Origin: an uncultured Siphonobacter sp.
GTDB taxonomy: Bacteria > Bacteroidota > Bacteroidia > Cytophagales > Spirosomataceae
DNA length: 64,000 nucleotides
Assembly: GCA_913775095.1 (NCBI GenBank)
Contig: CAJYIW010000019.1
Span: 248,001 to 312,000, forward strand
Reading direction: 5' to 3'
The notes beneath the pieces were generated by a model. It had not been told where the DNA came from. It was given only the letters and a program-made list of their open reading frames with translations, and did not search any database. How positions within the stretch are numbered: position 1 is the first letter of the stretch; every line of letters starts with the position of its first letter. The position numbers were made by a program, and so were the translations under genes. Below, piece by piece: positions 1-64,000 of the stretch.

Positions 1-880
1 CATTACTTCCGGAGCGACCGAGGCTCTTTTTGCTGCTATCTCGGCGGTGGTAAGGGCAGGGGACGAGGTCATCGTCTTTGAGCCGGCTTACGACAGTTAT
101 GTGCCCGCCATTGAACTCAACGGTGGAATTCCGGTCTTCGTAAGCCTGCAAGCTCCTGACTTTGAGGTAAACTGGTCGGAAGTGTCCGAAAAAATAACGG
201 ATCGTACCCGGCTGATGATCATTAATACGCCGCATAACCCGACGGGGCAGGTATGGACCAGACAGGATCTGGATCAGCTAGCAACGCTGGTTAAAGACCG
301 CGAAATCTATCTGATCGCCGATGAAGTGTACGAGCACATTACCTTTGATGGCATTGCTCATGTTTCCGTAGCCCGGCACCCGGACTTGTTTGATCGGACC
401 TTTGTCTGTAGTTCGTTTGGAAAAACCTTTCACGTAACCGGCTGGAAAGTGGGCTATTGCCTGGCTCCGGCAGCTTTGAGTGCCGAATTCCGGAAAATTC
501 ATCAGTACCTGACCTTTAGTACCGTTACGCCCATTCAGTATGCTCTGGCAGAATACCTGAAGCAACCCGATCATTACCTTTCCGTTACCCGGTTTTACGA
601 AGAAAAAAGAGATTTCTTTCTGAATAATCTGGAAGGCTCGGCCTTTCGGTGGAAGCCCTCGCAGGGTACGTTCTTTCAGAGTCTTTCCTACCAGGGGTTA
701 AGCGAAGAAGGAGACGCAGAACTGGCCATTCGCCTGACCCGTGACTACGGCATTGCCTCCATTCCAACTTCGGTGTTTTACCAGAACAGGAACGATCAGA
801 AGTTACTACGTTTCTGCTTCGCCAAAGACCGGGATATTCTGGAGCAGGCCGCCGAACGATTGCTGAAAATCCAATGGTAA
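1..880 (+). CDS. PLP-dependent class I/II aminotransferase, YbdL/methionine aminotransferase-like (5' end outside window)
   Basis: The reading frame is open from base 2, so the gene starts upstream of the window; the GTG at 47 is internal. The N-terminal visible segment ITSGATEAL is the PLP phosphate-binding region, NTPHNPTG and the DEVYEHI aspartate follow, and SSFGKTFHVTGWKVGY holds the Schiff-base lysine (codon 422-424). The C-terminal LRFCFAKD arginine would bind the substrate carboxylate. The order and wording of these motifs match the E. coli YbdL group of methionine/aromatic aminotransferases, which act in the cytosol with 2-oxoacids as acceptors. The neighbours give no pathway context. 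The family is secure; the exact amino donor is inferred. A strong hairpin terminator follows. Confidence 0.9.
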   Translation, partial: ITSGATEALFAAISAVVRAGDEVIVFEPAYDSYVPAIELNGGIPVFVSLQAPDFEVNWSEVSEKITDRTRLMIINTPHNPTGQVWTRQDLDQLATLVKDREIYLIADEVYEHITFDGIAHVSVARHPDLFDRTFVCSSFGKTFHVTGWKVGYCLAPAALSAEFRKIHQYLTFSTVTPIQYALAEYLKQPDHYLSVTRFYEEKRDFFLNNLEGSAFRWKPSQGTFFQSLSYQGLSEEGDAELAIRLTRDYGIASIPTSVFYQNRNDQKLLRFCFAKDRDILEQAAERLLKIQW

Positions 881-904
881 ATGATTCATAATCAGATAAA
901 AACT

Positions 905-938
905 AAAAATGCCGCCGGAAGATCCAGTGGCATTTTTT
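905..938. terminator. Intrinsic terminator between convergent genes
   Basis: AAAAATGCC and GGCATTTTTT are complementary arms around a 15-nt loop, with a T run on one side and an A run on the other. It can serve the aminotransferase on the plus strand and the redoxin gene on the minus strand. Confidence 0.75.
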
Positions 939-1024
939 ACCTTGATTGCATACACACTTACTTAAAGTCAATTTCTGTAGGTAGACAGAACATTGTTTTG
1001 GTTAAGTAAAATCTTAGGTTCGAC

Positions 1025-1639
1025 TTAACGATTCGCATACAGAGCCGCAAGCAGAGCTCGGGCATCAGGCGTTAATTCGAGGTTATCATCAACAAAATCA
1101 TAGACAATTTTTCGCTGACGGTTAATGACATACACGGCTGGGATATAGGCGTCTTCCGAAATACCGGAAATGCGTTCCCAAAGGGGATGAAAATCAGAAT
1201 ATACCCCGAAGCTTCGGGCAATCTGGTTATGGCGATCATAGGCCAGGTTAAAGTCCAGATCTTCAGAATCAGCCAGTTGCTGTAATAAAGGAGCTGGCTC
1301 ATTGGATAAGACCAGTAATTCACCTCCCAATCCTTTGATGCTTTGATTCAAGCCTTGCAGGAAACGTAAATGCTTCGGTGCATAGGCGTTCCAGCAGGGG
1401 CAATAGAAGCTCAGTACCAAAGGCTTTTGTTGCACCAGTTCGGCCAGACTAAGCTCAGACTGACTCTGAAACTGATCGGCCAGTGAAGCATTCCAAACAC
1501 CGGAATTTACTTTTAATGAGAACGAAGGAACCATCTGGCCTCCCTTGAAAGGACTCACCCGTTCCGGACGTTTATGAATCAGAGGCTTAATTTTTACCGT
1601 ATTGAGTTGCCCCGCTTCATCTTCGATTTCGTATAACAT
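1025..1639 (-). CDS. Redoxin / AhpC-TSA-like thioredoxin-fold protein
   Basis: The 204-residue protein has an N-terminal extension of about 45 residues and then a thioredoxin-fold domain. The segment LVLSFYCPCWNAYAPKHLRF has a CPC pair where peroxiredoxins and AhpC/TSA proteins carry their redox cysteine after the first beta strand; the usual PxCT context is absent. The later VLSNE, LDFNLAYDRHNQIARSFGV and AVYVINRQRKIVYDFV follow the AhpC/TSA pattern of strand, helix and product strand. No signal peptide is visible, so it is probably cytosolic. It lies alone between convergent and divergent neighbours. A peroxiredoxin-like or thiol-disulfide role is inferred; the unusual CPC spacing leaves the chemistry open. 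Confidence 0.75.
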   Translation of the reverse strand: MLYEIEDEAGQLNTVKIKPLIHKRPERVSPFKGGQMVPSFSLKVNSGVWNASLADQFQSQSELSLAELVQQKPLVLSFYCPCWNAYAPKHLRFLQGLNQSIKGLGGELLVLSNEPAPLLQQLADSEDLDFNLAYDRHNQIARSFGVYSDFHPLWERISGISEDAYIPAVYVINRQRKIVYDFVDDNLELTPDARALLAALYANR

Positions 1640-1675
1640 GGCTTCAATGAATTTACGTTAGGAGGATGCGATCGG

Positions 1676-1746
1676 TGGCTGTGGCGGGACTCGAACCCGC
1701 GTCGGAAGCTTTGCAGGCTTCTGCCTCACCACTCGACCACACAGCC
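1676..1746 (-). tRNA. tRNA-Cys (GCA)
   Basis: Read on the minus strand, the acceptor GGCTGTG pairs with CACAGCC, the anticodon stem GAAGC/GCTTC encloses CTGCAAA (anticodon GCA), and the T arm is GCGGG-TTCGAGT-CCCGC. CCA is not encoded. The base after the acceptor stem is A, whereas most bacterial tRNA-Cys have U at the discriminator position. Confidence 0.93.
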
Positions 1747-1993
1747 CGTGTCTTCGTTGGATGATGCAAATATATATGAAAATATATTATCTATAGAATT
1801 AGTAGAGTAATAAATTTTTTAAATTTTTGATACGCTGAAAACAGTTCAGGAGGAAGCTCAATTAGAGACTTGATTATCAGTAAGCTACCCCAAGAGCTTT
1901 CCTGATCCCTGTTTTATGAATCGAAACTCTGGGAAATTAATACAGATAGCACATCAGTTAAAGACGACCAGTGCTGAATTCTGATGGAATGAT
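1747..1993. other. Gene-free AT-rich spacer
   Basis: The stretch between the tRNA-Cys gene and the nucleoside phosphorylase terminator holds no open frame with coding character. Its upstream part must contain the tRNA promoter on the minus strand, but no clear -7/-33 pair was picked out. Confidence 0.5.
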
Positions 1994-2031
1994 AAATAAA
2001 CAGAGCTGTCAGCTTTGGAATGGCAGCTCTG
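1994..2031 (-). terminator. Intrinsic terminator of the nucleoside phosphorylase gene
   Basis: CAGAGCTGTCA and TGGCAGCTCTG form an 11-bp stem with one G-U pair and a 9-nt loop. On the minus strand it is followed by TTTATTTAT. Confidence 0.75.
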
Positions 2032-2057
2032 CTTAAAATGGATAATAGGATTTCTGA

Positions 2058-2927
2058 TCAGCTAAGCCAGTCCAGCGTATCACGGATGAGTTTCTGCACT
2101 ACCTGTTCCGGATTCGGTGAAAACTCATTGCTAACCCGGTTGGCCACAATGGCACTCAGGGAAAGCATGTCATGACCCAGCAATTTCCCAAAAAGGTAAT
2201 AAGCCGCGGTTTCCATCTCAAAATTGGTAATGCGGTTTCCGTTCCAGTTGAATTGCTGGAGTATATCAATGCTATTCAGAATTTTCGGTGCTAACCGCAG
2301 ACTCCGGCCCTGAGGAGCGTAAAAGCCCGGGCAGGTGAGGGTAATGCCCGAGAATACATTGGGAATCAGTCGGGTCGTAAAGCCATCCAGTAAGGATTGA
2401 GAGCTATCTACGGCATAAGGCTGTAAACGCAATTGCAGGGTGTTCTTCAATTCCTCGCAAAACTCAGGGTACCACAACGATTCATCGGTATCGTAAAAAT
2501 CAAGCAGTCCGTCCAGACCTACGCCTGAGCTGGAAGCCACCACCGAGCCTACCGGAATATCGTACTGTAAGCTGCCCGACGTACCGATTCGAATGATTTT
2601 TAAAGGGTTCAGAGCGGCGGCGGGTTCCCGGCGTTTCAGGTCAATGTTACGGACGGCATCAAGCTCGGTCATGACAATCTCGACGTTATCCGAACCGATA
2701 CCCGAGGAAATGACGGTCAATCGTTTTCGGCCAATGGATCCCGTGTGGGTAACAAATTCCCGGTGCTGTTTTTTTACCTCTATTCGATCGAAGAACTGAG
2801 AGATCATATTGACCCGATCGGGGTCACCTACCACAATAACGGTATCGGCAAGATCCTCAGGTAGTAATCTCAAATGATAAATACTACCGTCAGGATTAAG
2901 AATTAATTCAGAAGCTGGATAGGGCAT
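2058..2927 (-). CDS. Nucleoside phosphorylase (uridine phosphorylase-like)
   Basis: This 289-residue protein belongs to the PNP/UDP family that cleaves nucleosides with phosphate to base and (deoxy)ribose 1-phosphate in the cytosol. VIVVGDPDRV near residue 30 is the phosphate-binding loop, HTGSIGRKRLTVISSGIGSDN is the family strand-turn segment, IRIGTSGSLQ gives the GTSG phosphate-contact motif, and NFEMETAAYY holds the ribose-binding M-E pair. ExxTMEMA-like glutamate and the terminal SNEFSPN region fit uridine/purine phosphorylases. It stands as a single gene with its own terminator, divergent from the FGGY kinase. Pyrimidine against purine preference cannot be told from sequence. Confidence 0.88.
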   Translation of the reverse strand: MPYPASELILNPDGSIYHLRLLPEDLADTVIVVGDPDRVNMISQFFDRIEVKKQHREFVTHTGSIGRKRLTVISSGIGSDNVEIVMTELDAVRNIDLKRREPAAALNPLKIIRIGTSGSLQYDIPVGSVVASSSGVGLDGLLDFYDTDESLWYPEFCEELKNTLQLRLQPYAVDSSQSLLDGFTTRLIPNVFSGITLTCPGFYAPQGRSLRLAPKILNSIDILQQFNWNGNRITNFEMETAAYYLFGKLLGHDMLSLSAIVANRVSNEFSPNPEQVVQKLIRDTLDWLS

Positions 2928-3064
2928 GGCTTTTACAAATCAATGAAACTGCTATGTTTGAGAAATATTAAGAAAGTCGGAGGGATCTCCTGCCGTCTAA
3001 ACTAAACAGAATTATACCAAATCCTGTCTTCAGGCGGAAGGTATACATTAATCAGATCAAAACG

Positions 3065-4531
3065 TTGGAATACTGGATTGGCGTAGACATAGGTACTACA
3101 AATACAAAAGCCGTAGCCTTCACGGATGCTGGTGAGGTGGTAAGTCATTATAACCAGGGCTATGAAATGATTCACCCGGAGCCAGATTTCAGCGAAATGG
3201 ATGCTGAAATCATCTGGAGTGCGGTGAAATATTGTCTGGAAGAAGTACTGGCCGAGCTGGACGGCCCCGTAAAAGCTGTTACCTTCTGTGCGGCCATGCA
3301 CAGTGTGATGGCCGTTGATTCGGCAGGAAAACCTACGACTAATCTGGTGATCTGGGCGGATAACCGGGCGACGGAAGAAGCTGATAAGTTAACTTCCAGT
3401 GATTTGGGCCGGCAAATTTATGAAGCCTGCGGCACGCCCCTGCATCCCATGATTCCGCTTTGCAAGTTCATGTGGTGGCAAAAGCACCAGCCCGATCTGA
3501 TTGACGAGGCATATAAGTTTGTAGGAATCAAGGAATTTATCTGGTATAAACTTACCCGCGAATGGGTCATTGACTATTCGCTGGCTTCGGCTACGGCCAT
3601 GTTTGATATTCATGAGCTGGTCTGGAATGAGCTGGCTCTGGAAACGGCCGGTGTTATTACTGAAAAGCTTCCCAGGCCCGTTTCTCCATATTACTCCGTC
3701 GAGGCCATTCAGCCCGATTCGCTGCAATTGGACGAATCCGCACAATCAAAAATCAGCTCGACCCGGTGGGTAATCGGAGCTTCGGATGGATGTCTGGCCA
3801 ACTTAGGTACGGGAGCCGTAACGCCCGGCCGGGTGGCCATTACCATCGGCACCAGCGGAGCCGTTCGGGTTAGTGCGAACAAACCCATTCTGGATGGACA
3901 CAAACGAACCTTCTGTTACCTGCTGGATGAAGATATATTCATTATTGGCGGTGGCACCAACTCGGGTGGGGTGGTGTTTCAGTGGTTTAAGGATGGCTTC
4001 TTCCCGGACAAATCCGAAGATGAGTTAACCGAACTGGCCGACCGCATTCCCACCGGAGCGGAAGGTTTGCTCTTTTTACCTTATTTGCTGGGGGAACGGG
4101 CTCCCATCTGGAACGTACACGCCAAGGGCAGTTTCTACGGCTTAACCCTTCAGCACACGGCCGCTCATTTTGCCAAAGCTGTGCTGGAAGGCATCTGTCT
4201 GCATACGTATTCCATTGTCCGGATTCTGGAAGAACGCGAGTCGATTCATGAAATCTACGCTTCGGGAGGTTTTGCCAAAAGCGAACGCTGGTTACAACTG
4301 CTGGCGGACGTTTGCGGAAAAAGGGTTTGCCTGCCCGAAAGTGTAGAAGCCGGAGCCTGGGGAGCGGCCCTGATGGGAATGAAGTCGACGGGATCCATTC
4401 AGGATTTTCAGGAAAAACTGAAGGACCTGAAAGTAAGCCGCACTTTCGAACCCGATACTGAGAAAACAGCCGTCTATCAGGACGTGTGCCGACGGTTTAT
4501 GAAACTATACGAAGTAACGAAATCAGTTTGA
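3065..4531 (+). CDS. FGGY-family carbohydrate kinase, gluconokinase-like
   Basis: The 488-residue protein carries the FGGY N-terminal ATPase strand WIGVDIGTTNTKAVAF, the DNRA motif IWADNRATEEAD, and the C-terminal GGGTNSGGV and ASGGFAKSERWLQLLADV adenosine-binding segments. These match gluconate/xylulose kinases that phosphorylate a sugar acid or ketose with ATP; the wording is closest to FGGY gluconokinases. The start is a TTG at 3065, because no in-frame ATG lies upstream and the next Met would remove the phosphate-1 motif. It overlaps the convergent GNAT gene by 9 bp at the 3' end. The substrate is an inference. Confidence 0.87.
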   Translation: MEYWIGVDIGTTNTKAVAFTDAGEVVSHYNQGYEMIHPEPDFSEMDAEIIWSAVKYCLEEVLAELDGPVKAVTFCAAMHSVMAVDSAGKPTTNLVIWADNRATEEADKLTSSDLGRQIYEACGTPLHPMIPLCKFMWWQKHQPDLIDEAYKFVGIKEFIWYKLTREWVIDYSLASATAMFDIHELVWNELALETAGVITEKLPRPVSPYYSVEAIQPDSLQLDESAQSKISSTRWVIGASDGCLANLGTGAVTPGRVAITIGTSGAVRVSANKPILDGHKRTFCYLLDEDIFIIGGGTNSGGVVFQWFKDGFFPDKSEDELTELADRIPTGAEGLLFLPYLLGERAPIWNVHAKGSFYGLTLQHTAAHFAKAVLEGICLHTYSIVRILEERESIHEIYASGGFAKSERWLQLLADVCGKRVCLPESVEAGAWGAALMGMKSTGSIQDFQEKLKDLKVSRTFEPDTEKTAVYQDVCRRFMKLYEVTKSV

Positions 4532-5005
4532 CGTAAGGTCCAGTTTCATATATACCACTTCCGAAGTGGGATTGAAGACATAAGGTTCAGTAGAAACAAA
4601 ACCCAGCGACTGATACAGGCGAACGGCGGAGGTAAGTCGTTCGAGGCTGTCCAGTTTCATGGTATGGTATCCGGCCTGCCGGGCAAAATGGATGACTTCG
4701 CTGGCCAAGGTTCGGCCCAGGCCTGTCCCGCGTTGGGTAGAATCCACAAACAGACGTTTCATTTCACACACGCCGGGTTCTTTCAGTGGTTTCAGAGCGA
4801 CGCAGCCAACGGCCTGACCGGTTTCATCTTCCGCCAGAATGACGCAGCCCCGGGGTGCCCCGTATAACTCCGGCAACGTTTGTAATTCGTGGTCGAAATT
4901 CTGGAAGGAAAGATCAAGGCCCAGGCCCTTAGCATACTGATTGAAAATAAGTCGGATTTTATCGAGGTCTTCCGGAGAAAAATGGCTGTATCGCAGGGTA
5001 ATCAT
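4523..5005 (-). CDS. GNAT-family N-acetyltransferase
   Basis: The 160-residue protein has the GNAT fold order: VGCVALKPL (beta 4), CEMKRLFVDSTQRGTGLGRTL with the RGTGLG acetyl-CoA pyrophosphate loop (motif A, near residue 95), and YQSLGFVSTEPY (motif B). It would transfer acetyl from acetyl-CoA to an unknown amine in the cytosol. Its 3' end overlaps the kinase gene by 9 bp in the convergent sense. The substrate cannot be deduced. Confidence 0.85.
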   Translation of the reverse strand: MITLRYSHFSPEDLDKIRLIFNQYAKGLGLDLSFQNFDHELQTLPELYGAPRGCVILAEDETGQAVGCVALKPLKEPGVCEMKRLFVDSTQRGTGLGRTLASEVIHFARQAGYHTMKLDSLERLTSAVRLYQSLGFVSTEPYVFNPTSEVVYMKLDLTSN

Positions 5006-5085
5006 TACTAATAGCAGGTTTGGTACGCAGGAATTTCGATTCCGTTCGGAGAAGATTTGGAAACGTTATATCTAATCAATTATAC

Positions 5086-5121
5086 AAAAGCCCGTCCTGA
5101 AACGTTTCAGGACGGGCTTTT
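5086..5121. terminator. Perfect-palindrome terminator
   Basis: AAAAGCCCGTCCTGAAAC folds on GTTTCAGGACGGGCTTTT with runs of A and T at both ends. It closes the molybdenum hydroxylase operon on the minus strand. Confidence 0.9.
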
Positions 5122-5140
5122 AATTATTGGAATTAGTGGC

Positions 5141-7393
5141 TTACTCAATTACCAGATCTTCCATAATGATCTTATCCAGCGTAACGGGTAATTCATGAAT
5201 CCGCTTTCCGGTAGCGTGGAAAATGGCATTCACAATGGCCGGAGCAACCCCTACAATACCGATCTCACCCAGCCCTTTAATGCCCATGGGATTGACGACA
5301 TCGTCGTTTTCTTCCACGAAAATGACGTCCAGTTCAGCTGGAATATCGGCATTGACAGGAATGTGATACTCGGCGTAGTTATGGTTCATAAAGCGGCCAA
5401 AGTTCGAGTCAACTTCGCTTTCTTCCTCCAGAGCTTTACTGATACCCCATACCATGCCACCCAGAATCTGACTGCGAGCCGTTTTAGGATTCAGAATTTT
5501 GCCCCCGGCAATGGCACTGACCATGCGACTGACCCGAACCGTTCCGAAATCTTCATCCACGCGAACTTCCACAAACACGGCCGAATGCGTATTACGGGCA
5601 TAAGGCATTTGCTTGATCATATTTGGAACGGCCGTAGAGGTATCTTCCAGGTAATTCTCTCCCGATTGTTTCAGAATATCCGAGAAAGAAATGCAGATTT
5701 CGGGATCGGCTTTGAGGCGAATGCTGCCGTCAGCAAATTCCAGATCCTCCTCCGGGCGATCGGCCAGTGGAGCGTAACTGGTTCGGGAAAGCAGCTTCAG
5801 CAACCGCTCCCGGATGTTTTCACAGGTAATCCGAACGGCATTTCCTACGGACGCGGCCGTAGCCGAACCTCCTTCCAGGTAAGCCAGGGGGAGAGACGTA
5901 TCGCCCAACTTGAAGGTAACGTTCTCCATGGCAAGGCCCAGGGTTTCCGCCGCGATCTGGGTCATGATGGTATAGGTACCCGTTCCAATATCGGAGGTAC
6001 CACTGCTGACCGTCAGTTTTCCATCGGCGGATAAAAAGGCTTTGGCTCGGGATGGAACGAACATGGCATCCCACATGCCGGTTGCCATACCCCAGCCAAT
6101 TAAGGTTTTTCCCTCCCGCATGGATCGCGGCTCGGGGCTTCGTTTGGACCAGCCAAATTTCTCAGCTCCCTGCTGGAAACAGGCTTTGAGTTCTTTGCTG
6201 GAATAAGGTTTGCCTTTGTTGGCGTCTTCTTCCGTATAGTTTTTCAGTCGTAACGCAATCGGGTCCATTTTGAGCTTATACGCCAGCTCATCCATGGCAC
6301 ATTCAATGGCATATACGCCCGTCACTGCTCCGGGAGCCCGCATGTCCAGCGGCGTGTATAAATCGCCCGGAATCAGCTTGTAATCGTAAGAGACGTTTTC
6401 ACACTTGTACATGGCCCCCGACCAGTCTACGACGGTTTCGGTGTAGTTCTCAAAACGGGAAGTCTCGCAATAGGCCGCGTGGTTAATGGCTTTCAGCGTA
6501 CCATCCTGAGAGGCCCCCAGCGAAAGCTTCTGAAGCGTGGCCGGACGATGTCCAAAGGAGAACATCTGCTGACGGGTAAGCGTCACCCGAACCGAACGTT
6601 TCAATTCCAGAGCGGCCAGAGTCGCCATGAAAAGCTGATACTGAGGCCGCAGGCCCGAGCCAAAAGCCCCTCCTACAAACGGAGAAAGGATGCGTACCCG
6701 TTTTTTGGATAAACCGAAAATGCCGGTCACATAACTTTGACTGTTGAAAACGCCCTGCGTCTTATCATAAATAGTGAGATGATCATCAGCTTCGTAAATG
6801 ACCGTCGACGCGTGCATTTCCATGGGGTTATGGTGCTGGGCTCCGTGGTAATAACTGGTTTCCAGCCGAACGTCAGAGGCTACGAACTCCTTAACGAAAT
6901 TGCCACGATTTTTGGGTTTTTTATAACCCTGTTTGCCCTTGCCGGGATCAAAGGCCTGGTCCAGATGATCCCGGATTTCTACTTCGACCGGGCCTTCTGT
7001 TTCATAATCAATCTTAACCAGTGTAGCCGCGTACCGGGCCAGTTCAAAGGTTTCGGCAACCACTAAGGCTACGGGCTGCTGACTGAACTTGATTTCCGCA
7101 TTGTTCAAAGGACGGAAGGGCGAACCCGGCGGCGAATCCTGATCTTTGTAACTCTTGTCAAACCAGGCTAAACCCGAGACGTTTTCGTGCGTAAATACCT
7201 GAATTACACCCTTTAAAGCCAGAGCCTCTGAAGAATCGATGGATGTGATTTTTCCTTTGGCAATGGTGCTGGATACCACCACGCCGTACGCTAAATCTTC
7301 CGTCTGAAATTCACCGGCGTATTTGGCTTGTCCGGTTACTTTGGCCCGCCCGTCTACCCGACGGGTTGCTTGGCCGATGTATTTATTACTCAT
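5141..7393 (-). CDS. Xanthine/aldehyde dehydrogenase family, molybdopterin-binding large subunit (PaoC/YagR type)
   Basis: The 750-residue subunit holds the molybdopterin cofactor of a molybdenum hydroxylase. RRVDGRAKVTGQAKYAGEF begins the N-terminal aldehyde oxidase a/b hammerhead domain, VGGAFGSG is the Moco-contact loop, and GLGEIGIVGVAPAIVNA near the C-terminus carries the catalytic glutamate that activates water for hydroxylation. The length and short linker fit the heterotrimeric PaoABC/YagTSR group that oxidises aldehydes, rather than the single-chain eukaryotic XDH. It is last in a three-gene operon whose genes overlap by 4 and 1 bp. PaoA in E. coli is Tat-exported, but no Tat signal is visible on this small subunit, so the complex is probably cytosolic. 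Cofactor insertion proteins of the XdhC type are not in the window. Confidence 0.92.
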   Translation of the reverse strand: MSNKYIGQATRRVDGRAKVTGQAKYAGEFQTEDLAYGVVVSSTIAKGKITSIDSSEALALKGVIQVFTHENVSGLAWFDKSYKDQDSPPGSPFRPLNNAEIKFSQQPVALVVAETFELARYAATLVKIDYETEGPVEVEIRDHLDQAFDPGKGKQGYKKPKNRGNFVKEFVASDVRLETSYYHGAQHHNPMEMHASTVIYEADDHLTIYDKTQGVFNSQSYVTGIFGLSKKRVRILSPFVGGAFGSGLRPQYQLFMATLAALELKRSVRVTLTRQQMFSFGHRPATLQKLSLGASQDGTLKAINHAAYCETSRFENYTETVVDWSGAMYKCENVSYDYKLIPGDLYTPLDMRAPGAVTGVYAIECAMDELAYKLKMDPIALRLKNYTEEDANKGKPYSSKELKACFQQGAEKFGWSKRSPEPRSMREGKTLIGWGMATGMWDAMFVPSRAKAFLSADGKLTVSSGTSDIGTGTYTIMTQIAAETLGLAMENVTFKLGDTSLPLAYLEGGSATAASVGNAVRITCENIRERLLKLLSRTSYAPLADRPEEDLEFADGSIRLKADPEICISFSDILKQSGENYLEDTSTAVPNMIKQMPYARNTHSAVFVEVRVDEDFGTVRVSRMVSAIAGGKILNPKTARSQILGGMVWGISKALEEESEVDSNFGRFMNHNYAEYHIPVNADIPAELDVIFVEENDDVVNPMGIKGLGEIGIVGVAPAIVNAIFHATGKRIHELPVTLDKIIMEDLVIE

Positions 7394-8379
7394 GCGTGAT
7401 GATCGTTTACCAGAGCTTCCGAAAGAGCCCGAATGATGGCTCGTTTCGCCAGTTCAATCTTGAACGTATTATGTCCATACCCCTGAGCATTAGCCAGAAT
7501 GGTTTCCGCCAGTTGCTCGAAATTTTCCGGCGTTGCTTTCCGGCCTTTCAATAAGGATTCTGCTCCCCGATCCCGCCAGGGTTTGTGAGCCACGCCTCCC
7601 AGGGCCACGCGAACATCCGTAACGGTATCACCTTCCAGGTCCAGAGCAGCGGCAACCGATACCAGTGCAAAAGCGTAGGATTGGCGATCCCTGATTTTGA
7701 TGTACGTGAAGTGGTCTGAAAATCCTTGGGAGGGCAATTCAATTTCAGTAATTAATTCATCGGGCTGAAGCGTATTGTCTTTTTCAGGATTCATCTCCGG
7801 TAACCGATGAAAGTCCGTGAAAGCAATGCTTCGATCTCCGCCTTTACCACTCACATGAACCGTAGCATCCAGAGCCGCCAGAGCTACGCACATATCCGAA
7901 GGATGGGTAGCAATGCATTCAAAGCTGGTACCCAGAATGGCGTGAATTCGGTTGTAGCCATTAATGGCTGAACAGCCCGAACCGGGTTCCCGTTTATTGC
8001 AGGGAGTGGCTGTATCGTAGAAGTAGTAACAACGGGTTCGTTGCATCAGGTTACCACCGTTGGTGGCCATGTTGCGTAATTGCGGAGAAGCTCCGGAAAG
8101 AATGGCTTTCGCCAGCAGGGGATACCGCTCCTCAATGAGGGGATGATAAGCCGTTTCGGCATTGGTCATCATGGCACCCAGCCGCACGCCGCCCGATTCT
8201 GTTTCTTCAATGGTATGAAAGGGAAGATGATTCACGTCAATTAAAAGCTGTGAATGCATTACACTCTCTTTCATCAGGTCGATCAGATTGGTTCCTCCGC
8301 CGATGTAGTTAGTACCTTCGGTTTTCTCCTCAAGGGCGGTATCAACGCCATCAGCTCTGGTGTAGGAAAAAGGATTCAT
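7390..8379 (-). CDS. Molybdenum hydroxylase FAD-binding medium subunit (PaoB/YagS type)
   Basis: The 329-residue subunit passes electrons between the 2Fe-2S subunit and FAD. TNYIGGGTNLIDLMKE is the FAD pyrophosphate loop, MATNGGNLMQRTRC is the second FAD loop, and the cluster of cysteines in TRCYYFYDTATPCNKRE and PGSGC matches the extra 4Fe-4S site known in the PaoB group. IKIRDRQSYAFALVSVAAAL is the C-terminal CO_deh_flav_C segment. The ATG at 8379 overlaps the stop of the upstream gene, and its own stop overlaps the next start (ATGA), so translation is probably coupled. Confidence 0.92.
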   Translation of the reverse strand: MNPFSYTRADGVDTALEEKTEGTNYIGGGTNLIDLMKESVMHSQLLIDVNHLPFHTIEETESGGVRLGAMMTNAETAYHPLIEERYPLLAKAILSGASPQLRNMATNGGNLMQRTRCYYFYDTATPCNKREPGSGCSAINGYNRIHAILGTSFECIATHPSDMCVALAALDATVHVSGKGGDRSIAFTDFHRLPEMNPEKDNTLQPDELITEIELPSQGFSDHFTYIKIRDRQSYAFALVSVAAALDLEGDTVTDVRVALGGVAHKPWRDRGAESLLKGRKATPENFEQLAETILANAQGYGHNTFKIELAKRAIIRALSEALVNDHHA

Positions 8380-8897
8380 CAGGCGTTCCTCCCTTCTTTA
8401 GTCATGACCTCTTCAATGGCATCTACAATATTGGTGTAGGCACCGCAGCGACAGAGATTGCCGCTCATTAATTCCCGTATTTCACTGGGGTTATGAGCTT
8501 TGCCTTCGTTGATCAAACCTACCGCCGAACAGATTTGTCCGGGGGTGCAATAGCCACACTGAAATGCATCATGTTCGATAAAAGCCTCCTGTAGGGGATG
8601 AAGTTCGTCGCCTTTGGAGAGACCTTCAATGGTCTGAATATCATTTCCTTCCTGCATGACGGCCAGAGTAAGGCATGAGTTAATGCGTTTCCCGTTGACC
8701 AGAACCGTACAGGCTCCGCATTGCCCGTGATCACAACCTTTTTTTGTACCGGTCATGTCCAGGTGTTCGCGTAAGGCGTCGAGTAAGGTTGTCCAGGGTG
8801 CGAGAGAGATGCGTTTTTCGGTGCCGTTAATTTTTAGGGTAATCGGGCTCGCCGACGAAACTCCAGGTCGGGTTTCCGTTTCAATGACTAGGGACAT
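8379..8897 (-). CDS. Molybdenum hydroxylase 2Fe-2S small subunit (PaoA/YagT type)
   Basis: The two plant-ferredoxin and alpha-helical cluster sites are both intact: CDHGQCGACTVLVNGKRINS for cluster II and CGYCTPGQICSA with NLCRCGAY for cluster I. The open frame runs back to a TTG at 8939, but the ATG at 8897 (MSLVIETETRPG) is preferred because it gives a normal length of 172 residues. It is the first gene of the operon with the FAD and molybdopterin subunits. No twin-arginine signal is seen, unlike E. coli PaoA. Confidence 0.92.
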   Translation of the reverse strand: MSLVIETETRPGVSSASPITLKINGTEKRISLAPWTTLLDALREHLDMTGTKKGCDHGQCGACTVLVNGKRINSCLTLAVMQEGNDIQTIEGLSKGDELHPLQEAFIEHDAFQCGYCTPGQICSAVGLINEGKAHNPSEIRELMSGNLCRCGAYTNIVDAIEEVMTKEGRNA

Positions 8898-9001
8898 AGC
8901 TTTAAGGTTTCGTTGGATAATGATTATCCCGGCCGTCAAAAACCATGTTCCAACTGGTAATTTCTCTTTTATGGTAATTATTACCCCAGCCAGGAAAAGA
9001 A

Positions 9002-9118
9002 TCAGGGGCGTAGGTGCAAGATCTGGTAATCGGAAGGGTTTTCCCGATTGACGATTAACAGGGAGTTAATCAGCGATACCAACACCAGGGTTGATAAAAG
9101 GAAGATTACGTACATCAT
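9002..9118 (-). CDS. Small single-pass membrane protein (38 residues)
   Basis: A short frame starts at ATG 9118 with AGAGG 4 nt upstream, a plausible ribosome site. It encodes MMYVIFLLSTLVLVSLINSL followed by a short polar tail (LIVNRENPSDYQILHLRP). The first 24 residues form one hydrophobic helix. It lies after the terminator of the response-regulator gene and about 100 bp before the molybdenum hydroxylase operon on the same strand. I do not recognise the family; translation is inferred from the ribosome site and the hydrophobic pattern alone. Confidence 0.4.
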   Translation of the reverse strand: MMYVIFLLSTLVLVSLINSLLIVNRENPSDYQILHLRP

Positions 9119-9142
9119 GACCTCTATCTTTTCATAAAGCAC

Positions 9143-9176
9143 AAAAAAAATCATTCCTGAGTACAGAAATGATTTT
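9143..9176 (-). terminator. Intrinsic terminator of the response-regulator gene
   Basis: On the minus strand AAAATCATTTCTG pairs with CAGGAATGATTTT, with two mismatched positions, and runs into TTTTTTTT. Confidence 0.8.
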
Positions 9177-9196
9177 AACTTATGAAGTAAAGAAGT

Positions 9197-9607
9197 CTAG
9201 GGCAGTCTGGCGGTTAAGGACCAGAATTCGAATACTAAGCTCCATATCTTTTTAAATTCTTCGTAATTCTGAGGCTTTCCTAAAAAAGAATTAGCCCCCG
9301 CCCCGTAAGCTTTATTGACCAGATGAGGATCGTCATTGGCTGACATCATAACGATGGGCAGGTGCTTCCACTGAGCCGAACTTTTCAGACGGGAGGTCAC
9401 TTCCAGACCGTTCAGATGAGGAAGTTCATAGTCCAGCAACATTAAAGCGGGCTTCACGGGGGAGTTCTCCAGGATTTCAATGGCTTTCAATCCGTCCTCC
9501 GCAAAGAGAATATTACAACTCTGATTACTTTTCTGATAACTCCACTCTAAAAGAAATCGGTGATCTGCGTTATCTTCTACAACCAGAAAAAGCGGTTTGG
9601 GCTTCAT
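9197..9607 (-). CDS. Single-domain response regulator (receiver only, Rcp1-like)
   Basis: The 136-residue protein is one CheY-like receiver with no output domain. The acidic pocket is VVEDNAD near residue 10, the phospho-acceptor aspartate is in LMLLDYELPHLNGLEV, the switch serine is in MMSANDD and the lysine in SFLGKPQN. The family is typical of partners of bacteriophytochrome-like or multi-PAS kinases. It shares strand and layout with the next receiver gene, 84 bp upstream, and with a third at 12.2 kb; the kinases at 13.0 and 19.7 kb lack receivers and are candidate partners (inference). Confidence 0.9.
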   Translation of the reverse strand: MKPKPLFLVVEDNADHRFLLEWSYQKSNQSCNILFAEDGLKAIEILENSPVKPALMLLDYELPHLNGLEVTSRLKSSAQWKHLPIVMMSANDDPHLVNKAYGAGANSFLGKPQNYEEFKKIWSLVFEFWSLTARLP

Positions 9608-9691
9608 GACTGATTATTTTAAAGGTTACGGGCTACGGTGGCCCATCCGTATTGGGGTTTCATTCAAGCCCGAAAGGTAAGCCAGAAATAG

Positions 9692-10129
9692 TTAGCTTAC
9701 ACTATATTGACTCGTGGAATAAGGTAATTTGGCCGTACTGGTCCAGAATCGATACAGTGAATCCCAGATTTTGGACAGCTTGTGGTAATTATCGGGTTTA
9801 ACGAGGTACGAATTAGCCCCCATGTGGTAGGCGGCATCAATTACTTTTGAACTATTAGCCGTTGTCAGCATGATGACGGGTAATACCTTCCATCGTTCAG
9901 ATGCTTTTAACTTTTGTAAAAGTTCCAGTCCGTTCATGCCCGGCATATTGATATCGACCAGCATAAGGGCTGGAGAAACCATGGACTTTTCCAGAACATC
10001 CAGGGCCTGCTGACCACTTTCAGCAAAGACAATATCGCAATCATACGATCCTTCACTGTAAGCCAGATTCAACAGATCGCGATCATCCGGATCATCATCT
10101 ACTACCAGAAAAAGAGGTTTTGTCATCAT
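9692..10129 (-). CDS. Single-domain response regulator (receiver only, Rcp1-like)
   Basis: The 145-residue receiver has all catalytic residues: VVDDDPDDRD acidic pocket, LMLVDINMPGMNGLELL with the phospho-acceptor aspartate, the LTTANSS switch threonine and the SYLVKPDN lysine. It is a close paralogue of the receivers at 9197 and 12152. It probably heads a short unit with 9197. A 16-bp palindrome lies about 125 bp upstream of its start. Confidence 0.9.
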   Translation of the reverse strand: MMTKPLFLVVDDDPDDRDLLNLAYSEGSYDCDIVFAESGQQALDVLEKSMVSPALMLVDINMPGMNGLELLQKLKASERWKVLPVIMLTTANSSKVIDAAYHMGANSYLVKPDNYHKLSKIWDSLYRFWTSTAKLPYSTSQYSVS

Positions 10130-10576
10130 AATAGAGCTACCGATGCGTGGAAAAAGCTTTCAGGTGCTAATTTCACGGGTTTGTACTTGATTCGTTGAGT
10201 TACTCAGACATCATGCACAACAACCTGACCTGAACTTCGGCAGAAGCGTATAATATCGATTAATCGATACTTAGAAGTAGCGAAAGGTAATAATTACCTA
10301 TGAACTACCCTAATTAATTTATTGATTTATAAAAACTTATCGGAGCATCAGGGAATTGAAGGCAAGCGGAATCATTGGTATTAGCAACCGATAATGCAGT
10401 GTGATTACTAGGTATTAATAGTTAAATTTTGCAAAAAGTTCATAATCTTTCCGAAGATTTACTAATAAATAGGCTTCTGATGCCAGTTCAGGAACCGGGC
10501 AGCAATCTGATCGTAAAATGCGGGCACGTGACAGCAAAAGCTTTTTCTTTAGTATCTTCCCCAAAATTGTTTTCTC
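10130..10576. other. Divergent intergenic region with a 16-bp palindrome
   Basis: This 447-bp region separates the receiver gene (minus) from the permease gene (plus) and must hold both promoters. The only clear structure is the perfect palindrome TATCGATTAATCGATA at 10254-10269, a possible operator. No coding frame is seen. Confidence 0.5.
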
Positions 10577-11884
10577 ATGCTTATTAAAAATCACCCTAAA
10601 GTAATCAGAGCCTGGTGCTTTTATGACTGGGCTAATTCAGTCCATGCTTTAGTGATTGTAACCGCTATTTTCCCCATCTATTTCGGAGCAACTGCCATCA
10701 CCCGAGAGCCAGATGTGGTTAATTTCTGGGGTTTTGAGTTTCAGAACTCCGTTGTTTTCTCCTATGCCGTGTCGGCTGCTTTCCTGATCATTGCTCTGAC
10801 CAGTCCTCTGTTTTCGGCCATTGCTGACTTCTCGGGTCGCAAGAAGCTCTTCATGAAGTTCTTCTGTTATTTCGGAGCGATCAATTGTGCCCTGCTTTTC
10901 TTTTTTACGAAGGAGACCTACGTTAGCTCCACGATTTATTTTGTCTTTTCGCTGGTCGGCTGGGCCGGGAGTATCGTTTTTTATAATTCATTTTTACCCG
11001 AAATTGTTACCGAAGACCGCTATGACGCCGTTAGTGCCCGTGGGTTTTCGCTGGGATACATCGGTAGCGTTCTGTTGCTGATTTTCAATCTCACCATGGT
11101 CTTAAAACCCGAATGGTACGGCATTACGGATGATACGCTACCGCCTCGAATTGCGTTTCTTTCCGTCGGCATCTGGTGGGTGGGCTTTGCTCAATATACG
11201 TTTGCCTATTTGCCGGAGATTGCTTCCGAAAAAAAGGTGGAGGGGAACTGGCTGTTCAATGGCTTCCGTCAGTTGCAGCAGGTAATGGCCCAACTGAAGA
11301 CCTTACCCATTCTGAAACGCTTTTTGATGGCTTATTTCTGTTACAACATGGGCGTTCAGACGGTCATGTATCTGGCCACTCTGTTCGGAGATAAGGAATT
11401 ACATCTGGATTCCGGGGCTTTGATTTCCGTTCTGCTGGTCATTCAGCTGGTAGCCATTTTAGGGGCCTGGCTGTTTGCCAGATGTTCAGCAAAATTTGGC
11501 AACTTCAGGGCGTTGACCATTGCCGTCAGCGTCTGGATTGTCATTTGCATTGCCGCTTATTTCGTACAGACGGGTAATCAGTTTTACGTTCTGGCCTTTG
11601 TGGTTGGACTGGTGATGGGTGGAATTCAGGCTTTATCCCGTTCCACGTACGCCAAGCTCTTACCCCTGAACACGCCCGATACCGCTTCTTTCTTTAGTTT
11701 TTATGATGTCTGTGACAAGATTTCGACCGTTCTGGGTACGTTCGCATTTGGCGTGGTCATTCAGTTAACCGGCTCCATGCGGTACAGCGTTCTGGTCATT
11801 GCGGCGGTCTTTGTCATTGGTTTGATTATGCTAATGCAAATTATTCGTTTACAAAAGCAGCCCCGAAGCCTTGCTTCCGTGTAA
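10577..11884 (+). CDS. MFS permease of the UMF1 (Atg22-like) family
   Basis: The 435-residue protein has about twelve hydrophobic segments. The opening VIRAWCFYDWANSVHALVIV is the UMF1 signature, and ADFSGRKKLFMKFF is the loop 2-3 MFS motif with conserved D, G, R and K. A long polar loop near residues 215-240 separates the two six-helix halves. Length and topology are normal for the family, which resembles the vacuolar amino-acid exporter Atg22; the substrate in bacteria is not established. It is followed by tRNA-Val, which may share its transcript. Confidence 0.9.
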   Translation: MLIKNHPKVIRAWCFYDWANSVHALVIVTAIFPIYFGATAITREPDVVNFWGFEFQNSVVFSYAVSAAFLIIALTSPLFSAIADFSGRKKLFMKFFCYFGAINCALLFFFTKETYVSSTIYFVFSLVGWAGSIVFYNSFLPEIVTEDRYDAVSARGFSLGYIGSVLLLIFNLTMVLKPEWYGITDDTLPPRIAFLSVGIWWVGFAQYTFAYLPEIASEKKVEGNWLFNGFRQLQQVMAQLKTLPILKRFLMAYFCYNMGVQTVMYLATLFGDKELHLDSGALISVLLVIQLVAILGAWLFARCSAKFGNFRALTIAVSVWIVICIAAYFVQTGNQFYVLAFVVGLVMGGIQALSRSTYAKLLPLNTPDTASFFSFYDVCDKISTVLGTFAFGVVIQLTGSMRYSVLVIAAVFVIGLIMLMQIIRLQKQPRSLASV

Positions 11885-11915
11885 AATGTTATTACTTTTG
11901 CCAACCAATGCTGCT

Positions 11916-11990
11916 GGAACATTAGCTCAGTTGGTTTAGAGTATTACCTTGACAGGGTAGGGGTCGTGGGTTCGAATCCCTCATGTTCCA
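11916..11990 (+). tRNA. tRNA-Val (GAC)
   Basis: Acceptor arms GGAACAT and ATGTTCC, anticodon stem TTACC/GGTAG enclosing TTGACAG (anticodon GAC), and T arm with GTTCGAATC are all present. CCA is not encoded. It lies 31 bp after the permease stop. Confidence 0.95.
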
Positions 11991-11991
11991 C

Positions 11992-12020
11992 AAAAGCCAT
12001 CCAATCGGATGGCTTTTTTT
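11992..12020 (+). terminator. Intrinsic terminator after tRNA-Val
   Basis: AAAAGCCATCC and GGATGGCTTTTTTT pair around a 4-nt loop with a seven-T tail. Confidence 0.9.
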
Positions 12021-12096
12021 ATACTCAGGCTCAAGGTAGTGAAAGGTATTTTTATTTATACCGTGCTGTAAATCAGAATATTGTATGAATAACGAT

Positions 12097-12127
12097 AAAG
12101 GGCCGATTCATCTTGAATCAGCCCTTT
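12097..12127 (-). terminator. Intrinsic terminator of the third receiver gene
   Basis: AAAGGGC-GATTCA and TGAATC-GCCCTTT form a stem interrupted by one mismatch, just after the minus-strand receiver stop. Confidence 0.7.
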
Positions 12128-12151
12128 GCCTAGATGGAAACAATCCCTCCC

Positions 12152-12574
12152 TCAACCGGCCTGTGAGGGCAGTCGAACCGTACGAGTCCAGAAATGATAA
12201 ACCGAATCCCATACCTGATGCAGGTCATGGAAATTAGACGGCTTAACAATATATGAATTGGCTCCCATGGAATAAGCCTGTGAAATAGTCTCGTTATGGT
12301 CGGTGGTACTCAGCATGACCACCGGCATTTTTCTCCAGTCGGAGGAGGATTTAAGCTTTTGGAGCAAGGCTAGCCCGCCCATTCGGGGCATATTGATATC
12401 CAGTAAAACAATGCTGGGCTGGATTGAAAGTTTCTGAAGTAATTCAATGGCCTGATGGCCATCTTCAGCAAAGATCAGTTCACAATTATATTCGCCTTCC
12501 TGATACGCCAATTGTAGTAAATCCCGGTCGTCCTCATCATCTTCCACTACTAAAAATACGGGTTTGACTGGCAT
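12152..12574 (-). CDS. Single-domain response regulator (receiver only, Rcp1-like)
   Basis: The 140-residue receiver has VVEDDEDDRDLLQLAYQEG (acidic pocket), IVLLDINMPRMGGLALL (phospho-acceptor D), LSTTDHN (switch T) and SYIVKPSN (lysine). It is divergent from the seven-PAS kinase at 13015, so the two are natural candidates for a phosphotransfer pair (inference from position and from the absence of a receiver on the kinase). Confidence 0.92.
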   Translation of the reverse strand: MPVKPVFLVVEDDEDDRDLLQLAYQEGEYNCELIFAEDGHQAIELLQKLSIQPSIVLLDINMPRMGGLALLQKLKSSSDWRKMPVVMLSTTDHNETISQAYSMGANSYIVKPSNFHDLHQVWDSVYHFWTRTVRLPSQAG

Positions 12575-13014
12575 AGATTGAAATTAAATGTGTCGATCAG
12601 GAAAATAGAATCGTGAAGAAAATGAAACCGAAAGAAATACTAGATCGATGAGCTGATGTAGTGGGCGGCTCAAAGGTAATACATTTATTTAGTTTATTCT
12701 AGAATTATTGAAGGTAAACCGTTCGGGCAGCGTTTATTTAAGGTCTGATTTTGAGGATTTTATAATGATTATAAATAAGCTGGAAGAAACCTTATTAAAA
12801 ATTTTTAGTATAAAATACTGGATCGACTATCAAATTATTTACTAGTATTTGTACGTCAAATTACCGTACTGGCTTCATAATGAAATGATTAATAGACGTA
12901 ACATTTTTTATTCAAATGAGTAAAGTATAGTAAGTTGCGAATCAGATTCGTATTCATGGGTTAATCCAGTAATTGATTATTCATTCTTAGTAGGCCTCCT
13001 ATACCGCCCGGGTA
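12575..13014. other. Divergent AT-rich promoter region
   Basis: This 440-bp region lies between the receiver (minus) and the large histidine kinase (plus). It is AT-rich and has no coding frame. Promoters for both genes are expected here, but I could not assign boxes with confidence. Confidence 0.4.
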
Positions 13015-16000
13015 ATGTCAGAAGAAAAAGTAAATAGTGATTGGAATTCAGTAAATGAGCGAGCTCATTACCTGGCTAAACTAGCTCCTGAATCCAATTG
13101 GGAATATGATCTGGAGCTTAATCAATGGTGGAATAACGAAGCATTTGAGAAGCAGTTTGGCCCGGTTCAGATCCCGGAGGATGGGGATGTCGTGCAGTAC
13201 TGGCAAGCCAGAATTCATCCTCAGAATAGAAGTGAAGTGCAAAGGAAACTGGAGACCTTAGCTGATCATGCCTCCGAAACATGGGCTTCTGAGTTTTATC
13301 TGACTCTGGCCGGGGGCAACTGGACGTACGTCCGTGCGAAGGCCTGCGTGGTCAGACAAAACGGGCGTATCGTTCGGCTGGTTGGAACACTGGAAGAACT
13401 CGCTGATTCATACCAATATAGACAGTATAAAGAACAGACCAGTCTGGCTTTAAAGGCGGCCGGCGTCGGCGTATGGAGCATGACGTTCCTCACAAAGGTC
13501 ATTACCTGGGATGAACAATGCCAGGAATTGTTTGACTGGCCTGAAGATACCATGCCGCTTGCCCAGTTTCTGGAACGCATGCATCCGGAAGACCTTCCGA
13601 TGATGGTCAGCGAAATACAGCAGTTGAGAACCGAAGGTAACAACGATACCTCCGTCTTTGAATTTCGTTACCTTGTTGATCATAAGACCATTTGTTTTCG
13701 TTTAGCCGGAAAAACTTACTTTGATGCCGGGGGCCAGATAGATCACTTCATCGGGACCGTTCGGGATATTACCGAAGAAAAACGAAAGGAAGAAGCCTTA
13801 TTCAACATCGAAAGGAAATTTCAGATAGCATTCGATCATGCCTCATTAGGCATCGTCATGGTGGACACGACGGGAAAATTTCTGTTAATCAATCAGGCGT
13901 TCTCGCAGTTAACGGGGTACAGCCCCGGGGAGTTATATGGGGGAAGTTTCCAGTTGCTTACGCACCCCGAGGATTTTTCCCGGAGCGAGCTGGGAATGGA
14001 AGCTCTGAAAAACCGGGACCAAGCCTTCTTTACGCAGCAGAAGCGATACATTCACAAAGATGGTCACACCATTTGGGTTAGTATTCATACCACGCTGGTA
14101 GAGGCGGGCAACCCGCCCCATTTCTTTTCCATCATTCAGGACATTACCGAAGAAATAGCGTCGCGGGAGGAACAAAAGCGGCTTCTGGCCCTGGTTGAAC
14201 ACAGCACGGAGTGTATGGCGGTGGCATCGCTTGAAGGCGAGTTGTTATACATCAACCAGGCTGGTAAGAAACTTACCGGAATTGATCCGGAAAACGCCAG
14301 TGAGAAGCTCACTGTTACTGATTTTTATGTTTCTGAGCACTACCCGTATGCAGCACTAAATACCCCTGTAGAAAGCGATGCAAAGGACAACTGGTCGGGC
14401 GAAATTTACATTCGGCATCGGCAGACGAGAGAAGTAATTCCGGTATATGCCAGCGGTACCTTAATTAAGGAGGAGCGAACAGGCAAACCGATCGCCCGGG
14501 GCTTCATGCTTCGTGATTTGCGGAATGAACAACTCACGCAGAAGGTGCTGAAAGAAAGCGAAAGCCGTTTCCGGAATCTGGTTTTGCAGGCCCCGATTGC
14601 CATTGGCTTGCTCAGAGGCCAGCAGATGGTCATTGAAACAGCGAATGAGGCCATCCTGAATCTTTGGGGGAAAACGGAGGCCATTCTTGGGAAACCGCTG
14701 CTGGAAGCCATGCCAGAGTTTGAAGGTCAGGGCTTTATCGAGCTTTTGCGGGATGTGTATTACTCCGGGAAACCCTTTTACGGAAATGAAATTCTGGCTC
14801 AGATCATTCGGAATGGTAGAAAAGAGGCCTGCTATTTCAATTTCGTTTACGCCCCGGTCAGGGATGCCAACGGACTCATTAACGGAGTGAGTGTAGTAGC
14901 CACCGAAATCACGGATCAGATTCAGTCGAAGAAAAATCTGCAATTCAGTGAAGAGCGTTTTCGGAGTTTCATTGCCAATTCCCCCACACCCATTGCCATT
15001 TACGAAGGACCGGAAATGCGAATCAGGATGGCAAACCAGGCCGTGCTGGACACCTGGGGCAGGGATGCTTCCGTCATTGGAAAAACATTCCGGGAGGTGC
15101 TGCCCGAGTTAGATCCCCAGGAGTTTTATAAGTTACTGGATCACGTGTACGCAACCGGAGAACCCTATACGGCTACCCAGGATCGGGTGGATCTGAACAT
15201 AAACGGTAAACTCCAGACCTTTTACTTCAATTTCAGTTATAAAGCCCTGCGTGATGCTAATGGGACTATTTACGGGATCATCAATACGGCTACGGACGTA
15301 ACCACGCTGGTCACAATCCAGCAGCAATTGCAGGAAGTGGAGCAAAACCTCCGCTCCGCTATTACGCTGGCCGAACTGGGAACCTGGAGCCGCGACCTGG
15401 CGACGGCAGAGTTGCGGTTTTCTGACCGGGTGCTGGACTGGTTCGGATTTGAGAAGGAAGAAAAGGGGTTTGACCGGTTTATGCAGGCCGTTCACCCCGA
15501 TGATCGGAGCCGGGTGCAGTTCACTGTTTCGAAGGCTCTTTCGCCCGGCAATCCAGACTTTTATTCGATGGAATTCCGGATCATTCATCTCAAAACCGGA
15601 GAAGAACGGATTGTCCAGGCTCAGGGCAAGGTTTCCTATAATCAGGACGGAAAAGCAATTTTGCTGGGAGGGACGGTTCGGGACGTAACGGCTGAAAAAA
15701 GAAACGAACAGGAGCTGGAGCGATTGGTGGACAGTCGGACCATGGAATTACAGAAGGCCAATGATCTGCTTCAGGCTTCAAATCAGGAACTGGAGCAATA
15801 TGCGTACGTTGCTTCTCACGATTTACAGGAGCCTTTACGTAAAATCCGGATGTTTTCGGGGATTATTCAGGACCTGAAAGGCTTGCCGGAGGCGGCCCGC
15901 AGCCCGCTGTCAAAAGTCATTAGTTCTTCCGAACGCATGACGCTGTTAATCAAGGATTTGCTGGAATTCTCACGGTTGCTGAAATCCGACCGGATATTTT

Positions 16001-16503
16001 CGCCAACGAATTTAAATGCGGTTATTCAGAACGTAATCACTGATTTTGAATTATCCATTCAGGAAAAAGAGGCCCGGATTCAGATTGATTCACTGCCGCA
16101 GATCGAGGCCATTCCTCTTCAGATGAATCAGCTGTTTTATAACCTCATCAGCAATGCTCTGAAGTTCGCCGAACCCGGAAGAAACCCGATAATAAGCATC
16201 CAGTGCCGGTTGCTGTCGCCCACGGAAACCCAGGGTTACGATCTGATTTTTAAATCGGAGCGGTACTATGACATTACCGTGCAGGATAATGGAATTGGTT
16301 TCAAAGAGCAGTACAAAGATCAGATTTTCGAAGTATTCAGGCGTTTGCACACCCGGGAAGCCTATCCCGGTTCGGGGGTGGGACTGGCCTTGTGTAGAAA
16401 AATTGCTATGAACCACGGGGGCGTATTATGGGCTGAATCCACCGAAGGAAGTGGCTCTATATTTCACGTAATTCTTCCTGAAAAACAGTTACTTAACTTT
16501 TAG
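13015..16503 (+). CDS. Multi-PAS sensor histidine kinase (about seven PAS domains)
   Basis: The 1162-residue protein has no signal peptide or membrane segment and should be soluble. About seven PAS/PAC units can be followed by their C-terminal G-x-x-x-D-I/V-T-x-x endings (FIGTVRDITEEKRK near 255, FSIIQDITEE near 375, VSVVATEITDQIQ near 635, IINTATDVT near 760, LGGTVRDVTAEKRN near 895). A coiled coil then leads to the H-box YVASHDLQEPLRKI (about residue 935). The ATPase has the N-box LFYNLISNALKFAEPG, G1 DNGIGF and G2 GSGVGLALCRKIA. There is no receiver or output domain, so a separate receiver is needed; the divergent gene at 12152 is the nearest. The stimulus is unknown. PAS five and six are similar to each other, suggesting duplication. 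Confidence 0.92.
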   Translation: MSEEKVNSDWNSVNERAHYLAKLAPESNWEYDLELNQWWNNEAFEKQFGPVQIPEDGDVVQYWQARIHPQNRSEVQRKLETLADHASETWASEFYLTLAGGNWTYVRAKACVVRQNGRIVRLVGTLEELADSYQYRQYKEQTSLALKAAGVGVWSMTFLTKVITWDEQCQELFDWPEDTMPLAQFLERMHPEDLPMMVSEIQQLRTEGNNDTSVFEFRYLVDHKTICFRLAGKTYFDAGGQIDHFIGTVRDITEEKRKEEALFNIERKFQIAFDHASLGIVMVDTTGKFLLINQAFSQLTGYSPGELYGGSFQLLTHPEDFSRSELGMEALKNRDQAFFTQQKRYIHKDGHTIWVSIHTTLVEAGNPPHFFSIIQDITEEIASREEQKRLLALVEHSTECMAVASLEGELLYINQAGKKLTGIDPENASEKLTVTDFYVSEHYPYAALNTPVESDAKDNWSGEIYIRHRQTREVIPVYASGTLIKEERTGKPIARGFMLRDLRNEQLTQKVLKESESRFRNLVLQAPIAIGLLRGQQMVIETANEAILNLWGKTEAILGKPLLEAMPEFEGQGFIELLRDVYYSGKPFYGNEILAQIIRNGRKEACYFNFVYAPVRDANGLINGVSVVATEITDQIQSKKNLQFSEERFRSFIANSPTPIAIYEGPEMRIRMANQAVLDTWGRDASVIGKTFREVLPELDPQEFYKLLDHVYATGEPYTATQDRVDLNINGKLQTFYFNFSYKALRDANGTIYGIINTATDVTTLVTIQQQLQEVEQNLRSAITLAELGTWSRDLATAELRFSDRVLDWFGFEKEEKGFDRFMQAVHPDDRSRVQFTVSKALSPGNPDFYSMEFRIIHLKTGEERIVQAQGKVSYNQDGKAILLGGTVRDVTAEKRNEQELERLVDSRTMELQKANDLLQASNQELEQYAYVASHDLQEPLRKIRMFSGIIQDLKGLPEAARSPLSKVISSSERMTLLIKDLLEFSRLLKSDRIFSPTNLNAVIQNVITDFELSIQEKEARIQIDSLPQIEAIPLQMNQLFYNLISNALKFAEPGRNPIISIQCRLLSPTETQGYDLIFKSERYYDITVQDNGIGFKEQYKDQIFEVFRRLHTREAYPGSGVGLALCRKIAMNHGGVLWAESTEGSGSIFHVILPEKQLLNF

Positions 16504-16578
16504 TTCTGATTAAGTTTAATGGGATGAGTTCTCAGGCTGGCACTGGTTTTTAATCACTAGTGTAAAACGCTATAAACT

Positions 16579-16818
16579 ATGGAAAGTACAGAAAATAAAA
16601 ACTCGAATCAGCATCAGCAAAATCCTTCCCTGTCAAACGATTCTTCGGTTTATAACCACGATGAAAAGCAGGTTGAAGTAGAACAGGAAGGAGAACGTCC
16701 CAAAAAGGAACCACTCGGTGGGCTGGAAGTGATCCCCAGCGATCCTAATGTCTCTTACACGGCAAGTGACGAAGAGGCGGACATTATCCGGGAAGAAAAA
16801 GCTAAAAATCATCAATAA
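16579..16818 (+). CDS. Small hydrophilic hypothetical protein
   Basis: This 79-residue protein is rich in Glu, Asn, Gln and Ser, with no hydrophobic core and no Cys, and is probably disordered. Recognisable pieces are PKKEPLGGLEVIPSDPNVSY and a charged C-terminus. It starts with ATG 75 bp after the kinase stop and is closed by a strong terminator, which favours a real gene. I do not recognise the family; a stress-related or packing role would be speculation. Confidence 0.65.
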   Translation: MESTENKNSNQHQQNPSLSNDSSVYNHDEKQVEVEQEGERPKKEPLGGLEVIPSDPNVSYTASDEEADIIREEKAKNHQ

Positions 16819-16821
16819 TAA

Positions 16822-16854
16822 AGAACCCCGCAGCGTGAGTTGCGGGGTTCTTTT
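16822..16854. terminator. Bidirectional terminator between convergent genes
   Basis: AGAACCCCGCA and TGCGGGGTTCT pair around an 8-9 nt loop, with T runs available on each strand. It separates the 79-residue gene from oxyR. Confidence 0.9.
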
Positions 16855-16855
16855 C

Positions 16856-17791
16856 TTAATGGCTAACGACTTCCCGTTCTTCCATTTGCAGCATTTTTGG
16901 GGGTACTACTTTCTGAATTTCTTCCGACAGGGCCGCCACGATTTTTTCTTTCAGGTAATTCCGATTCGTCACCAGCCCGATTTCCCGAACGGGAGCGGGG
17001 CTCTGGAAATAACGGATCAGTTCGACTTCATCTTCAACGAAATCCTGAGTGGCCAGTTCCGGTAAAATGGTAAGTCCTCCGGAGGTGTTTACCATTTTCT
17101 TGAGGGTTTCCAGACTTCCGGCTTTGTACTCAAACTGATGCAACTGAGCCGCCTGCCGGGTTAACTGACACAGGTTTTCAATTTGCGACCTCAGGCAGTG
17201 GCCTTCTTCCAGTAACCACAGTTCATTGGGATCAAGCTCTTCGGGCAGGGCATACTTTTTCCGAAAAAGGGCATTGGCCGGAGAAACGTACACCAATAAC
17301 TCTTCGTAAAAAAGAGGAAACTCCTTCAGTAAATCATCCTGCGAAGGCATGGCCATCAAGCCAATGTCCAGTTGTCCATTTTTTAGTTTTTCAATGATAC
17401 TTTCCGTAGTCTGTTCCGTAATTTTTAGACGGATCTCTTTATACGTATCCAGAAAGTTTTTCAGAAATAAAGGCACCAGATAAGGAGCCAGCGTGGGAAT
17501 AACGCCAAGGCGGACTTCTCCCGAAAGTTCGTTTTTACGTTCATCGACAATGGCCTTCAGCTTCTCGCAGGATTGTAACACCTGACGGGCCTGCTGAACA
17601 ATCAACAGACCAATTTCCGTCGGTTGCGTGGGCTGTTTCTTGCGGTCTAGTAACTGAACTTCCAGTTCATCTTCTAGTTTCTGAATCTGCATACTCAAGG
17701 AGGGCTGCGTAACCGAACAGGCTTCGGCGGCCCTTCCGAAATGACCATAGTCAGTTATGGCCACTAAATATTCAAGCTGAGTGATGGTCAT
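16856..17791 (-). CDS. oxyR: LysR-family hydrogen peroxide regulator OxyR
   Basis: The 311-residue protein opens with the LysR winged helix MTITQLEYLVAITDYGHFGR, followed by AAEACSVTQPSLSMQIQKLE (recognition helix region, residues 20-40). The substrate domain contains EEGHCLRSQIENLCQLTRQA: the C-x5-7-C spacing with GHCLR is the OxyR redox pair that forms the intramolecular disulfide on peroxide exposure. It is divergent from the AhpC-type peroxiredoxin gene, the classical OxyR target. An inverted repeat at 17801-17820 next to its start may be its own operator. Confidence 0.92.
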   Translation of the reverse strand: MTITQLEYLVAITDYGHFGRAAEACSVTQPSLSMQIQKLEDELEVQLLDRKKQPTQPTEIGLLIVQQARQVLQSCEKLKAIVDERKNELSGEVRLGVIPTLAPYLVPLFLKNFLDTYKEIRLKITEQTTESIIEKLKNGQLDIGLMAMPSQDDLLKEFPLFYEELLVYVSPANALFRKKYALPEELDPNELWLLEEGHCLRSQIENLCQLTRQAAQLHQFEYKAGSLETLKKMVNTSGGLTILPELATQDFVEDEVELIRYFQSPAPVREIGLVTNRNYLKEKIVAALSEEIQKVVPPKMLQMEEREVVSH

Positions 17792-17800
17792 TAGTAAAAC

Positions 17801-17820
17801 TTATTCTTTCTTAAGAATAA
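17801..17820. promoter_or_regulatory. Inverted repeat in the oxyR-ahpC divergent promoter
   Basis: TTATTCTT and AAGAATAA are separated by 4 bp and lie 10 bp upstream of the oxyR start codon. Position and symmetry fit a LysR-type autoregulatory site; binding is inferred. Confidence 0.45.
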
Positions 17821-17991
17821 TTGATTTGTTCAATGAAGTAAAGTTGGCTTGTTTTGCAACGTAAACCAAATAAAACATTTCAAAGGTAAAGGCTTATCAG
17901 CTTCCTGAAATGAAATTAATAATAGGATTATTTAAATATTTATTTGGTTTTTAATGATTCTAGAACTTATCATCATAAACATCTTCTTCTC

Positions 17992-18546
17992 ATGGCAAAT
18001 GGTATGCTGGGCTTAGGGGCCCAATTCCCCGAATTCAAGAAAGCTTCTGTAGTATCTCTTGAAAAAGGAAACGAATTCTACGACATCACGAACGAAGATC
18101 ATAAAAACGCTGGCAAATGGATGGTGATGTTCTGGTGGCCTAAAGACTTTACGTTTGTATGCCCTACGGAAATCGCTGCGTTCAACCAGAAATTCGCTGA
18201 TTTCTCCGACCGTGATGCCATCCTGATCGGTGCTTCTACGGATAGCGAATTCGTTCACGCGGCCTGGCGTCGTAACCACGATGATCTTCGTGACCTGAAA
18301 TTCCCTATGCTGGCGGATACTTCCAAGTCCTTGGCTGAAGAGCTAGGTATTTTAACTGCCGACGAAAAAGTAGCGTACCGTGTAACGTACATTGTTGATC
18401 CTCAGGGTATTGTTCGCTGGGTAGCAGCCAACGATTTAAGTGTAGGTCGTAACGTAGATGAAGTATTGCGTGTACTGGACGCTCTTCAGACGGACGAACT
18501 TTGCCCCTGTAACTGGGTAAAAGGCGAAGAAACGCTGAATGTATAA
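17992..18546 (+). CDS. ahpC: Peroxiredoxin, AhpC-like typical 2-Cys
   Basis: The protein reduces hydrogen peroxide and organic hydroperoxides in the cytosol. KDFTFVCPTEIAAFNQKF holds the peroxidatic cysteine (PTE motif directly after), AAWRRNHDDL is the family helix, and the C-terminal CPCNWVKGEE carries the resolving cysteine. The frame is open from a TTG at 17944, but ATG at 17992 (MANGMLGLGAQFPEF) gives the usual N-terminus and 184 residues. It is transcribed away from oxyR and is followed by an AhpD-like gene. The reductant is not evident; no ahpF lies nearby, and AhpD is the likely partner. Confidence 0.93.
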   Translation: MANGMLGLGAQFPEFKKASVVSLEKGNEFYDITNEDHKNAGKWMVMFWWPKDFTFVCPTEIAAFNQKFADFSDRDAILIGASTDSEFVHAAWRRNHDDLRDLKFPMLADTSKSLAEELGILTADEKVAYRVTYIVDPQGIVRWVAANDLSVGRNVDEVLRVLDALQTDELCPCNWVKGEETLNV

Positions 18547-18572
18547 GCAGATCACACATTCCCATTGAAGCC

Positions 18573-18606
18573 ATAACCCTGATGAGTGATCGTCAGGGTT
18601 ATTTTC
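18573..18606 (+). terminator. Intrinsic terminator (possibly partial) between ahpC and the AhpD-like gene
   Basis: ATAACCCTGA and TCAGGGTTAT pair around a 10-nt loop and run into TTTTCT. Because the next gene is co-directional, it may attenuate rather than fully stop transcription. Confidence 0.6.
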
Positions 18607-18678
18607 TAAAAAGTGAATCGAGTCCGCCAGGCTCTTTTGCTGTCTATTTCAATCATCCTTCCCAAAACAGATCATCTC

Positions 18679-19266
18679 ATGTTTGGCACTGCTTCAGAAA
18701 CCAAAAAGAATTTACTTTCCGAAATCAAGCTTCCAGAAACGTTCGAAAGTTTCTGGATTGACCGCTTAAATTCGACGGATCACCGGTACTTGAAAGATCT
18801 TCGGATCAATGTTCAGAACGTTCTGAAATCACAGAACATTACTAAAAAAGAAGCGTACCTGATGGCTTTAGGCGTAGCCATTAACGAGAAAAGTGCTCCC
18901 ACCATCATTGAGGCCATTGAATCAGCGGCTAAAGCTGAAGAGGCCGAAGATAAAGAGATTCAGGAAGTAGCGGCCTGCGTTTCCCTGATGAACGCCAACA
19001 ACATTTTCTATCGTTTCCGCCACTTCATGGACTCAGAAACGTACAACACCATGCCAGCGGGGATCAAGATGAGCATCATGATGAACCCGGTGTTAGGCAA
19101 GGAATACTTTGAGCTGTTAAGTCTGGCGATTTCAGCCATCAACGGCTGCGAAATGTGCGTGACCTCCCACGAAGCGAGTGTGCGTCAGCACGGAGCTTCT
19201 CAGGCTCGTGTGTTCGACGCCATTCGTCTGGCAGCTATTTTCAAAAGCTTCCTTACGTTGCTGTAA
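18679..19266 (+). CDS. ahpD: AhpD-like alkylhydroperoxidase (carboxymuconolactone decarboxylase family)
   Basis: The protein is all-helical and has the signature AINGCEMCVTSHEASVR near the C-terminus: C-x2-C followed by H, the AhpD active site that couples lipoamide or thioredoxin-like electrons to AhpC. ATG 18679 (MFGTASETKK) was chosen over the earlier frame opening at 18613 because it gives about 195 residues, close to the family length. It follows ahpC by 132 bp on the same strand, so it probably serves as its reductase; an OxyR-controlled unit is likely. Confidence 0.9.
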   Translation: MFGTASETKKNLLSEIKLPETFESFWIDRLNSTDHRYLKDLRINVQNVLKSQNITKKEAYLMALGVAINEKSAPTIIEAIESAAKAEEAEDKEIQEVAACVSLMNANNIFYRFRHFMDSETYNTMPAGIKMSIMMNPVLGKEYFELLSLAISAINGCEMCVTSHEASVRQHGASQARVFDAIRLAAIFKSFLTLL

Positions 19267-19292
19267 TTCAGATCGGATTACGTAAGCGTATA

Positions 19293-19337
19293 AAACGAAC
19301 GAGCCGGACTTTTCTGAAAAGTCCGGCTCGTTCGTTT
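19293..19337. terminator. Perfect 22-bp bidirectional terminator
   Basis: A 22-bp arm starting AAACGAACGAGCCGGACTTT at 19293 is exactly complementary to the arm ending at 19337, with one unpaired centre base. It lies between convergent genes. Confidence 0.9.
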
Positions 19338-19350
19338 CCGGGAGTTCTAA

Positions 19351-19557
19351 TTACTCGTGTTTATCGGCAGCAGGCTGATCGGCCGTTTTTGCTTCGATTG
19401 CTACATCACCCGTCGTGGTGCGAGGCGTTGGAGGCGTTTCGCTGAAATCGAAAACGGGCAGAATAATGATGCAGAGCAGGATTAGAAAAATAACCACAAC
19501 ACCTACCGCGGTGCGGTGGCTGCTCTCATTGTAAGCGGGATCTTCTGAGTAAGCCAT
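19351..19557 (-). CDS. Small single-pass membrane protein
   Basis: The 68-residue protein MAYSEDPAYNESSHRTAVGV has one hydrophobic helix (VVVIFLILLCIIILPVFDF, residues about 19-38) and a polar Thr/Pro-rich tail. The open frame begins at 19629, but ATG 19557 gives a normal N-terminus outside the membrane segment. It is convergent with the AhpD-like gene. I do not recognise a family; anchoring or stress-related functions are possible but unsupported. Confidence 0.6.
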   Translation of the reverse strand: MAYSEDPAYNESSHRTAVGVVVIFLILLCIIILPVFDFSETPPTPRTTTGDVAIEAKTADQPAADKHE

Positions 19558-19666
19558 CGTTATAGGATCAAAAGGGATTCTGTAAATTTTATGCAAAAAA
19601 AAGCGATCCGCCGGATTTATTGCCCACAATTTGAATAATTCCTCTCATAAATAATTAAAGATAGCT

Positions 19667-22030
19667 TCAGGAGGTCCGGGGCGGGGGTACCGTAGGAAGG
19701 TAGATTCGGAACGTAGTCCCCACGTTTGGCGTGCCGGTAGCCGTAATAATGCCCTGATGATTTTCGGCCACTTTGCGGCAGATCGCCAGGCCGATGCCCG
19801 TCCCCCGATATTGGTCTTTGCTGTGCAGTCGCTGAAACATTTGAAAAATCCGGTCACTGTATTCCGATTCAAAACCGATGCCTTCATCCTGGACGTCAAT
19901 CCAGCTATAGGAACGCTGAGGATTTAGTCCATTGAGTGCCAGTACTTCTTCGTTCGAAACCTTCCCGCTGGTGATCCGAATGTGATTAACGACATCGGGC
20001 TTGCTGAATTTAATGGCATTGGAGAGCAAATTCTGAAATAGCTGCGAAAGCTGAGATGCGTTACCCCAGACGATGGGCAACGATTGCACCTGAACCGAGG
20101 CTTTCACAGAGCTCATGGACTCTTCCTGGTCATCGACAATGTCTTTCATTAAATCTTCCAGTGAGACGGGGGCCATAGGTACGTCCTTGATGGTCAGCCC
20201 GGAGAAGGTTAATAAGTCATTGATCAGGGAAGACATTCGACTGGCGGAAGCGTGAATTTTAGAAAGCGTGCCTGCTCCTTTTACGCTGAGCCTTTCCACG
20301 TCTGAATGATACAGCAGACTGATAAAGGAATGAATCTTACGAAGGGGTTCCTGCAAATCGTGACTGGCAATGAAGGCAAACTGCTTCAGGCTTTCATTCA
20401 TCTGTTCCAGCTCGATGTTTTTCAGCCGCAGAGCTTCGGTTCGCTCTCTGACGAGTCGCTCCAGCTCGTTCTTTACCATTTTCTGATTGGTAATATTCTG
20501 GGCAACTCCCATCAGCAGGTAGGTTTCACCTGCATCATTGGTTAAGGACCGGGCCTGAGCATGGATGATGCGTTCACGTCCCGTTTGAACATCCATGATG
20601 GTGCATTCCTGATCGTAAATCTGGGAAAAAATAGCTTCCTGCAAAGAATGGGCAATCCGAATCCGGTCCTCTTCAACGATACAGTCAAGAATCGTAGGGA
20701 GGTCAACAACCGGGTTTTGTAACCCAAACCAACGCATGAAACGTTCGGAAGCGTAGAACTTATGGGTTACGGGATTGTATTGCCAGGTCGCCAGTTCTGC
20801 CGTATCAATGGCCAGGCGGAGGTTTGCTTCCGCTTCAGCCATCTGATTGCGGGAAAGAACTCGCTCGGTAATGTCAACGGCCATGTGAAGAATGCTCCAG
20901 ACTTCTCCTTCCGTATTAAACAAAGGTTTGTAGGTAAACTGAAACCAGTAGGGCCGAAGGGTAGGGCCGTCGAATAGTTCAGCCCGTTGTTCACTCGTCT
21001 CGTAGGCAATGCCCGTCTGATAGACCTGTTTAAGAATCGATTCAAAGGGCTGTCCCTGTAACTCGGGCAGAGCATCGTGAATGCTCTGTCCAATAATCGA
21101 TTCATCTTTACTCCACATTTGTAGTAAAGCGTCGTTGGCAATATCAATGATGATCGCTTCCGTACGATACAGGCCAATCGCAAACGGAGCCTGACGAATC
21201 AGGTCATTGAATTCTTGCTGACGTAAGGTCAGCTGTCGCTGGGCATTTACCCGTTCCGTGATATCAATGATGGTTCCCAGATAGCCTCTGAACGTTCCAT
21301 CGGGATGATACTGAGGTACTCCGCTGCAATCAATGGCCCGCACCTGGCCATCTACGTGTCGGATGGTGAATTCACTTTTATGGGGACGCTGATTTTGAAA
21401 GTCTTCCAGAAATTTCTCTTTGGCTTGGTCACGATCTTCTTCAACGACGCAGTTGAGCCAGCCAATACCCAGGTGTTCTTCATAGGGTTTTCCGGTCCAT
21501 TCGAGCCATCGATTGCTGATGTAGGTCGTGAAAGGCCGGGCATCGGCAATCCAGATGCCAATGGCTGAATCCTGACTAATTCCGTCAAAAAGAGCCGCTT
21601 TTTCTTCGAGTGCCTTTCGCTGCAATAGTTCATCCGTGCTTTCCTGAATAATCCCTGTGAAAACCTGCGGACTTTCGGCTTCGTCAAAATGGATTTTCCC
21701 GGTAAGTTTCACCCAGGACAAGGGTTGCTGACGAACACGAAAGGCAATCGACAAGGACGGCTTTGACGAAGAAGTCTGTTGCAGGGCCACCCGAACAGCA
21801 TCCCGGTCTTCCTCGAAAATTGATTCGTAAAAATCAGGCAATGAAAAATTCGATGCCTGAGTTAAGCGTAGCTGTTGCTGAGCAGCAGGATCCAGAAAAG
21901 CCTGAGAGGCCTGAAAGTCCAGTTCGACCATACCCATTCCGGCGGCTTCCAGAGCAAGCTGATACCGTTGAACTACACTCCGAGTGGAAGATTCGTGAGT
22001 TGAACCCGAAAGGTCAGAAAGGGTGCTCAT
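19667..22030 (-). CDS. Multi-PAS sensor histidine kinase (about four PAS domains)
   Basis: The 787-residue soluble kinase has four PAS/PAC units, each ending in a D-I/V-T or N-I-T signature (YLGTIIDITERVNAQRQL near 265, LHMAVDITERVLSRNQM near 390, LLMGVAQNITNQK near 515). A coiled coil precedes the H-box FAFIASHDLQEPLRKI (about residue 565). ATPase boxes are LSQLFQNLLSNAIKFSKPD, DVQDEGIGFESEY and GTGIGLAICRKVAENH. The third PAS resembles PAS five and six of the kinase at 13015, so the two are paralogues. It has no receiver, so a separate receiver such as those at 9.2-12.6 kb would be needed. Confidence 0.92.
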   Translation of the reverse strand: MSTLSDLSGSTHESSTRSVVQRYQLALEAAGMGMVELDFQASQAFLDPAAQQQLRLTQASNFSLPDFYESIFEEDRDAVRVALQQTSSSKPSLSIAFRVRQQPLSWVKLTGKIHFDEAESPQVFTGIIQESTDELLQRKALEEKAALFDGISQDSAIGIWIADARPFTTYISNRWLEWTGKPYEEHLGIGWLNCVVEEDRDQAKEKFLEDFQNQRPHKSEFTIRHVDGQVRAIDCSGVPQYHPDGTFRGYLGTIIDITERVNAQRQLTLRQQEFNDLIRQAPFAIGLYRTEAIIIDIANDALLQMWSKDESIIGQSIHDALPELQGQPFESILKQVYQTGIAYETSEQRAELFDGPTLRPYWFQFTYKPLFNTEGEVWSILHMAVDITERVLSRNQMAEAEANLRLAIDTAELATWQYNPVTHKFYASERFMRWFGLQNPVVDLPTILDCIVEEDRIRIAHSLQEAIFSQIYDQECTIMDVQTGRERIIHAQARSLTNDAGETYLLMGVAQNITNQKMVKNELERLVRERTEALRLKNIELEQMNESLKQFAFIASHDLQEPLRKIHSFISLLYHSDVERLSVKGAGTLSKIHASASRMSSLINDLLTFSGLTIKDVPMAPVSLEDLMKDIVDDQEESMSSVKASVQVQSLPIVWGNASQLSQLFQNLLSNAIKFSKPDVVNHIRITSGKVSNEEVLALNGLNPQRSYSWIDVQDEGIGFESEYSDRIFQMFQRLHSKDQYRGTGIGLAICRKVAENHQGIITATGTPNVGTTFRIYLPTVPPPRTS

Positions 22031-22339
22031 CTTGATTAGGTCTAATAACAGGGGAAGTAATACGGAGGTAAAAAGGAACTAATTGAAGAAATCAAGTTTT
22101 GGAATTTTCAATGAAAAAAGGTTAATTAATACTTGACTTAACCTTTTGTCGTCAGACAAAAATACAAATCGATAATTAAATAAGATTTTGTACTTATAGA
22201 TTATTAATGATTTTTTAAATAACTGAATACCGGACCAAAACACAGCAGGGAACTATTGCTGAATATGATAAGAATCTTTCGTATTGTTTGATGAACGTAT
22301 GTTTTTTTTATATGATTGTGCATCTAAATTAATCCACCT
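22031..22339. other. Divergent AT-rich promoter region
   Basis: This 309-bp region between the four-PAS kinase (minus) and the gene at 22340 (plus) shows no open frame and no clear hairpin. It must hold both promoters. Confidence 0.4.
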
Positions 22340-22738
22340 ATGTTAAACGCAGATCAAAGACAAAAACTGGCCGAGGTTTACGCTGCCATAGATACCCAAC
22401 ATATACAGACTAAAAGTGAAGGAACCTACAGTGCAGATGTCTGGACAAATGAAAAAATTGAAGAATTAAAACGCGGAATTGAAACGGTTGCCGATATAGA
22501 ATCAGGAAAATTCTGGGCTAAAACCCTGGTGGTCGCCAAAGGGATGGATGGAATGACCGAGCGAATTAAATTGATTGGTGATTTAACTAGTGCTATCTCA
22601 TATTCAGTGGCTTACCACATTAAGCAAAACTCGGAATATAAACTCTGGCAAATCCTCGATGAAGATGCGTTACTACTGTTTTGTACGGAGATAGTCAGAG
22701 CTAAAGTCACCAGAAGTTTTATCGATAATGGGTTATAG
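22340..22738 (+). CDS. Hypothetical protein
   Basis: The 132-residue protein has no signal peptide and no membrane segment. It is mixed alpha-helical, with WTNEKIEELKRGIETVADIE in the middle and AYHIKQNSEYKLWQILDEDA towards the end. One Cys is present. It starts with an ATG and is followed by a strong terminator. I do not recognise the family, and the neighbours give no clue to its role. Confidence 0.65.
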   Translation: MLNADQRQKLAEVYAAIDTQHIQTKSEGTYSADVWTNEKIEELKRGIETVADIESGKFWAKTLVVAKGMDGMTERIKLIGDLTSAISYSVAYHIKQNSEYKLWQILDEDALLLFCTEIVRAKVTRSFIDNGL

Positions 22739-22810
22739 TTCAGAAAAGGTCAATGAGAATTCACTTTCTGACTTCTAGTTTACTCAGTTACGTATACGGT
22801 ATTACCATTG

Positions 22811-22837
22811 GGGAATCTGCCAGGATTCCCTTTTTTT
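22811..22837 (+). terminator. Intrinsic terminator of the 22340 gene
   Basis: GGGAATC and GATTCCC enclose TGCCAG and run into seven T. Confidence 0.88.
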
Positions 22838-23100
22838 GATACCAATTGGTAATTATAATTAATAGTACTCAATATAATCAACTTTAAGTCCAATTTTCTC
22901 TCTCCATTCTTACCCAAATACGTTATAATGTAGTCTTGAAAATACTATAAAAGTTTGATTTTTAATGATTTGGAGGAGATAACGTGACTTCATGAACAAG
23001 GGGTGATCGGTTGTACACTTTTTTTGGCAAGGTGCAGTTAATGATATTCGAGTACATACTTAACTATTACATGATGCGTATGCTATTTTCTGAAAGAGGC

Positions 23101-25458
23101 ATGACAGTAACCGGCAAACGAATTCCCGTGATATATTATACGATTGGGATTCTCACATTTTTCCTATCATTCCTGGCCGCAGGAGAGACCACAGCACAGG
23201 TCACTACCAAATTTCAGACGGATTCTGCTTATTCCATTCCTGATACACTCTTATTCAAGTTACAAAAAGCCCAGGCAGCTATTACTGAAATAAACGCTGC
23301 GAATAAAAAAGGCTATGGTATTAGTCGAATTAAAAGTGGACTGGAAGAAATTAAGAATAGTGTTGATCCCATTAAAGAAGATTTAAGCGAATCCAAAAAG
23401 ATTGTTGACAGTAAAGATTTACTGAGTTATCGTCTGATTTTAAAAGATGCTCAGAGTAAATTAATGAACTGGCAAAAAACGTTGACCAGGTCCAGTAATG
23501 AATTACAAAAAAACACCGAAGGGGTAGTTGCGTTAAGTAATGATTCACTATTATCGGTAAATGATCGTGATACGACTGCTCGAAAACTCTATACGAATCA
23601 GGTTAACGAGTTAAAAGAAAGATTACAGAAATCCGGAAAAACAGCAACGACTAATCTTGATTCAGTGAGTCAGTTATTGGCAACAGTTTCATCGTATGGA
23701 CTGTTGGTAAATGATCTTCAGACGTCCATCGACGAACGATTAAACAGCTCCGTAGGTAGCGTATTTACAAAAGAATCTCCCTTTATCTGGGCAGCTCCCA
23801 CCTTTTCCGATCAGGATGGGATTCAGTCTTTTTTCAAAACATCGTACGTTGGGCAACGAAAAATTTTAAGTTATTTCATTGGGTCTTCCTGGGATAACCG
23901 GGTGGTTCTGATTCTGGTGGGTATTGCTTTCTTTATATGGATCTACCGGACGTTTAAAAAAGTTCGTCAGCTGGAATTAAAGCAGGAACTGGAAAAATCA
24001 ACTTTCGATACCCTGCGACCGATTCCGATTGTAGCGACGCTTATTGTCATGCTAAATCTGGTTCCTTTGTTTGAATCCGACTCGCCTTCTTTATACATTG
24101 AGTTAACCCAGTTTATCTTATTAATTGTCATTACCCTCCACATCTGGAAAAAAATATCCAAATCAGATTTGACCCACTGGTTAACGATCGTAGGCTTATA
24201 CCTGGTGCTGGTGGTCGTTAACATCCTGGTACGGGATGGCATCTTTCTCCGGCTGGCCCTGATGGCTTTAAACATAGGTTTTCTCTACCAGGGATTCACT
24301 TCTTACAAAAAACTTAGAGAAGCCCAGTTTGGCGAAAACTTCATTCGTCCCGTTGCTTTTCTGTACATAGGTCTCAATATTCTGGCTGTGATCACGAACG
24401 TTTTTGGCCGAATCAGCCTTGCCAAACTCTTCAGCATTACGGCTATTATTGGATTAACCCAGATGATTGGACTGGCCTATTTTGTGCAGGTATTGACCGA
24501 AGGTCTGGAGCTTCAGATTAAATTAAGCTCCTGTTCGGAAGGATTGTTTTCAAGGGTAAATATTTCTAAAGTTCGGGCAACGGCTAAGCGGGTTCTCTCG
24601 TTTGTGGCGGTTCTATTATGGTTACTTGTGTTTGTAATTAACCTTAATATTTCCAACCAAACCTTTGCCTTTCTGGATCAGATACTCGGAAAATCACGGA
24701 CGTTTGGAAGTGTTACGTTCACGCTTGGAAATGTGTTGTTCTTTGTTATCATTATCTATCTGGCTAATTTATTACAAAAGCACATTGGCATTTTATTCGG
24801 GGAAAGTAACATTACCTTTGATAACCAGAATCAGCGGAAAAGTTCCAAGCTGGTGTTGGTTCGATTGGTTATCATCATTATAGGCATACTGATGGCATTT
24901 ACAGCTTCCGGAGTGCCGATGGACAAACTCACCGTAGTACTCGGAGCTTTAAGTGTGGGGATTGGTCTGGGGATGCAGAATATCGTCAATAACTTTGTCT
25001 CCGGTATTATATTGATTTTTGAAAAGCCTTTCACCATTGGTGATTACGTAGAGCTGGCTGATAAGAAAGGAAAAGTAAAAGACATTGGCATTCGTTCAAG
25101 TGTGATGTTAACGCCCCAGGGCTCCGAAGTTATCATTCCAAACGGTGATTTATTATCGGGAAGATTAGTGAACTGGACGGGAGATAACCCGTATTTAAAA
25201 AGCGAAATTATTATCAAAATTGGTTCGGATGTTGAGCTCGAATCGGTTAAAAAGATTATTAAAGACGAAATAAAGAAGATTAAAGATACCGTTAAAAATG
25301 GTCAGCCTGAAATTTACGTCAATGCCATTGGAGCTGATTTTATGGAATTAAAAATCATTGTCTGGGTTACCAGCATCTATACCGAAGCATCCTGCAAGAG
25401 CCAGTTATTACAGCAACTGATGATACGATTTAAGGAAGCCTCCGTAAAAATTCTGTAA
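23101..25458 (+). CDS. Large mechanosensitive channel, MscS family
   Basis: The protein has a signal peptide-like N-terminus (IYYTIGILTFFLSFLAAG), a periplasmic helical region of about 200 residues (Lys/Glu/Ser-rich, likely coiled coil), several membrane helices, and a C-terminal MscS pore/beta domain: VVLGALSVGIGLGMQNIVNN (pore-lining TM3) then FVSGIILIFEKPFTIGDYVE and PNGDLLSGRLVNWT. It would release solutes on hypo-osmotic shock; the long extension is like MscK/MscM-type channels. ATG 23101 is chosen because the signal peptide begins there; TTG 23011, ATG 23041 and ATG 23071 are in frame. A GGAGGAG sequence at 22972-22978 precedes two tiny overlapping frames in the leader. Confidence 0.85.
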   Translation: MTVTGKRIPVIYYTIGILTFFLSFLAAGETTAQVTTKFQTDSAYSIPDTLLFKLQKAQAAITEINAANKKGYGISRIKSGLEEIKNSVDPIKEDLSESKKIVDSKDLLSYRLILKDAQSKLMNWQKTLTRSSNELQKNTEGVVALSNDSLLSVNDRDTTARKLYTNQVNELKERLQKSGKTATTNLDSVSQLLATVSSYGLLVNDLQTSIDERLNSSVGSVFTKESPFIWAAPTFSDQDGIQSFFKTSYVGQRKILSYFIGSSWDNRVVLILVGIAFFIWIYRTFKKVRQLELKQELEKSTFDTLRPIPIVATLIVMLNLVPLFESDSPSLYIELTQFILLIVITLHIWKKISKSDLTHWLTIVGLYLVLVVVNILVRDGIFLRLALMALNIGFLYQGFTSYKKLREAQFGENFIRPVAFLYIGLNILAVITNVFGRISLAKLFSITAIIGLTQMIGLAYFVQVLTEGLELQIKLSSCSEGLFSRVNISKVRATAKRVLSFVAVLLWLLVFVINLNISNQTFAFLDQILGKSRTFGSVTFTLGNVLFFVIIIYLANLLQKHIGILFGESNITFDNQNQRKSSKLVLVRLVIIIIGILMAFTASGVPMDKLTVVLGALSVGIGLGMQNIVNNFVSGIILIFEKPFTIGDYVELADKKGKVKDIGIRSSVMLTPQGSEVIIPNGDLLSGRLVNWTGDNPYLKSEIIIKIGSDVELESVKKIIKDEIKKIKDTVKNGQPEIYVNAIGADFMELKIIVWVTSIYTEASCKSQLLQQLMIRFKEASVKIL

Positions 25459-25461
25459 AGC

Positions 25462-25510
25462 TTAAACCGTTATTGCTATACGTAATAAACGTATAGCAAT
25501 AACGGTTTAA
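25462..25510 (+). terminator. Perfect 22-bp AT-rich hairpin after the MscS gene
   Basis: An arm starting TTAAACCGTTATTGCTATAC at 25462 is exactly complementary over 22 bp to the arm ending at 25510, with loop AATAA. There is no T run, so it may be a 3' stabilising or Rho-type element rather than a classical terminator. Confidence 0.55.
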
Positions 25511-25594
25511 GATTCTTTATTAAAACCGGATAAAGGATAAAAAAAAATCGAAAAATATTTTTCCTTATGTGAAAATTGTTGTACTTTGGTCTGA

Positions 25595-25678
25595 CCTTTA
25601 TTATTCGTTTGGCGGAACAATAATTAAGGAAAGTAGCTACTTTAACTCCTGTTGTGCTTTTGCAACAGGAGTTTTTTT
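25595..25678 (+). ncRNA. Candidate small RNA with two hairpins and a U-tract terminator
   Basis: A TACTTTGG sequence at 25582-25589 resembles the TAnnTTTG -7 box with one mismatch. The transcript would fold as CCTTTATTATT/AATAATTAAGG (25595-25605 with 25619-25629, one mismatch), then the palindrome AAAGTAGCTACTTT, then AACTCCTGTTG/CAACAGGAGTT with a 7-T tail (25644-25678). No coding gene precedes the terminator; the only overlapping frame has its middle inside the terminator. Function is unknown. Confidence 0.5.
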
Positions 25679-25856
25679 GTTTATCGGCTATTCGCCGAGT
25701 GAAAATTCTGATTTTATACCTATAGGCCGAATATTAGTTGGACTCTGGCCGATAAATAAACAGATAAGTGTACCTAATTATTGAGTTTTATGGCTAGTTT
25801 GCAGATCTCAATAGTATAGTTGAAGCATTCATCCCTTTTGTGAACTAACTAAGCTT

Positions 25857-27155
25857 ATGAAGACCATTTTACCCGTACTGCTGCTGGCTGGACTTACCTA
25901 TTCTCCTTCCTGGGGCCAGCAATCAGAACCTGAATTAAGGGCTGAAAAGAAGTATGATAGCGAAATCCGTACGCTGGCAAACAAGCCTGTCGTTAAACAA
26001 GCCTTTCGGACGATCCTGGAGTTAGAGCCTGAAACGAAAAAGGAACATCTGTTACTCACCGAGATTCCTTCGCCTCCTTTCAAAGAACAGGTGCGAGCCA
26101 GGAAATACGCCGAATTGATGAAAGCAGCCGGAGCGGATTCCGTCTGGATGGACGAAGTGGGTAATGTATTGGGGAAGGTCAAAGGCAAGACCGGCCGAAA
26201 GACGGTTGTTCTCGAGGCTCATCTGGATACGGTATTTCCAGAAGGAACGGACGTTAAGGTAAAGTTTCGGGGAGATACCCTATATGCTCCGGGCATTGGA
26301 GATGATACCCGAGGTCTGGCCGTATTGTTAACGGTCCTGAAAACGCTGAAAATAAACCACATTCAAACGGAGGGTGATGTGTTACTGGTCGGAGCCGTAG
26401 GAGAGGAGGGTCTGGGCGATTTACGCGGAGTCAAACATCTGTTTTCCGGCAAAGGTCCTAAAATTGACGCTTACCTGGCGGTAGACGGAGCCGGGCTGGG
26501 GGCGATTACCAATGGTGGGGTGGGTTCCGTGCGTTACCGCGTTACCTTCAAAGGTCCGGGTGGGCATTCGTACGGAGCTTTCGGTCTGGTCAATCCTCAT
26601 AATGCCCTGGGTAATGCTATCTACCATTTCAGAAAACAGGCAGATGCATTCACAAAAACCGGACCTAAAACGACGTACAGCGTTAGTGTAATCGGGGGAG
26701 GAACCTCGGTGAACGCCATTCCTTATGAGTCCTGGATGGAGGTAGATATGCGTTCGGAAAATCAGGAGAAACTGGAAGGGATCAATCAATTGTTCCTTTC
26801 AGCCATTGACAAAGGTTTGAAAGAAGAAAACGCAGTCAAGCGGAAAGGCCCTGACCTGACGGTTGAGGTCAAGCAAGTGGGCGATCGTCCGTCGGGCCTG
26901 AATCCGTTGACTAATCCCCTGATCCAGCGGATGATTGCGATTACTCATTTTCTGAAAGCAAAGCCCTCGCTGAACAGTAGTTCTACGAATGCCAACATTC
27001 CTTTTTCAAAGAATGTACCTGCGGCCACCATTGGCATTGGTGGCGTAGGGGGGAATGCTCACTCGCTGAACGAATGGTGGCTGAATGATAAAGGCTATCT
27101 GGGAATCCAGCAATCATTGCTGATTCTGCTGGCGGAGGCAGGCTTGGCTGATTAA
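25857..27155 (+). CDS. Secreted M20-family metallopeptidase
   Basis: The 432-residue protein begins with a signal peptide (MKTILPVLLLAGLTYSPSWG, cleavage near residue 20), so it is likely periplasmic. The two-zinc site is complete: LEAHLDTVFPEG (His, Asp), GIGDDTRGL (Asp bridging), VGAVGEEGLGDLRG (the catalytic Glu and metal Glu), and a C-terminal GGNAHSLNEWW (His). A lid domain with GPGGHSYGAFG follows the family pattern. It would cleave a peptide or amide bond; the substrate is unknown. It is a single gene closed by a terminator. Confidence 0.92.
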   Translation: MKTILPVLLLAGLTYSPSWGQQSEPELRAEKKYDSEIRTLANKPVVKQAFRTILELEPETKKEHLLLTEIPSPPFKEQVRARKYAELMKAAGADSVWMDEVGNVLGKVKGKTGRKTVVLEAHLDTVFPEGTDVKVKFRGDTLYAPGIGDDTRGLAVLLTVLKTLKINHIQTEGDVLLVGAVGEEGLGDLRGVKHLFSGKGPKIDAYLAVDGAGLGAITNGGVGSVRYRVTFKGPGGHSYGAFGLVNPHNALGNAIYHFRKQADAFTKTGPKTTYSVSVIGGGTSVNAIPYESWMEVDMRSENQEKLEGINQLFLSAIDKGLKEENAVKRKGPDLTVEVKQVGDRPSGLNPLTNPLIQRMIAITHFLKAKPSLNSSSTNANIPFSKNVPAATIGIGGVGGNAHSLNEWWLNDKGYLGIQQSLLILLAEAGLAD

Positions 27156-27171
27156 GTTCAATGTTCTTGTT

Positions 27172-27205
27172 AAAAAGGCCGGATCTACAGGAATCCGGCC
27201 TTTTT
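27172..27205. terminator. Bidirectional terminator between convergent genes
   Basis: AAAAAGGCCGGAT and ATCCGGCCTTTTT form a 13-bp perfect stem. Confidence 0.9.
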
Positions 27206-27207
27206 AG

Positions 27208-27804
27208 TTATGCCAGAGCCTGTTCAATCAGAGCTTTCCCTTTTTCGCTGTACGAGAGTTTCAGGGCTGCTTCATGGCCCGGCCCGGTCATTTTATGCCA
27301 GGTTTTCTGAAGAATGGGAATCATTTTTTCGTCACCCATTTTTTCAATGAGATCGTCATACTGGTAGGTCAGAAAGACCAGACAAAGGGCATTTTCGATG
27401 GTACTTACCTCCGGATCCGTTTTGATGCGTTGCTTCAGATTGATCGTCCGTACGCGTTCAATGGTGGCCTCATCATACCCTGCCTCCGCCAGTAGTTCAG
27501 CGGATTTTTCGGCGTGAAACCTGGCCAGATCGCTCCGCCATTTCAGGTAACCCACGCGTCCGTCCGGGTAATCAGAACGCGGAATAACCCATCGGCCAAT
27601 GTGCTGACAGCGAGACGCCAATAACAGGGGTTCACTAGCCTGAGGCTCAAGCCGGATTACCCATTCGTAGAGTTTATGAGCGTAAAACAGCTCCGCCGGA
27701 ATGACCTCACCTTCGTGCGTGACGGTGTCCGGTGACTGAGCATTGTAAGCATCAAAAAGAGCAAAAGCTTTCTTTAATTTTTCGGACATAGGTAGATCTG
27801 TCAT
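27208..27804 (-). CDS. DUF4202 domain-containing protein
   Basis: The 198-residue protein contains the DUF4202 pattern: LFYAHKLYEWVIRLEPQASE, LLASRCQHIGRWVIPRSDYP, GYLKWRSDLARFHAEKSAEL and LVFLTYQYDDLIEKM. Conserved His and Asp in the HIGRW and FHAEK segments resemble an HD-type metal site, but activity is not established for this family. The start could also be ATG 27789 (MSEKLKK). It is divergent from the DUF4198 operon. Confidence 0.85.
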   Translation of the reverse strand: MTDLPMSEKLKKAFALFDAYNAQSPDTVTHEGEVIPAELFYAHKLYEWVIRLEPQASEPLLLASRCQHIGRWVIPRSDYPDGRVGYLKWRSDLARFHAEKSAELLAEAGYDEATIERVRTINLKQRIKTDPEVSTIENALCLVFLTYQYDDLIEKMGDEKMIPILQKTWHKMTGPGHEAALKLSYSEKGKALIEQALA

Positions 27805-27878
27805 ATCCAAATGTAAAAAGGATTACCGAGGGATCGCTCGGTAAAGGAGACAGAAATATTAAATGACACTATATTTAA

Positions 27879-27903
27879 TTAGTCTAAATAATATTTATAT
27901 TTG
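27879..27903 (+). promoter_or_regulatory. Promoter with inverted repeat for the DUF4198-TonB unit
   Basis: TATATTTG at 27896-27903 is a textbook Bacteroidota -7 box. The odd-centred palindrome TTAGTCTAA (27879-27887) lies in the spacer just upstream, a position where a repressor would block sigma contact. The site is inferred. Confidence 0.6.
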
Positions 27904-27908
27904 CACTT

Positions 27909-27950
27909 ATGAAGCCAGTCGGTAGTGGGAATGTCAGGACTGCCTGCTAA
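27909..27950 (+). CDS. Possible 13-residue leader peptide
   Basis: ATG at 27909 opens a frame encoding MKPVGSGNVRTAC and a TAA. It begins about 5 bp after the -7 box and so at or near the predicted transcript start, at the head of a roughly 155-nt leader. Translation is not proven; the leader can also form a G-T tolerant hairpin from GGTAGT to ACTGCC that overlaps it. Confidence 0.25.
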   Translation: MKPVGSGNVRTAC

Positions 27951-28063
27951 ATCCTTTCCGGCAGAGATCAGCGTCTCAAGGGTGGGAATCGATGATCCGA
28001 ATAAACTATAAGTCCATTCTAAACCTTTATCAAACCAATTTCCCATTAGTAAACACGTACCTC

Positions 28064-28771
28064 ATGAAGTTAAAAGCCGCAGTACTTTCTCTCATGCTGA
28101 TGCTCTCGGCCAGCCGCTTATTTGCTCACGCTCTATGGATTGAAACCAGCCCCGTAGGTAAAAAAGGACAAAAGCAGACGGTTAAAATTATCTATTCGGA
28201 ACCCGGAGAAACGCCCGAAAAACTGGCAGACTGGTATTCGGACGTGAAAGAATTTTCGCTCTGGCTGATCGGTCCTGACCAGAAAAAAATGCAGTTACCC
28301 CTGAAACCCGGTGAAGATCACTACACGGCTGAGTTCACGCCCGGGCAGGATGGGGTATATACGCTGGCCGTCGGTCATACGGCGAAAGAGTTAGGCGGGG
28401 CTACCAAGTACCAGTTTAATTCCACGGCGGTAGTAAGGGTTGGTAAAACGACAGCACCTTCCGCTACGCCCAATGAACTGAACGTTTCGCTGGAGTCGGG
28501 TCAAGCGTACAAAGTAGGTCAGCCCATTCATCTGAAAGGTCTTTTCAAGGAGAAAGCTTCGGACCAACTGCACGTATCGGTTTTCTCACCCAGTGGCTGG
28601 AATCGCGAAGTAATCACCAATGCCTCCGGTGAAGCTGAATTTACCCCACTCTGGCCCGGAACGTATCGGGTAGAAGCTTCCAAATCTGAAAAAGAAGAAG
28701 GACAGCACCAGGGAAAAGAGTACAAATCGGTATGGCGTTGTGCTACGCTGACGTTTGAAGTAACGAGGTAA
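28064..28771 (+). CDS. Periplasmic DUF4198 protein (NikM/metal-uptake associated family)
   Basis: ATG 28064 starts a clear signal peptide (LKAAVLSLMLMLSASRLFAH), cleaved before HALWIETSP. The family signature is the His just after the cleavage site, as in DUF4198/NikM-like proteins linked to nickel or cobalt uptake. The rest is a pair of beta-sandwich domains (KIIYSEPGETPEKLADWYSD; then LSGFKEKASDQLHVSVFSP-like segment; WPGTYRVEASKSEKEEGQ). It is followed by a TonB-dependent receptor 116 bp downstream, on the same strand, and by a Fur-like gene; a metal-uptake role is inferred from this order. Confidence 0.85.
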   Translation: MKLKAAVLSLMLMLSASRLFAHALWIETSPVGKKGQKQTVKIIYSEPGETPEKLADWYSDVKEFSLWLIGPDQKKMQLPLKPGEDHYTAEFTPGQDGVYTLAVGHTAKELGGATKYQFNSTAVVRVGKTTAPSATPNELNVSLESGQAYKVGQPIHLKGLFKEKASDQLHVSVFSPSGWNREVITNASGEAEFTPLWPGTYRVEASKSEKEEGQHQGKEYKSVWRCATLTFEVTR

Positions 28772-28887
28772 CGAATTGCCGTTCCCGGAGGTAAGTCTTC
28801 CGGGAGCGTATTCCCTTCCTCCTGTTGGAAAACCTTGCCCACTGCCTCTTCAGCCGCTTTTGTATGAATTGTTATGACCTGAAAGGA

Positions 28888-31341
28888 ATGTCCTTCATCC
28901 CTGTACATTGGAAAAAAAATCTCTGGAGTGTCTTCTTAAGTATGCTGAGCGTTAGCGTTTACGCCCAGACGGAAGTGAGAGGGTCGCTGACCGAAGCTTC
29001 CGGTAAACCCGTAGAATTTGCCACCGTTGCCCTGTATACAGCCGCAGATTCTACGCTGGTGAAAGGAACCGTTTCCGATTCCCTCGGTCGTTTTGTGTTT
29101 CAGCGGGTAGCCTTGGGTGAGTATTACGTGGAAGCCAGCTTTGTAGGATACCGCCCGCAGCGAAGCCAACGCTTTACCTTAAGCTTACCGCATTCCCGCC
29201 ATGAACTGGCTCCGCTGATGCTGGTCTCCACCGAACAATTCCTGAAAACGCTGACGGTAACGGCCAAAAAACCGCTCGTTGAACAGCGTATAGATCGTAC
29301 CGTTATGAATATTGAAAACAGTATTCTCTCGGAAGGAAACACTGCACTGGAGGTATTAGAAAAAGCTCCCGGTGTGACGGTTGATGATGACGGAAACATT
29401 ACCCTGAAAGGAAAGCAGGGGGCCACCATCATGATCAATGGAAAACTTACGTATCTGTCTCAGAAAGAATTAGCTACTCTTTTGCGGGGGACGTCTTCGA
29501 GTTCACTAGCCAAAATTGAGATCATTACCAACCCATCGGCGAAATACGATGCGGCGGGTAACTCGGGGATTATTAATATCCAGTTGAAGAAAAACGAAAG
29601 GGTGGGTTTCAACGGAAACGTCTATGTCAATGCCGCTCGCAGCCGGAAAAATCGTTACGGAGCTGGCCTGAACCTGAATTACCGCAGTGCCCGGTTGAAT
29701 GTATTTGGCAGTTACGATCAGGCATACCGGGGAGAGAAGGAGTTACTGTCCTATACCCGCCGTTTTCGTGATCCTGGCGAAGTGAGTCCCAGCCGGATCT
29801 CGTATCAGAACACCGTTACCGATGAACCTTTACACACCCATAACTTCAAAGCCGGAATTGATTATGTTCTGAATCCGCAAAACACCCTTGGCCTGGTGGT
29901 CAAAGGGAACCTGGGAACGTACGCTAATAACGGCAACACCAGTAACCTTTTGCAGAGCATCAGCAGCCAAACCATTTCGGACGCCCGCAGTACGAATACA
30001 GATGATAGTCGCTGGTCAAACATTTCTTACAACCTGAATTATACCCGCCGGTTCAGGAAAGAAGGTCAGGAATTCACGACCGATCTGGATTATTCAGGCA
30101 ACGGGTTTCAGTCCCATCAGTTACTGGATACGCGTTACCTCAATGAAGCCGGTGCGTTTACGGGCCGCCGTTCGACCCGTCGCGGGGACATTCCTTCTTC
30201 GACGTACGTGTACGTAGGGAAAGCCGATTATACGCATCCGCTGAGCGACAAAGCCAAACTGGAAACGGGCTGGAAAAGCAGCTACGTTACGGTTGATAAT
30301 GAAGTGAAATACGATACCATTGCCGGAGCTAACTGGGTAAAAAATCTTTCGGCCTCGAACCATTTCATGTATCAGGAGACGATTCACGCGGGTTACCTGA
30401 ACTTCAATCGGGAGTTTGGAAAATTCAGCTTACAGGCGGGCTTACGCGGGGAGTACACCCACACGCTAGGACAGCAGATTACTTCGGATTCGACGGTAGA
30501 GCGAAAGTATTTTCAGCTGTTTCCCAGCGTGTTCCTGAGTCAGACCTTAAGTGAGAAACACCGGCTTCAGTTTTCCTACAGCCGACGCATCGAACGTCCT
30601 GACTATGAGGATTTAAATCCCTTCCGTTTCTTTCGGGATCCTTTTCTGTACTACGAGGGAAATCCCTTCCTGAAACCGCAGTTAACGCACTCGCTGGAGG
30701 TAGGGCATACGTTCCGAAACTTCCTGACCACTACGATTAACTATAGTTATACGTCGGACGTCATTAACTGGATGATGGGCCAGATTGATTCCACCAATAC
30801 GACTTTCCAGGGACCTCAAAACCTGAGAAGTCTGATGAATTACGGAATCAGTTTCTCGGCTTCCCAAAACCCAATGCCCTGGTGGACAACGAATAATTTC
30901 TTCAACGTCTTCCGGAACGAATACAAGGGTGATCAGAAAGGTGGTGATCTTACTAATAGCATCACCAGCTTCACGGTCAATTCCCAGAATTCCATCCAGC
31001 TGGGGAACGGAACGTCGATGGAAGTAAGCGGCGTATATAATTCCAGGTCAGTTTACGGAGTCTTCCGCACCCGGGCGTATGGCATGATCTCTGCGGGCAT
31101 TCAGAAGCAGGTATTTAACAGCCAGGGAACCCTGAAGCTGATGGCTAATGATATTTTTCAGGGGCGTAAGCGGGTGCAGACGGCCCGTTACGAGAACCTG
31201 GATCTGAATACCAATATTCGTTTTGATAGCCGGGTGATCACGCTGTCGTTCAGTTATCGCCTGGGCAATCAGAATGTAAAGATGGGCTCAACCCGGAAGA
31301 GTGGAGCCGACGATGTACAGAATCGGGTGAAGGGCCAATAG
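28888..31341 (+). CDS. TonB-dependent outer-membrane receptor with CarboxypepD regulatory domain
   Basis: ATG 28888 begins a signal peptide ending VYAQ. Then comes a carboxypeptidase-regulatory-like fold (VRGSLTEASGKPVEFATVAL), a Plug domain (ALEVLEKAPGVTVDDDGNIT and MINGKLTYLS) and a long beta-barrel (OMP_b-brl_3 type) with aromatic strand ends. The protein has no TonB-box I can assign. It probably imports a metal complex across the outer membrane; DUF4198 upstream and the Fur-like gene 22 bp downstream support metal handling. ATG 28864 is an alternative start. Confidence 0.9.
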   Translation: MSFIPVHWKKNLWSVFLSMLSVSVYAQTEVRGSLTEASGKPVEFATVALYTAADSTLVKGTVSDSLGRFVFQRVALGEYYVEASFVGYRPQRSQRFTLSLPHSRHELAPLMLVSTEQFLKTLTVTAKKPLVEQRIDRTVMNIENSILSEGNTALEVLEKAPGVTVDDDGNITLKGKQGATIMINGKLTYLSQKELATLLRGTSSSSLAKIEIITNPSAKYDAAGNSGIINIQLKKNERVGFNGNVYVNAARSRKNRYGAGLNLNYRSARLNVFGSYDQAYRGEKELLSYTRRFRDPGEVSPSRISYQNTVTDEPLHTHNFKAGIDYVLNPQNTLGLVVKGNLGTYANNGNTSNLLQSISSQTISDARSTNTDDSRWSNISYNLNYTRRFRKEGQEFTTDLDYSGNGFQSHQLLDTRYLNEAGAFTGRRSTRRGDIPSSTYVYVGKADYTHPLSDKAKLETGWKSSYVTVDNEVKYDTIAGANWVKNLSASNHFMYQETIHAGYLNFNREFGKFSLQAGLRGEYTHTLGQQITSDSTVERKYFQLFPSVFLSQTLSEKHRLQFSYSRRIERPDYEDLNPFRFFRDPFLYYEGNPFLKPQLTHSLEVGHTFRNFLTTTINYSYTSDVINWMMGQIDSTNTTFQGPQNLRSLMNYGISFSASQNPMPWWTTNNFFNVFRNEYKGDQKGGDLTNSITSFTVNSQNSIQLGNGTSMEVSGVYNSRSVYGVFRTRAYGMISAGIQKQVFNSQGTLKLMANDIFQGRKRVQTARYENLDLNTNIRFDSRVITLSFSYRLGNQNVKMGSTRKSGADDVQNRVKGQ

Positions 31342-31363
31342 CTCAGCCAAACCTTACAATTGC

Positions 31364-31621
31364 ATGAACATTATTGATCGAATCAATGCGTATTGTTTCA
31401 GCCACGGCGTTCGATACTCAGACAAACGAAATCAGGTCGCTTTAGTCTTGGAACGAACGCAGCGGGCCATGGATGCCGAGCAGATTTGGCTTCATATGAA
31501 AGAAGAACAGTTTACGATGAGTATTGGAGCGGTTTACCTTTCGTTGAACTGGCTGGTAGAGGCCGGATTCATTGAGAAAAAGCTGATGGAAGACCGGAAA
31601 GCCGTCTTTGCGGTCTTATAA
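31364..31621 (+). CDS. Fur-like winged-helix protein lacking the C-terminal metal-binding domain
   Basis: The 85-residue protein matches only the DNA-binding half of Fur/Zur/PerR: HGVRYSDKRNQVALVLERTQ (helix 1-2), MDAEQIWLHMKEEQFTMSIG (helices 2-3) and AVYLSLNWLVEAGFIEKKL (recognition helix and wing; TVYRTL in Fur becomes AVYLSL). The usual dimerisation domain with HxH and CxxC is missing; the stop at 31619 is followed directly by the terminator of the minus-strand small RNA. It starts 22 bp after the TonB receptor. It may be a natural mini-regulator or a truncated Fur; loss of metal sensing is expected either way. Confidence 0.7.
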   Translation: MNIIDRINAYCFSHGVRYSDKRNQVALVLERTQRAMDAEQIWLHMKEEQFTMSIGAVYLSLNWLVEAGFIEKKLMEDRKAVFAVL

Positions 31622-31704
31622 AAAAAGCCCCCATGAATCACGGGAGCTTTTAAAATCCAAACAGGCAATCCTGTGCAAAGATTATCTGTTCAACCTTCAA
31701 CCTA
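31621..31704 (-). ncRNA. Candidate small RNA A
   Basis: On the minus strand a full promoter (TTG at 31738-31740, 18-bp spacer, TATATTTG at 31712-31719) is followed by about 84 nt without an open frame, ending in AAAAGCUCCC-GUGAUUCAU-GGGGGCUUUU and a U tract. The body contains AUAGGUUGAAGGUUGAACAG, matched in candidate small RNA B at 33.9 kb. The terminator loop is identical to that of B while the stem differs with pairing kept. Confidence 0.6.
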
Positions 31705-31711
31705 TCTGTTA

Positions 31712-31773
31712 CAAATATAGCATGACGTATAGACTTACAAAAGAGATTTCTATGAACTGTAAACTTCGTACGT
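31712..31773 (-). promoter_or_regulatory. Promoter of small RNA A with conserved upstream element
   Basis: TATATTTG (31712-31719), TTG (31738-31740) and a 27-bp element at 31747-31773 containing ACAGTTCATAGAAA on the minus strand. The same element lies at the same distance from the -7 box of small RNA B. Confidence 0.6.
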
Positions 31774-32080
31774 CCAATGGCTCATTCGATCGGTTTTTTA
31801 GAATTTAGCGGTAAAAATTTTCATATTCCGCTATTAATAGGTATTATTTATAGGAATATCAGTAAATTCTATCGGCTTTGCTGAGCCCGTTTTTGTACAT
31901 CAGTACCCCTAAGCAGGATCAGTTAACAGGAAGCTAACCGTTACCCTTTTTCAGGGATGGAAAACCAGTGCGTCCCCTGAATTGGGGATTGATCAGGGAA
32001 GGTTTTTGAAAGACTTTTGTGAACCGAATGCAGCCGGGAAAACCAATGACTTATTCACCAATCTATGATCAGCCTTTACT
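31774..32080. other. Gene-free AT-rich region
   Basis: This stretch separates the small RNA A promoter from the lipoprotein gene. It is AT-rich, and I see no coding frame and no hairpin. The lipoprotein promoter must lie in it. Confidence 0.4.
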
Positions 32081-32344
32081 ATGAAAAAGCTCTTGAGTGC
32101 AGGAGTAGTACTGGGATTACTTTTAACCGGATGCTCAAAAAAAGAAAGTATCATCGCGAACAATTGTGACAACGAAGCCCGGAAAGTGTCAAACGCGGCC
32201 AATGCCTACGTCGCCAGTCCCACCAAGGCTAATTGTGAGGCTTACAAAAAGACCATCAATGATGCCCTGAAGAATTGCCCGAACTACTACAGCGGCCTTA
32301 GCAGACAGACTCTGGAAGATTTTAATAATACCGTTTGTAATTAA
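32081..32344 (+). CDS. Small lipoprotein
   Basis: The 87-residue protein has a lipoprotein signal (KKLLSAGVVLGLLLTGC, lipobox LTGC), so the mature form is about 70 residues, anchored by Cys. The rest has four further cysteines (NNCDNEARK, NCEAYKK, NCPNYYSG, VCN) and is helical. I do not recognise the family. It lies between the two candidate small RNAs and upstream of the COG0523 gene, with a terminator between. Confidence 0.75.
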   Translation: MKKLLSAGVVLGLLLTGCSKKESIIANNCDNEARKVSNAANAYVASPTKANCEAYKKTINDALKNCPNYYSGLSRQTLEDFNNTVCN

Positions 32345-32362
32345 ATAGAAGTAGATAGGGGT

Positions 32363-32397
32363 AAAGTCGGCGTTCCTTTCGGATCACCGACTTTTTT
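32363..32397 (+). terminator. Intrinsic terminator of the lipoprotein gene
   Basis: AAAGTCGG and CCGACTTTTTT pair around a 16-nt loop. Confidence 0.8.
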
Positions 32398-32528
32398 ATT
32401 TTCATTTAAAGGATCTCGCTCGCTGTTTCAAAACAGACTTTCCGGGAACAGGTGCAACCGTTCCCAATGCGACTGAGAAGCGGAGGATCGAAGAAAGGAA
32501 AAGAAATCAAAACGCTATATTTTCTAAT

Positions 32529-32575
32529 TAATGCAACAATGTTGCATTATGGATTATATTTGCAACATTGTTGCA
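32529..32575 (+). promoter_or_regulatory. Promoter with two Fur/Zur-type palindromes
   Basis: TGCAACAATGTTGCA (32532-32546, within a 21-bp symmetric region) and TGCAACATTGTTGCA (32561-32575) are two 7-1-7 inverted repeats with centres 29 bp apart. The -7 box TATATTTG (32555-32562) lies between them and overlaps the second. This layout lets a Fur-family dimer pair block the promoter. Confidence 0.8.
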
Positions 32576-32605
32576 TTTAATAATCGAGTAAAACGTTTTG
32601 ATCCG

Positions 32606-33811
32606 ATGAAAAAACTTCCCGTGACGGTGCTTAGTGGCTTTTTGGGAGCCGGTAAAACCAGTTTGCTGAATTACATCCTTCACCATAAACACGGCCTGAA
32701 GGTAGCGGTGATCGTTAATGACATGAGTGAAGTGAACGTCGATGCTCAGACGGTAGCTTCCCAGAACGTACTTTCCCGAACCGAAGAGAAGCTGGTAGAA
32801 ATGTCCAACGGCTGCATTTGCTGTACGCTTCGCGAGGATCTGATGATTGAAGTCGAGAAACTGGCCCGCGACGGGCGTTTTGATTACCTCCTCATTGAAT
32901 CGACGGGTATATCAGAGCCCTTACCCGTAGCTCAAACCTTCAGTTATGTCGATGAGCAGATGGGGATTGATTTGTCGAAGTACAGTCAGCTGGACACGCT
33001 GGTAACGGTGGTGGATGCCTTCAATTTTGCCCGGGATTTTGGTTCTATTGATACCGTTCGCAGCCGAAGACTGAATCGGGAAGACCCGGCCGATACGCGA
33101 ACGATTGTCAATCTGTTAACCGATCAGATTGAATTTGCCAATGTGATTGTGCTCAATAAAACTGATTTGGTAACGCCCGAGCGGCTGGGTGAATTAAAAG
33201 CGATCCTGAACAAACTCAATCCTCAGGCCCGGCTCGTTGAATCGAGCTTCGGTCAGGTGGAACCTCAGCACATCCTTCATACGGGCCTGTTTAATTTCGA
33301 AGAATCAGCGGAATCTGAAAACTGGATTGCCGAACTCGAAAAGGGTCATCACACGCCCGAAACGGAAGAGTACGGCATTAGCTCCTTTGTTTTCAGGGAT
33401 TCGAGACCGCTGCATCCCCAGCGATTCTGGGATTATATTTCCGAGGAATGGCCTGCGGGAGTGATCCGCTCGAAAGGATTATTCTGGCTGGCCTCGCGAC
33501 CGTCTAAAGCCCTGAGCTGGGGACAGGCGGGAGGATCGCTTCGGGCGGAACCCGCCGGAACTTGGTGGGCGGCCATTCCCGAGAAAGAGCGATTGTATTA
33601 CCCGGCTTACCTGGAAAACGAGTTACGCATCCGTCAACGCTGGCACCCGGAGTTTGGGGATCGGATGAATGAATTAGTGATTATCGGACAGGACTTACTC
33701 AAACAGCAAATCCTGCGGGAACTGGAAACCTGTCTTTGCACGGCAACGGAGATTCGTCAGATGGCATCCGGGATGAACTTCCGGGATCCTTTTCCAAAAT
33801 GGGAAGAGTAA
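32606..33811 (+). CDS. COG0523 (CobW/ZigA-type) GTP-binding metal chaperone
   Basis: The 401-residue protein has Walker A VLSGFLGAGKTSLLNYIL, the metal site SNGCICCTLREDL (CxCC), the switch ESTGISEPLPV, and the NKxD-type IVLNKTDLV. A C-terminal CobW_C domain follows. COG0523 proteins bind GTP and deliver Zn or other metals to client enzymes. ATG 32606 was chosen as the start; the earlier frame opening at 32531 lies inside the operator. Two palindromes of Fur/Zur type at the promoter (32529-32575) suggest induction on zinc shortage, the usual setting for ZigA-type members. Zinc is the inference; nickel or cobalt cannot be excluded. Confidence 0.9.
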   Translation: MKKLPVTVLSGFLGAGKTSLLNYILHHKHGLKVAVIVNDMSEVNVDAQTVASQNVLSRTEEKLVEMSNGCICCTLREDLMIEVEKLARDGRFDYLLIESTGISEPLPVAQTFSYVDEQMGIDLSKYSQLDTLVTVVDAFNFARDFGSIDTVRSRRLNREDPADTRTIVNLLTDQIEFANVIVLNKTDLVTPERLGELKAILNKLNPQARLVESSFGQVEPQHILHTGLFNFEESAESENWIAELEKGHHTPETEEYGISSFVFRDSRPLHPQRFWDYISEEWPAGVIRSKGLFWLASRPSKALSWGQAGGSLRAEPAGTWWAAIPEKERLYYPAYLENELRIRQRWHPEFGDRMNELVIIGQDLLKQQILRELETCLCTATEIRQMASGMNFRDPFPKWEE

Positions 33812-33909
33812 AATAGAAACTTTCTAAGAATAGGGCAGTCTGGGCCTTATAACGCCAAAACCGATGAATATTTGGTTTGAAGAGAAGTTAGGTGCGTAGG
33901 CAGGAACAT

Positions 33910-33978
33910 AAAAAACTCCTTCATGAATCACGAAGGAGTTTCCTGCTTAACCTCTAAACCTATGTGTCTAAACCGTTT
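33910..33978 (-). ncRNA. Candidate small RNA B
   Basis: On the minus strand TACTTTTG (33986-33993) is a perfect TAnnTTTG box. The transcript of about 69 nt has AUAGGUUUAGAGGUUAAGCA in its body and ends in AAACUCCUUC-GUGAUUCAU-GAAGGAGUUU and a U tract. The 9-nt loop equals that of small RNA A, the stems differ by paired changes, and the AGGUU-rich body is shared. No open reading frame is present. Confidence 0.6.
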
Positions 33979-33985
33979 GATGATT

Positions 33986-34047
33986 CAAAAGTACACCAGA
34001 GCCCTGACATGGAGTTAGCTTTTCTATGAACTGTTAACTTTATACGT
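33986..34047 (-). promoter_or_regulatory. Promoter of small RNA B with conserved upstream element
   Basis: TACTTTTG at 33986-33993 and a 27-bp element at 34021-34047 containing ACAGTTCATAGAAA on the minus strand. It is exactly 27 bp upstream of the -7 box, as in small RNA A. No TTG -33 box is seen here. Confidence 0.6.
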
Positions 34048-34133
34048 TAGTTGGTAGGATTTAACCATTAAATGAAATAATCACTTTTATATTCATTTGA
34101 TTATAGGTTTAGAAAGGTGATAAGTTATTAAAA

Positions 34134-34301
34134 ATGAAAAGGTTAGTAAATGCCGACCCGAACTGCGTTCCGACGGTTACCCCCCCAGAGAGAAGCTTAG
34201 TAATTCCGATGGTCAGGAATGCTGGGAAGGCAGGGAAGAGAAGAGGCGTGGAAGGTGATCCATCAAAGTCGGAAGAACCGAAAGAAGACGAATCTTCCTG
34301 A
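34134..34301 (+). CDS. Possible 55-residue protein
   Basis: ATG 34134 opens a frame of 55 codons ending at TGA 34299. It starts MKRLVNADPNCVPTV and continues through a Lys/Arg-rich middle (NAGKAGKRRGVEG) to a very acidic end (EEPKEDESS). AAAGGTG lies about 15 bp upstream. Codon use is not tested and no family is recognised; the base composition differs from the AT-rich flanks, which is the main reason to report it. Confidence 0.35.
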   Translation: MKRLVNADPNCVPTVTPPERSLVIPMVRNAGKAGKRRGVEGDPSKSEEPKEDESS

Positions 34302-34446
34302 GGGATCTTCAGCTGACTGGACAGGGATCGCTTCGTAATACTAGCGAAAAAAAGGCCTGGCCAAATAAAGACGAACTACGCACGGAGCACGGGAATCGAA
34401 AAAGAACCTGTTAAATTGTATTATTGATGGATAGTGCTGAAAAGCA

Positions 34447-34483
34447 AAAGAGGTCCGAATGCCTGACATTCGGACCTCTTTTC
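34447..34483. terminator. Perfect 16-bp terminator
   Basis: AAAAGAGGTCCGAATG and CATTCGGACCTCTTTT pair around CCTGA. It closes the cold-shock gene on the minus strand. Confidence 0.9.
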
Positions 34484-34500
34484 TACTACTGGTAATGGTA

Positions 34501-34692
34501 TTAGATCACCTGTACGTTGATGGCGTTCAGTCCTTTTTTACCCATTGTTACTTCATAAGTAACAACGTCGTTTTCACGAACCTGATCACGCAGACCAGTT
34601 GTATGTACGAAAACGTCTTCACCTCCATCTTTAGGAGTAATGAAACCAAATCCCTTGGTTTCATTGAAAAACTTAATGGTTCCTTCTTGCAT
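34501..34692 (-). CDS. Cold-shock protein, CspA family
   Basis: The 63-residue protein is a single cold-shock domain: GTIKFFNETKGFGFITPKDG (RNP1), EDVFVHTTGL (RNP2), and the terminal strand GLNAINVQVI. It binds single-stranded RNA or DNA as a chaperone. The long gene-free leader region (34693-34966) shared with the divergent cold-shock-domain gene fits the thermosensor leaders of cold-shock mRNAs, though I could not fold it. Confidence 0.95.
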   Translation of the reverse strand: MQEGTIKFFNETKGFGFITPKDGGEDVFVHTTGLRDQVRENDVVTYEVTMGKKGLNAINVQVI

Positions 34693-34824
34693 TGTATATT
34701 ATTGAAACGTGAAGTTACGTCTACAAATCGGTAAATTCACCTTAGTGATGGTTTTAATTTGAAAATTATCTTCCGTAAGACTTATGCTTTTAAGTAATTT
34801 GTAGGAACTATCATAAAAAAACTG

Positions 34825-34832
34825 TAGTTTTG
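34825..34832 (+). promoter_or_regulatory. TAnnTTTG promoter of the cold-shock-domain gene
   Basis: TAGTTTTG is a perfect -7 box and predicts a leader of about 125 nt. A short inverted repeat ACTACATTTAGTAGT follows it. Confidence 0.55.
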
Positions 34833-34966
34833 TTTATACTACATTTAGTAGTGCACCCCCTTAGATCTTCATTTTAGGCTATTTTTCTCTTCCGCATCAG
34901 CCTTTTATTACGTGTGTCAACAGTCGGTGCTTTAATATTCCATCATCTCAATTTAAATTCATATTA

Positions 34967-35404
34967 ATGGGTAGAGCCAAGGAGACATTTGGTAAGAAAG
35001 AAACCACCAAGAAAAAAATTCAGAAGAAGCAGGAGAAAGAGCTCCGTAAAGAGCAGCGTAAGGAAAATTCCAGCAAGGGTAAATCCGTTGAGGAATTATT
35101 TGTTTACGTCGATGAGAACGGCAATCTTACCAGTGTGCCACCTGAATTGCGTAAAGTGAAAACTCCCCGCGAATTTGTAGCGAAAGGACCCGTTACTGAT
35201 TCGGATCAGGACACCCACTTCGGCGTTGTTTCGTTTTTCAATGAGGCCAAAGGATACGGTTTCATTAAAGATGAGCAGACGCAGGAAAGTATTTTCGTGC
35301 ACATTCTGCAAATAAAAGGAACGGTTCAGCAGGAAGATCGGGTAGAATTCTCGATTGAAAATACTGCTAAAGGCCCTTCGGCTGTTCGGGTAAAGAAAGT
35401 TTAA
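34967..35404 (+). CDS. Cold-shock-domain protein with basic N-terminal extension
   Basis: The 145-residue protein begins with about 45 highly charged residues (KEKQKKRKQ-type repeats, e.g. KKKIQKKQEKELRKEQRKE), then a linker, then a C-terminal cold-shock domain: FGVVSFFNEAKGYGFIKDEQ (RNP1), ESIFVHILQI (RNP2) and SAVRVKKV. The Lys/Arg/Glu-rich extension would add nucleic-acid binding. It is divergent from a minimal Csp and ends in a very strong terminator. Confidence 0.9.
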   Translation: MGRAKETFGKKETTKKKIQKKQEKELRKEQRKENSSKGKSVEELFVYVDENGNLTSVPPELRKVKTPREFVAKGPVTDSDQDTHFGVVSFFNEAKGYGFIKDEQTQESIFVHILQIKGTVQQEDRVEFSIENTAKGPSAVRVKKV

Positions 35405-35423
35405 GACATATCGTGACAGCCTT

Positions 35424-35473
35424 CCATAAAAAAACAGGAGACCTCCGAACAGAGGTCTCCTGTTTTTTTATGG
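35424..35473. terminator. Perfect 22-bp bidirectional terminator
   Basis: An arm starting CCATAAAAAAACAGGAGACC at 35424 is complementary over 22 bp to the arm ending at 35473, around loop CGAACA. It separates the cold-shock-domain gene from the convergent aldo/keto reductase. Confidence 0.92.
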
Positions 35474-35479
35474 AAATCT

Positions 35480-36334
35480 TTAATTAGCAATTTTATTCAG
35501 AATTTCCATGTCATATTTGCTCAGTGAAATGGTTCCGGCCGCCATGTTTTCTTCCAGATGCTGAAGGCTGGAGGTGCCGGGAATGAGCAGGATATGGTTA
35601 GAGCGGTGCAGTAGCCAGCTTAAAGCAATCTGATGGATGCTTACGCCTTTGGCCTCAGCAATCTGCTGGATGACTTCTTCTTTTTTGGAATCCATGCCAC
35701 CGCCGATGGGAAACCAGGGGATAAAGGCAATATTCTGTTGCTCGCAATAGTCCAACACAGATTCCCATTCCCGATTGAATACGCTGTACCGATTCTGAAC
35801 CGATACGACTTCAAAAAAATCCTGAGCTTTTTTAATCTCCTCCACTGACACTTCGGATAAGCCCAGGTGACGGATTTTTCCCTCAGCCTGAGCTTTTTTC
35901 AAAAACTCAAAGGTAATCTCAGCCGGAATTCCCGGGTCAATCCGGTGTAACTGATAAAGATCAATTTGTTCGCGTTTGAGCCGCTGTAAACTGCCATTCA
36001 GTGCTTCGTGCAAATGCTGAGGTGAGGCGTCGTTATGAATATCCGCCCATGGACCGAAGCGAACGAGGCCTCCTTTGGTGCCAATCACGAGATCTGATGC
36101 GTAGGGGTGAAGAGCTTCGGTTATGAGCTGTTCGGAAGTGAAAGGACCGTACTGATCGGCCGTGTCGATAAAATTAACCCCCAGTTCCACGGCTCTTCGC
36201 AGTACATCAATGGAATTTTGAGGGTTTTCGGGCATGCCCCAGATGGCAGGACCCGTGATCCGCATGGCTCCGTATCCGATGCGGTTGACTTCGAGATCGC
36301 CTCCCAGTCGGAAGGTCTTGTTGACGTTTTTCAT
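35480..36334 (-). CDS. Aldo/keto reductase
   Basis: The 284-residue protein has the AKR active-site set: FIDTADQYGPF (Asp and Tyr), IGTKGGLVRFG (Lys) and LYQLHRIDPG (His), then the NADPH-phosphate loop near the end (IPGTSSLQHLEENM). It reduces aldehydes or ketones with NADPH in the cytosol. It starts 6 bp after the broken AraC gene on the same strand, so the pair was probably an operon and the regulator may have controlled it. Confidence 0.92.
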   Translation of the reverse strand: MKNVNKTFRLGGDLEVNRIGYGAMRITGPAIWGMPENPQNSIDVLRRAVELGVNFIDTADQYGPFTSEQLITEALHPYASDLVIGTKGGLVRFGPWADIHNDASPQHLHEALNGSLQRLKREQIDLYQLHRIDPGIPAEITFEFLKKAQAEGKIRHLGLSEVSVEEIKKAQDFFEVVSVQNRYSVFNREWESVLDYCEQQNIAFIPWFPIGGGMDSKKEEVIQQIAEAKGVSIHQIALSWLLHRSNHILLIPGTSSLQHLEENMAAGTISLSKYDMEILNKIAN

Positions 36335-36339
36335 GGCTT

Positions 36340-37239
36340 TTACTGGAACGACTCTCTGAATTGTAAAGGAGAGACACTGGTTTTACTTTTGAATAATTTA
36401 TGAAAAGACTGGGGGTACCGAAATCCAAGCTGGTAGGCGACTTCCGCCACCGACAGATTCGTGGTGCTTAGCAGAACCTTGGCCATTTCGATGACCTTTA
36501 GCTGAATGTGTTGCTGAGCGTTCAGGCCGGTAGCGTTGCGAAGCAGATCGCTGAGGTAATGCTAAGACAGATTCAGCTGGGTCGCCAGCCATTCAACGGT
36601 TGGAATGCCCTCTTTTAGGGACTGATCATCCATAAAATGGCGATTTAGAATATCTTCCAGTTTCGTAAGCAGATCAGTATTTACTTTTTTTCGGGTGATG
36701 AACTGTCGCTGGTAAAACCGGTCGGCATACTGTAACAGCAGTTCCAGCTGGCTAACGATAATATTCTGGCTGTGAGCATCAATAGACGACTGATATTCCA
36801 CCTCGATGTTGTTCAGAATGCTTTCAATGATGGTCTGTTCCTTCTCAGAGACAAACAGGGCTTCGCTTAATTCATACGAGAAGAATCCGTATTTCCGCAG
36901 AGATTTGGCCAGCGGATATCCATGCAGAAAATCAGGATGGATTACCAAGACCCAGCCGTCCGTCGCCACGCCTTCGGTACTTAATACCTGATTCGGAGAA
37001 ATAAAAGAAAGCACCCCCTCATCAAAGTCATAATAATTCTGACCGTAGCGTAGCTTTCCGTTGTAATTCCGCTTCAGGCAGATCTGATAAAAGGGATACA
37101 TAACCTTCTCAGGGTCAGGCTGGGGCGTTTGCGTAATCTGATTCAAATGGAGCACACTGATGAGTGGATGCTGAGGTTTCGGTAAATTCAGCAGGCGGTG
37201 CAATTCTCCTAAAGACTGGACGGATCGGATTTGTTTCAT
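36340..37239 (-). pseudogene. AraC-family regulator interrupted by an in-frame amber codon
   Basis: From ATG 37239 (MKQIRSVQSLGELHRLL) the frame is intact for 225 codons, through a sensor domain and the start of the first helix-turn-helix (VEWLATQLNLS). It then meets TAG at 36562-36564 and resumes in the same frame as HYLSDLLRNATGLNAQQHIQ, VAEVAYQLGFRYPQSFHKLF and ends at TAA 36340-36342. Together the 299 codons make a complete AraC protein. The stop falls at a position where relatives commonly have P, Q or K (CAG to TAG is one transition). The truncated product would lack both DNA-binding helices. Confidence 0.8.
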
Positions 37240-37538
37240 TCGTTTCTGTTCCCTGGAATACCCTGCAAAGATCAGGAACAGAAACATAACGGAAGTATCC
37301 GGATTCCGGTTTATGGTGTTCAGATAGGAAGGGTAGTCAGGAGATGCAGGGAGCGGTCCTGTCACCAGAAAAAAAGGTAGATTAGGCTCCTTACTTCAGA
37401 TACTATTAAGTTAACCAAGTGGTAATGATCGACGAAAAAATGAAAATCAACTTGACATAGGAGAGAGCACCACCCATGGCAATGGTTTTCAGGTTAGGTC
37501 TTGTTTGAGGGCATCCTTCATAATTGAAGTTTTTGACC

Positions 37539-37546
37539 TAGTTTTG
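37539..37546 (+). promoter_or_regulatory. TAnnTTTG promoter of the nuclease gene
   Basis: TAGTTTTG matches the -7 consensus and gives a leader of about 95 nt for the nuclease gene. The rest of the 410-bp region from 37240 shows no coding frame. Confidence 0.5.
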
Positions 37547-37649
37547 CGGGTCTTTCAAACGCCGCTTCGGACAAAACGTTCTCCTGTAGAACGGACTCGG
37601 CATGGTAAAGATGGATTCAGTACCCTAATTCCGCTCGATAGATCATTTT

Positions 37650-38510
37650 ATGTTACCGCCTTTAAAAACACTGAGCAGGACCTCGTTCACCGTCACGATG
37701 GTCCTGACGCTTCTGGTTGCTTCCTGCGGACGCAAAACGGTAGTTACGCCTTCCAGATCATCTGCTAATCTCTCTACGCAGGCGATTCTGGGCTATCCTT
37801 CAGCCGCCACGGCAAACCCATCCACCGAGGATTCGGAGTACCTGTTAGTCAAGCCCCAGTACGTGCTTTCCTATCAACCCCTGATGGGCATTGCCCGCTG
37901 GGTAGGCTGGCATGTACAGAGCAGTGATCTGGGTTCAGCGAACCGTCAGGATGATTTCAGACCCGATGGGGACCTGCCACGACAATTCACGATGATCAGG
38001 CCCGCCGATTATACCAACAGTGGCTTTGACCGCGGACACCTCTGCCCTTCAGGTGATCGTACCGCGACTGCCAGTGGTAACTCCGCGACGTTTGTGATGA
38101 CGAACATGATTCCGCAGGCTCCCAGCTTAAATCGTGGAGTCTGGAGCGACCTGGAAGAATATTGCCGCACGAAGGTGAAACTCGGCTCTGAGGCCTACAT
38201 CTACGCGGGTGGGTACGGAGAAGGGGGCAAGGGATCAAACGGCTCCGCCACTACCATTGCCAGCGGGAAAGTGAAAGTACCCGGCCGCTGCTGGAAAGTC
38301 ATCCTGATTCTGCCCGAAGGCGATAACGACCTGGCCCGGGTCGCAACGGAGAAGGTCGAAGTCATTGCCGTCAACATGCCCAACTCGCAGGACGTAGCCG
38401 GTACGGGCTGGAAAAGATGGACAGTATCCGTGCGGGAACTGGAAAAAGCCACGGGCCTGGATTTCTTCTCGGAGCTTCCCAGAGCCGTGCAGGACAAGAT
38501 TGAGAATTAA
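37650..38510 (+). CDS. Secreted DNA/RNA non-specific endonuclease (NucA type), lipoprotein
   Basis: The 286-residue protein has a lipoprotein signal with lipobox LVASC (about residues 22-26). The catalytic core is FDRGHLCPSGDRT (the DRGH histidine) with the metal-binding asparagine in MTNMIPQAPSLNRGVW. YIYAGGYG and WKVILILPEG follow the family order. It would cut extracellular or periplasmic DNA and RNA with Mg2+. It is a single gene; a broken lipoprotein gene follows. Confidence 0.92.
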   Translation: MLPPLKTLSRTSFTVTMVLTLLVASCGRKTVVTPSRSSANLSTQAILGYPSAATANPSTEDSEYLLVKPQYVLSYQPLMGIARWVGWHVQSSDLGSANRQDDFRPDGDLPRQFTMIRPADYTNSGFDRGHLCPSGDRTATASGNSATFVMTNMIPQAPSLNRGVWSDLEEYCRTKVKLGSEAYIYAGGYGEGGKGSNGSATTIASGKVKVPGRCWKVILILPEGDNDLARVATEKVEVIAVNMPNSQDVAGTGWKRWTVSVRELEKATGLDFFSELPRAVQDKIEN

Positions 38511-38541
38511 TGAATATCTATTTATAGCCTAACCTTCCTTT

Positions 38542-38729
38542 ATGCAGAAAGTATCCTTTCTGCTACTAGCGTTTATTTTATCGGGCTATGTTCTTGTAAA
38601 AAGGAAATAGAACAAGCACCGGAGGCTTTTCCTAAATATTTTGTATGGACTGGAGTCAAGCCAAAAGGCAAGATCCGTTTGCCAACTTCGGGAAACGACT
38701 TTTGTCAGCACCCCTTCGGTATATTTTAA
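38542..38729 (+). pseudogene. Frameshifted small lipoprotein
   Basis: ATG 38542 gives a signal peptide (MQKVSFLLLAFILSGY) that runs into a stop after 22 codons. In another frame, from about 38594, the text continues SCKKEIEQAPEAFPKYFVWT and ends at TAA 38727. Joining them by a one-base shift at about 38588-38596 restores a lipobox LSGY-SC and a lipoprotein of about 60 residues. So a single indel, or a sequencing error, breaks the gene. Confidence 0.6.
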
Positions 38730-38767
38730 TAAAATAGATGGGTAAGCCAATAGGAGAGCCGGAGAAC

Positions 38768-38801
38768 AAAAAAGGGAATCTCATACCGAGATTCCCTTTT
38801 T
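38768..38801 (-). terminator. Intrinsic terminator downstream of tmRNA
   Basis: AAAAAGGGAATCTC and GAGATTCCCTTTTT form a perfect stem. On the minus strand it is 45 bp beyond the tmRNA 3' end and ends in a U run. Confidence 0.85.
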
Positions 38802-38845
38802 CAATGGGTGTAAATCTACTAACGAATAGATTTACGGTCTTACTG

Positions 38846-39215
38846 TGGAGACGGAGGGATTCGAACCCTCGTCCAGAACAGGGACGCCACGCGTCTTCTA
38901 CATGCTTAGTTGTCCTTAAATTGTCGGGAACTAATCAGGTCGACAACGAACCGAATTAATCCCGTATTCGCTGGTACAGATAGAGCTCAGCGAAATCGGC
39001 TCCTCCGACACTACCTTTCGACGTCCCGAACTCCGACCCAGTAGTGTGATGGTTCGGCGGAACGATGGCTAATGGTTAATCCTCCGGATTAAGCAGCCAT
39101 AGCGTAGCTATTGTTGCCAGCTATTGTTTTAGAAGAGTTTTATACGGAAGGTTCTTCCAACTTCCGACATGCTTACACCCGCAACCTCAGCCCGCTGTCA
39201 ATACCCGTCGTCCCC
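38846..39215 (-). ncRNA. ssrA: tmRNA (ssrA)
   Basis: The 3' tRNA-like end (GAGGGTTCGAATCCCTC and CGTCTCC-A) pairs with the 5' GGGGACG at 39209-39215, giving the acceptor stem. The tag frame at 39089-39118 on the minus strand reads GGC AAC AAT AGC TAC GCT ATG GCT GCT TAA, a tag of G-N-N-S-Y-A-M-A-A. This ends in the degradation-type AMAA rather than the usual ALAA. tmRNA rescues stalled ribosomes with SmpB. The length of about 370 nt is normal. Confidence 0.95.
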
Positions 39216-39285
39216 GGATGATGATGCGTCCTGATTAATCATTACGTCTGAGTTACCTGAAGACATCCTGATTAATTTCGGGGCA

Positions 39286-39293
39286 CAAAGATA
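39286..39293 (-). promoter_or_regulatory. TAnnTTTG promoter of tmRNA
   Basis: TATCTTTG on the minus strand is a perfect -7 box, about 70 bp upstream of the mature 5' end, so a precursor of that length is expected. CCTGATTAAT occurs twice in the interval. Confidence 0.65.
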
Positions 39294-39333
39294 ACTTAAT
39301 TTTACGAAAAAATGTTCATTTGTCTGGGCAGAC

Positions 39334-39726
39334 TTACAAACCCAGTTCACTCAGTTCATCTTCCCGAACCATCAATAGTATGGCAGAATGAGGAATTATG
39401 AGGTATTTCTCGCCATCAATTTCCACATCATACCCATTTCGACGTAAAAAAAGTACCTGATCTTTTTCCTGCACCTGAAGAGGAATGTACTTCAAAGCCT
39501 CCTTTTTTTCTTTCCAGGGCTCGTCTTCGTCGTTAGCCACCGGAATCGGAAAACCGGGCCCGACCTTCACTACCACGCCCTGCTGAATATCTTCTTTTTC
39601 AGTCACGGTGGGAGGCAGGTATAAACCTGAGCGGGTTTTGTGTTGATCACTCGTCGGGCGAACCAGGACCTTATCCCCCGACATGACTATCTTTCTAAGG
39701 GTGTTAACACCATCGAGCGTACTCAT
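39334..39726 (-). CDS. GroES-like co-chaperonin (Cpn10 family)
   Basis: The 130-residue protein has the Cpn10 fold: IVMSGDKVLVRPTSDQHKTR (first strand and phosphate region), GLYLPPTVTEKEDIQQGVVV (mobile-loop region) and KVGPGFPIPV. Normal GroES is about 95 residues; here there is an insert of about 30 residues after KVGPGF (NDEDEPWKEKKEALKYI) and a C-terminal extension. No groEL lies near, so it may be a second, specialised co-chaperonin rather than the housekeeping one. Confidence 0.85.
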   Translation of the reverse strand: MSTLDGVNTLRKIVMSGDKVLVRPTSDQHKTRSGLYLPPTVTEKEDIQQGVVVKVGPGFPIPVANDEDEPWKEKKEALKYIPLQVQEKDQVLFLRRNGYDVEIDGEKYLIIPHSAILLMVREDELSELGL

Positions 39727-39782
39727 CTTTTTACATATGCTGGTATAGGCGGCTCAGTCAAAAAAGAATATTCCTTCTGAAA

Positions 39783-40307
39783 TCAGGCGGTAAAATTGTC
39801 AGGAATCTTACCTCTTTTGCCTAGTTCCAGGACTTCCACATCGAAAATCCGGCCTTCAGCCACCTTAAAACGCAGAGCTGTCATGATCCGGTGAAACCCT
39901 TCCTTCCCCGCCGCTCCCGGGTTCATGAACAACATATTCTGAAATTTCGGGTCACGCTCCACCCGCAGGATGTGCGAGTGCCCACAAATGAGGACATCGG
40001 GCCGACCTTCGGCCAGTAACTGCCGGGCATCGGGTTTGTAGCGTCCCGGCGTTCCGGCGATGTGGGTCATCCCCACCTGAACTCCCTCGCAGGTAAAATG
40101 CGTTATAAGGGGAAACTGGCCCCGAATGGGCGGACCGTCGATGTTTCCATACACGCCCCGAATGGGTCTGGCATATTTTTGGAGGCGTTCGTAAACACCC
40201 GTGCCCCAATCGCCTGCGTGCCAGATTTCGTCTGCCCATTGACAATGGGTGTCTAACGCCTCATCAAACCAGCCGTGGGTATCAGAAAATAATAAAATCT
40301 TTTTCAT
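39783..40307 (-). CDS. YfcE/MJ0936-type metallophosphoesterase
   Basis: The 174-residue protein has all metal motifs: LFSDTHGWFD, WHAGDWGTG, YGNIDGPP (the usual N-H-D/E becomes N-I-D), CGHSHILRV and MNPGAAGKE. It belongs to the small calcineurin-like phosphodiesterases acting on small phosphoesters with Mn2+. The physiological substrate is unknown. It is 56 bp upstream of the GroES-like gene on the same strand. Confidence 0.9.
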   Translation of the reverse strand: MKKILLFSDTHGWFDEALDTHCQWADEIWHAGDWGTGVYERLQKYARPIRGVYGNIDGPPIRGQFPLITHFTCEGVQVGMTHIAGTPGRYKPDARQLLAEGRPDVLICGHSHILRVERDPKFQNMLFMNPGAAGKEGFHRIMTALRFKVAEGRIFDVEVLELGKRGKIPDNFTA

Positions 40308-40487
40308 TTCTAAAGTATCCTTTTACCTTGCTGCCCATCAGCAGTTTCACTGATCGACAGTTGAAATACATTCGTTCATGATTCGTCAGCGTCCGGGTGC
40401 TTTCCAAAATGAAGAGAAATCTTCCCGAATCATTGATTCAGAACCAGCGGTCGGCATCCGAAGAGGCGAATATTTAATTAATTGCTT

Positions 40488-41129
40488 ATGATCATCACTC
40501 CTTTTGAAACCGAGCTTTATCAGAAACTTAGCGTTTTTTTCGCTCAGCACGGCTTTGAATTGCTGTCGGATCGGAAGCAATTCAGAAAACAGACTTCAAC
40601 GGGTTTTCACAATGTCGTGTTTTCGACTTCCTACCATGCTCATGAAATCTGGCTGGATGTAAGCATCGGGTTACGGCATCAGGAAATTGAGTTTCTGGCT
40701 CAGCAGTTTCTGGATATCTCTGAAGAGTACCGGGAAGATGCCAATACCCTCGTCATTTCAGTCGGTAAATTTAATGACGATAAATACTTTCGTTACAAAT
40801 TGAACGGAACGAATGATCTGGACGATGTGTGTGAACAGATCAAAGAGTTCCTGACGCAGAGTGGCTTTGCCTTCATGCAAAAATATGAGAGCCTGGAAGC
40901 GTTGGATCAACTGTTCAACAAAGAACCATCCAAGCCCAGTAAATACCTCTATAATCAGACCCATCGTTGTTTTAAGGGCGTCATTGCGGCTCGATTTACC
41001 AATAATGAGCGTTTCTTACGACTCATTGATCTCTATCGACTTCAGGTGGCCAAACTGGGAGCCAGCATTGATGAGCAGCAAACCTTCGAAAGATTACTGA
41101 GCTTTCTGCTGTATCATTCTTTAAATTAA
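40488..41129 (+). CDS. Hypothetical protein
   Basis: The protein of about 213 residues starts at ATG 40488 (MIITPFETELYQKLSVFFAQ). It is hydrophilic, has no signal peptide or membrane segment, and looks like a mixed alpha/beta fold (DRKQFRKQTSTGFHNVVFST, HEIWLDVSIGLRHQEIEFLA). The N-terminal half resembles the layout of DUF4304-type proteins, but this is not secure. It is between convergent and co-directional genes with no functional clue. Confidence 0.6.
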   Translation: MIITPFETELYQKLSVFFAQHGFELLSDRKQFRKQTSTGFHNVVFSTSYHAHEIWLDVSIGLRHQEIEFLAQQFLDISEEYREDANTLVISVGKFNDDKYFRYKLNGTNDLDDVCEQIKEFLTQSGFAFMQKYESLEALDQLFNKEPSKPSKYLYNQTHRCFKGVIAARFTNNERFLRLIDLYRLQVAKLGASIDEQQTFERLLSFLLYHSLN

Positions 41130-41258
41130 AGTTGTTGGTTAGGGATTGTTGGTAGTATTACCGAAAAAGTAATGTAGTGGTTAAGCAAATTAGTGTTGCG
41201 GCTTACCCGGAAATAACCATAACTGACAACGAATAACCGTAAACTGACCACTGAATTA

Positions 41259-42011
41259 ATGTCTCGTACTGCTTTTATTACCGGAGCAACTTCTGGAATT
41301 GGCCGGGCCACCGCCCTGGCTTTTGCTGAATTAGGATATCGTCTGTTATTACACGGGCGTCGTCAGGAACGACTGGATGAACTGCGGGAGTTGCTGTCGT
41401 CGAAAGTCGAAGTCTATACTACGAATTTCGATGTGCGTTACCGCGAAGACGTGGAAGAAGCATACGCCCAGATTCCGGATGATTGGAAAACGATTGATAT
41501 TCTGTTGAATAATGCCGGAAACGCTCATGGATTAGGCCCCATTCAGGACAACGATCCCGATGATTGGGATGCCATGATTGACGGCAATGTGAAGGGAATT
41601 CTGTACGTTTCGAAGCTGGTTATGCCTGGAATGATTGAGCGGAAGAGTGGACATATCATTAACATCAGCTCCGTCGCCGGAAAGCAAACGTATCCCAATG
41701 GAGCGGTGTATTGTGCTTCGAAATCTGCCGTGGAAAGCATTAGTCAGGGCATGCGGCAGGATCTTAATCCTTACGGTATCAAAGTAACCAACATTGCCCC
41801 CGGAGCGGTAGAGACAGAATTTTCGATGGTACGTTTCAAAGGAGACGAAAAGAGAGCGGATTCCGTCTATCAGGGATTCACGCCCTTAAACGCCGAAGAT
41901 ATTGCCGATACCATCAGCTTTGTAGTCACCCGTCCTCCGCACGTGGTGCTGGCGGATATTCTGATTTTCCCCACGGCTCAGGCATCCGCCATGATTCTGA
42001 AGCGGGATTAG
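41259..42011 (+). CDS. Short-chain dehydrogenase/reductase (YdfG-like)
   Basis: The 250-residue SDR has the NADP-binding ITGATSGIGRATALAF, the NNAG motif (ILLNNAGNAHGLG), catalytic Ser in INISSVAG and the YxxxK pair in GAVYCASKSAVES. Arg after the glycine motif (HGRRQERL) favours NADPH. The sequence is closest to YdfG-type 3-hydroxy acid or serine dehydrogenases. It is a single gene. Confidence 0.92.
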   Translation: MSRTAFITGATSGIGRATALAFAELGYRLLLHGRRQERLDELRELLSSKVEVYTTNFDVRYREDVEEAYAQIPDDWKTIDILLNNAGNAHGLGPIQDNDPDDWDAMIDGNVKGILYVSKLVMPGMIERKSGHIINISSVAGKQTYPNGAVYCASKSAVESISQGMRQDLNPYGIKVTNIAPGAVETEFSMVRFKGDEKRADSVYQGFTPLNAEDIADTISFVVTRPPHVVLADILIFPTAQASAMILKRD

Positions 42012-42064
42012 TTATTGCTTTTATTGCCACAAAATGGCTTATTCGAGAGAATAAGCCATTTTTG

Positions 42065-42574
42065 TTAGGAAACCGAATTCCCCAGCGAATGTCGGCTTTT
42101 GTGCTTTCTGAAGGTTTTCTTCTGAAAATCGTTCGACATGACGCTGATGTTACCATCTATTTCCAGCACGGCCAGGTCCACATCTTGCATGTTCTGAACG
42201 CCATGTTCACGGACCGCCGCTTCGAGTTCATTAACGCTGATTCCGGCCCGGGCCAGGTTACGATCTTTCACTTTGCCCTTATAAATCAGCAGAATGGGTT
42301 CACCCTGTAGAAAATGGCTGAAACGCTCATTCCTGTAAATAATCTTTTTTAGAATCAGGTTACCCAGAAACAAGGCACTGGCCGCAATGATACCGCCGGG
42401 CAGGCTCGTGTCAGAACCAACCATGGCGTTTTGTACGGAATTGGAAATCAGTAATATAAATACCAGATCGACAATCGATAACTGAGCCAGTTCTTTCTTG
42501 CCAAACAAACGAATGGCCGCAATAATAAAAAGATAAACGGCTAGAGATCGCCCAATGATATCGAGGTATTGCAT
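42065..42574 (-). CDS. DUF421 (YetF-like) membrane protein
   Basis: The 169-residue protein has two or three N-terminal membrane helices (LAVYLFIIAAIRLFGKKELA, VDLVFILLISNSVQNAM, ASALFLGNLILKK) and a soluble C-terminal domain with GEPILLIYKGKVKDRNL, as in DUF421. The function of the family is not established. It is convergent with the SDR gene. Confidence 0.88.
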   Translation of the reverse strand: MQYLDIIGRSLAVYLFIIAAIRLFGKKELAQLSIVDLVFILLISNSVQNAMVGSDTSLPGGIIAASALFLGNLILKKIIYRNERFSHFLQGEPILLIYKGKVKDRNLARAGISVNELEAAVREHGVQNMQDVDLAVLEIDGNISVMSNDFQKKTFRKHKSRHSLGNSVS

Positions 42575-42746
42575 AAGGTTTAATCAGTTTAGGAAATGGA
42601 GTGACGTAATCTGGTGCGGGATTTCTGTGTAATACCTCTCGAGAAATTCGGCAGGTATCAATCTGCTGAATTATAGGCACAAGATAGGAATCCTGCACTG
42701 GTGAAGGTAGCCAGGTTTAACACTTCTGAATTAAAATACATATAAA

Positions 42747-42780
42747 CAAACGACCCGAAAGCTATACACTTTCGGGTCGC
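42747..42780 (-). terminator. Intrinsic terminator of the PhoD gene
   Basis: CGACCCGAAAG and CTTTCGGGTCG pair around TATACA, 22 bp beyond the PhoD stop on the minus strand. Confidence 0.85.
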
Positions 42781-42801
42781 TACATAACTGTAAACAGAAA
42801 A

Positions 42802-44127
42802 CTACTTTAATTCACTGGCTTTAATTTCTTTCGTCCATTTCAGTTCTCCGCGGGCGTTGTAGGTTTTGACGGTTAAAACCCGGTCCATACGGGAACCCGA
42901 CAGGGACATCACGGCGAAATTGCGTTCCTGCAAAACCGTTTCGGGCAACAGGGTGCTAACGCCGGCTTCTTCCTTGCTCTGACGGGCCGGACCGGAAGTA
43001 AAAGGAGAAATCGTGAAGTCGTAAAACGGGTAAGCGTTGAAACGATCCAGTTTATGCACGGCCGTATGGTGACGGTCACCGGAAAGGAAAACCACGCCGG
43101 GAATTTTCTGTTCGGTAATGCGTTTCAAGAGTTCTTCCCGCTCTTCGGCGTATACGGAATAATTTTCAAACTGAGCCGCCGGATTAATCACCTGACCTCC
43201 ACAAACCACGAATTTAAACGTAGCCTGACTGAAGCGAAGGGCGTCGATCAGCCAGTCCAGCTGTTTCTTGCCCAGATAATCCTTATTCTTGGCTTCCAGG
43301 TCGTTCGGAGCCCGCCACCAGCGATCATCCAGCATGAAAAACTGGCAATCGCCCCACTGGAATGTACTGGTAATGCCCTCTTTCTCAAAGGTGTAATTAG
43401 GATTGCCCCAGAAAAGCTTGAAGATATCCAGAGCGTCACGCTTCATCCAGAAACTACGATCTGCGTCGTTCGGACCGTAATCGTGGTCATCCCAGATGGC
43501 GTAGTGGTGCGTATGAGCCATCAGGGACTGTAACTGGGGGAAAGCCCGGCCGTGAGTCATGCGGCGGAGCATGCCGGTGCGGGTGTTCCAGTCTACTTCC
43601 CGGTAGTAATTATTATCCCCTCCCCATACCATGAAGTCAGGTTTGAGGCTGTCAATTTTGGTAAAAATCTCGTATTGCTGCCCATACGGCGTACCGGGTC
43701 GGTCGAATTCGGGTTCGCTGAAATACGCACAACTGCCAAAGGCAAAGCTGAAGGCGGGTGGATCGGTACGGTACTGCCAGAGCTTCTGCGTCTGGAACTG
43801 AAGAGCGTAGGGGCGGGCTACTTTCTTGCCATCCACCCAGATTTCATACTCATAGGTTTTGCCGGGTTCTACCTGATCCGCGTACATCCGGGCAACGAAG
43901 GCGGTGGTTTTTTCCGTAGTTACCTCGTCCGTGGAACGCTTGTTACCGGGTTGGCCTGCCTCCCAATACACAATTTTTACCTTGGCCACCTTCTGCGTTT
44001 GAGCCCAGAGCATGACTTCCATGAAGTCGGAATAACCCAGCATGGGGCCGCTCTTGAGTTGGGCCTGAGCGGAGAGAAGTAGACAGGAAAGAAAACTCAG
44101 TAACCAGAATCGTATGGATTTCTGCAT
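42802..44127 (-). CDS. Secreted PhoD-like phosphatase/phosphodiesterase
   Basis: The 441-residue protein starts with a signal peptide (FWLLSFLSCLLLSAQAQ). It has the PhoD metal motifs: FAFGSCAY, FMVWGGDNNYYREVD, YAIWDDHDYGPNDAD and VVFLSGDRHHTAVHKLDRF. An N-terminal fibronectin-like domain precedes the catalytic domain. PhoD enzymes hydrolyse phosphomonoesters or phosphodiesters in the periplasm with Ca2+/Fe3+. Its start lies next to the phased repeats upstream of lysA. Confidence 0.92.
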   Translation of the reverse strand: MQKSIRFWLLSFLSCLLLSAQAQLKSGPMLGYSDFMEVMLWAQTQKVAKVKIVYWEAGQPGNKRSTDEVTTEKTTAFVARMYADQVEPGKTYEYEIWVDGKKVARPYALQFQTQKLWQYRTDPPAFSFAFGSCAYFSEPEFDRPGTPYGQQYEIFTKIDSLKPDFMVWGGDNNYYREVDWNTRTGMLRRMTHGRAFPQLQSLMAHTHHYAIWDDHDYGPNDADRSFWMKRDALDIFKLFWGNPNYTFEKEGITSTFQWGDCQFFMLDDRWWRAPNDLEAKNKDYLGKKQLDWLIDALRFSQATFKFVVCGGQVINPAAQFENYSVYAEEREELLKRITEQKIPGVVFLSGDRHHTAVHKLDRFNAYPFYDFTISPFTSGPARQSKEEAGVSTLLPETVLQERNFAVMSLSGSRMDRVLTVKTYNARGELKWTKEIKASELK

Positions 44128-44211
44128 GGGGAAGTATTAAATTTTAATGAAGAATAGCTCGTTGACTTGCTGACTACAAAATTAGGGGTTATGCTAGATT
44201 ATACAGGAGAA

Positions 44212-44255
44212 GTTTGAAAGGTTTGAGAGTGTTTGAGGGTTTGAATTTTGTTTGA
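44212..44255. repeat. Phased GTTTGA array upstream of lysA
   Basis: GTTTGA occurs at 44212, 44221, 44231, 44239 and 44250, spacings of 9, 10, 8 and 11 bp, about one helical turn each. Confidence 0.8.
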
Positions 44256-44292
44256 CACCGGGTAGGTACTGGTTTTCCGTCAATGAATACAG

Positions 44293-44520
44293 CTCAAACT
44301 TTTCAAACGGACTCAAACTATATCATATCCTATCAAACCCTACTTTTCTGCTGCCAGCGGAAAAGCTGGCAGCGACGCCGCTAAAACCTCAAACTTTTCA
44401 AACAGCTCAAACTGTATCATATCCTATCAAACCCCACTTTTCTGCTGCCAGCGGAAAAGCTGGCAGCAACGCCGTTAAAACCTCAAACTTTTCAAACCAA
44501 CTCAAACGCTATCAAACCCG
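44293..44520. repeat. Tandem repeat of 94-95 bp with a hairpin in each unit
   Basis: The unit from CTCAAACTTTTCAAAC begins at 44293 and repeats at 44388 and, in part, at 44482. Each complete unit has phased TCAAAC words, TATCATATCCTATCAAACCC and a perfect 9-bp hairpin GCTGCCAGC-GGAAAA-GCTGGCAGC. Confidence 0.9.
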
Positions 44521-44582
44521 CCGAATAGATTTGATAAATCCGTGGTTTTCTGCCAATTTGCAACTTTATTTAATGCTTCTCC

Positions 44583-45818
44583 ATGCAAGTTAAAGAAGGG
44601 TCTTATTACATACAAAATCAGAAAGTTACTGATCTGGCCGCCCGGTTCGGCACGCCACTCTACGTGTACGACGGCGAAAAAATCATCAGACAAATTCAAC
44701 AACTACAGGAGGCATTTGCGGGTATTGACCTGAAAATCAAGTATGCCTGTAAAGCCCTGACGTCTATTTCCGTACTTAAGCTGATGCGTAAGCACGGCGT
44801 TGAACTGGACGTAGTCTCACCCCAGGAATTGCAGATTGGCTTACGTGCGGGCTATACCGGTAGTCAGATCAATTTCACTCCGAGCGGGGTTAATTTTGAG
44901 GAAATCGAATTTGCGGTAGAAAACGGAGCCTTTGTCAACCTCGACAACCTCGATGTTCTGGAAAAATTTGGCCAGAAATACGGCTCTTCCAAGCCCTGCA
45001 TGATTCGCATCAAACCCAACGTTGCGGCGGGGGGGAACGCGAAAATCATGACGGCTCACGAAGGTTCCAAGTTCGGAATTGACATTCGCCAGCAGGCAGA
45101 AATTCTGGCTTTGGTGGAGAAATACGATCTGAAAATCGTAGGCCTGCATCAGCATACGGGTTCGGATGTGAAAGAAGCATCGGCCTTTATTGAAGCCGCC
45201 AGCCGGATTTTTGAATTTGCCATGGCCTTCCCCGATCTTCAGTGCATTGACCTCGGAGGAGGGTTTAAAGTAGCTTACAAAGAAGGCGATTATACCACCG
45301 ACATGGAAAGCTTCGGCAAAGAGCTATCCGCTTTTTTCCTTCAATTCTGCGAACGGTACGGGCGTAAACTTCAGCTCTGGTTTGAGCCCGGTAAGTATCT
45401 GGTGAGCGAGTGCGGGTATTTGCTGGTACAGGCCAACGTGGTGAAGCAGGCTCCCGGCCGGACCTTCGTAGGCGTGGATTCGGGTCTGAATCACCTGATT
45501 CGTCCCATGATGTACGATGCGTACCATCACATTGTCAATGCGTCCAATCCAGACGATAGCGTTCAGGAAACGTACGATGTGGTAGGTTACATCTGCGAAA
45601 CTGACAATTTTGCCCTGGGTCGTACGCTGAACCAAGTAACCGCGGGAGATATTCTGGTTTTACTAAACGCCGGGGCCTATGGATTTGCCATGAGCAGCCA
45701 GTATAACAGCCGTTTCCGGCCCGCGGAAGTATTGATAGTAAACGGGGAAGCTCATCTGATTCGCCAACGCGAAACGATGGAAGATATTCTGAGAAATCAG
45801 GTTGAAATTGACGTATAA
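44583..45818 (+). CDS. lysA: Diaminopimelate decarboxylase
   Basis: LysA makes lysine from meso-diaminopimelate with PLP in the cytosol. IKYACKALTSISVLKLM carries the PLP lysine; GVELDVVSPQEL, HQHTGSDV, DLGGGFKVA and FEPGKYLV are family motifs; CETDNFALGR holds the catalytic Cys of the dimer-partner site. The 411-residue length is normal. Start ATG 44583 fits the family N-terminus. It sits alone, flanked by inverted GTTTGA/TCAAAC arrays. Confidence 0.95.
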   Translation: MQVKEGSYYIQNQKVTDLAARFGTPLYVYDGEKIIRQIQQLQEAFAGIDLKIKYACKALTSISVLKLMRKHGVELDVVSPQELQIGLRAGYTGSQINFTPSGVNFEEIEFAVENGAFVNLDNLDVLEKFGQKYGSSKPCMIRIKPNVAAGGNAKIMTAHEGSKFGIDIRQQAEILALVEKYDLKIVGLHQHTGSDVKEASAFIEAASRIFEFAMAFPDLQCIDLGGGFKVAYKEGDYTTDMESFGKELSAFFLQFCERYGRKLQLWFEPGKYLVSECGYLLVQANVVKQAPGRTFVGVDSGLNHLIRPMMYDAYHHIVNASNPDDSVQETYDVVGYICETDNFALGRTLNQVTAGDILVLLNAGAYGFAMSSQYNSRFRPAEVLIVNGEAHLIRQRETMEDILRNQVEIDV

Positions 45819-45823
45819 AGGGC

Positions 45824-45859
45824 GTTTGAAAAGGTTTGACGAAGCTAGATCTGGTTTGA
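45824..45859. repeat. GTTTGA array downstream of lysA
   Basis: GTTTGA occurs at 45824, 45834 and 45854 (10 and 20 bp apart). The run GTTTGAAAAGGTTTGA is the reverse complement type of the TCAAACTTTTCAAAC word upstream of lysA. Confidence 0.75.
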
Positions 45860-45883
45860 AGAGGCTTTTCTAGCTCATTCGTG

Positions 45884-45942
45884 GGGCCAATTTGGCAGAA
45901 GTTGTATTGATGCCGCATTAATATCAATGCGGGCGTCGGCCC
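45884..45942 (+). other. Nested hairpin after lysA
   Basis: GGGCC and GGCCC close an outer pair around GATGCCGCATT and AATGCGGGCGTC, an inner stem with a bulge. It may end the lysA transcript; there is no T run. Confidence 0.4.
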
Positions 45943-45993
45943 TGAAGAGTGATCGTAGTTATTCTTACTGATGCATAGATAACTAACAGGCAA

Positions 45994-46026
45994 TAAAAAA
46001 ATCCCGAAGCAGGCTTCGGGATTTTT
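45994..46026 (-). terminator. Intrinsic terminator of the 46036 gene
   Basis: AAAAATCCCGAAGC and GCTTCGGGATTTTT pair (minus strand) with A and T runs outside. Confidence 0.88.
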
Positions 46027-46035
46027 CGTTAAGAA

Positions 46036-46932
46036 CTATTTCTTTCGGGCGAAGTAAAAAAGCTGCGACGGTAAGTACTTCAGTTTTTCACTCAGGGTAA
46101 AATACCCTTTACCATTTTTCTCAAAGCAGACGGCTTCTCCCTGAGGCTCAAAGACGTACGGCAGCATGAGTTTGTAGCTGGAGTAAATAACGTCCTCAAT
46201 GGGTTCGTTTACATCATCCCGATTCCAGAGGTACATGGTCGTGTAGTTTCTCAGGATGATCTGCTTGCCGTCCGATGAAAAATCACCACTGGTAATCATG
46301 TACATGGGTAAATCACAGACGTACATGGCTGGCATGGGCTTGTCAAAATCCTGCGGATAAGCCAGTTTATACAGCTTGGAAAGGCCCGGACTTTTGGTAA
46401 TGACGTAAATGTCCTGCGTGATGGGTTCAATCAGAATGGCTTCCGTATCGCGACTGCCTTCCGGGTAATAAAATACAATCCGATCGTATTGCTCTACCTT
46501 CGAATCCACGGACTGGGGTTCTTTGAAGCGATAAATGTAATACTCAGGGTATTGCTGAAGGTTATCGCCCGTATCCGCCAGATAAATGTAATTGGTGCTG
46601 TCTTTTTTGTCGAAGAATAAATCCATATCCTCCCAATCTCGGTTGGGGAACGGCAAATCAACCCGGCCTTTTAGCTGACCCCGGTAGTTGATTAATGAAA
46701 GACGGTTGGGGTTATTGCCATCTTCCTGCACCCACAAATGCCCGGGCATTGAACGGCTGTCGGCCATGCCTGAAGCTTCGTCTATAGTTCCAGCGGGAAT
46801 ACTATGGGACTGCTCGTACTCAAAAATATAGGGGGGCGGCTCTGGTTGAGAACGTGTCAAGCCTGTAACCATCAACCCTAATACAATGACACGGAGCGTA
46901 CTCATCTTTATCGGCGGTACTTTTCTCATCAC
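46036..46932 (-). CDS. Secreted protein, probable beta-propeller
   Basis: The 298-residue protein has an N-terminal hydrophobic stretch (LRVIVLGLMVTGLTRSQ), probably a signal peptide. Repeated beta-blade-like segments (ASGMADSRSMPGHLWVQEDG, LSLINYRGQLKGRVDLPF, IYLADTGDNLQQYPEYYIYR, DTEAILIEPITQDIYVITK) point to a propeller. The pattern is common in uncharacterised Bacteroidota proteins and resembles esterase-like phytase folds. No catalytic residues can be assigned. Confidence 0.65.
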   Translation of the reverse strand: MMRKVPPIKMSTLRVIVLGLMVTGLTRSQPEPPPYIFEYEQSHSIPAGTIDEASGMADSRSMPGHLWVQEDGNNPNRLSLINYRGQLKGRVDLPFPNRDWEDMDLFFDKKDSTNYIYLADTGDNLQQYPEYYIYRFKEPQSVDSKVEQYDRIVFYYPEGSRDTEAILIEPITQDIYVITKSPGLSKLYKLAYPQDFDKPMPAMYVCDLPMYMITSGDFSSDGKQIILRNYTTMYLWNRDDVNEPIEDVIYSSYKLMLPYVFEPQGEAVCFEKNGKGYFTLSEKLKYLPSQLFYFARKK

Positions 46933-46998
46933 TACAAAAGAACTAAGGATCAGCTCTATATCAAAAAAAGTATACGAATCTCCTCTTATAAATCAAAA

Positions 46999-47041
46999 AA
47001 CTCTGTAAATAGTCTAAGAAAATAAGACTACTTACAGAGTT
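46999..47041 (-). terminator. Intrinsic terminator of the 47075 gene
   Basis: AACTCTGTAA-TAGTCT and AGACTA-TTACAGAGTT form a 16-bp stem with one mismatch. On the minus strand TTTTTT follows. Confidence 0.85.
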
Positions 47042-47074
47042 AATATCGGTGTAACTTAGGATAATATGATCGAA

Positions 47075-47497
47075 TTACTCAGCCCGCCAAACTTCCTGAC
47101 TACCGCCCATGGACAGGATTTCCAGGCGTGGGGGGGAAGGTAACAACACCATCTTGGCATCCAGGTTGGGGAAGTCTTTCAACGTTACCCAAACCCCATC
47201 ACCGGGGCCAATCTCAAATTCTTCGAGTCCGGTTTCTTCATTGACTACCTTTTCGTACTGAGTCCGGGGCAAATACGCCGTAGGCAGCAATACGTCCGTG
47301 TCGGGGCAGAAGTTGGCGTGTACCCGCTGAAGGATTTCTTCAAATTCGTCACCGTATTCGTCTACAAAATCATCTTCCAGAGCTTCCAGCGTTTCTTCTG
47401 CATCGTCGTAACCGGGATGGTCGTATCCCATCTCCCGCAGGGCAAAGCGTTTGGATAACAGATTTAATAAAGTATCATTTAAGGCCTGAGTGTTCAT
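47075..47497 (-). CDS. Acidic hypothetical protein
   Basis: The 140-residue protein is very acidic, especially EETLEALEDDFVDEYGDEFE. It has no signal peptide. The N-terminal helix LNDTLLNLLSKRFALREMGY precedes a beta-rich half (FEIGPGDGVWVTLKDFPNLD). I do not recognise the family. It starts 84 bp after the menC stop region on the same strand and is closed by its own terminator. Confidence 0.65.
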   Translation of the reverse strand: MNTQALNDTLLNLLSKRFALREMGYDHPGYDDAEETLEALEDDFVDEYGDEFEEILQRVHANFCPDTDVLLPTAYLPRTQYEKVVNEETGLEEFEIGPGDGVWVTLKDFPNLDAKMVLLPSPPRLEILSMGGSQEVWRAE

Positions 47498-47580
47498 AAG
47501 GTCGTGTATAGAAATATAGAGAGACGCGGCAAAAATAGAGGCAAATCACGAAAAAACTAACATTACCGCATCGTCTTGTT

Positions 47581-48681
47581 TCATTGAGTGATGAAGGAGT
47601 TTTCAAAAATGCTGTAATCCCAGAATTGCTGAGCATCCGAAAGGAGGTGCCCGTTCTGAATGGCGAGTGGAGAGGGAATATTATTAAAATATAAACTGCC
47701 CGTTCCCAGCCCCTGAGGCAGGGAATTCTGAAACTCTCCGGCGAACTGAGCGATGGCATTAAGCCCAATATTAGACTCCAGGGCCGAAGTGAGCCACCAC
47801 TTGATTTTCAATCGGTTCGCAATTTCAATCCATTCCTTGCAGGCGGTAAATCCGCCCAGTAACGTAGGTTTAAGTATGATATATGGGGGTTGTAACTTCT
47901 TGAGCAACCGCATTTTATCCATATAATCGTAGACCCCAATCAACTCTTCATCCAGAGCAATGGGAATGGGGGAGTATTCACACAGAGCGGCCATGGCTTC
48001 GGGCTGCCGGGGCTGAATGGGCTGCTCAATGGAATGAATACCGAGTTTGGCCAGCTGCCGTAACTTTTCGCTGGCTTCTTCGGCTTTCCAGGCTCCGTTG
48101 GCATCAATGCGAAGGGTTATCTCTTCCGGGGAATAGCGGGCCCGAATAAACTGAAGGCATTCCAGCTCCTGCTGAAAATCCAGAGCTCCAACTTTCATCT
48201 TGATGGTTTTGAAGCCCGCTTCCAGTTTTTGCCGGATTTGCTCCTGCATCCAGTCCTGGGAACCCATCCAGATCAGCCCGTTGATGGGAATCTGACGGTC
48301 GCCCTCGCTAAACGTATTTTTAAATACCTGACGTTTCCCATCATTCAGCAAGTCGCGAAGGGCGGTTTCGAAGCCAAAACGAATGGCGGGGTATCGCTGG
48401 TCGATGATCTGACTCAGAATCAGATCCAGATTCCAGCTGAACACTTCCAGCTCGTAACGATTAAAAGCCTGACAAACTTTTTGCAGGGTATGTTCGAAAT
48501 TAACGTAATCAGGACTCAGCCCTACCAGTGGACTGGCTTCACCCAGGCCAAAAACGTAAGGATTTTCTTCGTCGAAAATCTTCAGGTAATACGCTGTGTG
48601 CTGGGTAAGGGTACCCCTGGACGTGCCGGCGGCAAACCGGAAGTCAAGAATATGCTTGTGAACCAGCACTTTAAGAGACAT
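47581..48681 (-). CDS. menC: o-Succinylbenzoate synthase-like enolase superfamily enzyme
   Basis: The 366-residue protein belongs to the muconate-lactonising subgroup of the enolase superfamily. FKTIKMKVGALDFQQEL has the KxK catalytic region, LRIDANGAW the first metal Asp, IEQPIQP the second Glu, and ALDEELIGV with IILKPTLLGG the metal Asp and general acid lysine. Length and wording fit MenC, which makes o-succinylbenzoate in menaquinone synthesis, expected in Cytophagales. A dipeptide epimerase is the main alternative. No other men genes are near. Confidence 0.8.
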   Translation of the reverse strand: MSLKVLVHKHILDFRFAAGTSRGTLTQHTAYYLKIFDEENPYVFGLGEASPLVGLSPDYVNFEHTLQKVCQAFNRYELEVFSWNLDLILSQIIDQRYPAIRFGFETALRDLLNDGKRQVFKNTFSEGDRQIPINGLIWMGSQDWMQEQIRQKLEAGFKTIKMKVGALDFQQELECLQFIRARYSPEEITLRIDANGAWKAEEASEKLRQLAKLGIHSIEQPIQPRQPEAMAALCEYSPIPIALDEELIGVYDYMDKMRLLKKLQPPYIILKPTLLGGFTACKEWIEIANRLKIKWWLTSALESNIGLNAIAQFAGEFQNSLPQGLGTGSLYFNNIPSPLAIQNGHLLSDAQQFWDYSIFENSFITQ

Positions 48682-48803
48682 ACTGAAGGGAGGTAATTAG
48701 TTTAAAAGGGGGCAAAACTACACATTTAGCCGCGTTTTGTCGTTCTTTGCCGCATTAAATCCATTCGGAGCCGCAAAAATCACTCATTTACACTTACCCA
48801 GCT

Positions 48804-49856
48804 ATGGGTCACCTGATACTTTTATTACGACGAATTTTATTCCCTTTTTCCTGGCTTTACGGCTTTATTACCGACTGGAGAAATAGCCTGTATGACCGGG
48901 GTATGTCCCCGTCTGCGTCGTTTGAGATTCCGATCATCAGTGTGGGAAATCTTACGGTGGGTGGAACCGGAAAAACGCCTCATCTGGAATACCTGATCCG
49001 CTTATGTAAGCCTTATGCCCCGATGGCAACGCTGAGTCGGGGATACGGCCGGAGCACCCAGGGGTTTCGGATGGCTTCGCCGCAGGACTCGGCGGCAACG
49101 CTGGGCGATGAGCCTATGCAAGTATACCAAAAATTTGGTAAAGATATTCGCGTGACGGTGGGAGAGAAGCGAGCCGAAGCCGTCGAAAAGTTACTTTCGC
49201 TCCACCCCGAAACCGGTTTGATTTTACTGGATGATGCCTATCAGCACCGGGCCATCCAGCCCGGAGTGAACCTGCTGCTAACCGATTATCATCACCCTTT
49301 TTATCAGGATTACCCTTTTCCCGCCGGAAACCTGCGGGAACGTCGGCACGGAGCTGCCCGGGCCGATGCCATTATCGTGACCAAATGTCCGGAAAACCTA
49401 AGCCGCGAAGAGGAGAAAAAAATCGAAAAAAAAATTTCGGCGTATTCGAAAGCTCCCGTGTTTTTTTCGGGCATTCGGTACGGTACACCTCTGAACGATG
49501 CCGGACAGCACCCCCCGCAGGCTCCGGCAGTAGTGGTGTCGGGTCTGGCCCGACCTGAGCTTTTGGAAACCTACGCGAAATCCCGCTTCCGGGTGGACCA
49601 TCACCTGGCCTTTGGGGATCATCACGCGTACACTTCGGGCGACTGGCAAAAGATAAAAGCAGCCCTGAACCAAACGGCTCATGCCGAAGCCTGGGTTCTG
49701 ACCACTGAGAAGGATGCGGTAAAATTAAAAGCCGTAAGTGACAGTCCTTCAGTAATTTATATACTGCCGATTGAAGTGTATTTTCTGGAAAATAATCCGT
49801 TACATTTTGACCCGTGGTTACTGAAATCATCAGGTTTTATCGTTAAAAAAGCTTAA
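48804..49856 (+). CDS. lpxK: Tetraacyldisaccharide 4'-kinase LpxK
   Basis: The 350-residue protein has an N-terminal membrane helix (LLRRILFPFSWLYGFI) and the Walker A SVGNLTVGGTGKTPH. Conserved LSRGYGRST, DEPMQ and LDDAYQHRAI follow the LpxK pattern. It phosphorylates lipid A disaccharide at the inner face of the membrane. It is divergent from menC and 39 bp upstream of the porin gene, consistent with an envelope pairing. Confidence 0.93.
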   Translation: MGHLILLLRRILFPFSWLYGFITDWRNSLYDRGMSPSASFEIPIISVGNLTVGGTGKTPHLEYLIRLCKPYAPMATLSRGYGRSTQGFRMASPQDSAATLGDEPMQVYQKFGKDIRVTVGEKRAEAVEKLLSLHPETGLILLDDAYQHRAIQPGVNLLLTDYHHPFYQDYPFPAGNLRERRHGAARADAIIVTKCPENLSREEEKKIEKKISAYSKAPVFFSGIRYGTPLNDAGQHPPQAPAVVVSGLARPELLETYAKSRFRVDHHLAFGDHHAYTSGDWQKIKAALNQTAHAEAWVLTTEKDAVKLKAVSDSPSVIYILPIEVYFLENNPLHFDPWLLKSSGFIVKKA

Positions 49857-49882
49857 GTCCCCTGCCATCGGAAATTTGCTCG

Positions 49883-49890
49883 TATTTTTG
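49883..49890 (+). promoter_or_regulatory. TAnnTTTG box just before the porin start
   Basis: TATTTTTG ends 5 bp before the GTG start codon, so a transcript from it would be nearly leaderless. Confidence 0.5.
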
Positions 49891-49895
49891 AAATC

Positions 49896-51950
49896 GTGAA
49901 ACTATATCAATTCCTATTCTCAGTTGTTCTGACGGTGTGGTCGCTGACCTCCATGGCCCAAACGACACCCGCTCCTTTACCCAACGCTCCCGGTGAAGTA
50001 ACGATCAAGCCGGGGGATAACCCCGCCGCCCGCGGAAAAATTCTGGATGACTCCACCAAGCAGATTTATGGTCCAACGACCTCGCGTTATTTTCTGGAAG
50101 AAGACGTCTTCAACAATCGTAAAACGCTGTATACGATCGATACGAATTATATTGACTTTCACCGGTTTAGCTACGAATTCAGGAATAATAAATGGTATAC
50201 GGATCTGGGCGTGATGAACACCGCCCTGCGTCCGCTGTTCTTTGAAGCCCCGCAGCAGATTGGGGCTCAGCTGGGCTATGATTCCTACACGCCCTACACA
50301 ATCAAACCTTATCAGGTAAAGTATTACGATACGAAATCTCCTTTTACCCAGGCGTATTATGTGCAGGGTGGGAACGGTCAGAGTGTGCTTCAGTTCGATT
50401 TGTCGCGTAACATCAATTCACAGTGGAACCTGGGCCTGCACGTGGAACGTAACATCAGTAGACGACAGATCAATCTGGGAGCGGCCCAAACCCGCAGTCA
50501 GCGTGATCTGGGAGGCTTCTGGAATTTTGTGGTTCACACGAATTACCATACCAAAGACGACAAGTACGCCATTCTGGCTCACACCAATATTTTCGAACAT
50601 ACCATCCGGGAAACGGGGGGGATTTATCCGGAAACCGATCCGCTTAAAGCTAATTGGAATACCATTCTGGAAAGTCCCCGGGAAGCCCTTGAAATGTTAA
50701 CCTCCGCCTCCAGCCGGGACCGCCGGAATTCGTTTCATGTCTATCAGGAATACGTACCCGTTAAAGGTTTTCAGGTGTATCACGTGGGAGACTATACTAC
50801 GCGTTTCAATCGCTTCCGGGATAACAACTTCCAGAATGCCACCCGGACGGGTTTTTACAATAACATCATCGATCACCGGTCTTCGGCCGATACGCTGCTG
50901 GCTCAGGCCAATTACTGGTTACTGGAAAACAAGTTTGGTCTGAAAGGAGCGTACAAGGGATTCAATTACCGCGTTCACCTCCGGCGGCGGGATTATGGCG
51001 TTAACCAGCGTTCCAGAACAACGGTCAACGGGTCTGATTCCGTTTACGTCACGACGCATCCCGTCGTGATTGATGGCGTTACCTACAACCCCACCAAGAG
51101 CTTTACCGTGGCTAACCTGACCCTGATTGATAACGTAAACCGCCGCCGGAATGAAAACTTCCTGGGTGCGTGGCTGGCGTATTACTTCAAAGACAGTACC
51201 AGGGTCGAAGCCGAAGGGGAATACCTGGTCGGAGCCGACTACCGGATTCATGGCAATTATTACGGAAAATGGTTCAAGGCCACGTTCACCAGTACGCTGA
51301 ATTCGCCTACCTTATTGCAGGAGCAGTTTTATAGTCCGATTCTGAGCTGGAACAAGAACCTGTCCAATGTATTTACCAACCAGATTCAGGCTTCGGCTCC
51401 GATCAAAATCCGGGACTTACTGATTGAACCCAGCCTCCATTACAGCCTGACCAAGAACCACATTTATTTCGATTCCAGTTCAGTGGTGCAGCAGGAGAAT
51501 AGTCCCATCAGCGTGTACCGGGCCGGGGTAAATCTGTCCTGGCGAAGGGGTAAATTCAGTACCTCACACCTGGCTTATCTAACGACTACCTCCGGGCCGG
51601 ATCTGATTCGGATGCCGAAAGTACAGACCCTGTCCAAAGTTGGATTTGAATTTATCTATTCAAAAGTGATGTACGTACAGATTGGCCTCGATGCTCATTA
51701 CCGTTCGGCGTATTACGCAGACCTGTATCAGCCCCTTTCCAATCAGTTTTATCTGAATAATAAATTCAAAGTCAACGGCTATGTGCAGCTCGATGTTTTT
51801 GCCGATGTTCGCATCAACCGCGTTCGGGTATTCGTGCAGATGAAAAACGTCGCTGATGGCATCATTCCGCGTAACTTCATGCCTACACCTTTCTATCCGG
51901 GAATGAAACGGGCATTCGGCTTCGGGGTGTGCTGGCCGCTGTTTAATTAA
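49896..51950 (+). CDS. Putative outer-membrane porin
   Basis: The 684-residue protein starts at GTG 49896 with a signal peptide (KLYQFLFSVVLTVWSLTSMA). After a Pro/Gly-rich linker, the chain is a run of beta strands with aromatic ends (FHRFSYEFRNNKWYTDLGVM, YKGFNYRVHLRRRDYGVNQR, VRVFVQMKNVADG), typical of Bacteroidota putative porins. The substrate is unknown. The box at 49883 and the short gap to lpxK suggest its own promoter or read-through. Confidence 0.82.
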   Translation: MKLYQFLFSVVLTVWSLTSMAQTTPAPLPNAPGEVTIKPGDNPAARGKILDDSTKQIYGPTTSRYFLEEDVFNNRKTLYTIDTNYIDFHRFSYEFRNNKWYTDLGVMNTALRPLFFEAPQQIGAQLGYDSYTPYTIKPYQVKYYDTKSPFTQAYYVQGGNGQSVLQFDLSRNINSQWNLGLHVERNISRRQINLGAAQTRSQRDLGGFWNFVVHTNYHTKDDKYAILAHTNIFEHTIRETGGIYPETDPLKANWNTILESPREALEMLTSASSRDRRNSFHVYQEYVPVKGFQVYHVGDYTTRFNRFRDNNFQNATRTGFYNNIIDHRSSADTLLAQANYWLLENKFGLKGAYKGFNYRVHLRRRDYGVNQRSRTTVNGSDSVYVTTHPVVIDGVTYNPTKSFTVANLTLIDNVNRRRNENFLGAWLAYYFKDSTRVEAEGEYLVGADYRIHGNYYGKWFKATFTSTLNSPTLLQEQFYSPILSWNKNLSNVFTNQIQASAPIKIRDLLIEPSLHYSLTKNHIYFDSSSVVQQENSPISVYRAGVNLSWRRGKFSTSHLAYLTTTSGPDLIRMPKVQTLSKVGFEFIYSKVMYVQIGLDAHYRSAYYADLYQPLSNQFYLNNKFKVNGYVQLDVFADVRINRVRVFVQMKNVADGIIPRNFMPTPFYPGMKRAFGFGVCWPLFN

Positions 51951-52262
51951 TAGAGAATAACTGAAGGAATGAATGCTCGATTAAAAAGAAAATCAGGGGA
52001 TCGGTACTAAAAAATGAGTATGTAAAGTATTGGCAAACAGGAGCGTATAAGATTCATGTTCATAGATTTCGTCACTACTGGAATTCTAAAGACTTTTCAT
52101 TGTTCTGAAATAGGGAGAGATGTGTCCCGAATGGAGGAGCAATGAGTGAATACGGGAAACGCACTCCTTCCCTGATTTACTTATTGAGAACTGAACACGA
52201 GCCTGAGGAATGCGAGAAGTCATTGATTCTATCATTCACTCACTCAAAATGGATTAATCAAG
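51951..52262. other. Gene-free region
   Basis: The 312-bp stretch before the AddB-like gene has a short overlapping frame without coding character and TCATTC/GAATGA-like words. No terminator for the porin gene was clear. Confidence 0.4.
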
Positions 52263-55208
52263 ATGTCTTTCCTTTCCGAATCGGCTGCTTATATCTGGGA
52301 AAGATATTCACCCGAAACGATTTCAAAAATCAGTGTGATCGTACCCAGCCGACGGGCCGTGTATTTCTTCAAGCAGGAACTGGCGGCTTTATCGGATCGG
52401 CCTTTTCTGTCGCCGGAAATCATCGCCATGGACGATTTCATCCTGGAACGGGCTCAGGTGCAGGAAATCGACCCGGTAGCCTTACTTTTTGAGTTATACG
52501 ATACCTTTAAGGGAATCGATCCACAACTGGATTTTGATCGCTTTACCAGCTGGGCTCCGGTCGTACTGCGGGATTTTGATCAGATTGATTTATACGGCTC
52601 CAGTGCCCGCGAAGTTTTTAGCTGGGTAGAAGCCGAAAAAGCCATTGAACGCTGGGGACTGAAGGATAAAGGTCTTACCGATCAGGTGTACTCGCAGAAT
52701 TACTTTCGTCTCTTCGATAACCTGCTAAGCGTGTATAACCAGCTTAGGGTCAGACTTGAAGCTCAGGATCGGGCCTATCGCGGCATGGCGTATCGCAAGG
52801 TAGCCGATAACATCGAAGCGATTTTCATTGATCAGCCCAGTCATGATTTCTATTATTTTCTGGGATTCAATGCCCTGAGTGCCTCAGAAGAGCAAATCCT
52901 GCGAAAGCTGAGTTCGCTTAACCGGGCTGAGATGCTGTGGGATGCCGATGCCTATTACCTGAAAGGGAACCACGAGGCCGGGCGTTTCGTGCGTAAATAC
53001 CTGAACGATGCCGAGTTGAGTCGCGGCGAATGGAACAAACGGTTCCGGCATTACAAGTCTTTCCCGATGGATCCGGAAGTTCCCTCGGATTTATTGACTA
53101 AGCCCAAATCATTCAGGGAGATAGGTCTGACCAATGCGACGATGCAGCCCAAAGTAGCGGCTCACGTGCTGAAGCAATGGCTGGAAGAAACGGACCAGCC
53201 TGACTACCAGCCGCAAACGGCGGTGGTGCTGGGCGATGAAAACCTGCTGATGCCCATGCTGGCTTCCATTCCAGAAGAACATAAGGATTTTAACGTAACC
53301 ATGGGGGTTTCGCTGCGGAGTAGTCTGTTGTATTCGCTGGTGGAAAGCCTCTTTGAATTGCAGCGAAACGTAGTAGAGTTTCGGAAAAAGGACGGAGCGG
53401 GAACCATAACCGTACCGAAATTCAGTTACAAGCACATTACCAAGATTCTGCATCATCCCTTCATTCAGAATTACTGGATGGAGCAGGAAGAGTCGTTTCG
53501 ACCCTTACTGCGAACGCTGAAAAATGAAAACCGGCTGTTCGTGGACGAAAAAGAACTGCGGGAGCTGGCGAATAACGAGCCTTTAATCCGGGTACTGTTC
53601 ACCCGCTGGGGAAATGACTCTAAAAAGGCCACGCAATCTTTATACGATCTGATTGATCTTTTACGGCCGCTTTACCTCGGAAAAGAGGCCATTGAAACGG
53701 AATACCTCTACGAGTTTTATACTATTCTGAAACGACTGGAACAGCTACTGGCCGAACGAAAGGAACCCGTCTCGATTAAATCGTACCGACGGTTTCTGCT
53801 GGAGTTACTGCGTCAGACGAAGATTCCTTTCTCCGGGGAACCCGCCGCTCCCCTGCAAATCATGGGGATGCTGGAAACGCGTTGCCTGGATTTTGATCGG
53901 GTCATCATCCTTTCGGTTAATGAAGGAACGCTGCCGACGGGAAAGAAACAGAATTCGCTTATCCCTTTTGACGCGGCTCAGGAGTTTGGTTTGCCTACGT
54001 ACATGGACGCTGATGCGGTGATGAGTTACCATTTTTTCCGACTGATCCAGCGGGCAAAGGAAGTGATTTTCCTGTACACCCAACCGGGAGGCGAAGGCCC
54101 GAAATCGGAAAAAAGCCGTTTTCTACTGCAACTCAAACACGAATGGGAAGAAAGTAACAAGACGGAGTCGACCCTGAAAAGTCAGATCGTTGAATTCAAA
54201 ACTTCGCAGACCGAAACTACGGAAGACACCCAGTTAGTTATTTACAAGACCCCCCGGATTCAGGAAGAAATTCTGCAAAACCTTACCCAGCGAGGCGTGT
54301 ACGCTACGCACCTGAATATGTATTACAAGTGCTCCCTCCAGTATTACTTCAAACGGATTGCGGGGGTGGCCGAGGAGGAGGAAGTGTCGGAAAAACTCGA
54401 AGCGAACGATTTTGGGGTTTGGGTACACGAAGTTCTGGAGCGAATTGACCGGGAAATGATGGAACGCCACGTCCGGCAGTATCAGGAGCTGGATTACGAG
54501 CAATTCATTCGGCAAATCCCGGCTCGGCTGGAAGCGGTTTTCCAGGATAAATTCAAAGGACAGGTGATGGACGAAGGACAGAATCTGCTGCTCTATAACA
54601 TTGCCCGCCGGAATCTGAAAAATTACTTTCAGATGCGGATCGAAGAATTAAAGGCGGGCCATCAGGTCGAAATGCTGGCCCCTGAACAGAAACTGACGGC
54701 CAGTTTTGACTACAAAGGCCATCAGGTGCTCATTTCCGGTAAAATTGACCGACTCGAACGGGTCCATGATCAAATCCGGATTGTGGATTACAAAACGGGT
54801 AAGGTCGAAGCCCGGAACCTGGACGTCAAGGCCAGTCAGGATCTGGAAGAACTGCACGAACACTTCCTGACCAATGAAGACTGGGAAGTATTACGACAGC
54901 TCTGGCTCTATAAATATCTGGTGCTGAAGCAAAATCAGAAACGGGTGGGCGGAGTAGAGTTATCGGCTTCGCAGGTCGTGCAGCCAGGTATGATTTCCTT
55001 CCGAAACCTTTCGGCGGGATTTATGGCTCAGGAGCAATTGCGTTTCCGTACGGATGAAACGCCCGAAACCTTCATTGAAGATAGTGAGCAGATGCTGACG
55101 CAGTTTCTGGATGAGTTACTCAACGAAGATACCCCGTTCGAGCAAACCCTGAATCTCAAGAACTGCGAATACTGCGACTACTCCCGAATCTGCGGTCGCG
55201 GCGTTTAG
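52263..55208 (+). CDS. AddB-like PD-(D/E)XK exonuclease with 4Fe-4S staple
   Basis: The 981-residue protein has a degenerate UvrD-like helicase half (ISVIVPSRRAVYFFKQELAA lacks a GKT Walker A) and a C-terminal RecB-type nuclease. GKIDRLERV then IVDYKTGKVE is the nuclease D-x-n-E-x-K region. The iron-sulfur staple is visible as one Cys before the nuclease (YKCSLQYYFK) and three after it (NCEYCDYSRICGRG). This is the AddB arrangement for recombination repair of double-strand breaks. No AddA partner is in the window. Confidence 0.85.
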   Translation: MSFLSESAAYIWERYSPETISKISVIVPSRRAVYFFKQELAALSDRPFLSPEIIAMDDFILERAQVQEIDPVALLFELYDTFKGIDPQLDFDRFTSWAPVVLRDFDQIDLYGSSAREVFSWVEAEKAIERWGLKDKGLTDQVYSQNYFRLFDNLLSVYNQLRVRLEAQDRAYRGMAYRKVADNIEAIFIDQPSHDFYYFLGFNALSASEEQILRKLSSLNRAEMLWDADAYYLKGNHEAGRFVRKYLNDAELSRGEWNKRFRHYKSFPMDPEVPSDLLTKPKSFREIGLTNATMQPKVAAHVLKQWLEETDQPDYQPQTAVVLGDENLLMPMLASIPEEHKDFNVTMGVSLRSSLLYSLVESLFELQRNVVEFRKKDGAGTITVPKFSYKHITKILHHPFIQNYWMEQEESFRPLLRTLKNENRLFVDEKELRELANNEPLIRVLFTRWGNDSKKATQSLYDLIDLLRPLYLGKEAIETEYLYEFYTILKRLEQLLAERKEPVSIKSYRRFLLELLRQTKIPFSGEPAAPLQIMGMLETRCLDFDRVIILSVNEGTLPTGKKQNSLIPFDAAQEFGLPTYMDADAVMSYHFFRLIQRAKEVIFLYTQPGGEGPKSEKSRFLLQLKHEWEESNKTESTLKSQIVEFKTSQTETTEDTQLVIYKTPRIQEEILQNLTQRGVYATHLNMYYKCSLQYYFKRIAGVAEEEEVSEKLEANDFGVWVHEVLERIDREMMERHVRQYQELDYEQFIRQIPARLEAVFQDKFKGQVMDEGQNLLLYNIARRNLKNYFQMRIEELKAGHQVEMLAPEQKLTASFDYKGHQVLISGKIDRLERVHDQIRIVDYKTGKVEARNLDVKASQDLEELHEHFLTNEDWEVLRQLWLYKYLVLKQNQKRVGGVELSASQVVQPGMISFRNLSAGFMAQEQLRFRTDETPETFIEDSEQMLTQFLDELLNEDTPFEQTLNLKNCEYCDYSRICGRGV

Positions 55209-55263
55209 CAATCGGCTGGCGGTGTTTTTTTAGGAATGTTCAGAATACTTCTTTAGAAAGCAT

Positions 55264-56157
55264 ATGAAATATACTCGCCTGGGATCTTCTGAGTTAATCG
55301 TCAGTGAAATTGCTTTTGGTGGCATGTCGCTGGAACCGACAACCGCCACGGCACTGATTCAGGAGGCTTTTGACAAAGGAATTACGTTTTTTGATACGGC
55401 CGATATTTACAACAAAGGTGAAAACGAGCGAATGATGGGCGAGGCCCTGCGTTCCCATCGCAAAGAAGTGATTCTGGCCACCAAAGTAGGCAATCAGGAA
55501 AAGGCCAGCGGGCCGGGCTGGGACTGGAATCCTTCCAAAGCCTATATTCTGGAGTCCGTGGAGAAGAGCCTGAAACGCCTGCAAACCGACTACATTGACT
55601 TATACCAGTTGCACGGAGGTACGATGGACGATCCGATGGACGAAACCATCGAAGCCTTCGAGTTACTGAAAGAGCAGGGCAAAATCCGGGCCTATGGCAT
55701 TTCTTCCATTCGCCCCAATGTCATTCAGCAATACGTTAACCGCTCGAACATCGCCAGTGTCATGATGCAGTACAGTTTACTGGATCGCCGTCCGGAGGAA
55801 CATTGCCTGGATTTACTGGCTGAGCATAACATCAGCGTACTGGCCCGGGGGAGCGTAGCCCGGGGATTACTGGCCGGAAAAACGCCCGAACCCTACCTGA
55901 ATTACCATGAACAGGAAGTGCAGGAGGCCGCCGAAGCCGTTGCTGCCTTAAGTTCCAGGGAACGCAACCGGGCGGCAACCGCCATTCGGTACGCCCTGTT
56001 TCCGAAAGCAGTAGCCTCGGCAGTGGTAGGTATTCGTACCCAGGAACAGCTGGCAGAGGCCTTACAGGCCGGAGAGGCGAGCCTGAGTCCGGAAGAATAT
56101 ACCGAACTGGGTCAGGTACTTTCCGCCGCTAATTACCAGGAACACCGCATGAACTGA
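55264..56157 (+). CDS. Aldo/keto reductase
   Basis: The 297-residue AKR has FFDTADIYNKGENE (Asp and Tyr), ILATKVGNQEK (Lys) and LYQLHGGTMDD (His), then the C-terminal NADPH phosphate-binding pattern. It starts 56 bp after the AddB-like gene and ends 3 bp before the next, so these genes may be one operon. The substrate is unknown. It is distinct from the AKR at 35480. Confidence 0.92.
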   Translation: MKYTRLGSSELIVSEIAFGGMSLEPTTATALIQEAFDKGITFFDTADIYNKGENERMMGEALRSHRKEVILATKVGNQEKASGPGWDWNPSKAYILESVEKSLKRLQTDYIDLYQLHGGTMDDPMDETIEAFELLKEQGKIRAYGISSIRPNVIQQYVNRSNIASVMMQYSLLDRRPEEHCLDLLAEHNISVLARGSVARGLLAGKTPEPYLNYHEQEVQEAAEAVAALSSRERNRAATAIRYALFPKAVASAVVGIRTQEQLAEALQAGEASLSPEEYTELGQVLSAANYQEHRMN

Positions 56158-56160
56158 GCC

Positions 56161-57150
56161 ATGAGCAGCCGAGGCATTAAAAATACCCGTTTTTTTTCGA
56201 ATGAACGCCTGACGCAGTTTCGCCAGCAGATGGATCCGGCGGCGGATGCGGTAATAGCTTCCGTGGCCGGCGGCGGCGTTACCGAGGTCCGGAACTTACT
56301 ACTGGAACGAACTGCCGGGAAAATTCCGCTCCGGGATAATGCCTGGTGTAGAGACTTTTATGAGCATAACGCAACATTACCAACCTGGACGAATCGCGGA
56401 GCGATGGAACGGGGAATGGCGTTGTTTCAGGAACATAAAGATCTTATTACGGTGTTGCTGGGCTGTTTATCGCTGCCTTACACCTATCTTGGAGCCGACG
56501 GAGTTCAGGTGTTAATGCTTTCGCAACGCATGCAGAAAGATACCCGGAAGCGTCTGGAGGAAACGGGAGAGTTTGTATTCGGAATAACCGAAGCAGAAGC
56601 CTGGAAAGGTCCGTTTCCGGAGGCCATCGAACGCATTCTGAACGTGAGGCTGATTCACGCGGCCGTGCGGTGGTTTTCTCTGCATTCGGGTAAATGGAAT
56701 GCAGCCTGGGGCATGCCGGTTAATCAGGAAGACATGGCCGGTACGAATTTGTCCTTCAGTTACCAGATTATTCAGGGCTTGCGAAAGATGAAGGTTTCCT
56801 TGAGCGAAGACCAGGAAGAAGCGTACCTGCATTTCTGGCGGGTAGTGGGCTGGATGAGCGGAGTAGACGAGGAGGTCTTGCCGGTAAATCTGAGGGAAGC
56901 GTATGTCCTGAATCAGGCCATCGCCCGCCGATCCTTCCGGCCTTCAGCGGAAGGACAGTTACTGGCGAAAGCTCTGATCACAACCATGGAAGAAGATGTA
57001 CCGGAACCCCTGAAAACGCTCCCGACGGCTCAGATGCGTTACCTCTTGGGCGATGAATGGGCCGATCAGCTGGGGTTACCTTCGGTCCGGCTGGAAAAAA
57101 AGCTGGTGCAGTGGATTCCCACAGGCTTATTTTTCAAAAGACCCATTTGA
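56161..57150 (+). CDS. MpaB-family oxygenase (DUF2236)
   Basis: The 329-residue protein is all-helical, with TLPTWTNRGAMERGMALFQE, IHAAVRWFSLHSGKWNAAWG, GMPVNQEDMAGTNLSFSY and LHFWRVVGWMSGVDEEV. The conserved His in LIHAAVRW and the R-x-W-G region are typical of the DUF2236/MpaB oxygenase family, which binds a b-type heme. It follows the AKR by 3 bp, suggesting translational coupling; a joint role in modifying a lipid or secondary metabolite is only a guess. Confidence 0.82.
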   Translation: MSSRGIKNTRFFSNERLTQFRQQMDPAADAVIASVAGGGVTEVRNLLLERTAGKIPLRDNAWCRDFYEHNATLPTWTNRGAMERGMALFQEHKDLITVLLGCLSLPYTYLGADGVQVLMLSQRMQKDTRKRLEETGEFVFGITEAEAWKGPFPEAIERILNVRLIHAAVRWFSLHSGKWNAAWGMPVNQEDMAGTNLSFSYQIIQGLRKMKVSLSEDQEEAYLHFWRVVGWMSGVDEEVLPVNLREAYVLNQAIARRSFRPSAEGQLLAKALITTMEEDVPEPLKTLPTAQMRYLLGDEWADQLGLPSVRLEKKLVQWIPTGLFFKRPI

Positions 57151-57233
57151 TTATTTCGGCAGAACTGAGCAACTTGCGGCCCTTTTAGGGGTTGAGTACA
57201 TAATCGCTGAACCTTTTTATTCAACAGACATCT

Positions 57234-57518
57234 ATGACATTTCAAGAAGTAGACGCCAAAATTAAGCAACTGGCTGCCCAGAAGGGCGGAACGGGTGACG
57301 TTATAAAGTTTCAAACCGACGAGGGAAACATCGTCATTGACCGAGATGGTACCGTCCATAACGACGACCGTGAAAGCGACGTAACCATTGGTATCAGTGC
57401 CAAAGACCTCAGCAAACTGATGACGGGCGACCTGAATCCCATGACGGCTCTGATGTTCGGCAAAATTAACATCAGCGGTGATATGTCACTGGCCATGAAA
57501 CTGAAAGATCTTTTCTAG
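57234..57518 (+). CDS. SCP2-type sterol/lipid-binding protein
   Basis: The 94-residue protein fits a minimal SCP2 domain: FQTDEGNIVIDRDGTVH, DVTIGISAKDLSKLMTGDLN and FGKINISGDMSLAMKLKDLF. It binds hydrophobic ligands in a tunnel. It lies 84 bp after the MpaB gene and is followed by a perfect terminator, so the unit of AKR, MpaB and SCP2 points to lipid-like substrates. Confidence 0.88.
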   Translation: MTFQEVDAKIKQLAAQKGGTGDVIKFQTDEGNIVIDRDGTVHNDDRESDVTIGISAKDLSKLMTGDLNPMTALMFGKINISGDMSLAMKLKDLF

Positions 57519-57543
57519 GCGATCCACGAAATCCATGAGTCCG

Positions 57544-57577
57544 GCAAACCCTGATGAACCATTTCATCAGGGTTTGC
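57544..57577 (+). terminator. Terminator after the SCP2 gene
   Basis: GCAAACCCTGATGAA and TTCATCAGGGTTTGC pair around four bases. There is no long T run. Confidence 0.7.
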
Positions 57578-57761
57578 TATTTATAATGTTGAATGAATGA
57601 AGGCGTGAATGATAGAATGATTGTTGCATTATTTTATACACGAGGTGAAGAAGTAAGACTAGATATAATTCACCAAATGAAGAATTGAGAGTACATCACA
57701 GAAGAAGCGATAAGTATACCTCAAGGCCCCAAACAGTAAACCGTAAACAGAAAACGAAACC

Positions 57762-59102
57762 ATGTCCATTATTGCTCAATCTACGATCTGTGCACTGGCG
57801 ACTCCGGTAGGCATTGGTGCCATTGCCGTGATTCGCGTGTCAGGTTCCGATACATTTCCCATTGTCCAGAAGCTTTTTCGGGGGAAAAACCTCTCGGAAC
57901 AGGCCAGTCACACGATACTTTTCGGGACGATTCGGGACGAAGAAGGTAGTATCGTAGATGAGGTATTACTCAGTTTATTCAGAACACCCCATTCCTACAC
58001 GCGGGAGGATACCGTTGAAATCTCCTGCCACGGCTCGGCGTTTATCATCCAGAAAATTCTTCGGTTACTGATCCGTAACGGCTGTCAGATGGCCCAGCCC
58101 GGGGAATTTACCCAACGGGCTTTTCTGAACGGGCAGCTGGACTTAGCTCAGGCCGAAGCCGTGGCTGACTTAATTGCGTCAGATAATGATGCCAGTCACC
58201 GGGCGGCCATTCACCAGATCAGGGGTGGGTTTTCCAAAGATATCGCCCAGCTCCGGGAGCAGCTCATTCACTTTGCTTCACTGATTGAATTAGAACTGGA
58301 CTTTGGCGAGGAAGACGTCGAATTCGCCGACCGCGATCAGTTACGCCGCTTAATTAATGCCATCCGCCAGACGCTGAAGCCCTTGATTGATTCCTTCAGT
58401 CTGGGTAACGCCCTCAAAGAAGGGGTGCCGGTAGCCATTGTGGGACCGCCTAACGCGGGTAAGTCTACGCTGTTAAACGCCCTGCTGAACGAAGAAAAGG
58501 CGATTGTCACCGATATCGCGGGAACCACCCGGGATGTCATTGAAGACACCCTGATCATCAGCGGCATCAAGTTCCGAATTCTGGACACGGCCGGGATTCG
58601 CACCACCCAGGATCGCGTAGAAGCCATTGGCGTAGAACGCTCGCTGGAGGCTCTGACCCGGGCCGAGATTATACTCAAACTAAGCAGTCCGGACGTGGCC
58701 AGTGCTGAATTTGAAGAGCTGTTTGCCAGTCGGGTAGGCGATCAGAGCCGGGTCATCAGCATTCACACCAAGTCGGACTTATCCGCTGACAATCGCTCGG
58801 ATTTAGCCATTTCCGCTGCTACCGGACAGGGAATTGAGGCGTTAAAACAGATCTTACTGGAGCGAGTAACTCAGCAGCGGACCAATGATACTGTGGTTAC
58901 TAATTTGCGGCACTTCGAGCATCTGACCGCCACGGATCTGGCTCTGGAAAGAGCTTTGAGTGGCCTGGATAAAGGCATTACGCAGGACTGGCTGGCTATG
59001 GACATCCGGCAATCATTGATGCATCTGGGAGAAATTACGGGTCAAATCACGACGGATGATCTTTTGGAGAATATTTTTTCCAAGTTCTGTATTGGAAAGT
59101 AA
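57762..59102 (+). CDS. mnmE: tRNA modification GTPase MnmE
   Basis: The 446-residue protein has the N-terminal folate-binding domain (TICALATPVGIGAIAVIRVS), the helical domain (FTQRAFLNGQLDLAQAEAVA) and a GTPase insert with G1 GPPNAGKSTLLN, G2/G3 GTTRDVIEDTL and DTAGIR, ending with the C-terminal FCIGK whose Cys is conserved. With MnmG it makes 5-carboxymethylaminomethyl-U34. The G4 motif reads TKSD in IHTKSDLS instead of NKxD. It is a single gene. Confidence 0.95.
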   Translation: MSIIAQSTICALATPVGIGAIAVIRVSGSDTFPIVQKLFRGKNLSEQASHTILFGTIRDEEGSIVDEVLLSLFRTPHSYTREDTVEISCHGSAFIIQKILRLLIRNGCQMAQPGEFTQRAFLNGQLDLAQAEAVADLIASDNDASHRAAIHQIRGGFSKDIAQLREQLIHFASLIELELDFGEEDVEFADRDQLRRLINAIRQTLKPLIDSFSLGNALKEGVPVAIVGPPNAGKSTLLNALLNEEKAIVTDIAGTTRDVIEDTLIISGIKFRILDTAGIRTTQDRVEAIGVERSLEALTRAEIILKLSSPDVASAEFEELFASRVGDQSRVISIHTKSDLSADNRSDLAISAATGQGIEALKQILLERVTQQRTNDTVVTNLRHFEHLTATDLALERALSGLDKGITQDWLAMDIRQSLMHLGEITGQITTDDLLENIFSKFCIGK

Positions 59103-59435
59103 CCATACTTCAACTGTTCCAGGTGTTCGTCCAAAGGACGCCATTTGGAACGAACGATGAAAAGCAGTTAACTGCCCTCTATCCACTTTTCTAATTACAC
59201 TCATCAGGCTTGACACTTGGACCAGCGGAGAAATGGCAATCAGGAATTCAGGGAAAAAGAAAAAAGAAGGCAGTGGAGCGTTAAAGAAAACAGTTCTGTA
59301 CAAGTTATGAAATAGCTAAAAGAGGGCTCTCCAGTACCTATCCTCTTTGTGTTTTCTGTAATTAAGTATGTGACTTACTTATCTTTAGCTCACTGAATCG
59401 GTTGGAGGAGTAGCTGCCTTGAAAACGGGTTCACT

Positions 59436-59471
59436 AAAAAGCCTACCCATGACGATGAGTAGGCTTTTTTT
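59436..59471. terminator. Bidirectional terminator
   Basis: AAAAAGCCTAC and GTAGGCTTTTTT pair around a 12-nt loop. It ends the minus-strand S74 protein gene, and could also end a possible plus-strand small transcript with TATCTTTA at 59380-59387. Confidence 0.85.
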
Positions 59472-59492
59472 ATAAGTATAATCCGCAGAAGC

Positions 59493-60554
59493 TTACTTCT
59501 GAGCCAGTCCGCCGAGTTGCTTCTTGATCCAGTCGATGTCCGACTTTAGAGAAGCAGTTTCTTTGTGCAAATCAGCGTTCTCGCCGCGTAGCTTGCTATT
59601 TTCAGCTTCAAGCTTCTCCACCTTTTCAATGAGAGCTTTAATGGCGATCAGGTTCACGCCGTCAAAATCCGCCTGATTGATCGACTTCTCTTCCCCAATC
59701 GTGCCTAATTCATCCTTGCCAAAGGCGGCGTAGAAATCCTGAGCCATCGGGCCGTAGTGGCGGTGTTGCTTTGAATTCTGACCTTTGTAGTTCCAGGAAC
59801 CTAAACGCATCTGACTGATTTTACGCAGAAAGGAAGCACCGTCCGCTGAACGGAAATTCTCCTTACGGGTAGAGTCGGAGATAACAGACCAGGAGTTTCC
59901 ACCAGATGGAAGACTCATGCCTATTTCTAAAGAATTCGAAGTATAGAACTCATATCCACCATTAAATTTCATTTTCATTTGATCGGGAGCAGTATTATTG
60001 ACCAAATTATTTACCATTGAAAACAATCCGTCACCAATAATAAAGGAACCTTCCTGGTTATTAGTAGATACGTGTGTTCCTAAAGCAGAAGATCGATGTC
60101 CAGTTGCTTTTACTCGATACCCAAGTGCTAAAGAATTCCCTCCTCTAGCCTCTGCTAGAACTCCTATCGCAGTAGCTCCCCATTGATCCGCTATATTGGC
60201 TGCACCAATGGTAGTCGTATAAGAACCAATAGACTTATTATCATATCCAAGAGCGGTAGAAGCCAACCCTGATGCTTTAGTATCTAATCCACTGGCGAAT
60301 GAGTATTTCCCAACAACATCAGGAAGTGGATAATGCAATAGTAAATAAGGTGTCACAGTGTTTGCTCTGAGTGCTCCCAGGGAAGCGTGCCAAACAAATC
60401 TGGTACCCAGGCCCGTAGTGTCTTCCCCAAACAACACGGTTTTACCAGGAGCTACGTTTAAAAAAGCCTTGGGAGTTGAAGTGCCAATCCCCACCTGAGC
60501 ATGTGAAGAAAAAGCTGCGACCAGAAGTCCAGCAGTAAGTAGAAGGTGTTTCAC
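59493..60554 (-). CDS. Surface protein with YadA-like repeats and S74 chaperone domain
   Basis: The protein has a signal peptide (KHLLLTAGLLVAAFSSHAQ) from GTG 60554. Repeats SGLASTALGYDNKSIGSYTT and GGNSLALGYRVKATGHRSSA follow the trimeric-autotransporter head pattern. The C-terminus is a peptidase S74 intramolecular chaperone (SVISDSTRKENFRS with the catalytic Ser-Asp), then a coiled coil (EKVEKLEAENSKLRGENADL). The chaperone should trim itself off after trimer assembly. The start could also be further up; GTG is preferred because it opens a clear signal peptide. Confidence 0.85.
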   Translation of the reverse strand: MKHLLLTAGLLVAAFSSHAQVGIGTSTPKAFLNVAPGKTVLFGEDTTGLGTRFVWHASLGALRANTVTPYLLLHYPLPDVVGKYSFASGLDTKASGLASTALGYDNKSIGSYTTTIGAANIADQWGATAIGVLAEARGGNSLALGYRVKATGHRSSALGTHVSTNNQEGSFIIGDGLFSMVNNLVNNTAPDQMKMKFNGGYEFYTSNSLEIGMSLPSGGNSWSVISDSTRKENFRSADGASFLRKISQMRLGSWNYKGQNSKQHRHYGPMAQDFYAAFGKDELGTIGEEKSINQADFDGVNLIAIKALIEKVEKLEAENSKLRGENADLHKETASLKSDIDWIKKQLGGLAQK

Positions 60555-60769
60555 TAGTGTAGATAGATCAGGTAAATGGACAATGAGAAAGCGAATATAC
60601 ATCGGGAAAGACACTTAGTTACCCATCGGTTCGCTCAAAAGATGAAGTTGAATCCTCCGCCAGTAAAGTCCAGGCGAGCAGTTCATAGTAACTACTAATG
60701 CGGATAAGTTTAGAAGTGACTGAAGCGATTGAGGCAAAGGTTACTATAGAGGTAAAAGTGTGGTAGAAT

Positions 60770-60812
60770 ACAATCAACAAAGCCGTCCTGTCAGGACGGC
60801 TTTGTTGATTGT
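60770..60812. terminator. Perfect 21-bp terminator
   Basis: An arm beginning ACAATCAACAAAGCCGTCCT is complementary over 21 bp to its partner, with one centre base. It ends the 60831 gene. Confidence 0.88.
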
Positions 60813-60830
60813 AAGTAAGTACCTGAAAAG

Positions 60831-61676
60831 TTAAAGTGACCGTCTGTAGGCCTGGTCTAAACCGGCACTGGCTGGCAGAAGGTCATAGCCTGGTATGGTA
60901 AAACTGGCAAAAGGCGGGAGTAATCCATTCAGTCCGGTTTGAGGTCCTGCAAAAGCCTCGGTCCGTCCCCGGTCCAAAGGATTGGGCAGGCTGACGTCTT
61001 CCCGTTGAAGGATGTTTCTGCCTCGTATAATAAACATATCACGGCCCTGGGCACGCGGATCAACCAGCGTAATATTCTGAGCAACCACCAGTCCGACTCC
61101 AGCGATTCTACGGGCTTCCAGAATGGTGTTATTGGCAGTCCAGGTTCCCAGGGTAGTCTTGCTGGAATATACATCGGTAACCCCCTGAAAGCGATCCTTC
61201 ACGCGAAAGGCGGGAGATCCGTCAGCCGCGGGTACCTGTTCGAAGTTAGACCCAAGATCGGCAACGCTGAAACCGGGGACAGACCAGCCGTTTCCATCCG
61301 AACCCTGTACAAAACAATCCTTTTTTCCCGCTGCTTCAGGCTTAGGAGTAAAGTCAGGCCGGGCGATAAATTGACCACCCCGGATCAGAAAGCGAGAACC
61401 AAAGTTAGCTTCAGGTAAGATTTGTCCTACCAATTGTCGATTTCCATCAGCGGCAATAATGACTTGAAAACGACTATTAGGTACAGTGCTCCAGGTTCCC
61501 AGCTCTTTCCCGAAGGTAAGAGCAACACATGGGGCATCGCTTAGTTTGGCACCCGCTTGCTTGTTGGCAGCAGGAGCAGGAGATTCAATCTCCTGCCTGT
61601 GACAACTGACAGGAATAAAGAGCAGACCTGCCAGAACCGCGTAAAGTACTTTTCGCAAAGGTTGATTGGTGTACAT
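60831..61676 (-). CDS. Lipoprotein with an internal duplication
   Basis: ATG 61676 (MYTNQPLRKVLYAVLAGLLF) opens a lipoprotein signal with lipobox PVSC. Two copies of a module can be seen: LGTWSTVPNSRFQVI through SRFLIRGGQFIARPD near residues 60-110 and LGTWTANNTILEARRI through DMFIIRGRNILQRED near 180-235. The protein is beta-rich. I do not recognise a family. Confidence 0.7.
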   Translation of the reverse strand: MYTNQPLRKVLYAVLAGLLFIPVSCHRQEIESPAPAANKQAGAKLSDAPCVALTFGKELGTWSTVPNSRFQVIIAADGNRQLVGQILPEANFGSRFLIRGGQFIARPDFTPKPEAAGKKDCFVQGSDGNGWSVPGFSVADLGSNFEQVPAADGSPAFRVKDRFQGVTDVYSSKTTLGTWTANNTILEARRIAGVGLVVAQNITLVDPRAQGRDMFIIRGRNILQREDVSLPNPLDRGRTEAFAGPQTGLNGLLPPFASFTIPGYDLLPASAGLDQAYRRSL

Positions 61677-61833
61677 GTTTGATTGCATTGAGTAGATTTA
61701 GAAATACCCGTACAAGTGGCCAGGCTCGGCGGGACCAGTGACCAGATCGATCTGCTTAACAAAGGTGACCGCAAACCCTATCAGTTACAATAGGGGGAAA
61801 ACATGATTTTTTTGAATAAGATAGGGGAATACG

Positions 61834-62475
61834 CTACCCCAGGCGATCGAGTAGTTTGATAGCGATCTGGCGTAGTTTGGTCGCTGATTTAAGAGATAGC
61901 TTTTGAACGATTCGAAGCTTGTGGTTCTCGACCGTTTTCACACTGATCGAGAGTTTGCTGGCTATTTCCAGGTTGGATTCACCCCAACCAATGAGCCCGA
62001 TTACCTCGCGTTCGCGGGAGGTAAGTTTAGCCAGGTAATTCAACGCCTCCGGACCGTTGTCCCCGGTTATTGATGGGGTTGACGCATAGCGAAGTCCCTG
62101 CTGCAACTGTTGCAAACAGAAACGCAGGTCCTGGACTGAAAAGCTGGTGGGTAAAAGACCACTTAAATCCAAAGAGTTGAATAGTTGATGGTTGCCTTCC
62201 AGAGATAGAAATACAATGCACTTGGTGGCCAGCTTTGGGGTAGCCCGGATCTTTTGAAGCAAACCAAACGTGCCCTGGTAAAGCGAAAGCTGGGGCGGCT
62301 GAACCAGGAAGAAGTCAGGAGCTAAAAAGTGAACGGCCTGGTGGATGGGTGCTTCGTGGTTTTCCAGGTTGATCAGGAGGTAATCATCAGATAATGAATG
62401 AACGATGGAAAGCTGTTCCGCTTTGAACGCAGGCAGATGATAGGCAATGGTTAGAGGCAGGCGGCATGAATTCAT
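61834..62475 (-). CDS. LuxR-type transcriptional regulator with atypical receiver-like N-terminus
   Basis: The 213-residue protein ends in a LuxR/NarL helix-turn-helix: LTSREREVIGLIGWGESNLE and ASKLSISVKTVENHKLRIVQ. The N-terminal 140 residues follow the alpha/beta pattern of a receiver (DDYLLINLENHE, KCIVFLSLEGNH) but lack a clear phospho-acceptor Asp and the Lys, so it may be a pseudo-receiver. It could act without phosphorylation. Its neighbours are secreted protein genes. Confidence 0.85.
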   Translation of the reverse strand: MNSCRLPLTIAYHLPAFKAEQLSIVHSLSDDYLLINLENHEAPIHQAVHFLAPDFFLVQPPQLSLYQGTFGLLQKIRATPKLATKCIVFLSLEGNHQLFNSLDLSGLLPTSFSVQDLRFCLQQLQQGLRYASTPSITGDNGPEALNYLAKLTSREREVIGLIGWGESNLEIASKLSISVKTVENHKLRIVQKLSLKSATKLRQIAIKLLDRLG

Positions 62476-63158
62476 CAGAGTGTGGCGGATTAGTGGTAGC
62501 GTAATTTAACTACTTTTCCTATCTAACTCCTGCTCTATACGTTAACAAATTTTAAAGGGCTTCGTCCATGATCTTATCTGGTACTTAATCGTTTAGCTTA
62601 TCGTTTTTTTCATGCTAGAGCCGGGGGGAAGCGTAGAGAAGGGTTGAACGATTTCTTAATTAAAATGTAAGGGCTGTATTTTTATGAGTAATGATCTGCT
62701 AATCAATGGTGGGTTTTTTCTGCATTAAAAATCTAAATAAATCTGATAGGTAAGGGCATAAAGTAAGGCTCCCTTTATCATTCGATCACTGAAAAAGCAA
62801 AGAGGAGTTACCTCAAGCATCCGAACCGTAAGTCGATGTCTGATCCCGAAGTGAATAGTTTCCCACGTGATGAGATCATCTGCTCTAACAACTCACGGGT
62901 CTGGCTGGCCACCACTCGCTCATGAGTTTGGTGAGTAGTGGCCAGATGAGTATCTACGCTACGAGCCCGATCAAAGCATAGGCAACCAGGCCTGCAAAGA
63001 TAAACAGGCAGGCTTTGATTAATGCTGACAAGCAGATCCAGGCGGTTAAGGATATACGTCAAGTAGTCCAGGGTCATGCTTTTATGAGCAGTGATGAACG
63101 GTTTTACAACCTGTGAACCGCCTTTAGTGTCTATGCGTTACTAACAAAATCTAAATCA
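62476..63158. other. Gene-poor region with two hairpins
   Basis: No convincing gene is present; a minus-strand frame at 62808-63077 lacks coding character. Imperfect hairpins CTGGCCACCACTC/GAGTAGTGGCCAG (62905-62945) and GCCTGC/GCAGGC (about 62983-63010) lie inside it. They could belong to a noncoding transcript. Confidence 0.35.
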
Positions 63159-63554
63159 ATGAAATACTATTTACTACCTGTAACCCTACTTTCGTTAGGG
63201 CTTTTATCCTGCTCAAAAGACGAAGCTGCCGTGCGTACGAAGACTGCCTGTGCTGCGGTTCGCTATAGTATGGACTACTGTCCGGTTAAAGCTTCATTGG
63301 TGACCTTTCTGGAGCCCCGCTCAGATATTCCTGTTCCGGTGTATTCCAGTACGATTTATACCTCGCAGGCAGCGGTGCTGAATCTTCCGGAAGAGTTCAA
63401 GAAAAAAGACACCGTCTTCTATCTGACTTTTCATTACGATGAACGCCGGGAGAAACAAGAAAATGCGGAAGCTCCCTACATCTTCTGTCCGGCTAACATA
63501 GGTCCTGGTCCACTCATCGTCGGCGAATCAGCCTCCTGGCAACCTTGTCGGTAG
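63159..63554 (+). CDS. Small Cys-rich lipoprotein
   Basis: The 131-residue protein has a lipoprotein signal (KYYLLPVTLLSLGLLSC, lipobox LLSC) and a beta-rich mature part with four more Cys (ACAAV, DYCPV, FCPAN, QPCR), probably disulfide bonded. I do not recognise a family. Confidence 0.75.
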   Translation: MKYYLLPVTLLSLGLLSCSKDEAAVRTKTACAAVRYSMDYCPVKASLVTFLEPRSDIPVPVYSSTIYTSQAAVLNLPEEFKKKDTVFYLTFHYDERREKQENAEAPYIFCPANIGPGPLIVGESASWQPCR

Positions 63555-63867
63555 AAGGCGGCGGAGCTATGCCGGGTGAAAGGATACATAAAAACTTTTT
63601 TGAAGAACGGGAAACCGCCGCTCACAGCCTTGGGTATTCATTTCGGTAATACATTAATGGCGGCTAAGTTTATGACGTAGGATGATTCCGTCTTTTGCAA
63701 TCGGCTGAACACCGGTACCGGCGTCAGTATAGAATCTTTTACAGAGTACTCAAAACGATACTCATTTATCCTGAGTCTCCGATTAGCTCCGTAGAAACAC
63801 CTCTCATCCTTTTAGAACACCGGAAGAGAGCCTGTGTAGTTAGTTTAAGGTTCAAACGAACCAAACG
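63555..63867. other. Gene-free region
   Basis: This 313-bp region shows no coding frame. The hairpin GGTTC-AAAC-GAACC at about 63849-63862 lies just before the next start codon. Confidence 0.4.
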
Positions 63868-64000
63868 ATGACTACACTACGTACTTTCTGTGCTTACCAT
63901 CCCTCCACTCTTCAGGAGCTTTCTGACGATCAACTGCTCAGGGGAAAAGCTACACTACAGCGAATAGGACTTTTGATGCTGGGCCTCCTGGCGGTCATTG
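63868..64000 (+). CDS. Protein cut by the window edge, probable membrane protein
   Basis: ATG 63868 opens a frame that runs to the window end. The visible 44 residues begin MTTLRTFCAYHPSTLQELSD and end in a hydrophobic stretch (IGLLMLGLLAVI) that looks like the first membrane helix. Nothing more can be said. Confidence 0.5.
   Translation, partial: MTTLRTFCAYHPSTLQELSDDQLLRGKATLQRIGLLMLGLLAVI

Follow-up and report, generated by a model that had tools for sequence, protein, structure and literature searches.

A conserved multicopy small RNA family of Spirosomataceae with predicted pairing at start codons of nutrient-acquisition genes

Introduction

Two short minus-strand elements, each ending in a terminator hairpin, lie on either side of two protein genes in the genome of an uncultured Siphonobacter sp. 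(Spirosomataceae), and they raise the question of whether they are regulatory RNAs and, if so, what they would regulate. The window analysed here is the whole 64,000-nt stretch of contig CAJYIW010000019.1 (positions 248,001 to 312,000) in which they occur. An initial sequence-only reading had described the two elements, A and B, as related small RNAs with a common promoter. It had taken their identical terminator loop, on stems that differ but stay paired, as the signature of a conserved RNA family, and had guessed at a function in metal or envelope regulation. What is known of post-transcriptional control in Bacteroidota comes mainly from Bacteroides. Here, we compared A and B within the genome of the window (G000), among six Siphonobacter genomes, and across the GTDB family Spirosomataceae.

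Anatomy of A and B

Both elements were found on the minus strand where they had been placed, A at 31706-31620 and B at 33981-33910. Their predicted transcripts are ~87 and ~72 nt long, respectively, counted from putative start sites, which in A would lie ~5-6 nt past the -7 box. On the same strand, A carries its seed, GATAGGTTGAAGGTTGAA, at 31689-31706 and a terminator hairpin with a T run at 31620-31651, which overlaps the stop codon of a convergent Fur-like ORF. In B, the seed CATAGGTTTAGAGGTTAAG, which is complementary to start codons, spans 33946-33964, and the hairpin with its T run spans 33910-33941.

The proposed common promoter was also recognisable, with minus-strand -7 boxes TATATTTG at 31712-31719 for A and TACTTTTG at 33986-33993 for B. 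Upstream of these, A and B share a 26-bp element, ACGTAYRAAGTTWACAGTTCATAGAA, that was absent from the features first listed (31748-31773 for A and 34022-34047 for B, minus strand). Its spacing to the -7 box is exactly 28 bp in A, B, and a further copy of the same genome, C. When 13 A-, B-, and C-type copies from five species were compared, the gap between an element with 0-5 mismatches and the -7 box measured 28 bp in nine copies and 29 bp in two; in the remaining two (A2 copies of G001 and G003), the best matches carried seven mismatches, at 49 and 28 bp. Within the fetched loci, as distinct from whole genomes, matches with at most four mismatches occurred solely before family members, and the element was not seen before aligned copies of another member, D. 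Given its fixed spacing, the element upstream of A, B, and C is a probable activator site.

Folding z-scores were -3.51 for A and -6.09 for B, and none of 200 shuffled sequences scored as low. In the predicted folds, the A seed is mostly paired (mean unpaired probability 0.30) and the B seed partly paired (0.45), while the seeds of copies C, D, and E are mostly unpaired (0.76-0.82). C, D, and E thus show clearly, in their predicted folds, an unpaired 5' seed ahead of an intrinsic terminator.

As first described, the terminators of A and B have the same GUGAUUCAU loop on differing stems. The whole genome contains the loop 11-mer CGTGATTCATG three times, where uniform chance expects 2.7, and its third copy lies inside a coding ORF that we take to be rhamnose-isomerase-like. 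Because the 11-mer is at chance frequency, the loop alone says little, and we rejected it as a family-defining feature. Stem covariation was evident over 12 aligned rows (9 of 13 pairs, with 23 cells changed on both sides), and none of 500 shuffles reached as high a value. Nevertheless, we set covariation aside as proof of a family: stems stay paired in intrinsic terminators of every kind, and unrelated ones would show the same. D, E, and F themselves have unrelated stems and loops, and covariation around a fixed loop proved a weak reason for proposing a family. What exceeds chance is the combination of features, together with the upstream element and conservation in other species.

Related copies across Spirosomataceae

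The genome of the window holds six family copies, A to F. An exact 18-mer of the B seed, ATAGGTTTAGAGGTTAAG, recurs at two further places, copies C (contig C2, 261869-261929, minus strand) and D (contig C19, 240510-240568, minus strand, ~7.4 kb outside the window). With a 163-base query around A, a 22-nt 5' part of the body, which includes the A seed, was found once more in each of the six Siphonobacter genomes. This second site is copy E (C27:60684), which lies downstream of an acyl-carrier-protein-like gene and has an unrelated terminator behind it. Like E, copy F (C24:479189) is present in all six genomes. A itself has an orthologue in the sister species G005 (E = 1.4e-58, 91% identity), and B has orthologues in G005, G002, G001, and G003; among the six Siphonobacter genomes searched, no B orthologue was found in G004.

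We then built a covariance model, R1, from 12 rows drawn from Siphonobacter only. Its matches to A (31616-31706, 60.0 bits) and B (33906-33964, 78.9 bits) arise by construction, both being model rows. The search found further copies well beyond them: at E <= 1e-4, R1 matched 62 of 222 Spirosomataceae genomes, spread over 10 of 36 genera, nine of which were outside the model. Genera with such matches include Aquirufa, Flectobacillus, Arcicella, Pseudarcicella, and Sandaracinomonas. At E <= 0.1, 125 of the 222 genomes matched, but we did not count as members the 63 with weak matches between the two thresholds; in the other 97, R1 had no match even at E <= 0.1. In 58 sources chosen for having matches, the strict seed was present in 89 of 109 matches (64 distinct, model rows included). 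These copies bear out the original proposal of a conserved RNA family, and the sequence comparison supports the placement of A and B in a multicopy family of Spirosomataceae.

An alignment of one copy from each of nine genera located the conserved part more closely. A 30-nt block, TTTTCATAGTNAAATAGGTTTAGAGGTTAA, which contains the seed AUAGGUUUAGAGGUUAA, is invariant except at one position (N), whereas the copies diverge in the region upstream and in their terminator stems. On this comparison, what is conserved is the seed-bearing body and, for A, B, and C, the upstream element as well. Seeds fall into two classes, the main class AUAGGUUUAGAGGUUAA and the A class AUAGGUUGAAGGUUGAAC.

In seven of the nine genera, the aligned copy lies 0.46-1.42 kb downstream of pth on the same strand (for G032 via contig L230). 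Of the other two, pth was not found in the 9 kb examined in G096, and the contig of G015 ends there. Among 65 stretches with an exact seed, whose hosts include Siphonobacter, Flectobacillus, Aquirufa, and Arcicella, 31 have the seed downstream of pth. Copies may stand in tandem, with six in G006 and in G032, three in G010, and two each in G059, G034, and G015. As a side observation, a contig titled Cellulophaga sp. BC115SP (L243) carries four copies by pth and resembles Flectobacillus.

A class-wide scan with R1 gave matches at E <= 0.01 in 45 of 395 genomes, the genome of the window counted, and none at that threshold in four genomes of the same family. We rescanned 17 class-wide loci and seven of the 65 exact-seed stretches, and inspected ten alignments. 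Two of these were the L243 contig, L344 keeps AAUAGGUUUAGA, and L349 keeps AUAGGUU; the remainder had the look of generic AAA...UUU terminators. As the inspected alignments were mostly generic terminators, we claim nothing outside the GTDB family. Exact-seed stretches from unrelated groups (Pelagibacteraceae and others, checked in part) were taken as chance.

At gathering thresholds, Rfam returned a tmRNA and two tRNAs for the whole window and nothing else. No Rfam family reached its threshold within 31500-34200 at E <= 5, or at the six family loci at E <= 1, where the lone Bacteroides sRNA listed was BTnc231, at 24.0 of the required 80.4 bits. Literature searches found no description of this sRNA family, which is real and, on the strength of those searches, apparently undescribed.

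Complementarity to start codons

Stray seed matches had the look of antisense sequence at start codons, and the six Siphonobacter genomes were therefore searched for the target pattern TTAACCTCTAAACCTATG (RNA UUAACCUCUAAACCUAUG) with at most three mismatches. This gave 69 matches, compared with 28 for the reversed pattern; 15 were sRNA genes and 54 lay elsewhere. Of these 54, 35 kept the ATG, which in 30 cases opens an ORF 60 codons or longer; 24 of the 54 lay away from ORF starts. At least seven of the 30 starts are orthologues of others listed, which lowers the number of independent cases. A control with the prefix reversed gave 19 matches, one of them at an ORF start. A second control, which kept AAACCTATG and permuted the rest, gave six of 14 at ORF starts, or four of 14 once two internal-looking starts with long upstream frames were removed. 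With ~5000 genes per genome assumed, the composition of 126 unselected starts predicts ~3.9 starts for the real pattern and ~1.2 for either control; among 2000 shuffled seeds, no prediction exceeded 9.5.

Six of the 30 targets looked like orthologues and were set aside; among the other 24, Pfam found a family in 22, largely nutrient-related. These included four TonB-plug/SusC-like proteins, a SusD, a sugar transporter (MFS), an EamA protein, and a sulphur-transport protein. The SusC-type starts belong to TonB-plug/CarbopepD_reg_2 proteins L137, L145, L183, and L138, and the SusD to L177; judged by its N-terminus, L174, outside the Pfam scan, is orthologous to L137. Also among the 22 were GH95 (L056), a CBM35 protein, a PQQ dehydrogenase, a ROK kinase, a secretory lipase, two esterase-like proteins, a nucleoside hydrolase, an ADP-ribosylglycohydrolase, a purple acid phosphatase, and an aminotransferase IV. 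The remaining families were MacB, a histidine kinase, and DUF7709. The predicted theme is nutrient uptake and breakdown, though not exclusively.

Duplex energies (RNAduplex) of B, C, and D with five start regions of the same genome ranged from -15.9 to -34.6 kcal/mol, with no shuffled control for comparison. Those of A were weaker (-9.8 to -15.8 kcal/mol), its query, at 25 nt, being also the shortest (45 nt for B). We also searched for A-class targets, and the candidates were not convincing.

Outside Siphonobacter, 10 genomes of six genera showed no overall target excess: the reversed pattern matched 173 times and the target pattern 132 times, with sRNA copies counted in. Of 40 ATG-ending matches there, 19 were ORF starts. 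G010 alone showed a clear excess (15 against 6), and single cases, such as its paralogues L420 and L421, are no more than suggestive.

Discussion

Several features can be read directly from these sequences: the family and its conservation, the anatomy of promoter and terminator, the multicopy and tandem organisation, and the complementarity to starts. They are best accounted for, with a probability that we put at about two in three, if A and B belong to a multicopy family of trans-acting sRNAs that resembles FopS of Bacteroides and represses nutrient-acquisition mRNAs at the start codon. Each family RNA would be a short transcript made of a 5' seed part and an intrinsic terminator. In Siphonobacter, the seed would pair with a stretch of the mRNA from about -15 to +3, which takes in the start codon, and would thereby block translation initiation. 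The genes affected would be mostly for nutrient acquisition, including SusC-like and SusD proteins, GH95, the CBM35 protein, the PQQ dehydrogenase, the sugar MFS transporter, and the ROK kinase, and also lipases/esterases, a phosphatase, and a nucleosidase. A common upstream activator site would switch on A, B, and C together, and D, by pth, would be the conserved core copy, driven differently. Transcription, repression, the signal, and the activator are what we infer here, and the direction of regulation is deduced from the position of pairing only.

A less probable explanation, though one that deserves weight, is that an RNA-binding protein, for example an RRM protein like RbpB, binds the conserved body, and that the RNAs hold or titrate this protein. 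Two AGGUU units recur in both seed classes, with differing letters between them, as would be expected if these units were the motif, and the element also precedes terminators downstream of protein genes. RbpB binds FopS in Bacteroides (PMC11697453). However, a protein site leaves unexplained why a full complement that includes the AUG lies on ~30 Siphonobacter start codons. Protein binding may also act together with base pairing.

It is rather improbable that UUAACCUCUAAACCUAUG is favoured at starts for the sake of translation itself, with the sRNA match as a by-product. The control in which AAACCTATG was kept and the 5' half scrambled does retain starts in 4-6 of 14 cases, yet the full complement yields 30 where composition predicts ~3.9, and such a preference would not account for conservation of the seed in the sRNAs.

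We consider it very improbable that A and B lack a regulatory role, being no more than ordinary terminators or decayed repeats. Terminator stems pair by nature, the loop 11-mer is no commoner than chance, and most model matches that were inspected outside the family are generic terminators; against this, the stems change while other parts are kept, namely the seed, -7 box, and upstream element from species to species and the body from genus to genus.

Least probable of all is a local action on the Fur-like, lipoprotein, or COG0523 genes in metal homeostasis: A and B do bracket a small lipoprotein-like ORF and a COG0523/CobW gene with palindromic boxes, as first noted and in an order kept in G005, but the 12-13 kb around the B orthologues of G001 and G003 contain none of eight window genes tested, and nearly half of the exact-seed stretches have their seed by pth instead. 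With B orthologues elsewhere and predicted targets that are mostly distant nutrient-acquisition genes, the guessed role in metal or envelope regulation is unsupported.

The preferred reading, sRNA repression at start codons, has parallels in other phyla. The sibling sRNAs Qrr, OmrA/B, and LhrC each combine several copies, one seed, and separate promoters, and several of them depend on Hfq; we know of no homology between them and the present family. The closest likeness is to FopS of Bacteroides thetaiotaomicron, which is described as a family of paralogous sRNAs with 14 copies of ~65-70 nt, a single-stranded 5' seed, a terminator, and one 3'UTR-derived member (PMC11697453). According to the same source, FopS pairs with mRNAs for SusC and glycoside hydrolases around their start codons, translation is blocked in vitro by FopS-10, and the family was deposited in Rfam (PMC11697453). 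The family reported here is likewise multicopy and short, with a seed, a terminator, and (predicted) pairing at SusC-type starts. It differs from FopS in its host, which belongs to another bacterial order, in its tandem copies downstream of pth, in the upstream element common to A, B, and C, and in having two seed classes. It also lacks an above-threshold Rfam match, although the Rfam copy used may not include the FopS model. By analogy, the family would work like FopS, a likeness drawn from the published description, and Rfam does not support membership in FopS.

GibS of B. thetaiotaomicron, as the same source describes it, is a single sRNA whose two seeds, R1 and R2, pair with the translation initiation regions of metabolic genes (PMC11697453). 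Such pairing is also predicted here, but in contrast to GibS as so described, the present family has many copies with one seed.

A wider picture, which we hold tentatively and at somewhat less than even odds, is that of an RNA network in Cytophagales. One seed, placed in sRNAs with promoters of their own, in tandem arrays, and in 3'UTRs, would shut down nutrient-acquisition genes by covering the AUG, and whole sets of genes would have joined through evolution of one and the same 18-nt start region. This network would be the counterpart of FopS in a different order of the phylum, whether it arose independently or from a deep common ancestor, and A, B, and C would have an activator dedicated to them. 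A family defined by sequence in environmental Cytophagales makes it testable whether start-codon control of SusC-type uptake by sRNAs spans the phylum. For such work, the tandem copies are a natural dosage series, and the upstream element is a handle towards the activator and its signal.

Surroundings of sRNA A in the window

The terminator of sRNA A overlaps the stop codon of a convergent 85-aa ORF (window 31364-31621), which matches the FUR profile in part only (positions 2-72 of 121). Directly ahead of the COG0523/CobW gene, a pair of near-identical TGCAACAWTGTTGCA palindromes was found (window 32532-32577), spaced 29 bp start to start. These palindromes resemble a Zur- or Fur-type operator, and we treat them as putative. 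The window also carries a tmRNA gene on the minus strand (38843-39215).

A possible partner of the A-class seed

Three Siphonobacter species contain a stretch complementary to the greater part of the A-class seed, GTTCAACCTTCAA. It was found in the genome under study (L336, G000:C2:459582) and in two others (L328, G002:C22:123336; L335, G005:C65:101469). It adjoins what is tentatively the 3' end of a response-regulator gene; in L335, a 69-codon ORF also lies after it. The stretch is possibly a sponge or a target of sRNA A. In the same two other species, sRNA C appears to be preceded by two copies of its upstream element (L020, G005:C204; L021, G002:C30), the second copy being weaker, ACGTATAAGGTACCGTTC-like and farther upstream.

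Family copies and candidates in other contigs

Four family copies lie by pth, as in Flectobacillus, on a contig titled Cellulophaga sp. BC115SP (L243), an organism name that may be wrong. On two contigs titled Arcicella (L208, L267), three seeds lie downstream of pth, and one additional seed is found on the opposite strand, several kb from them. Weaker matches in other Spirosomataceae genera (L103, L104, L105, L108) carry AGGTT-repeat variants ahead of terminators and are possible distant relatives with drifted seeds. A near-identical AATTGCTTAAGAGCTGAAAA body followed by a terminator was found in three species of one genus (L345, G361; L346, G246; L348, G422) belonging to a family other than Spirosomataceae; this body may represent a further conserved small RNA or leader.
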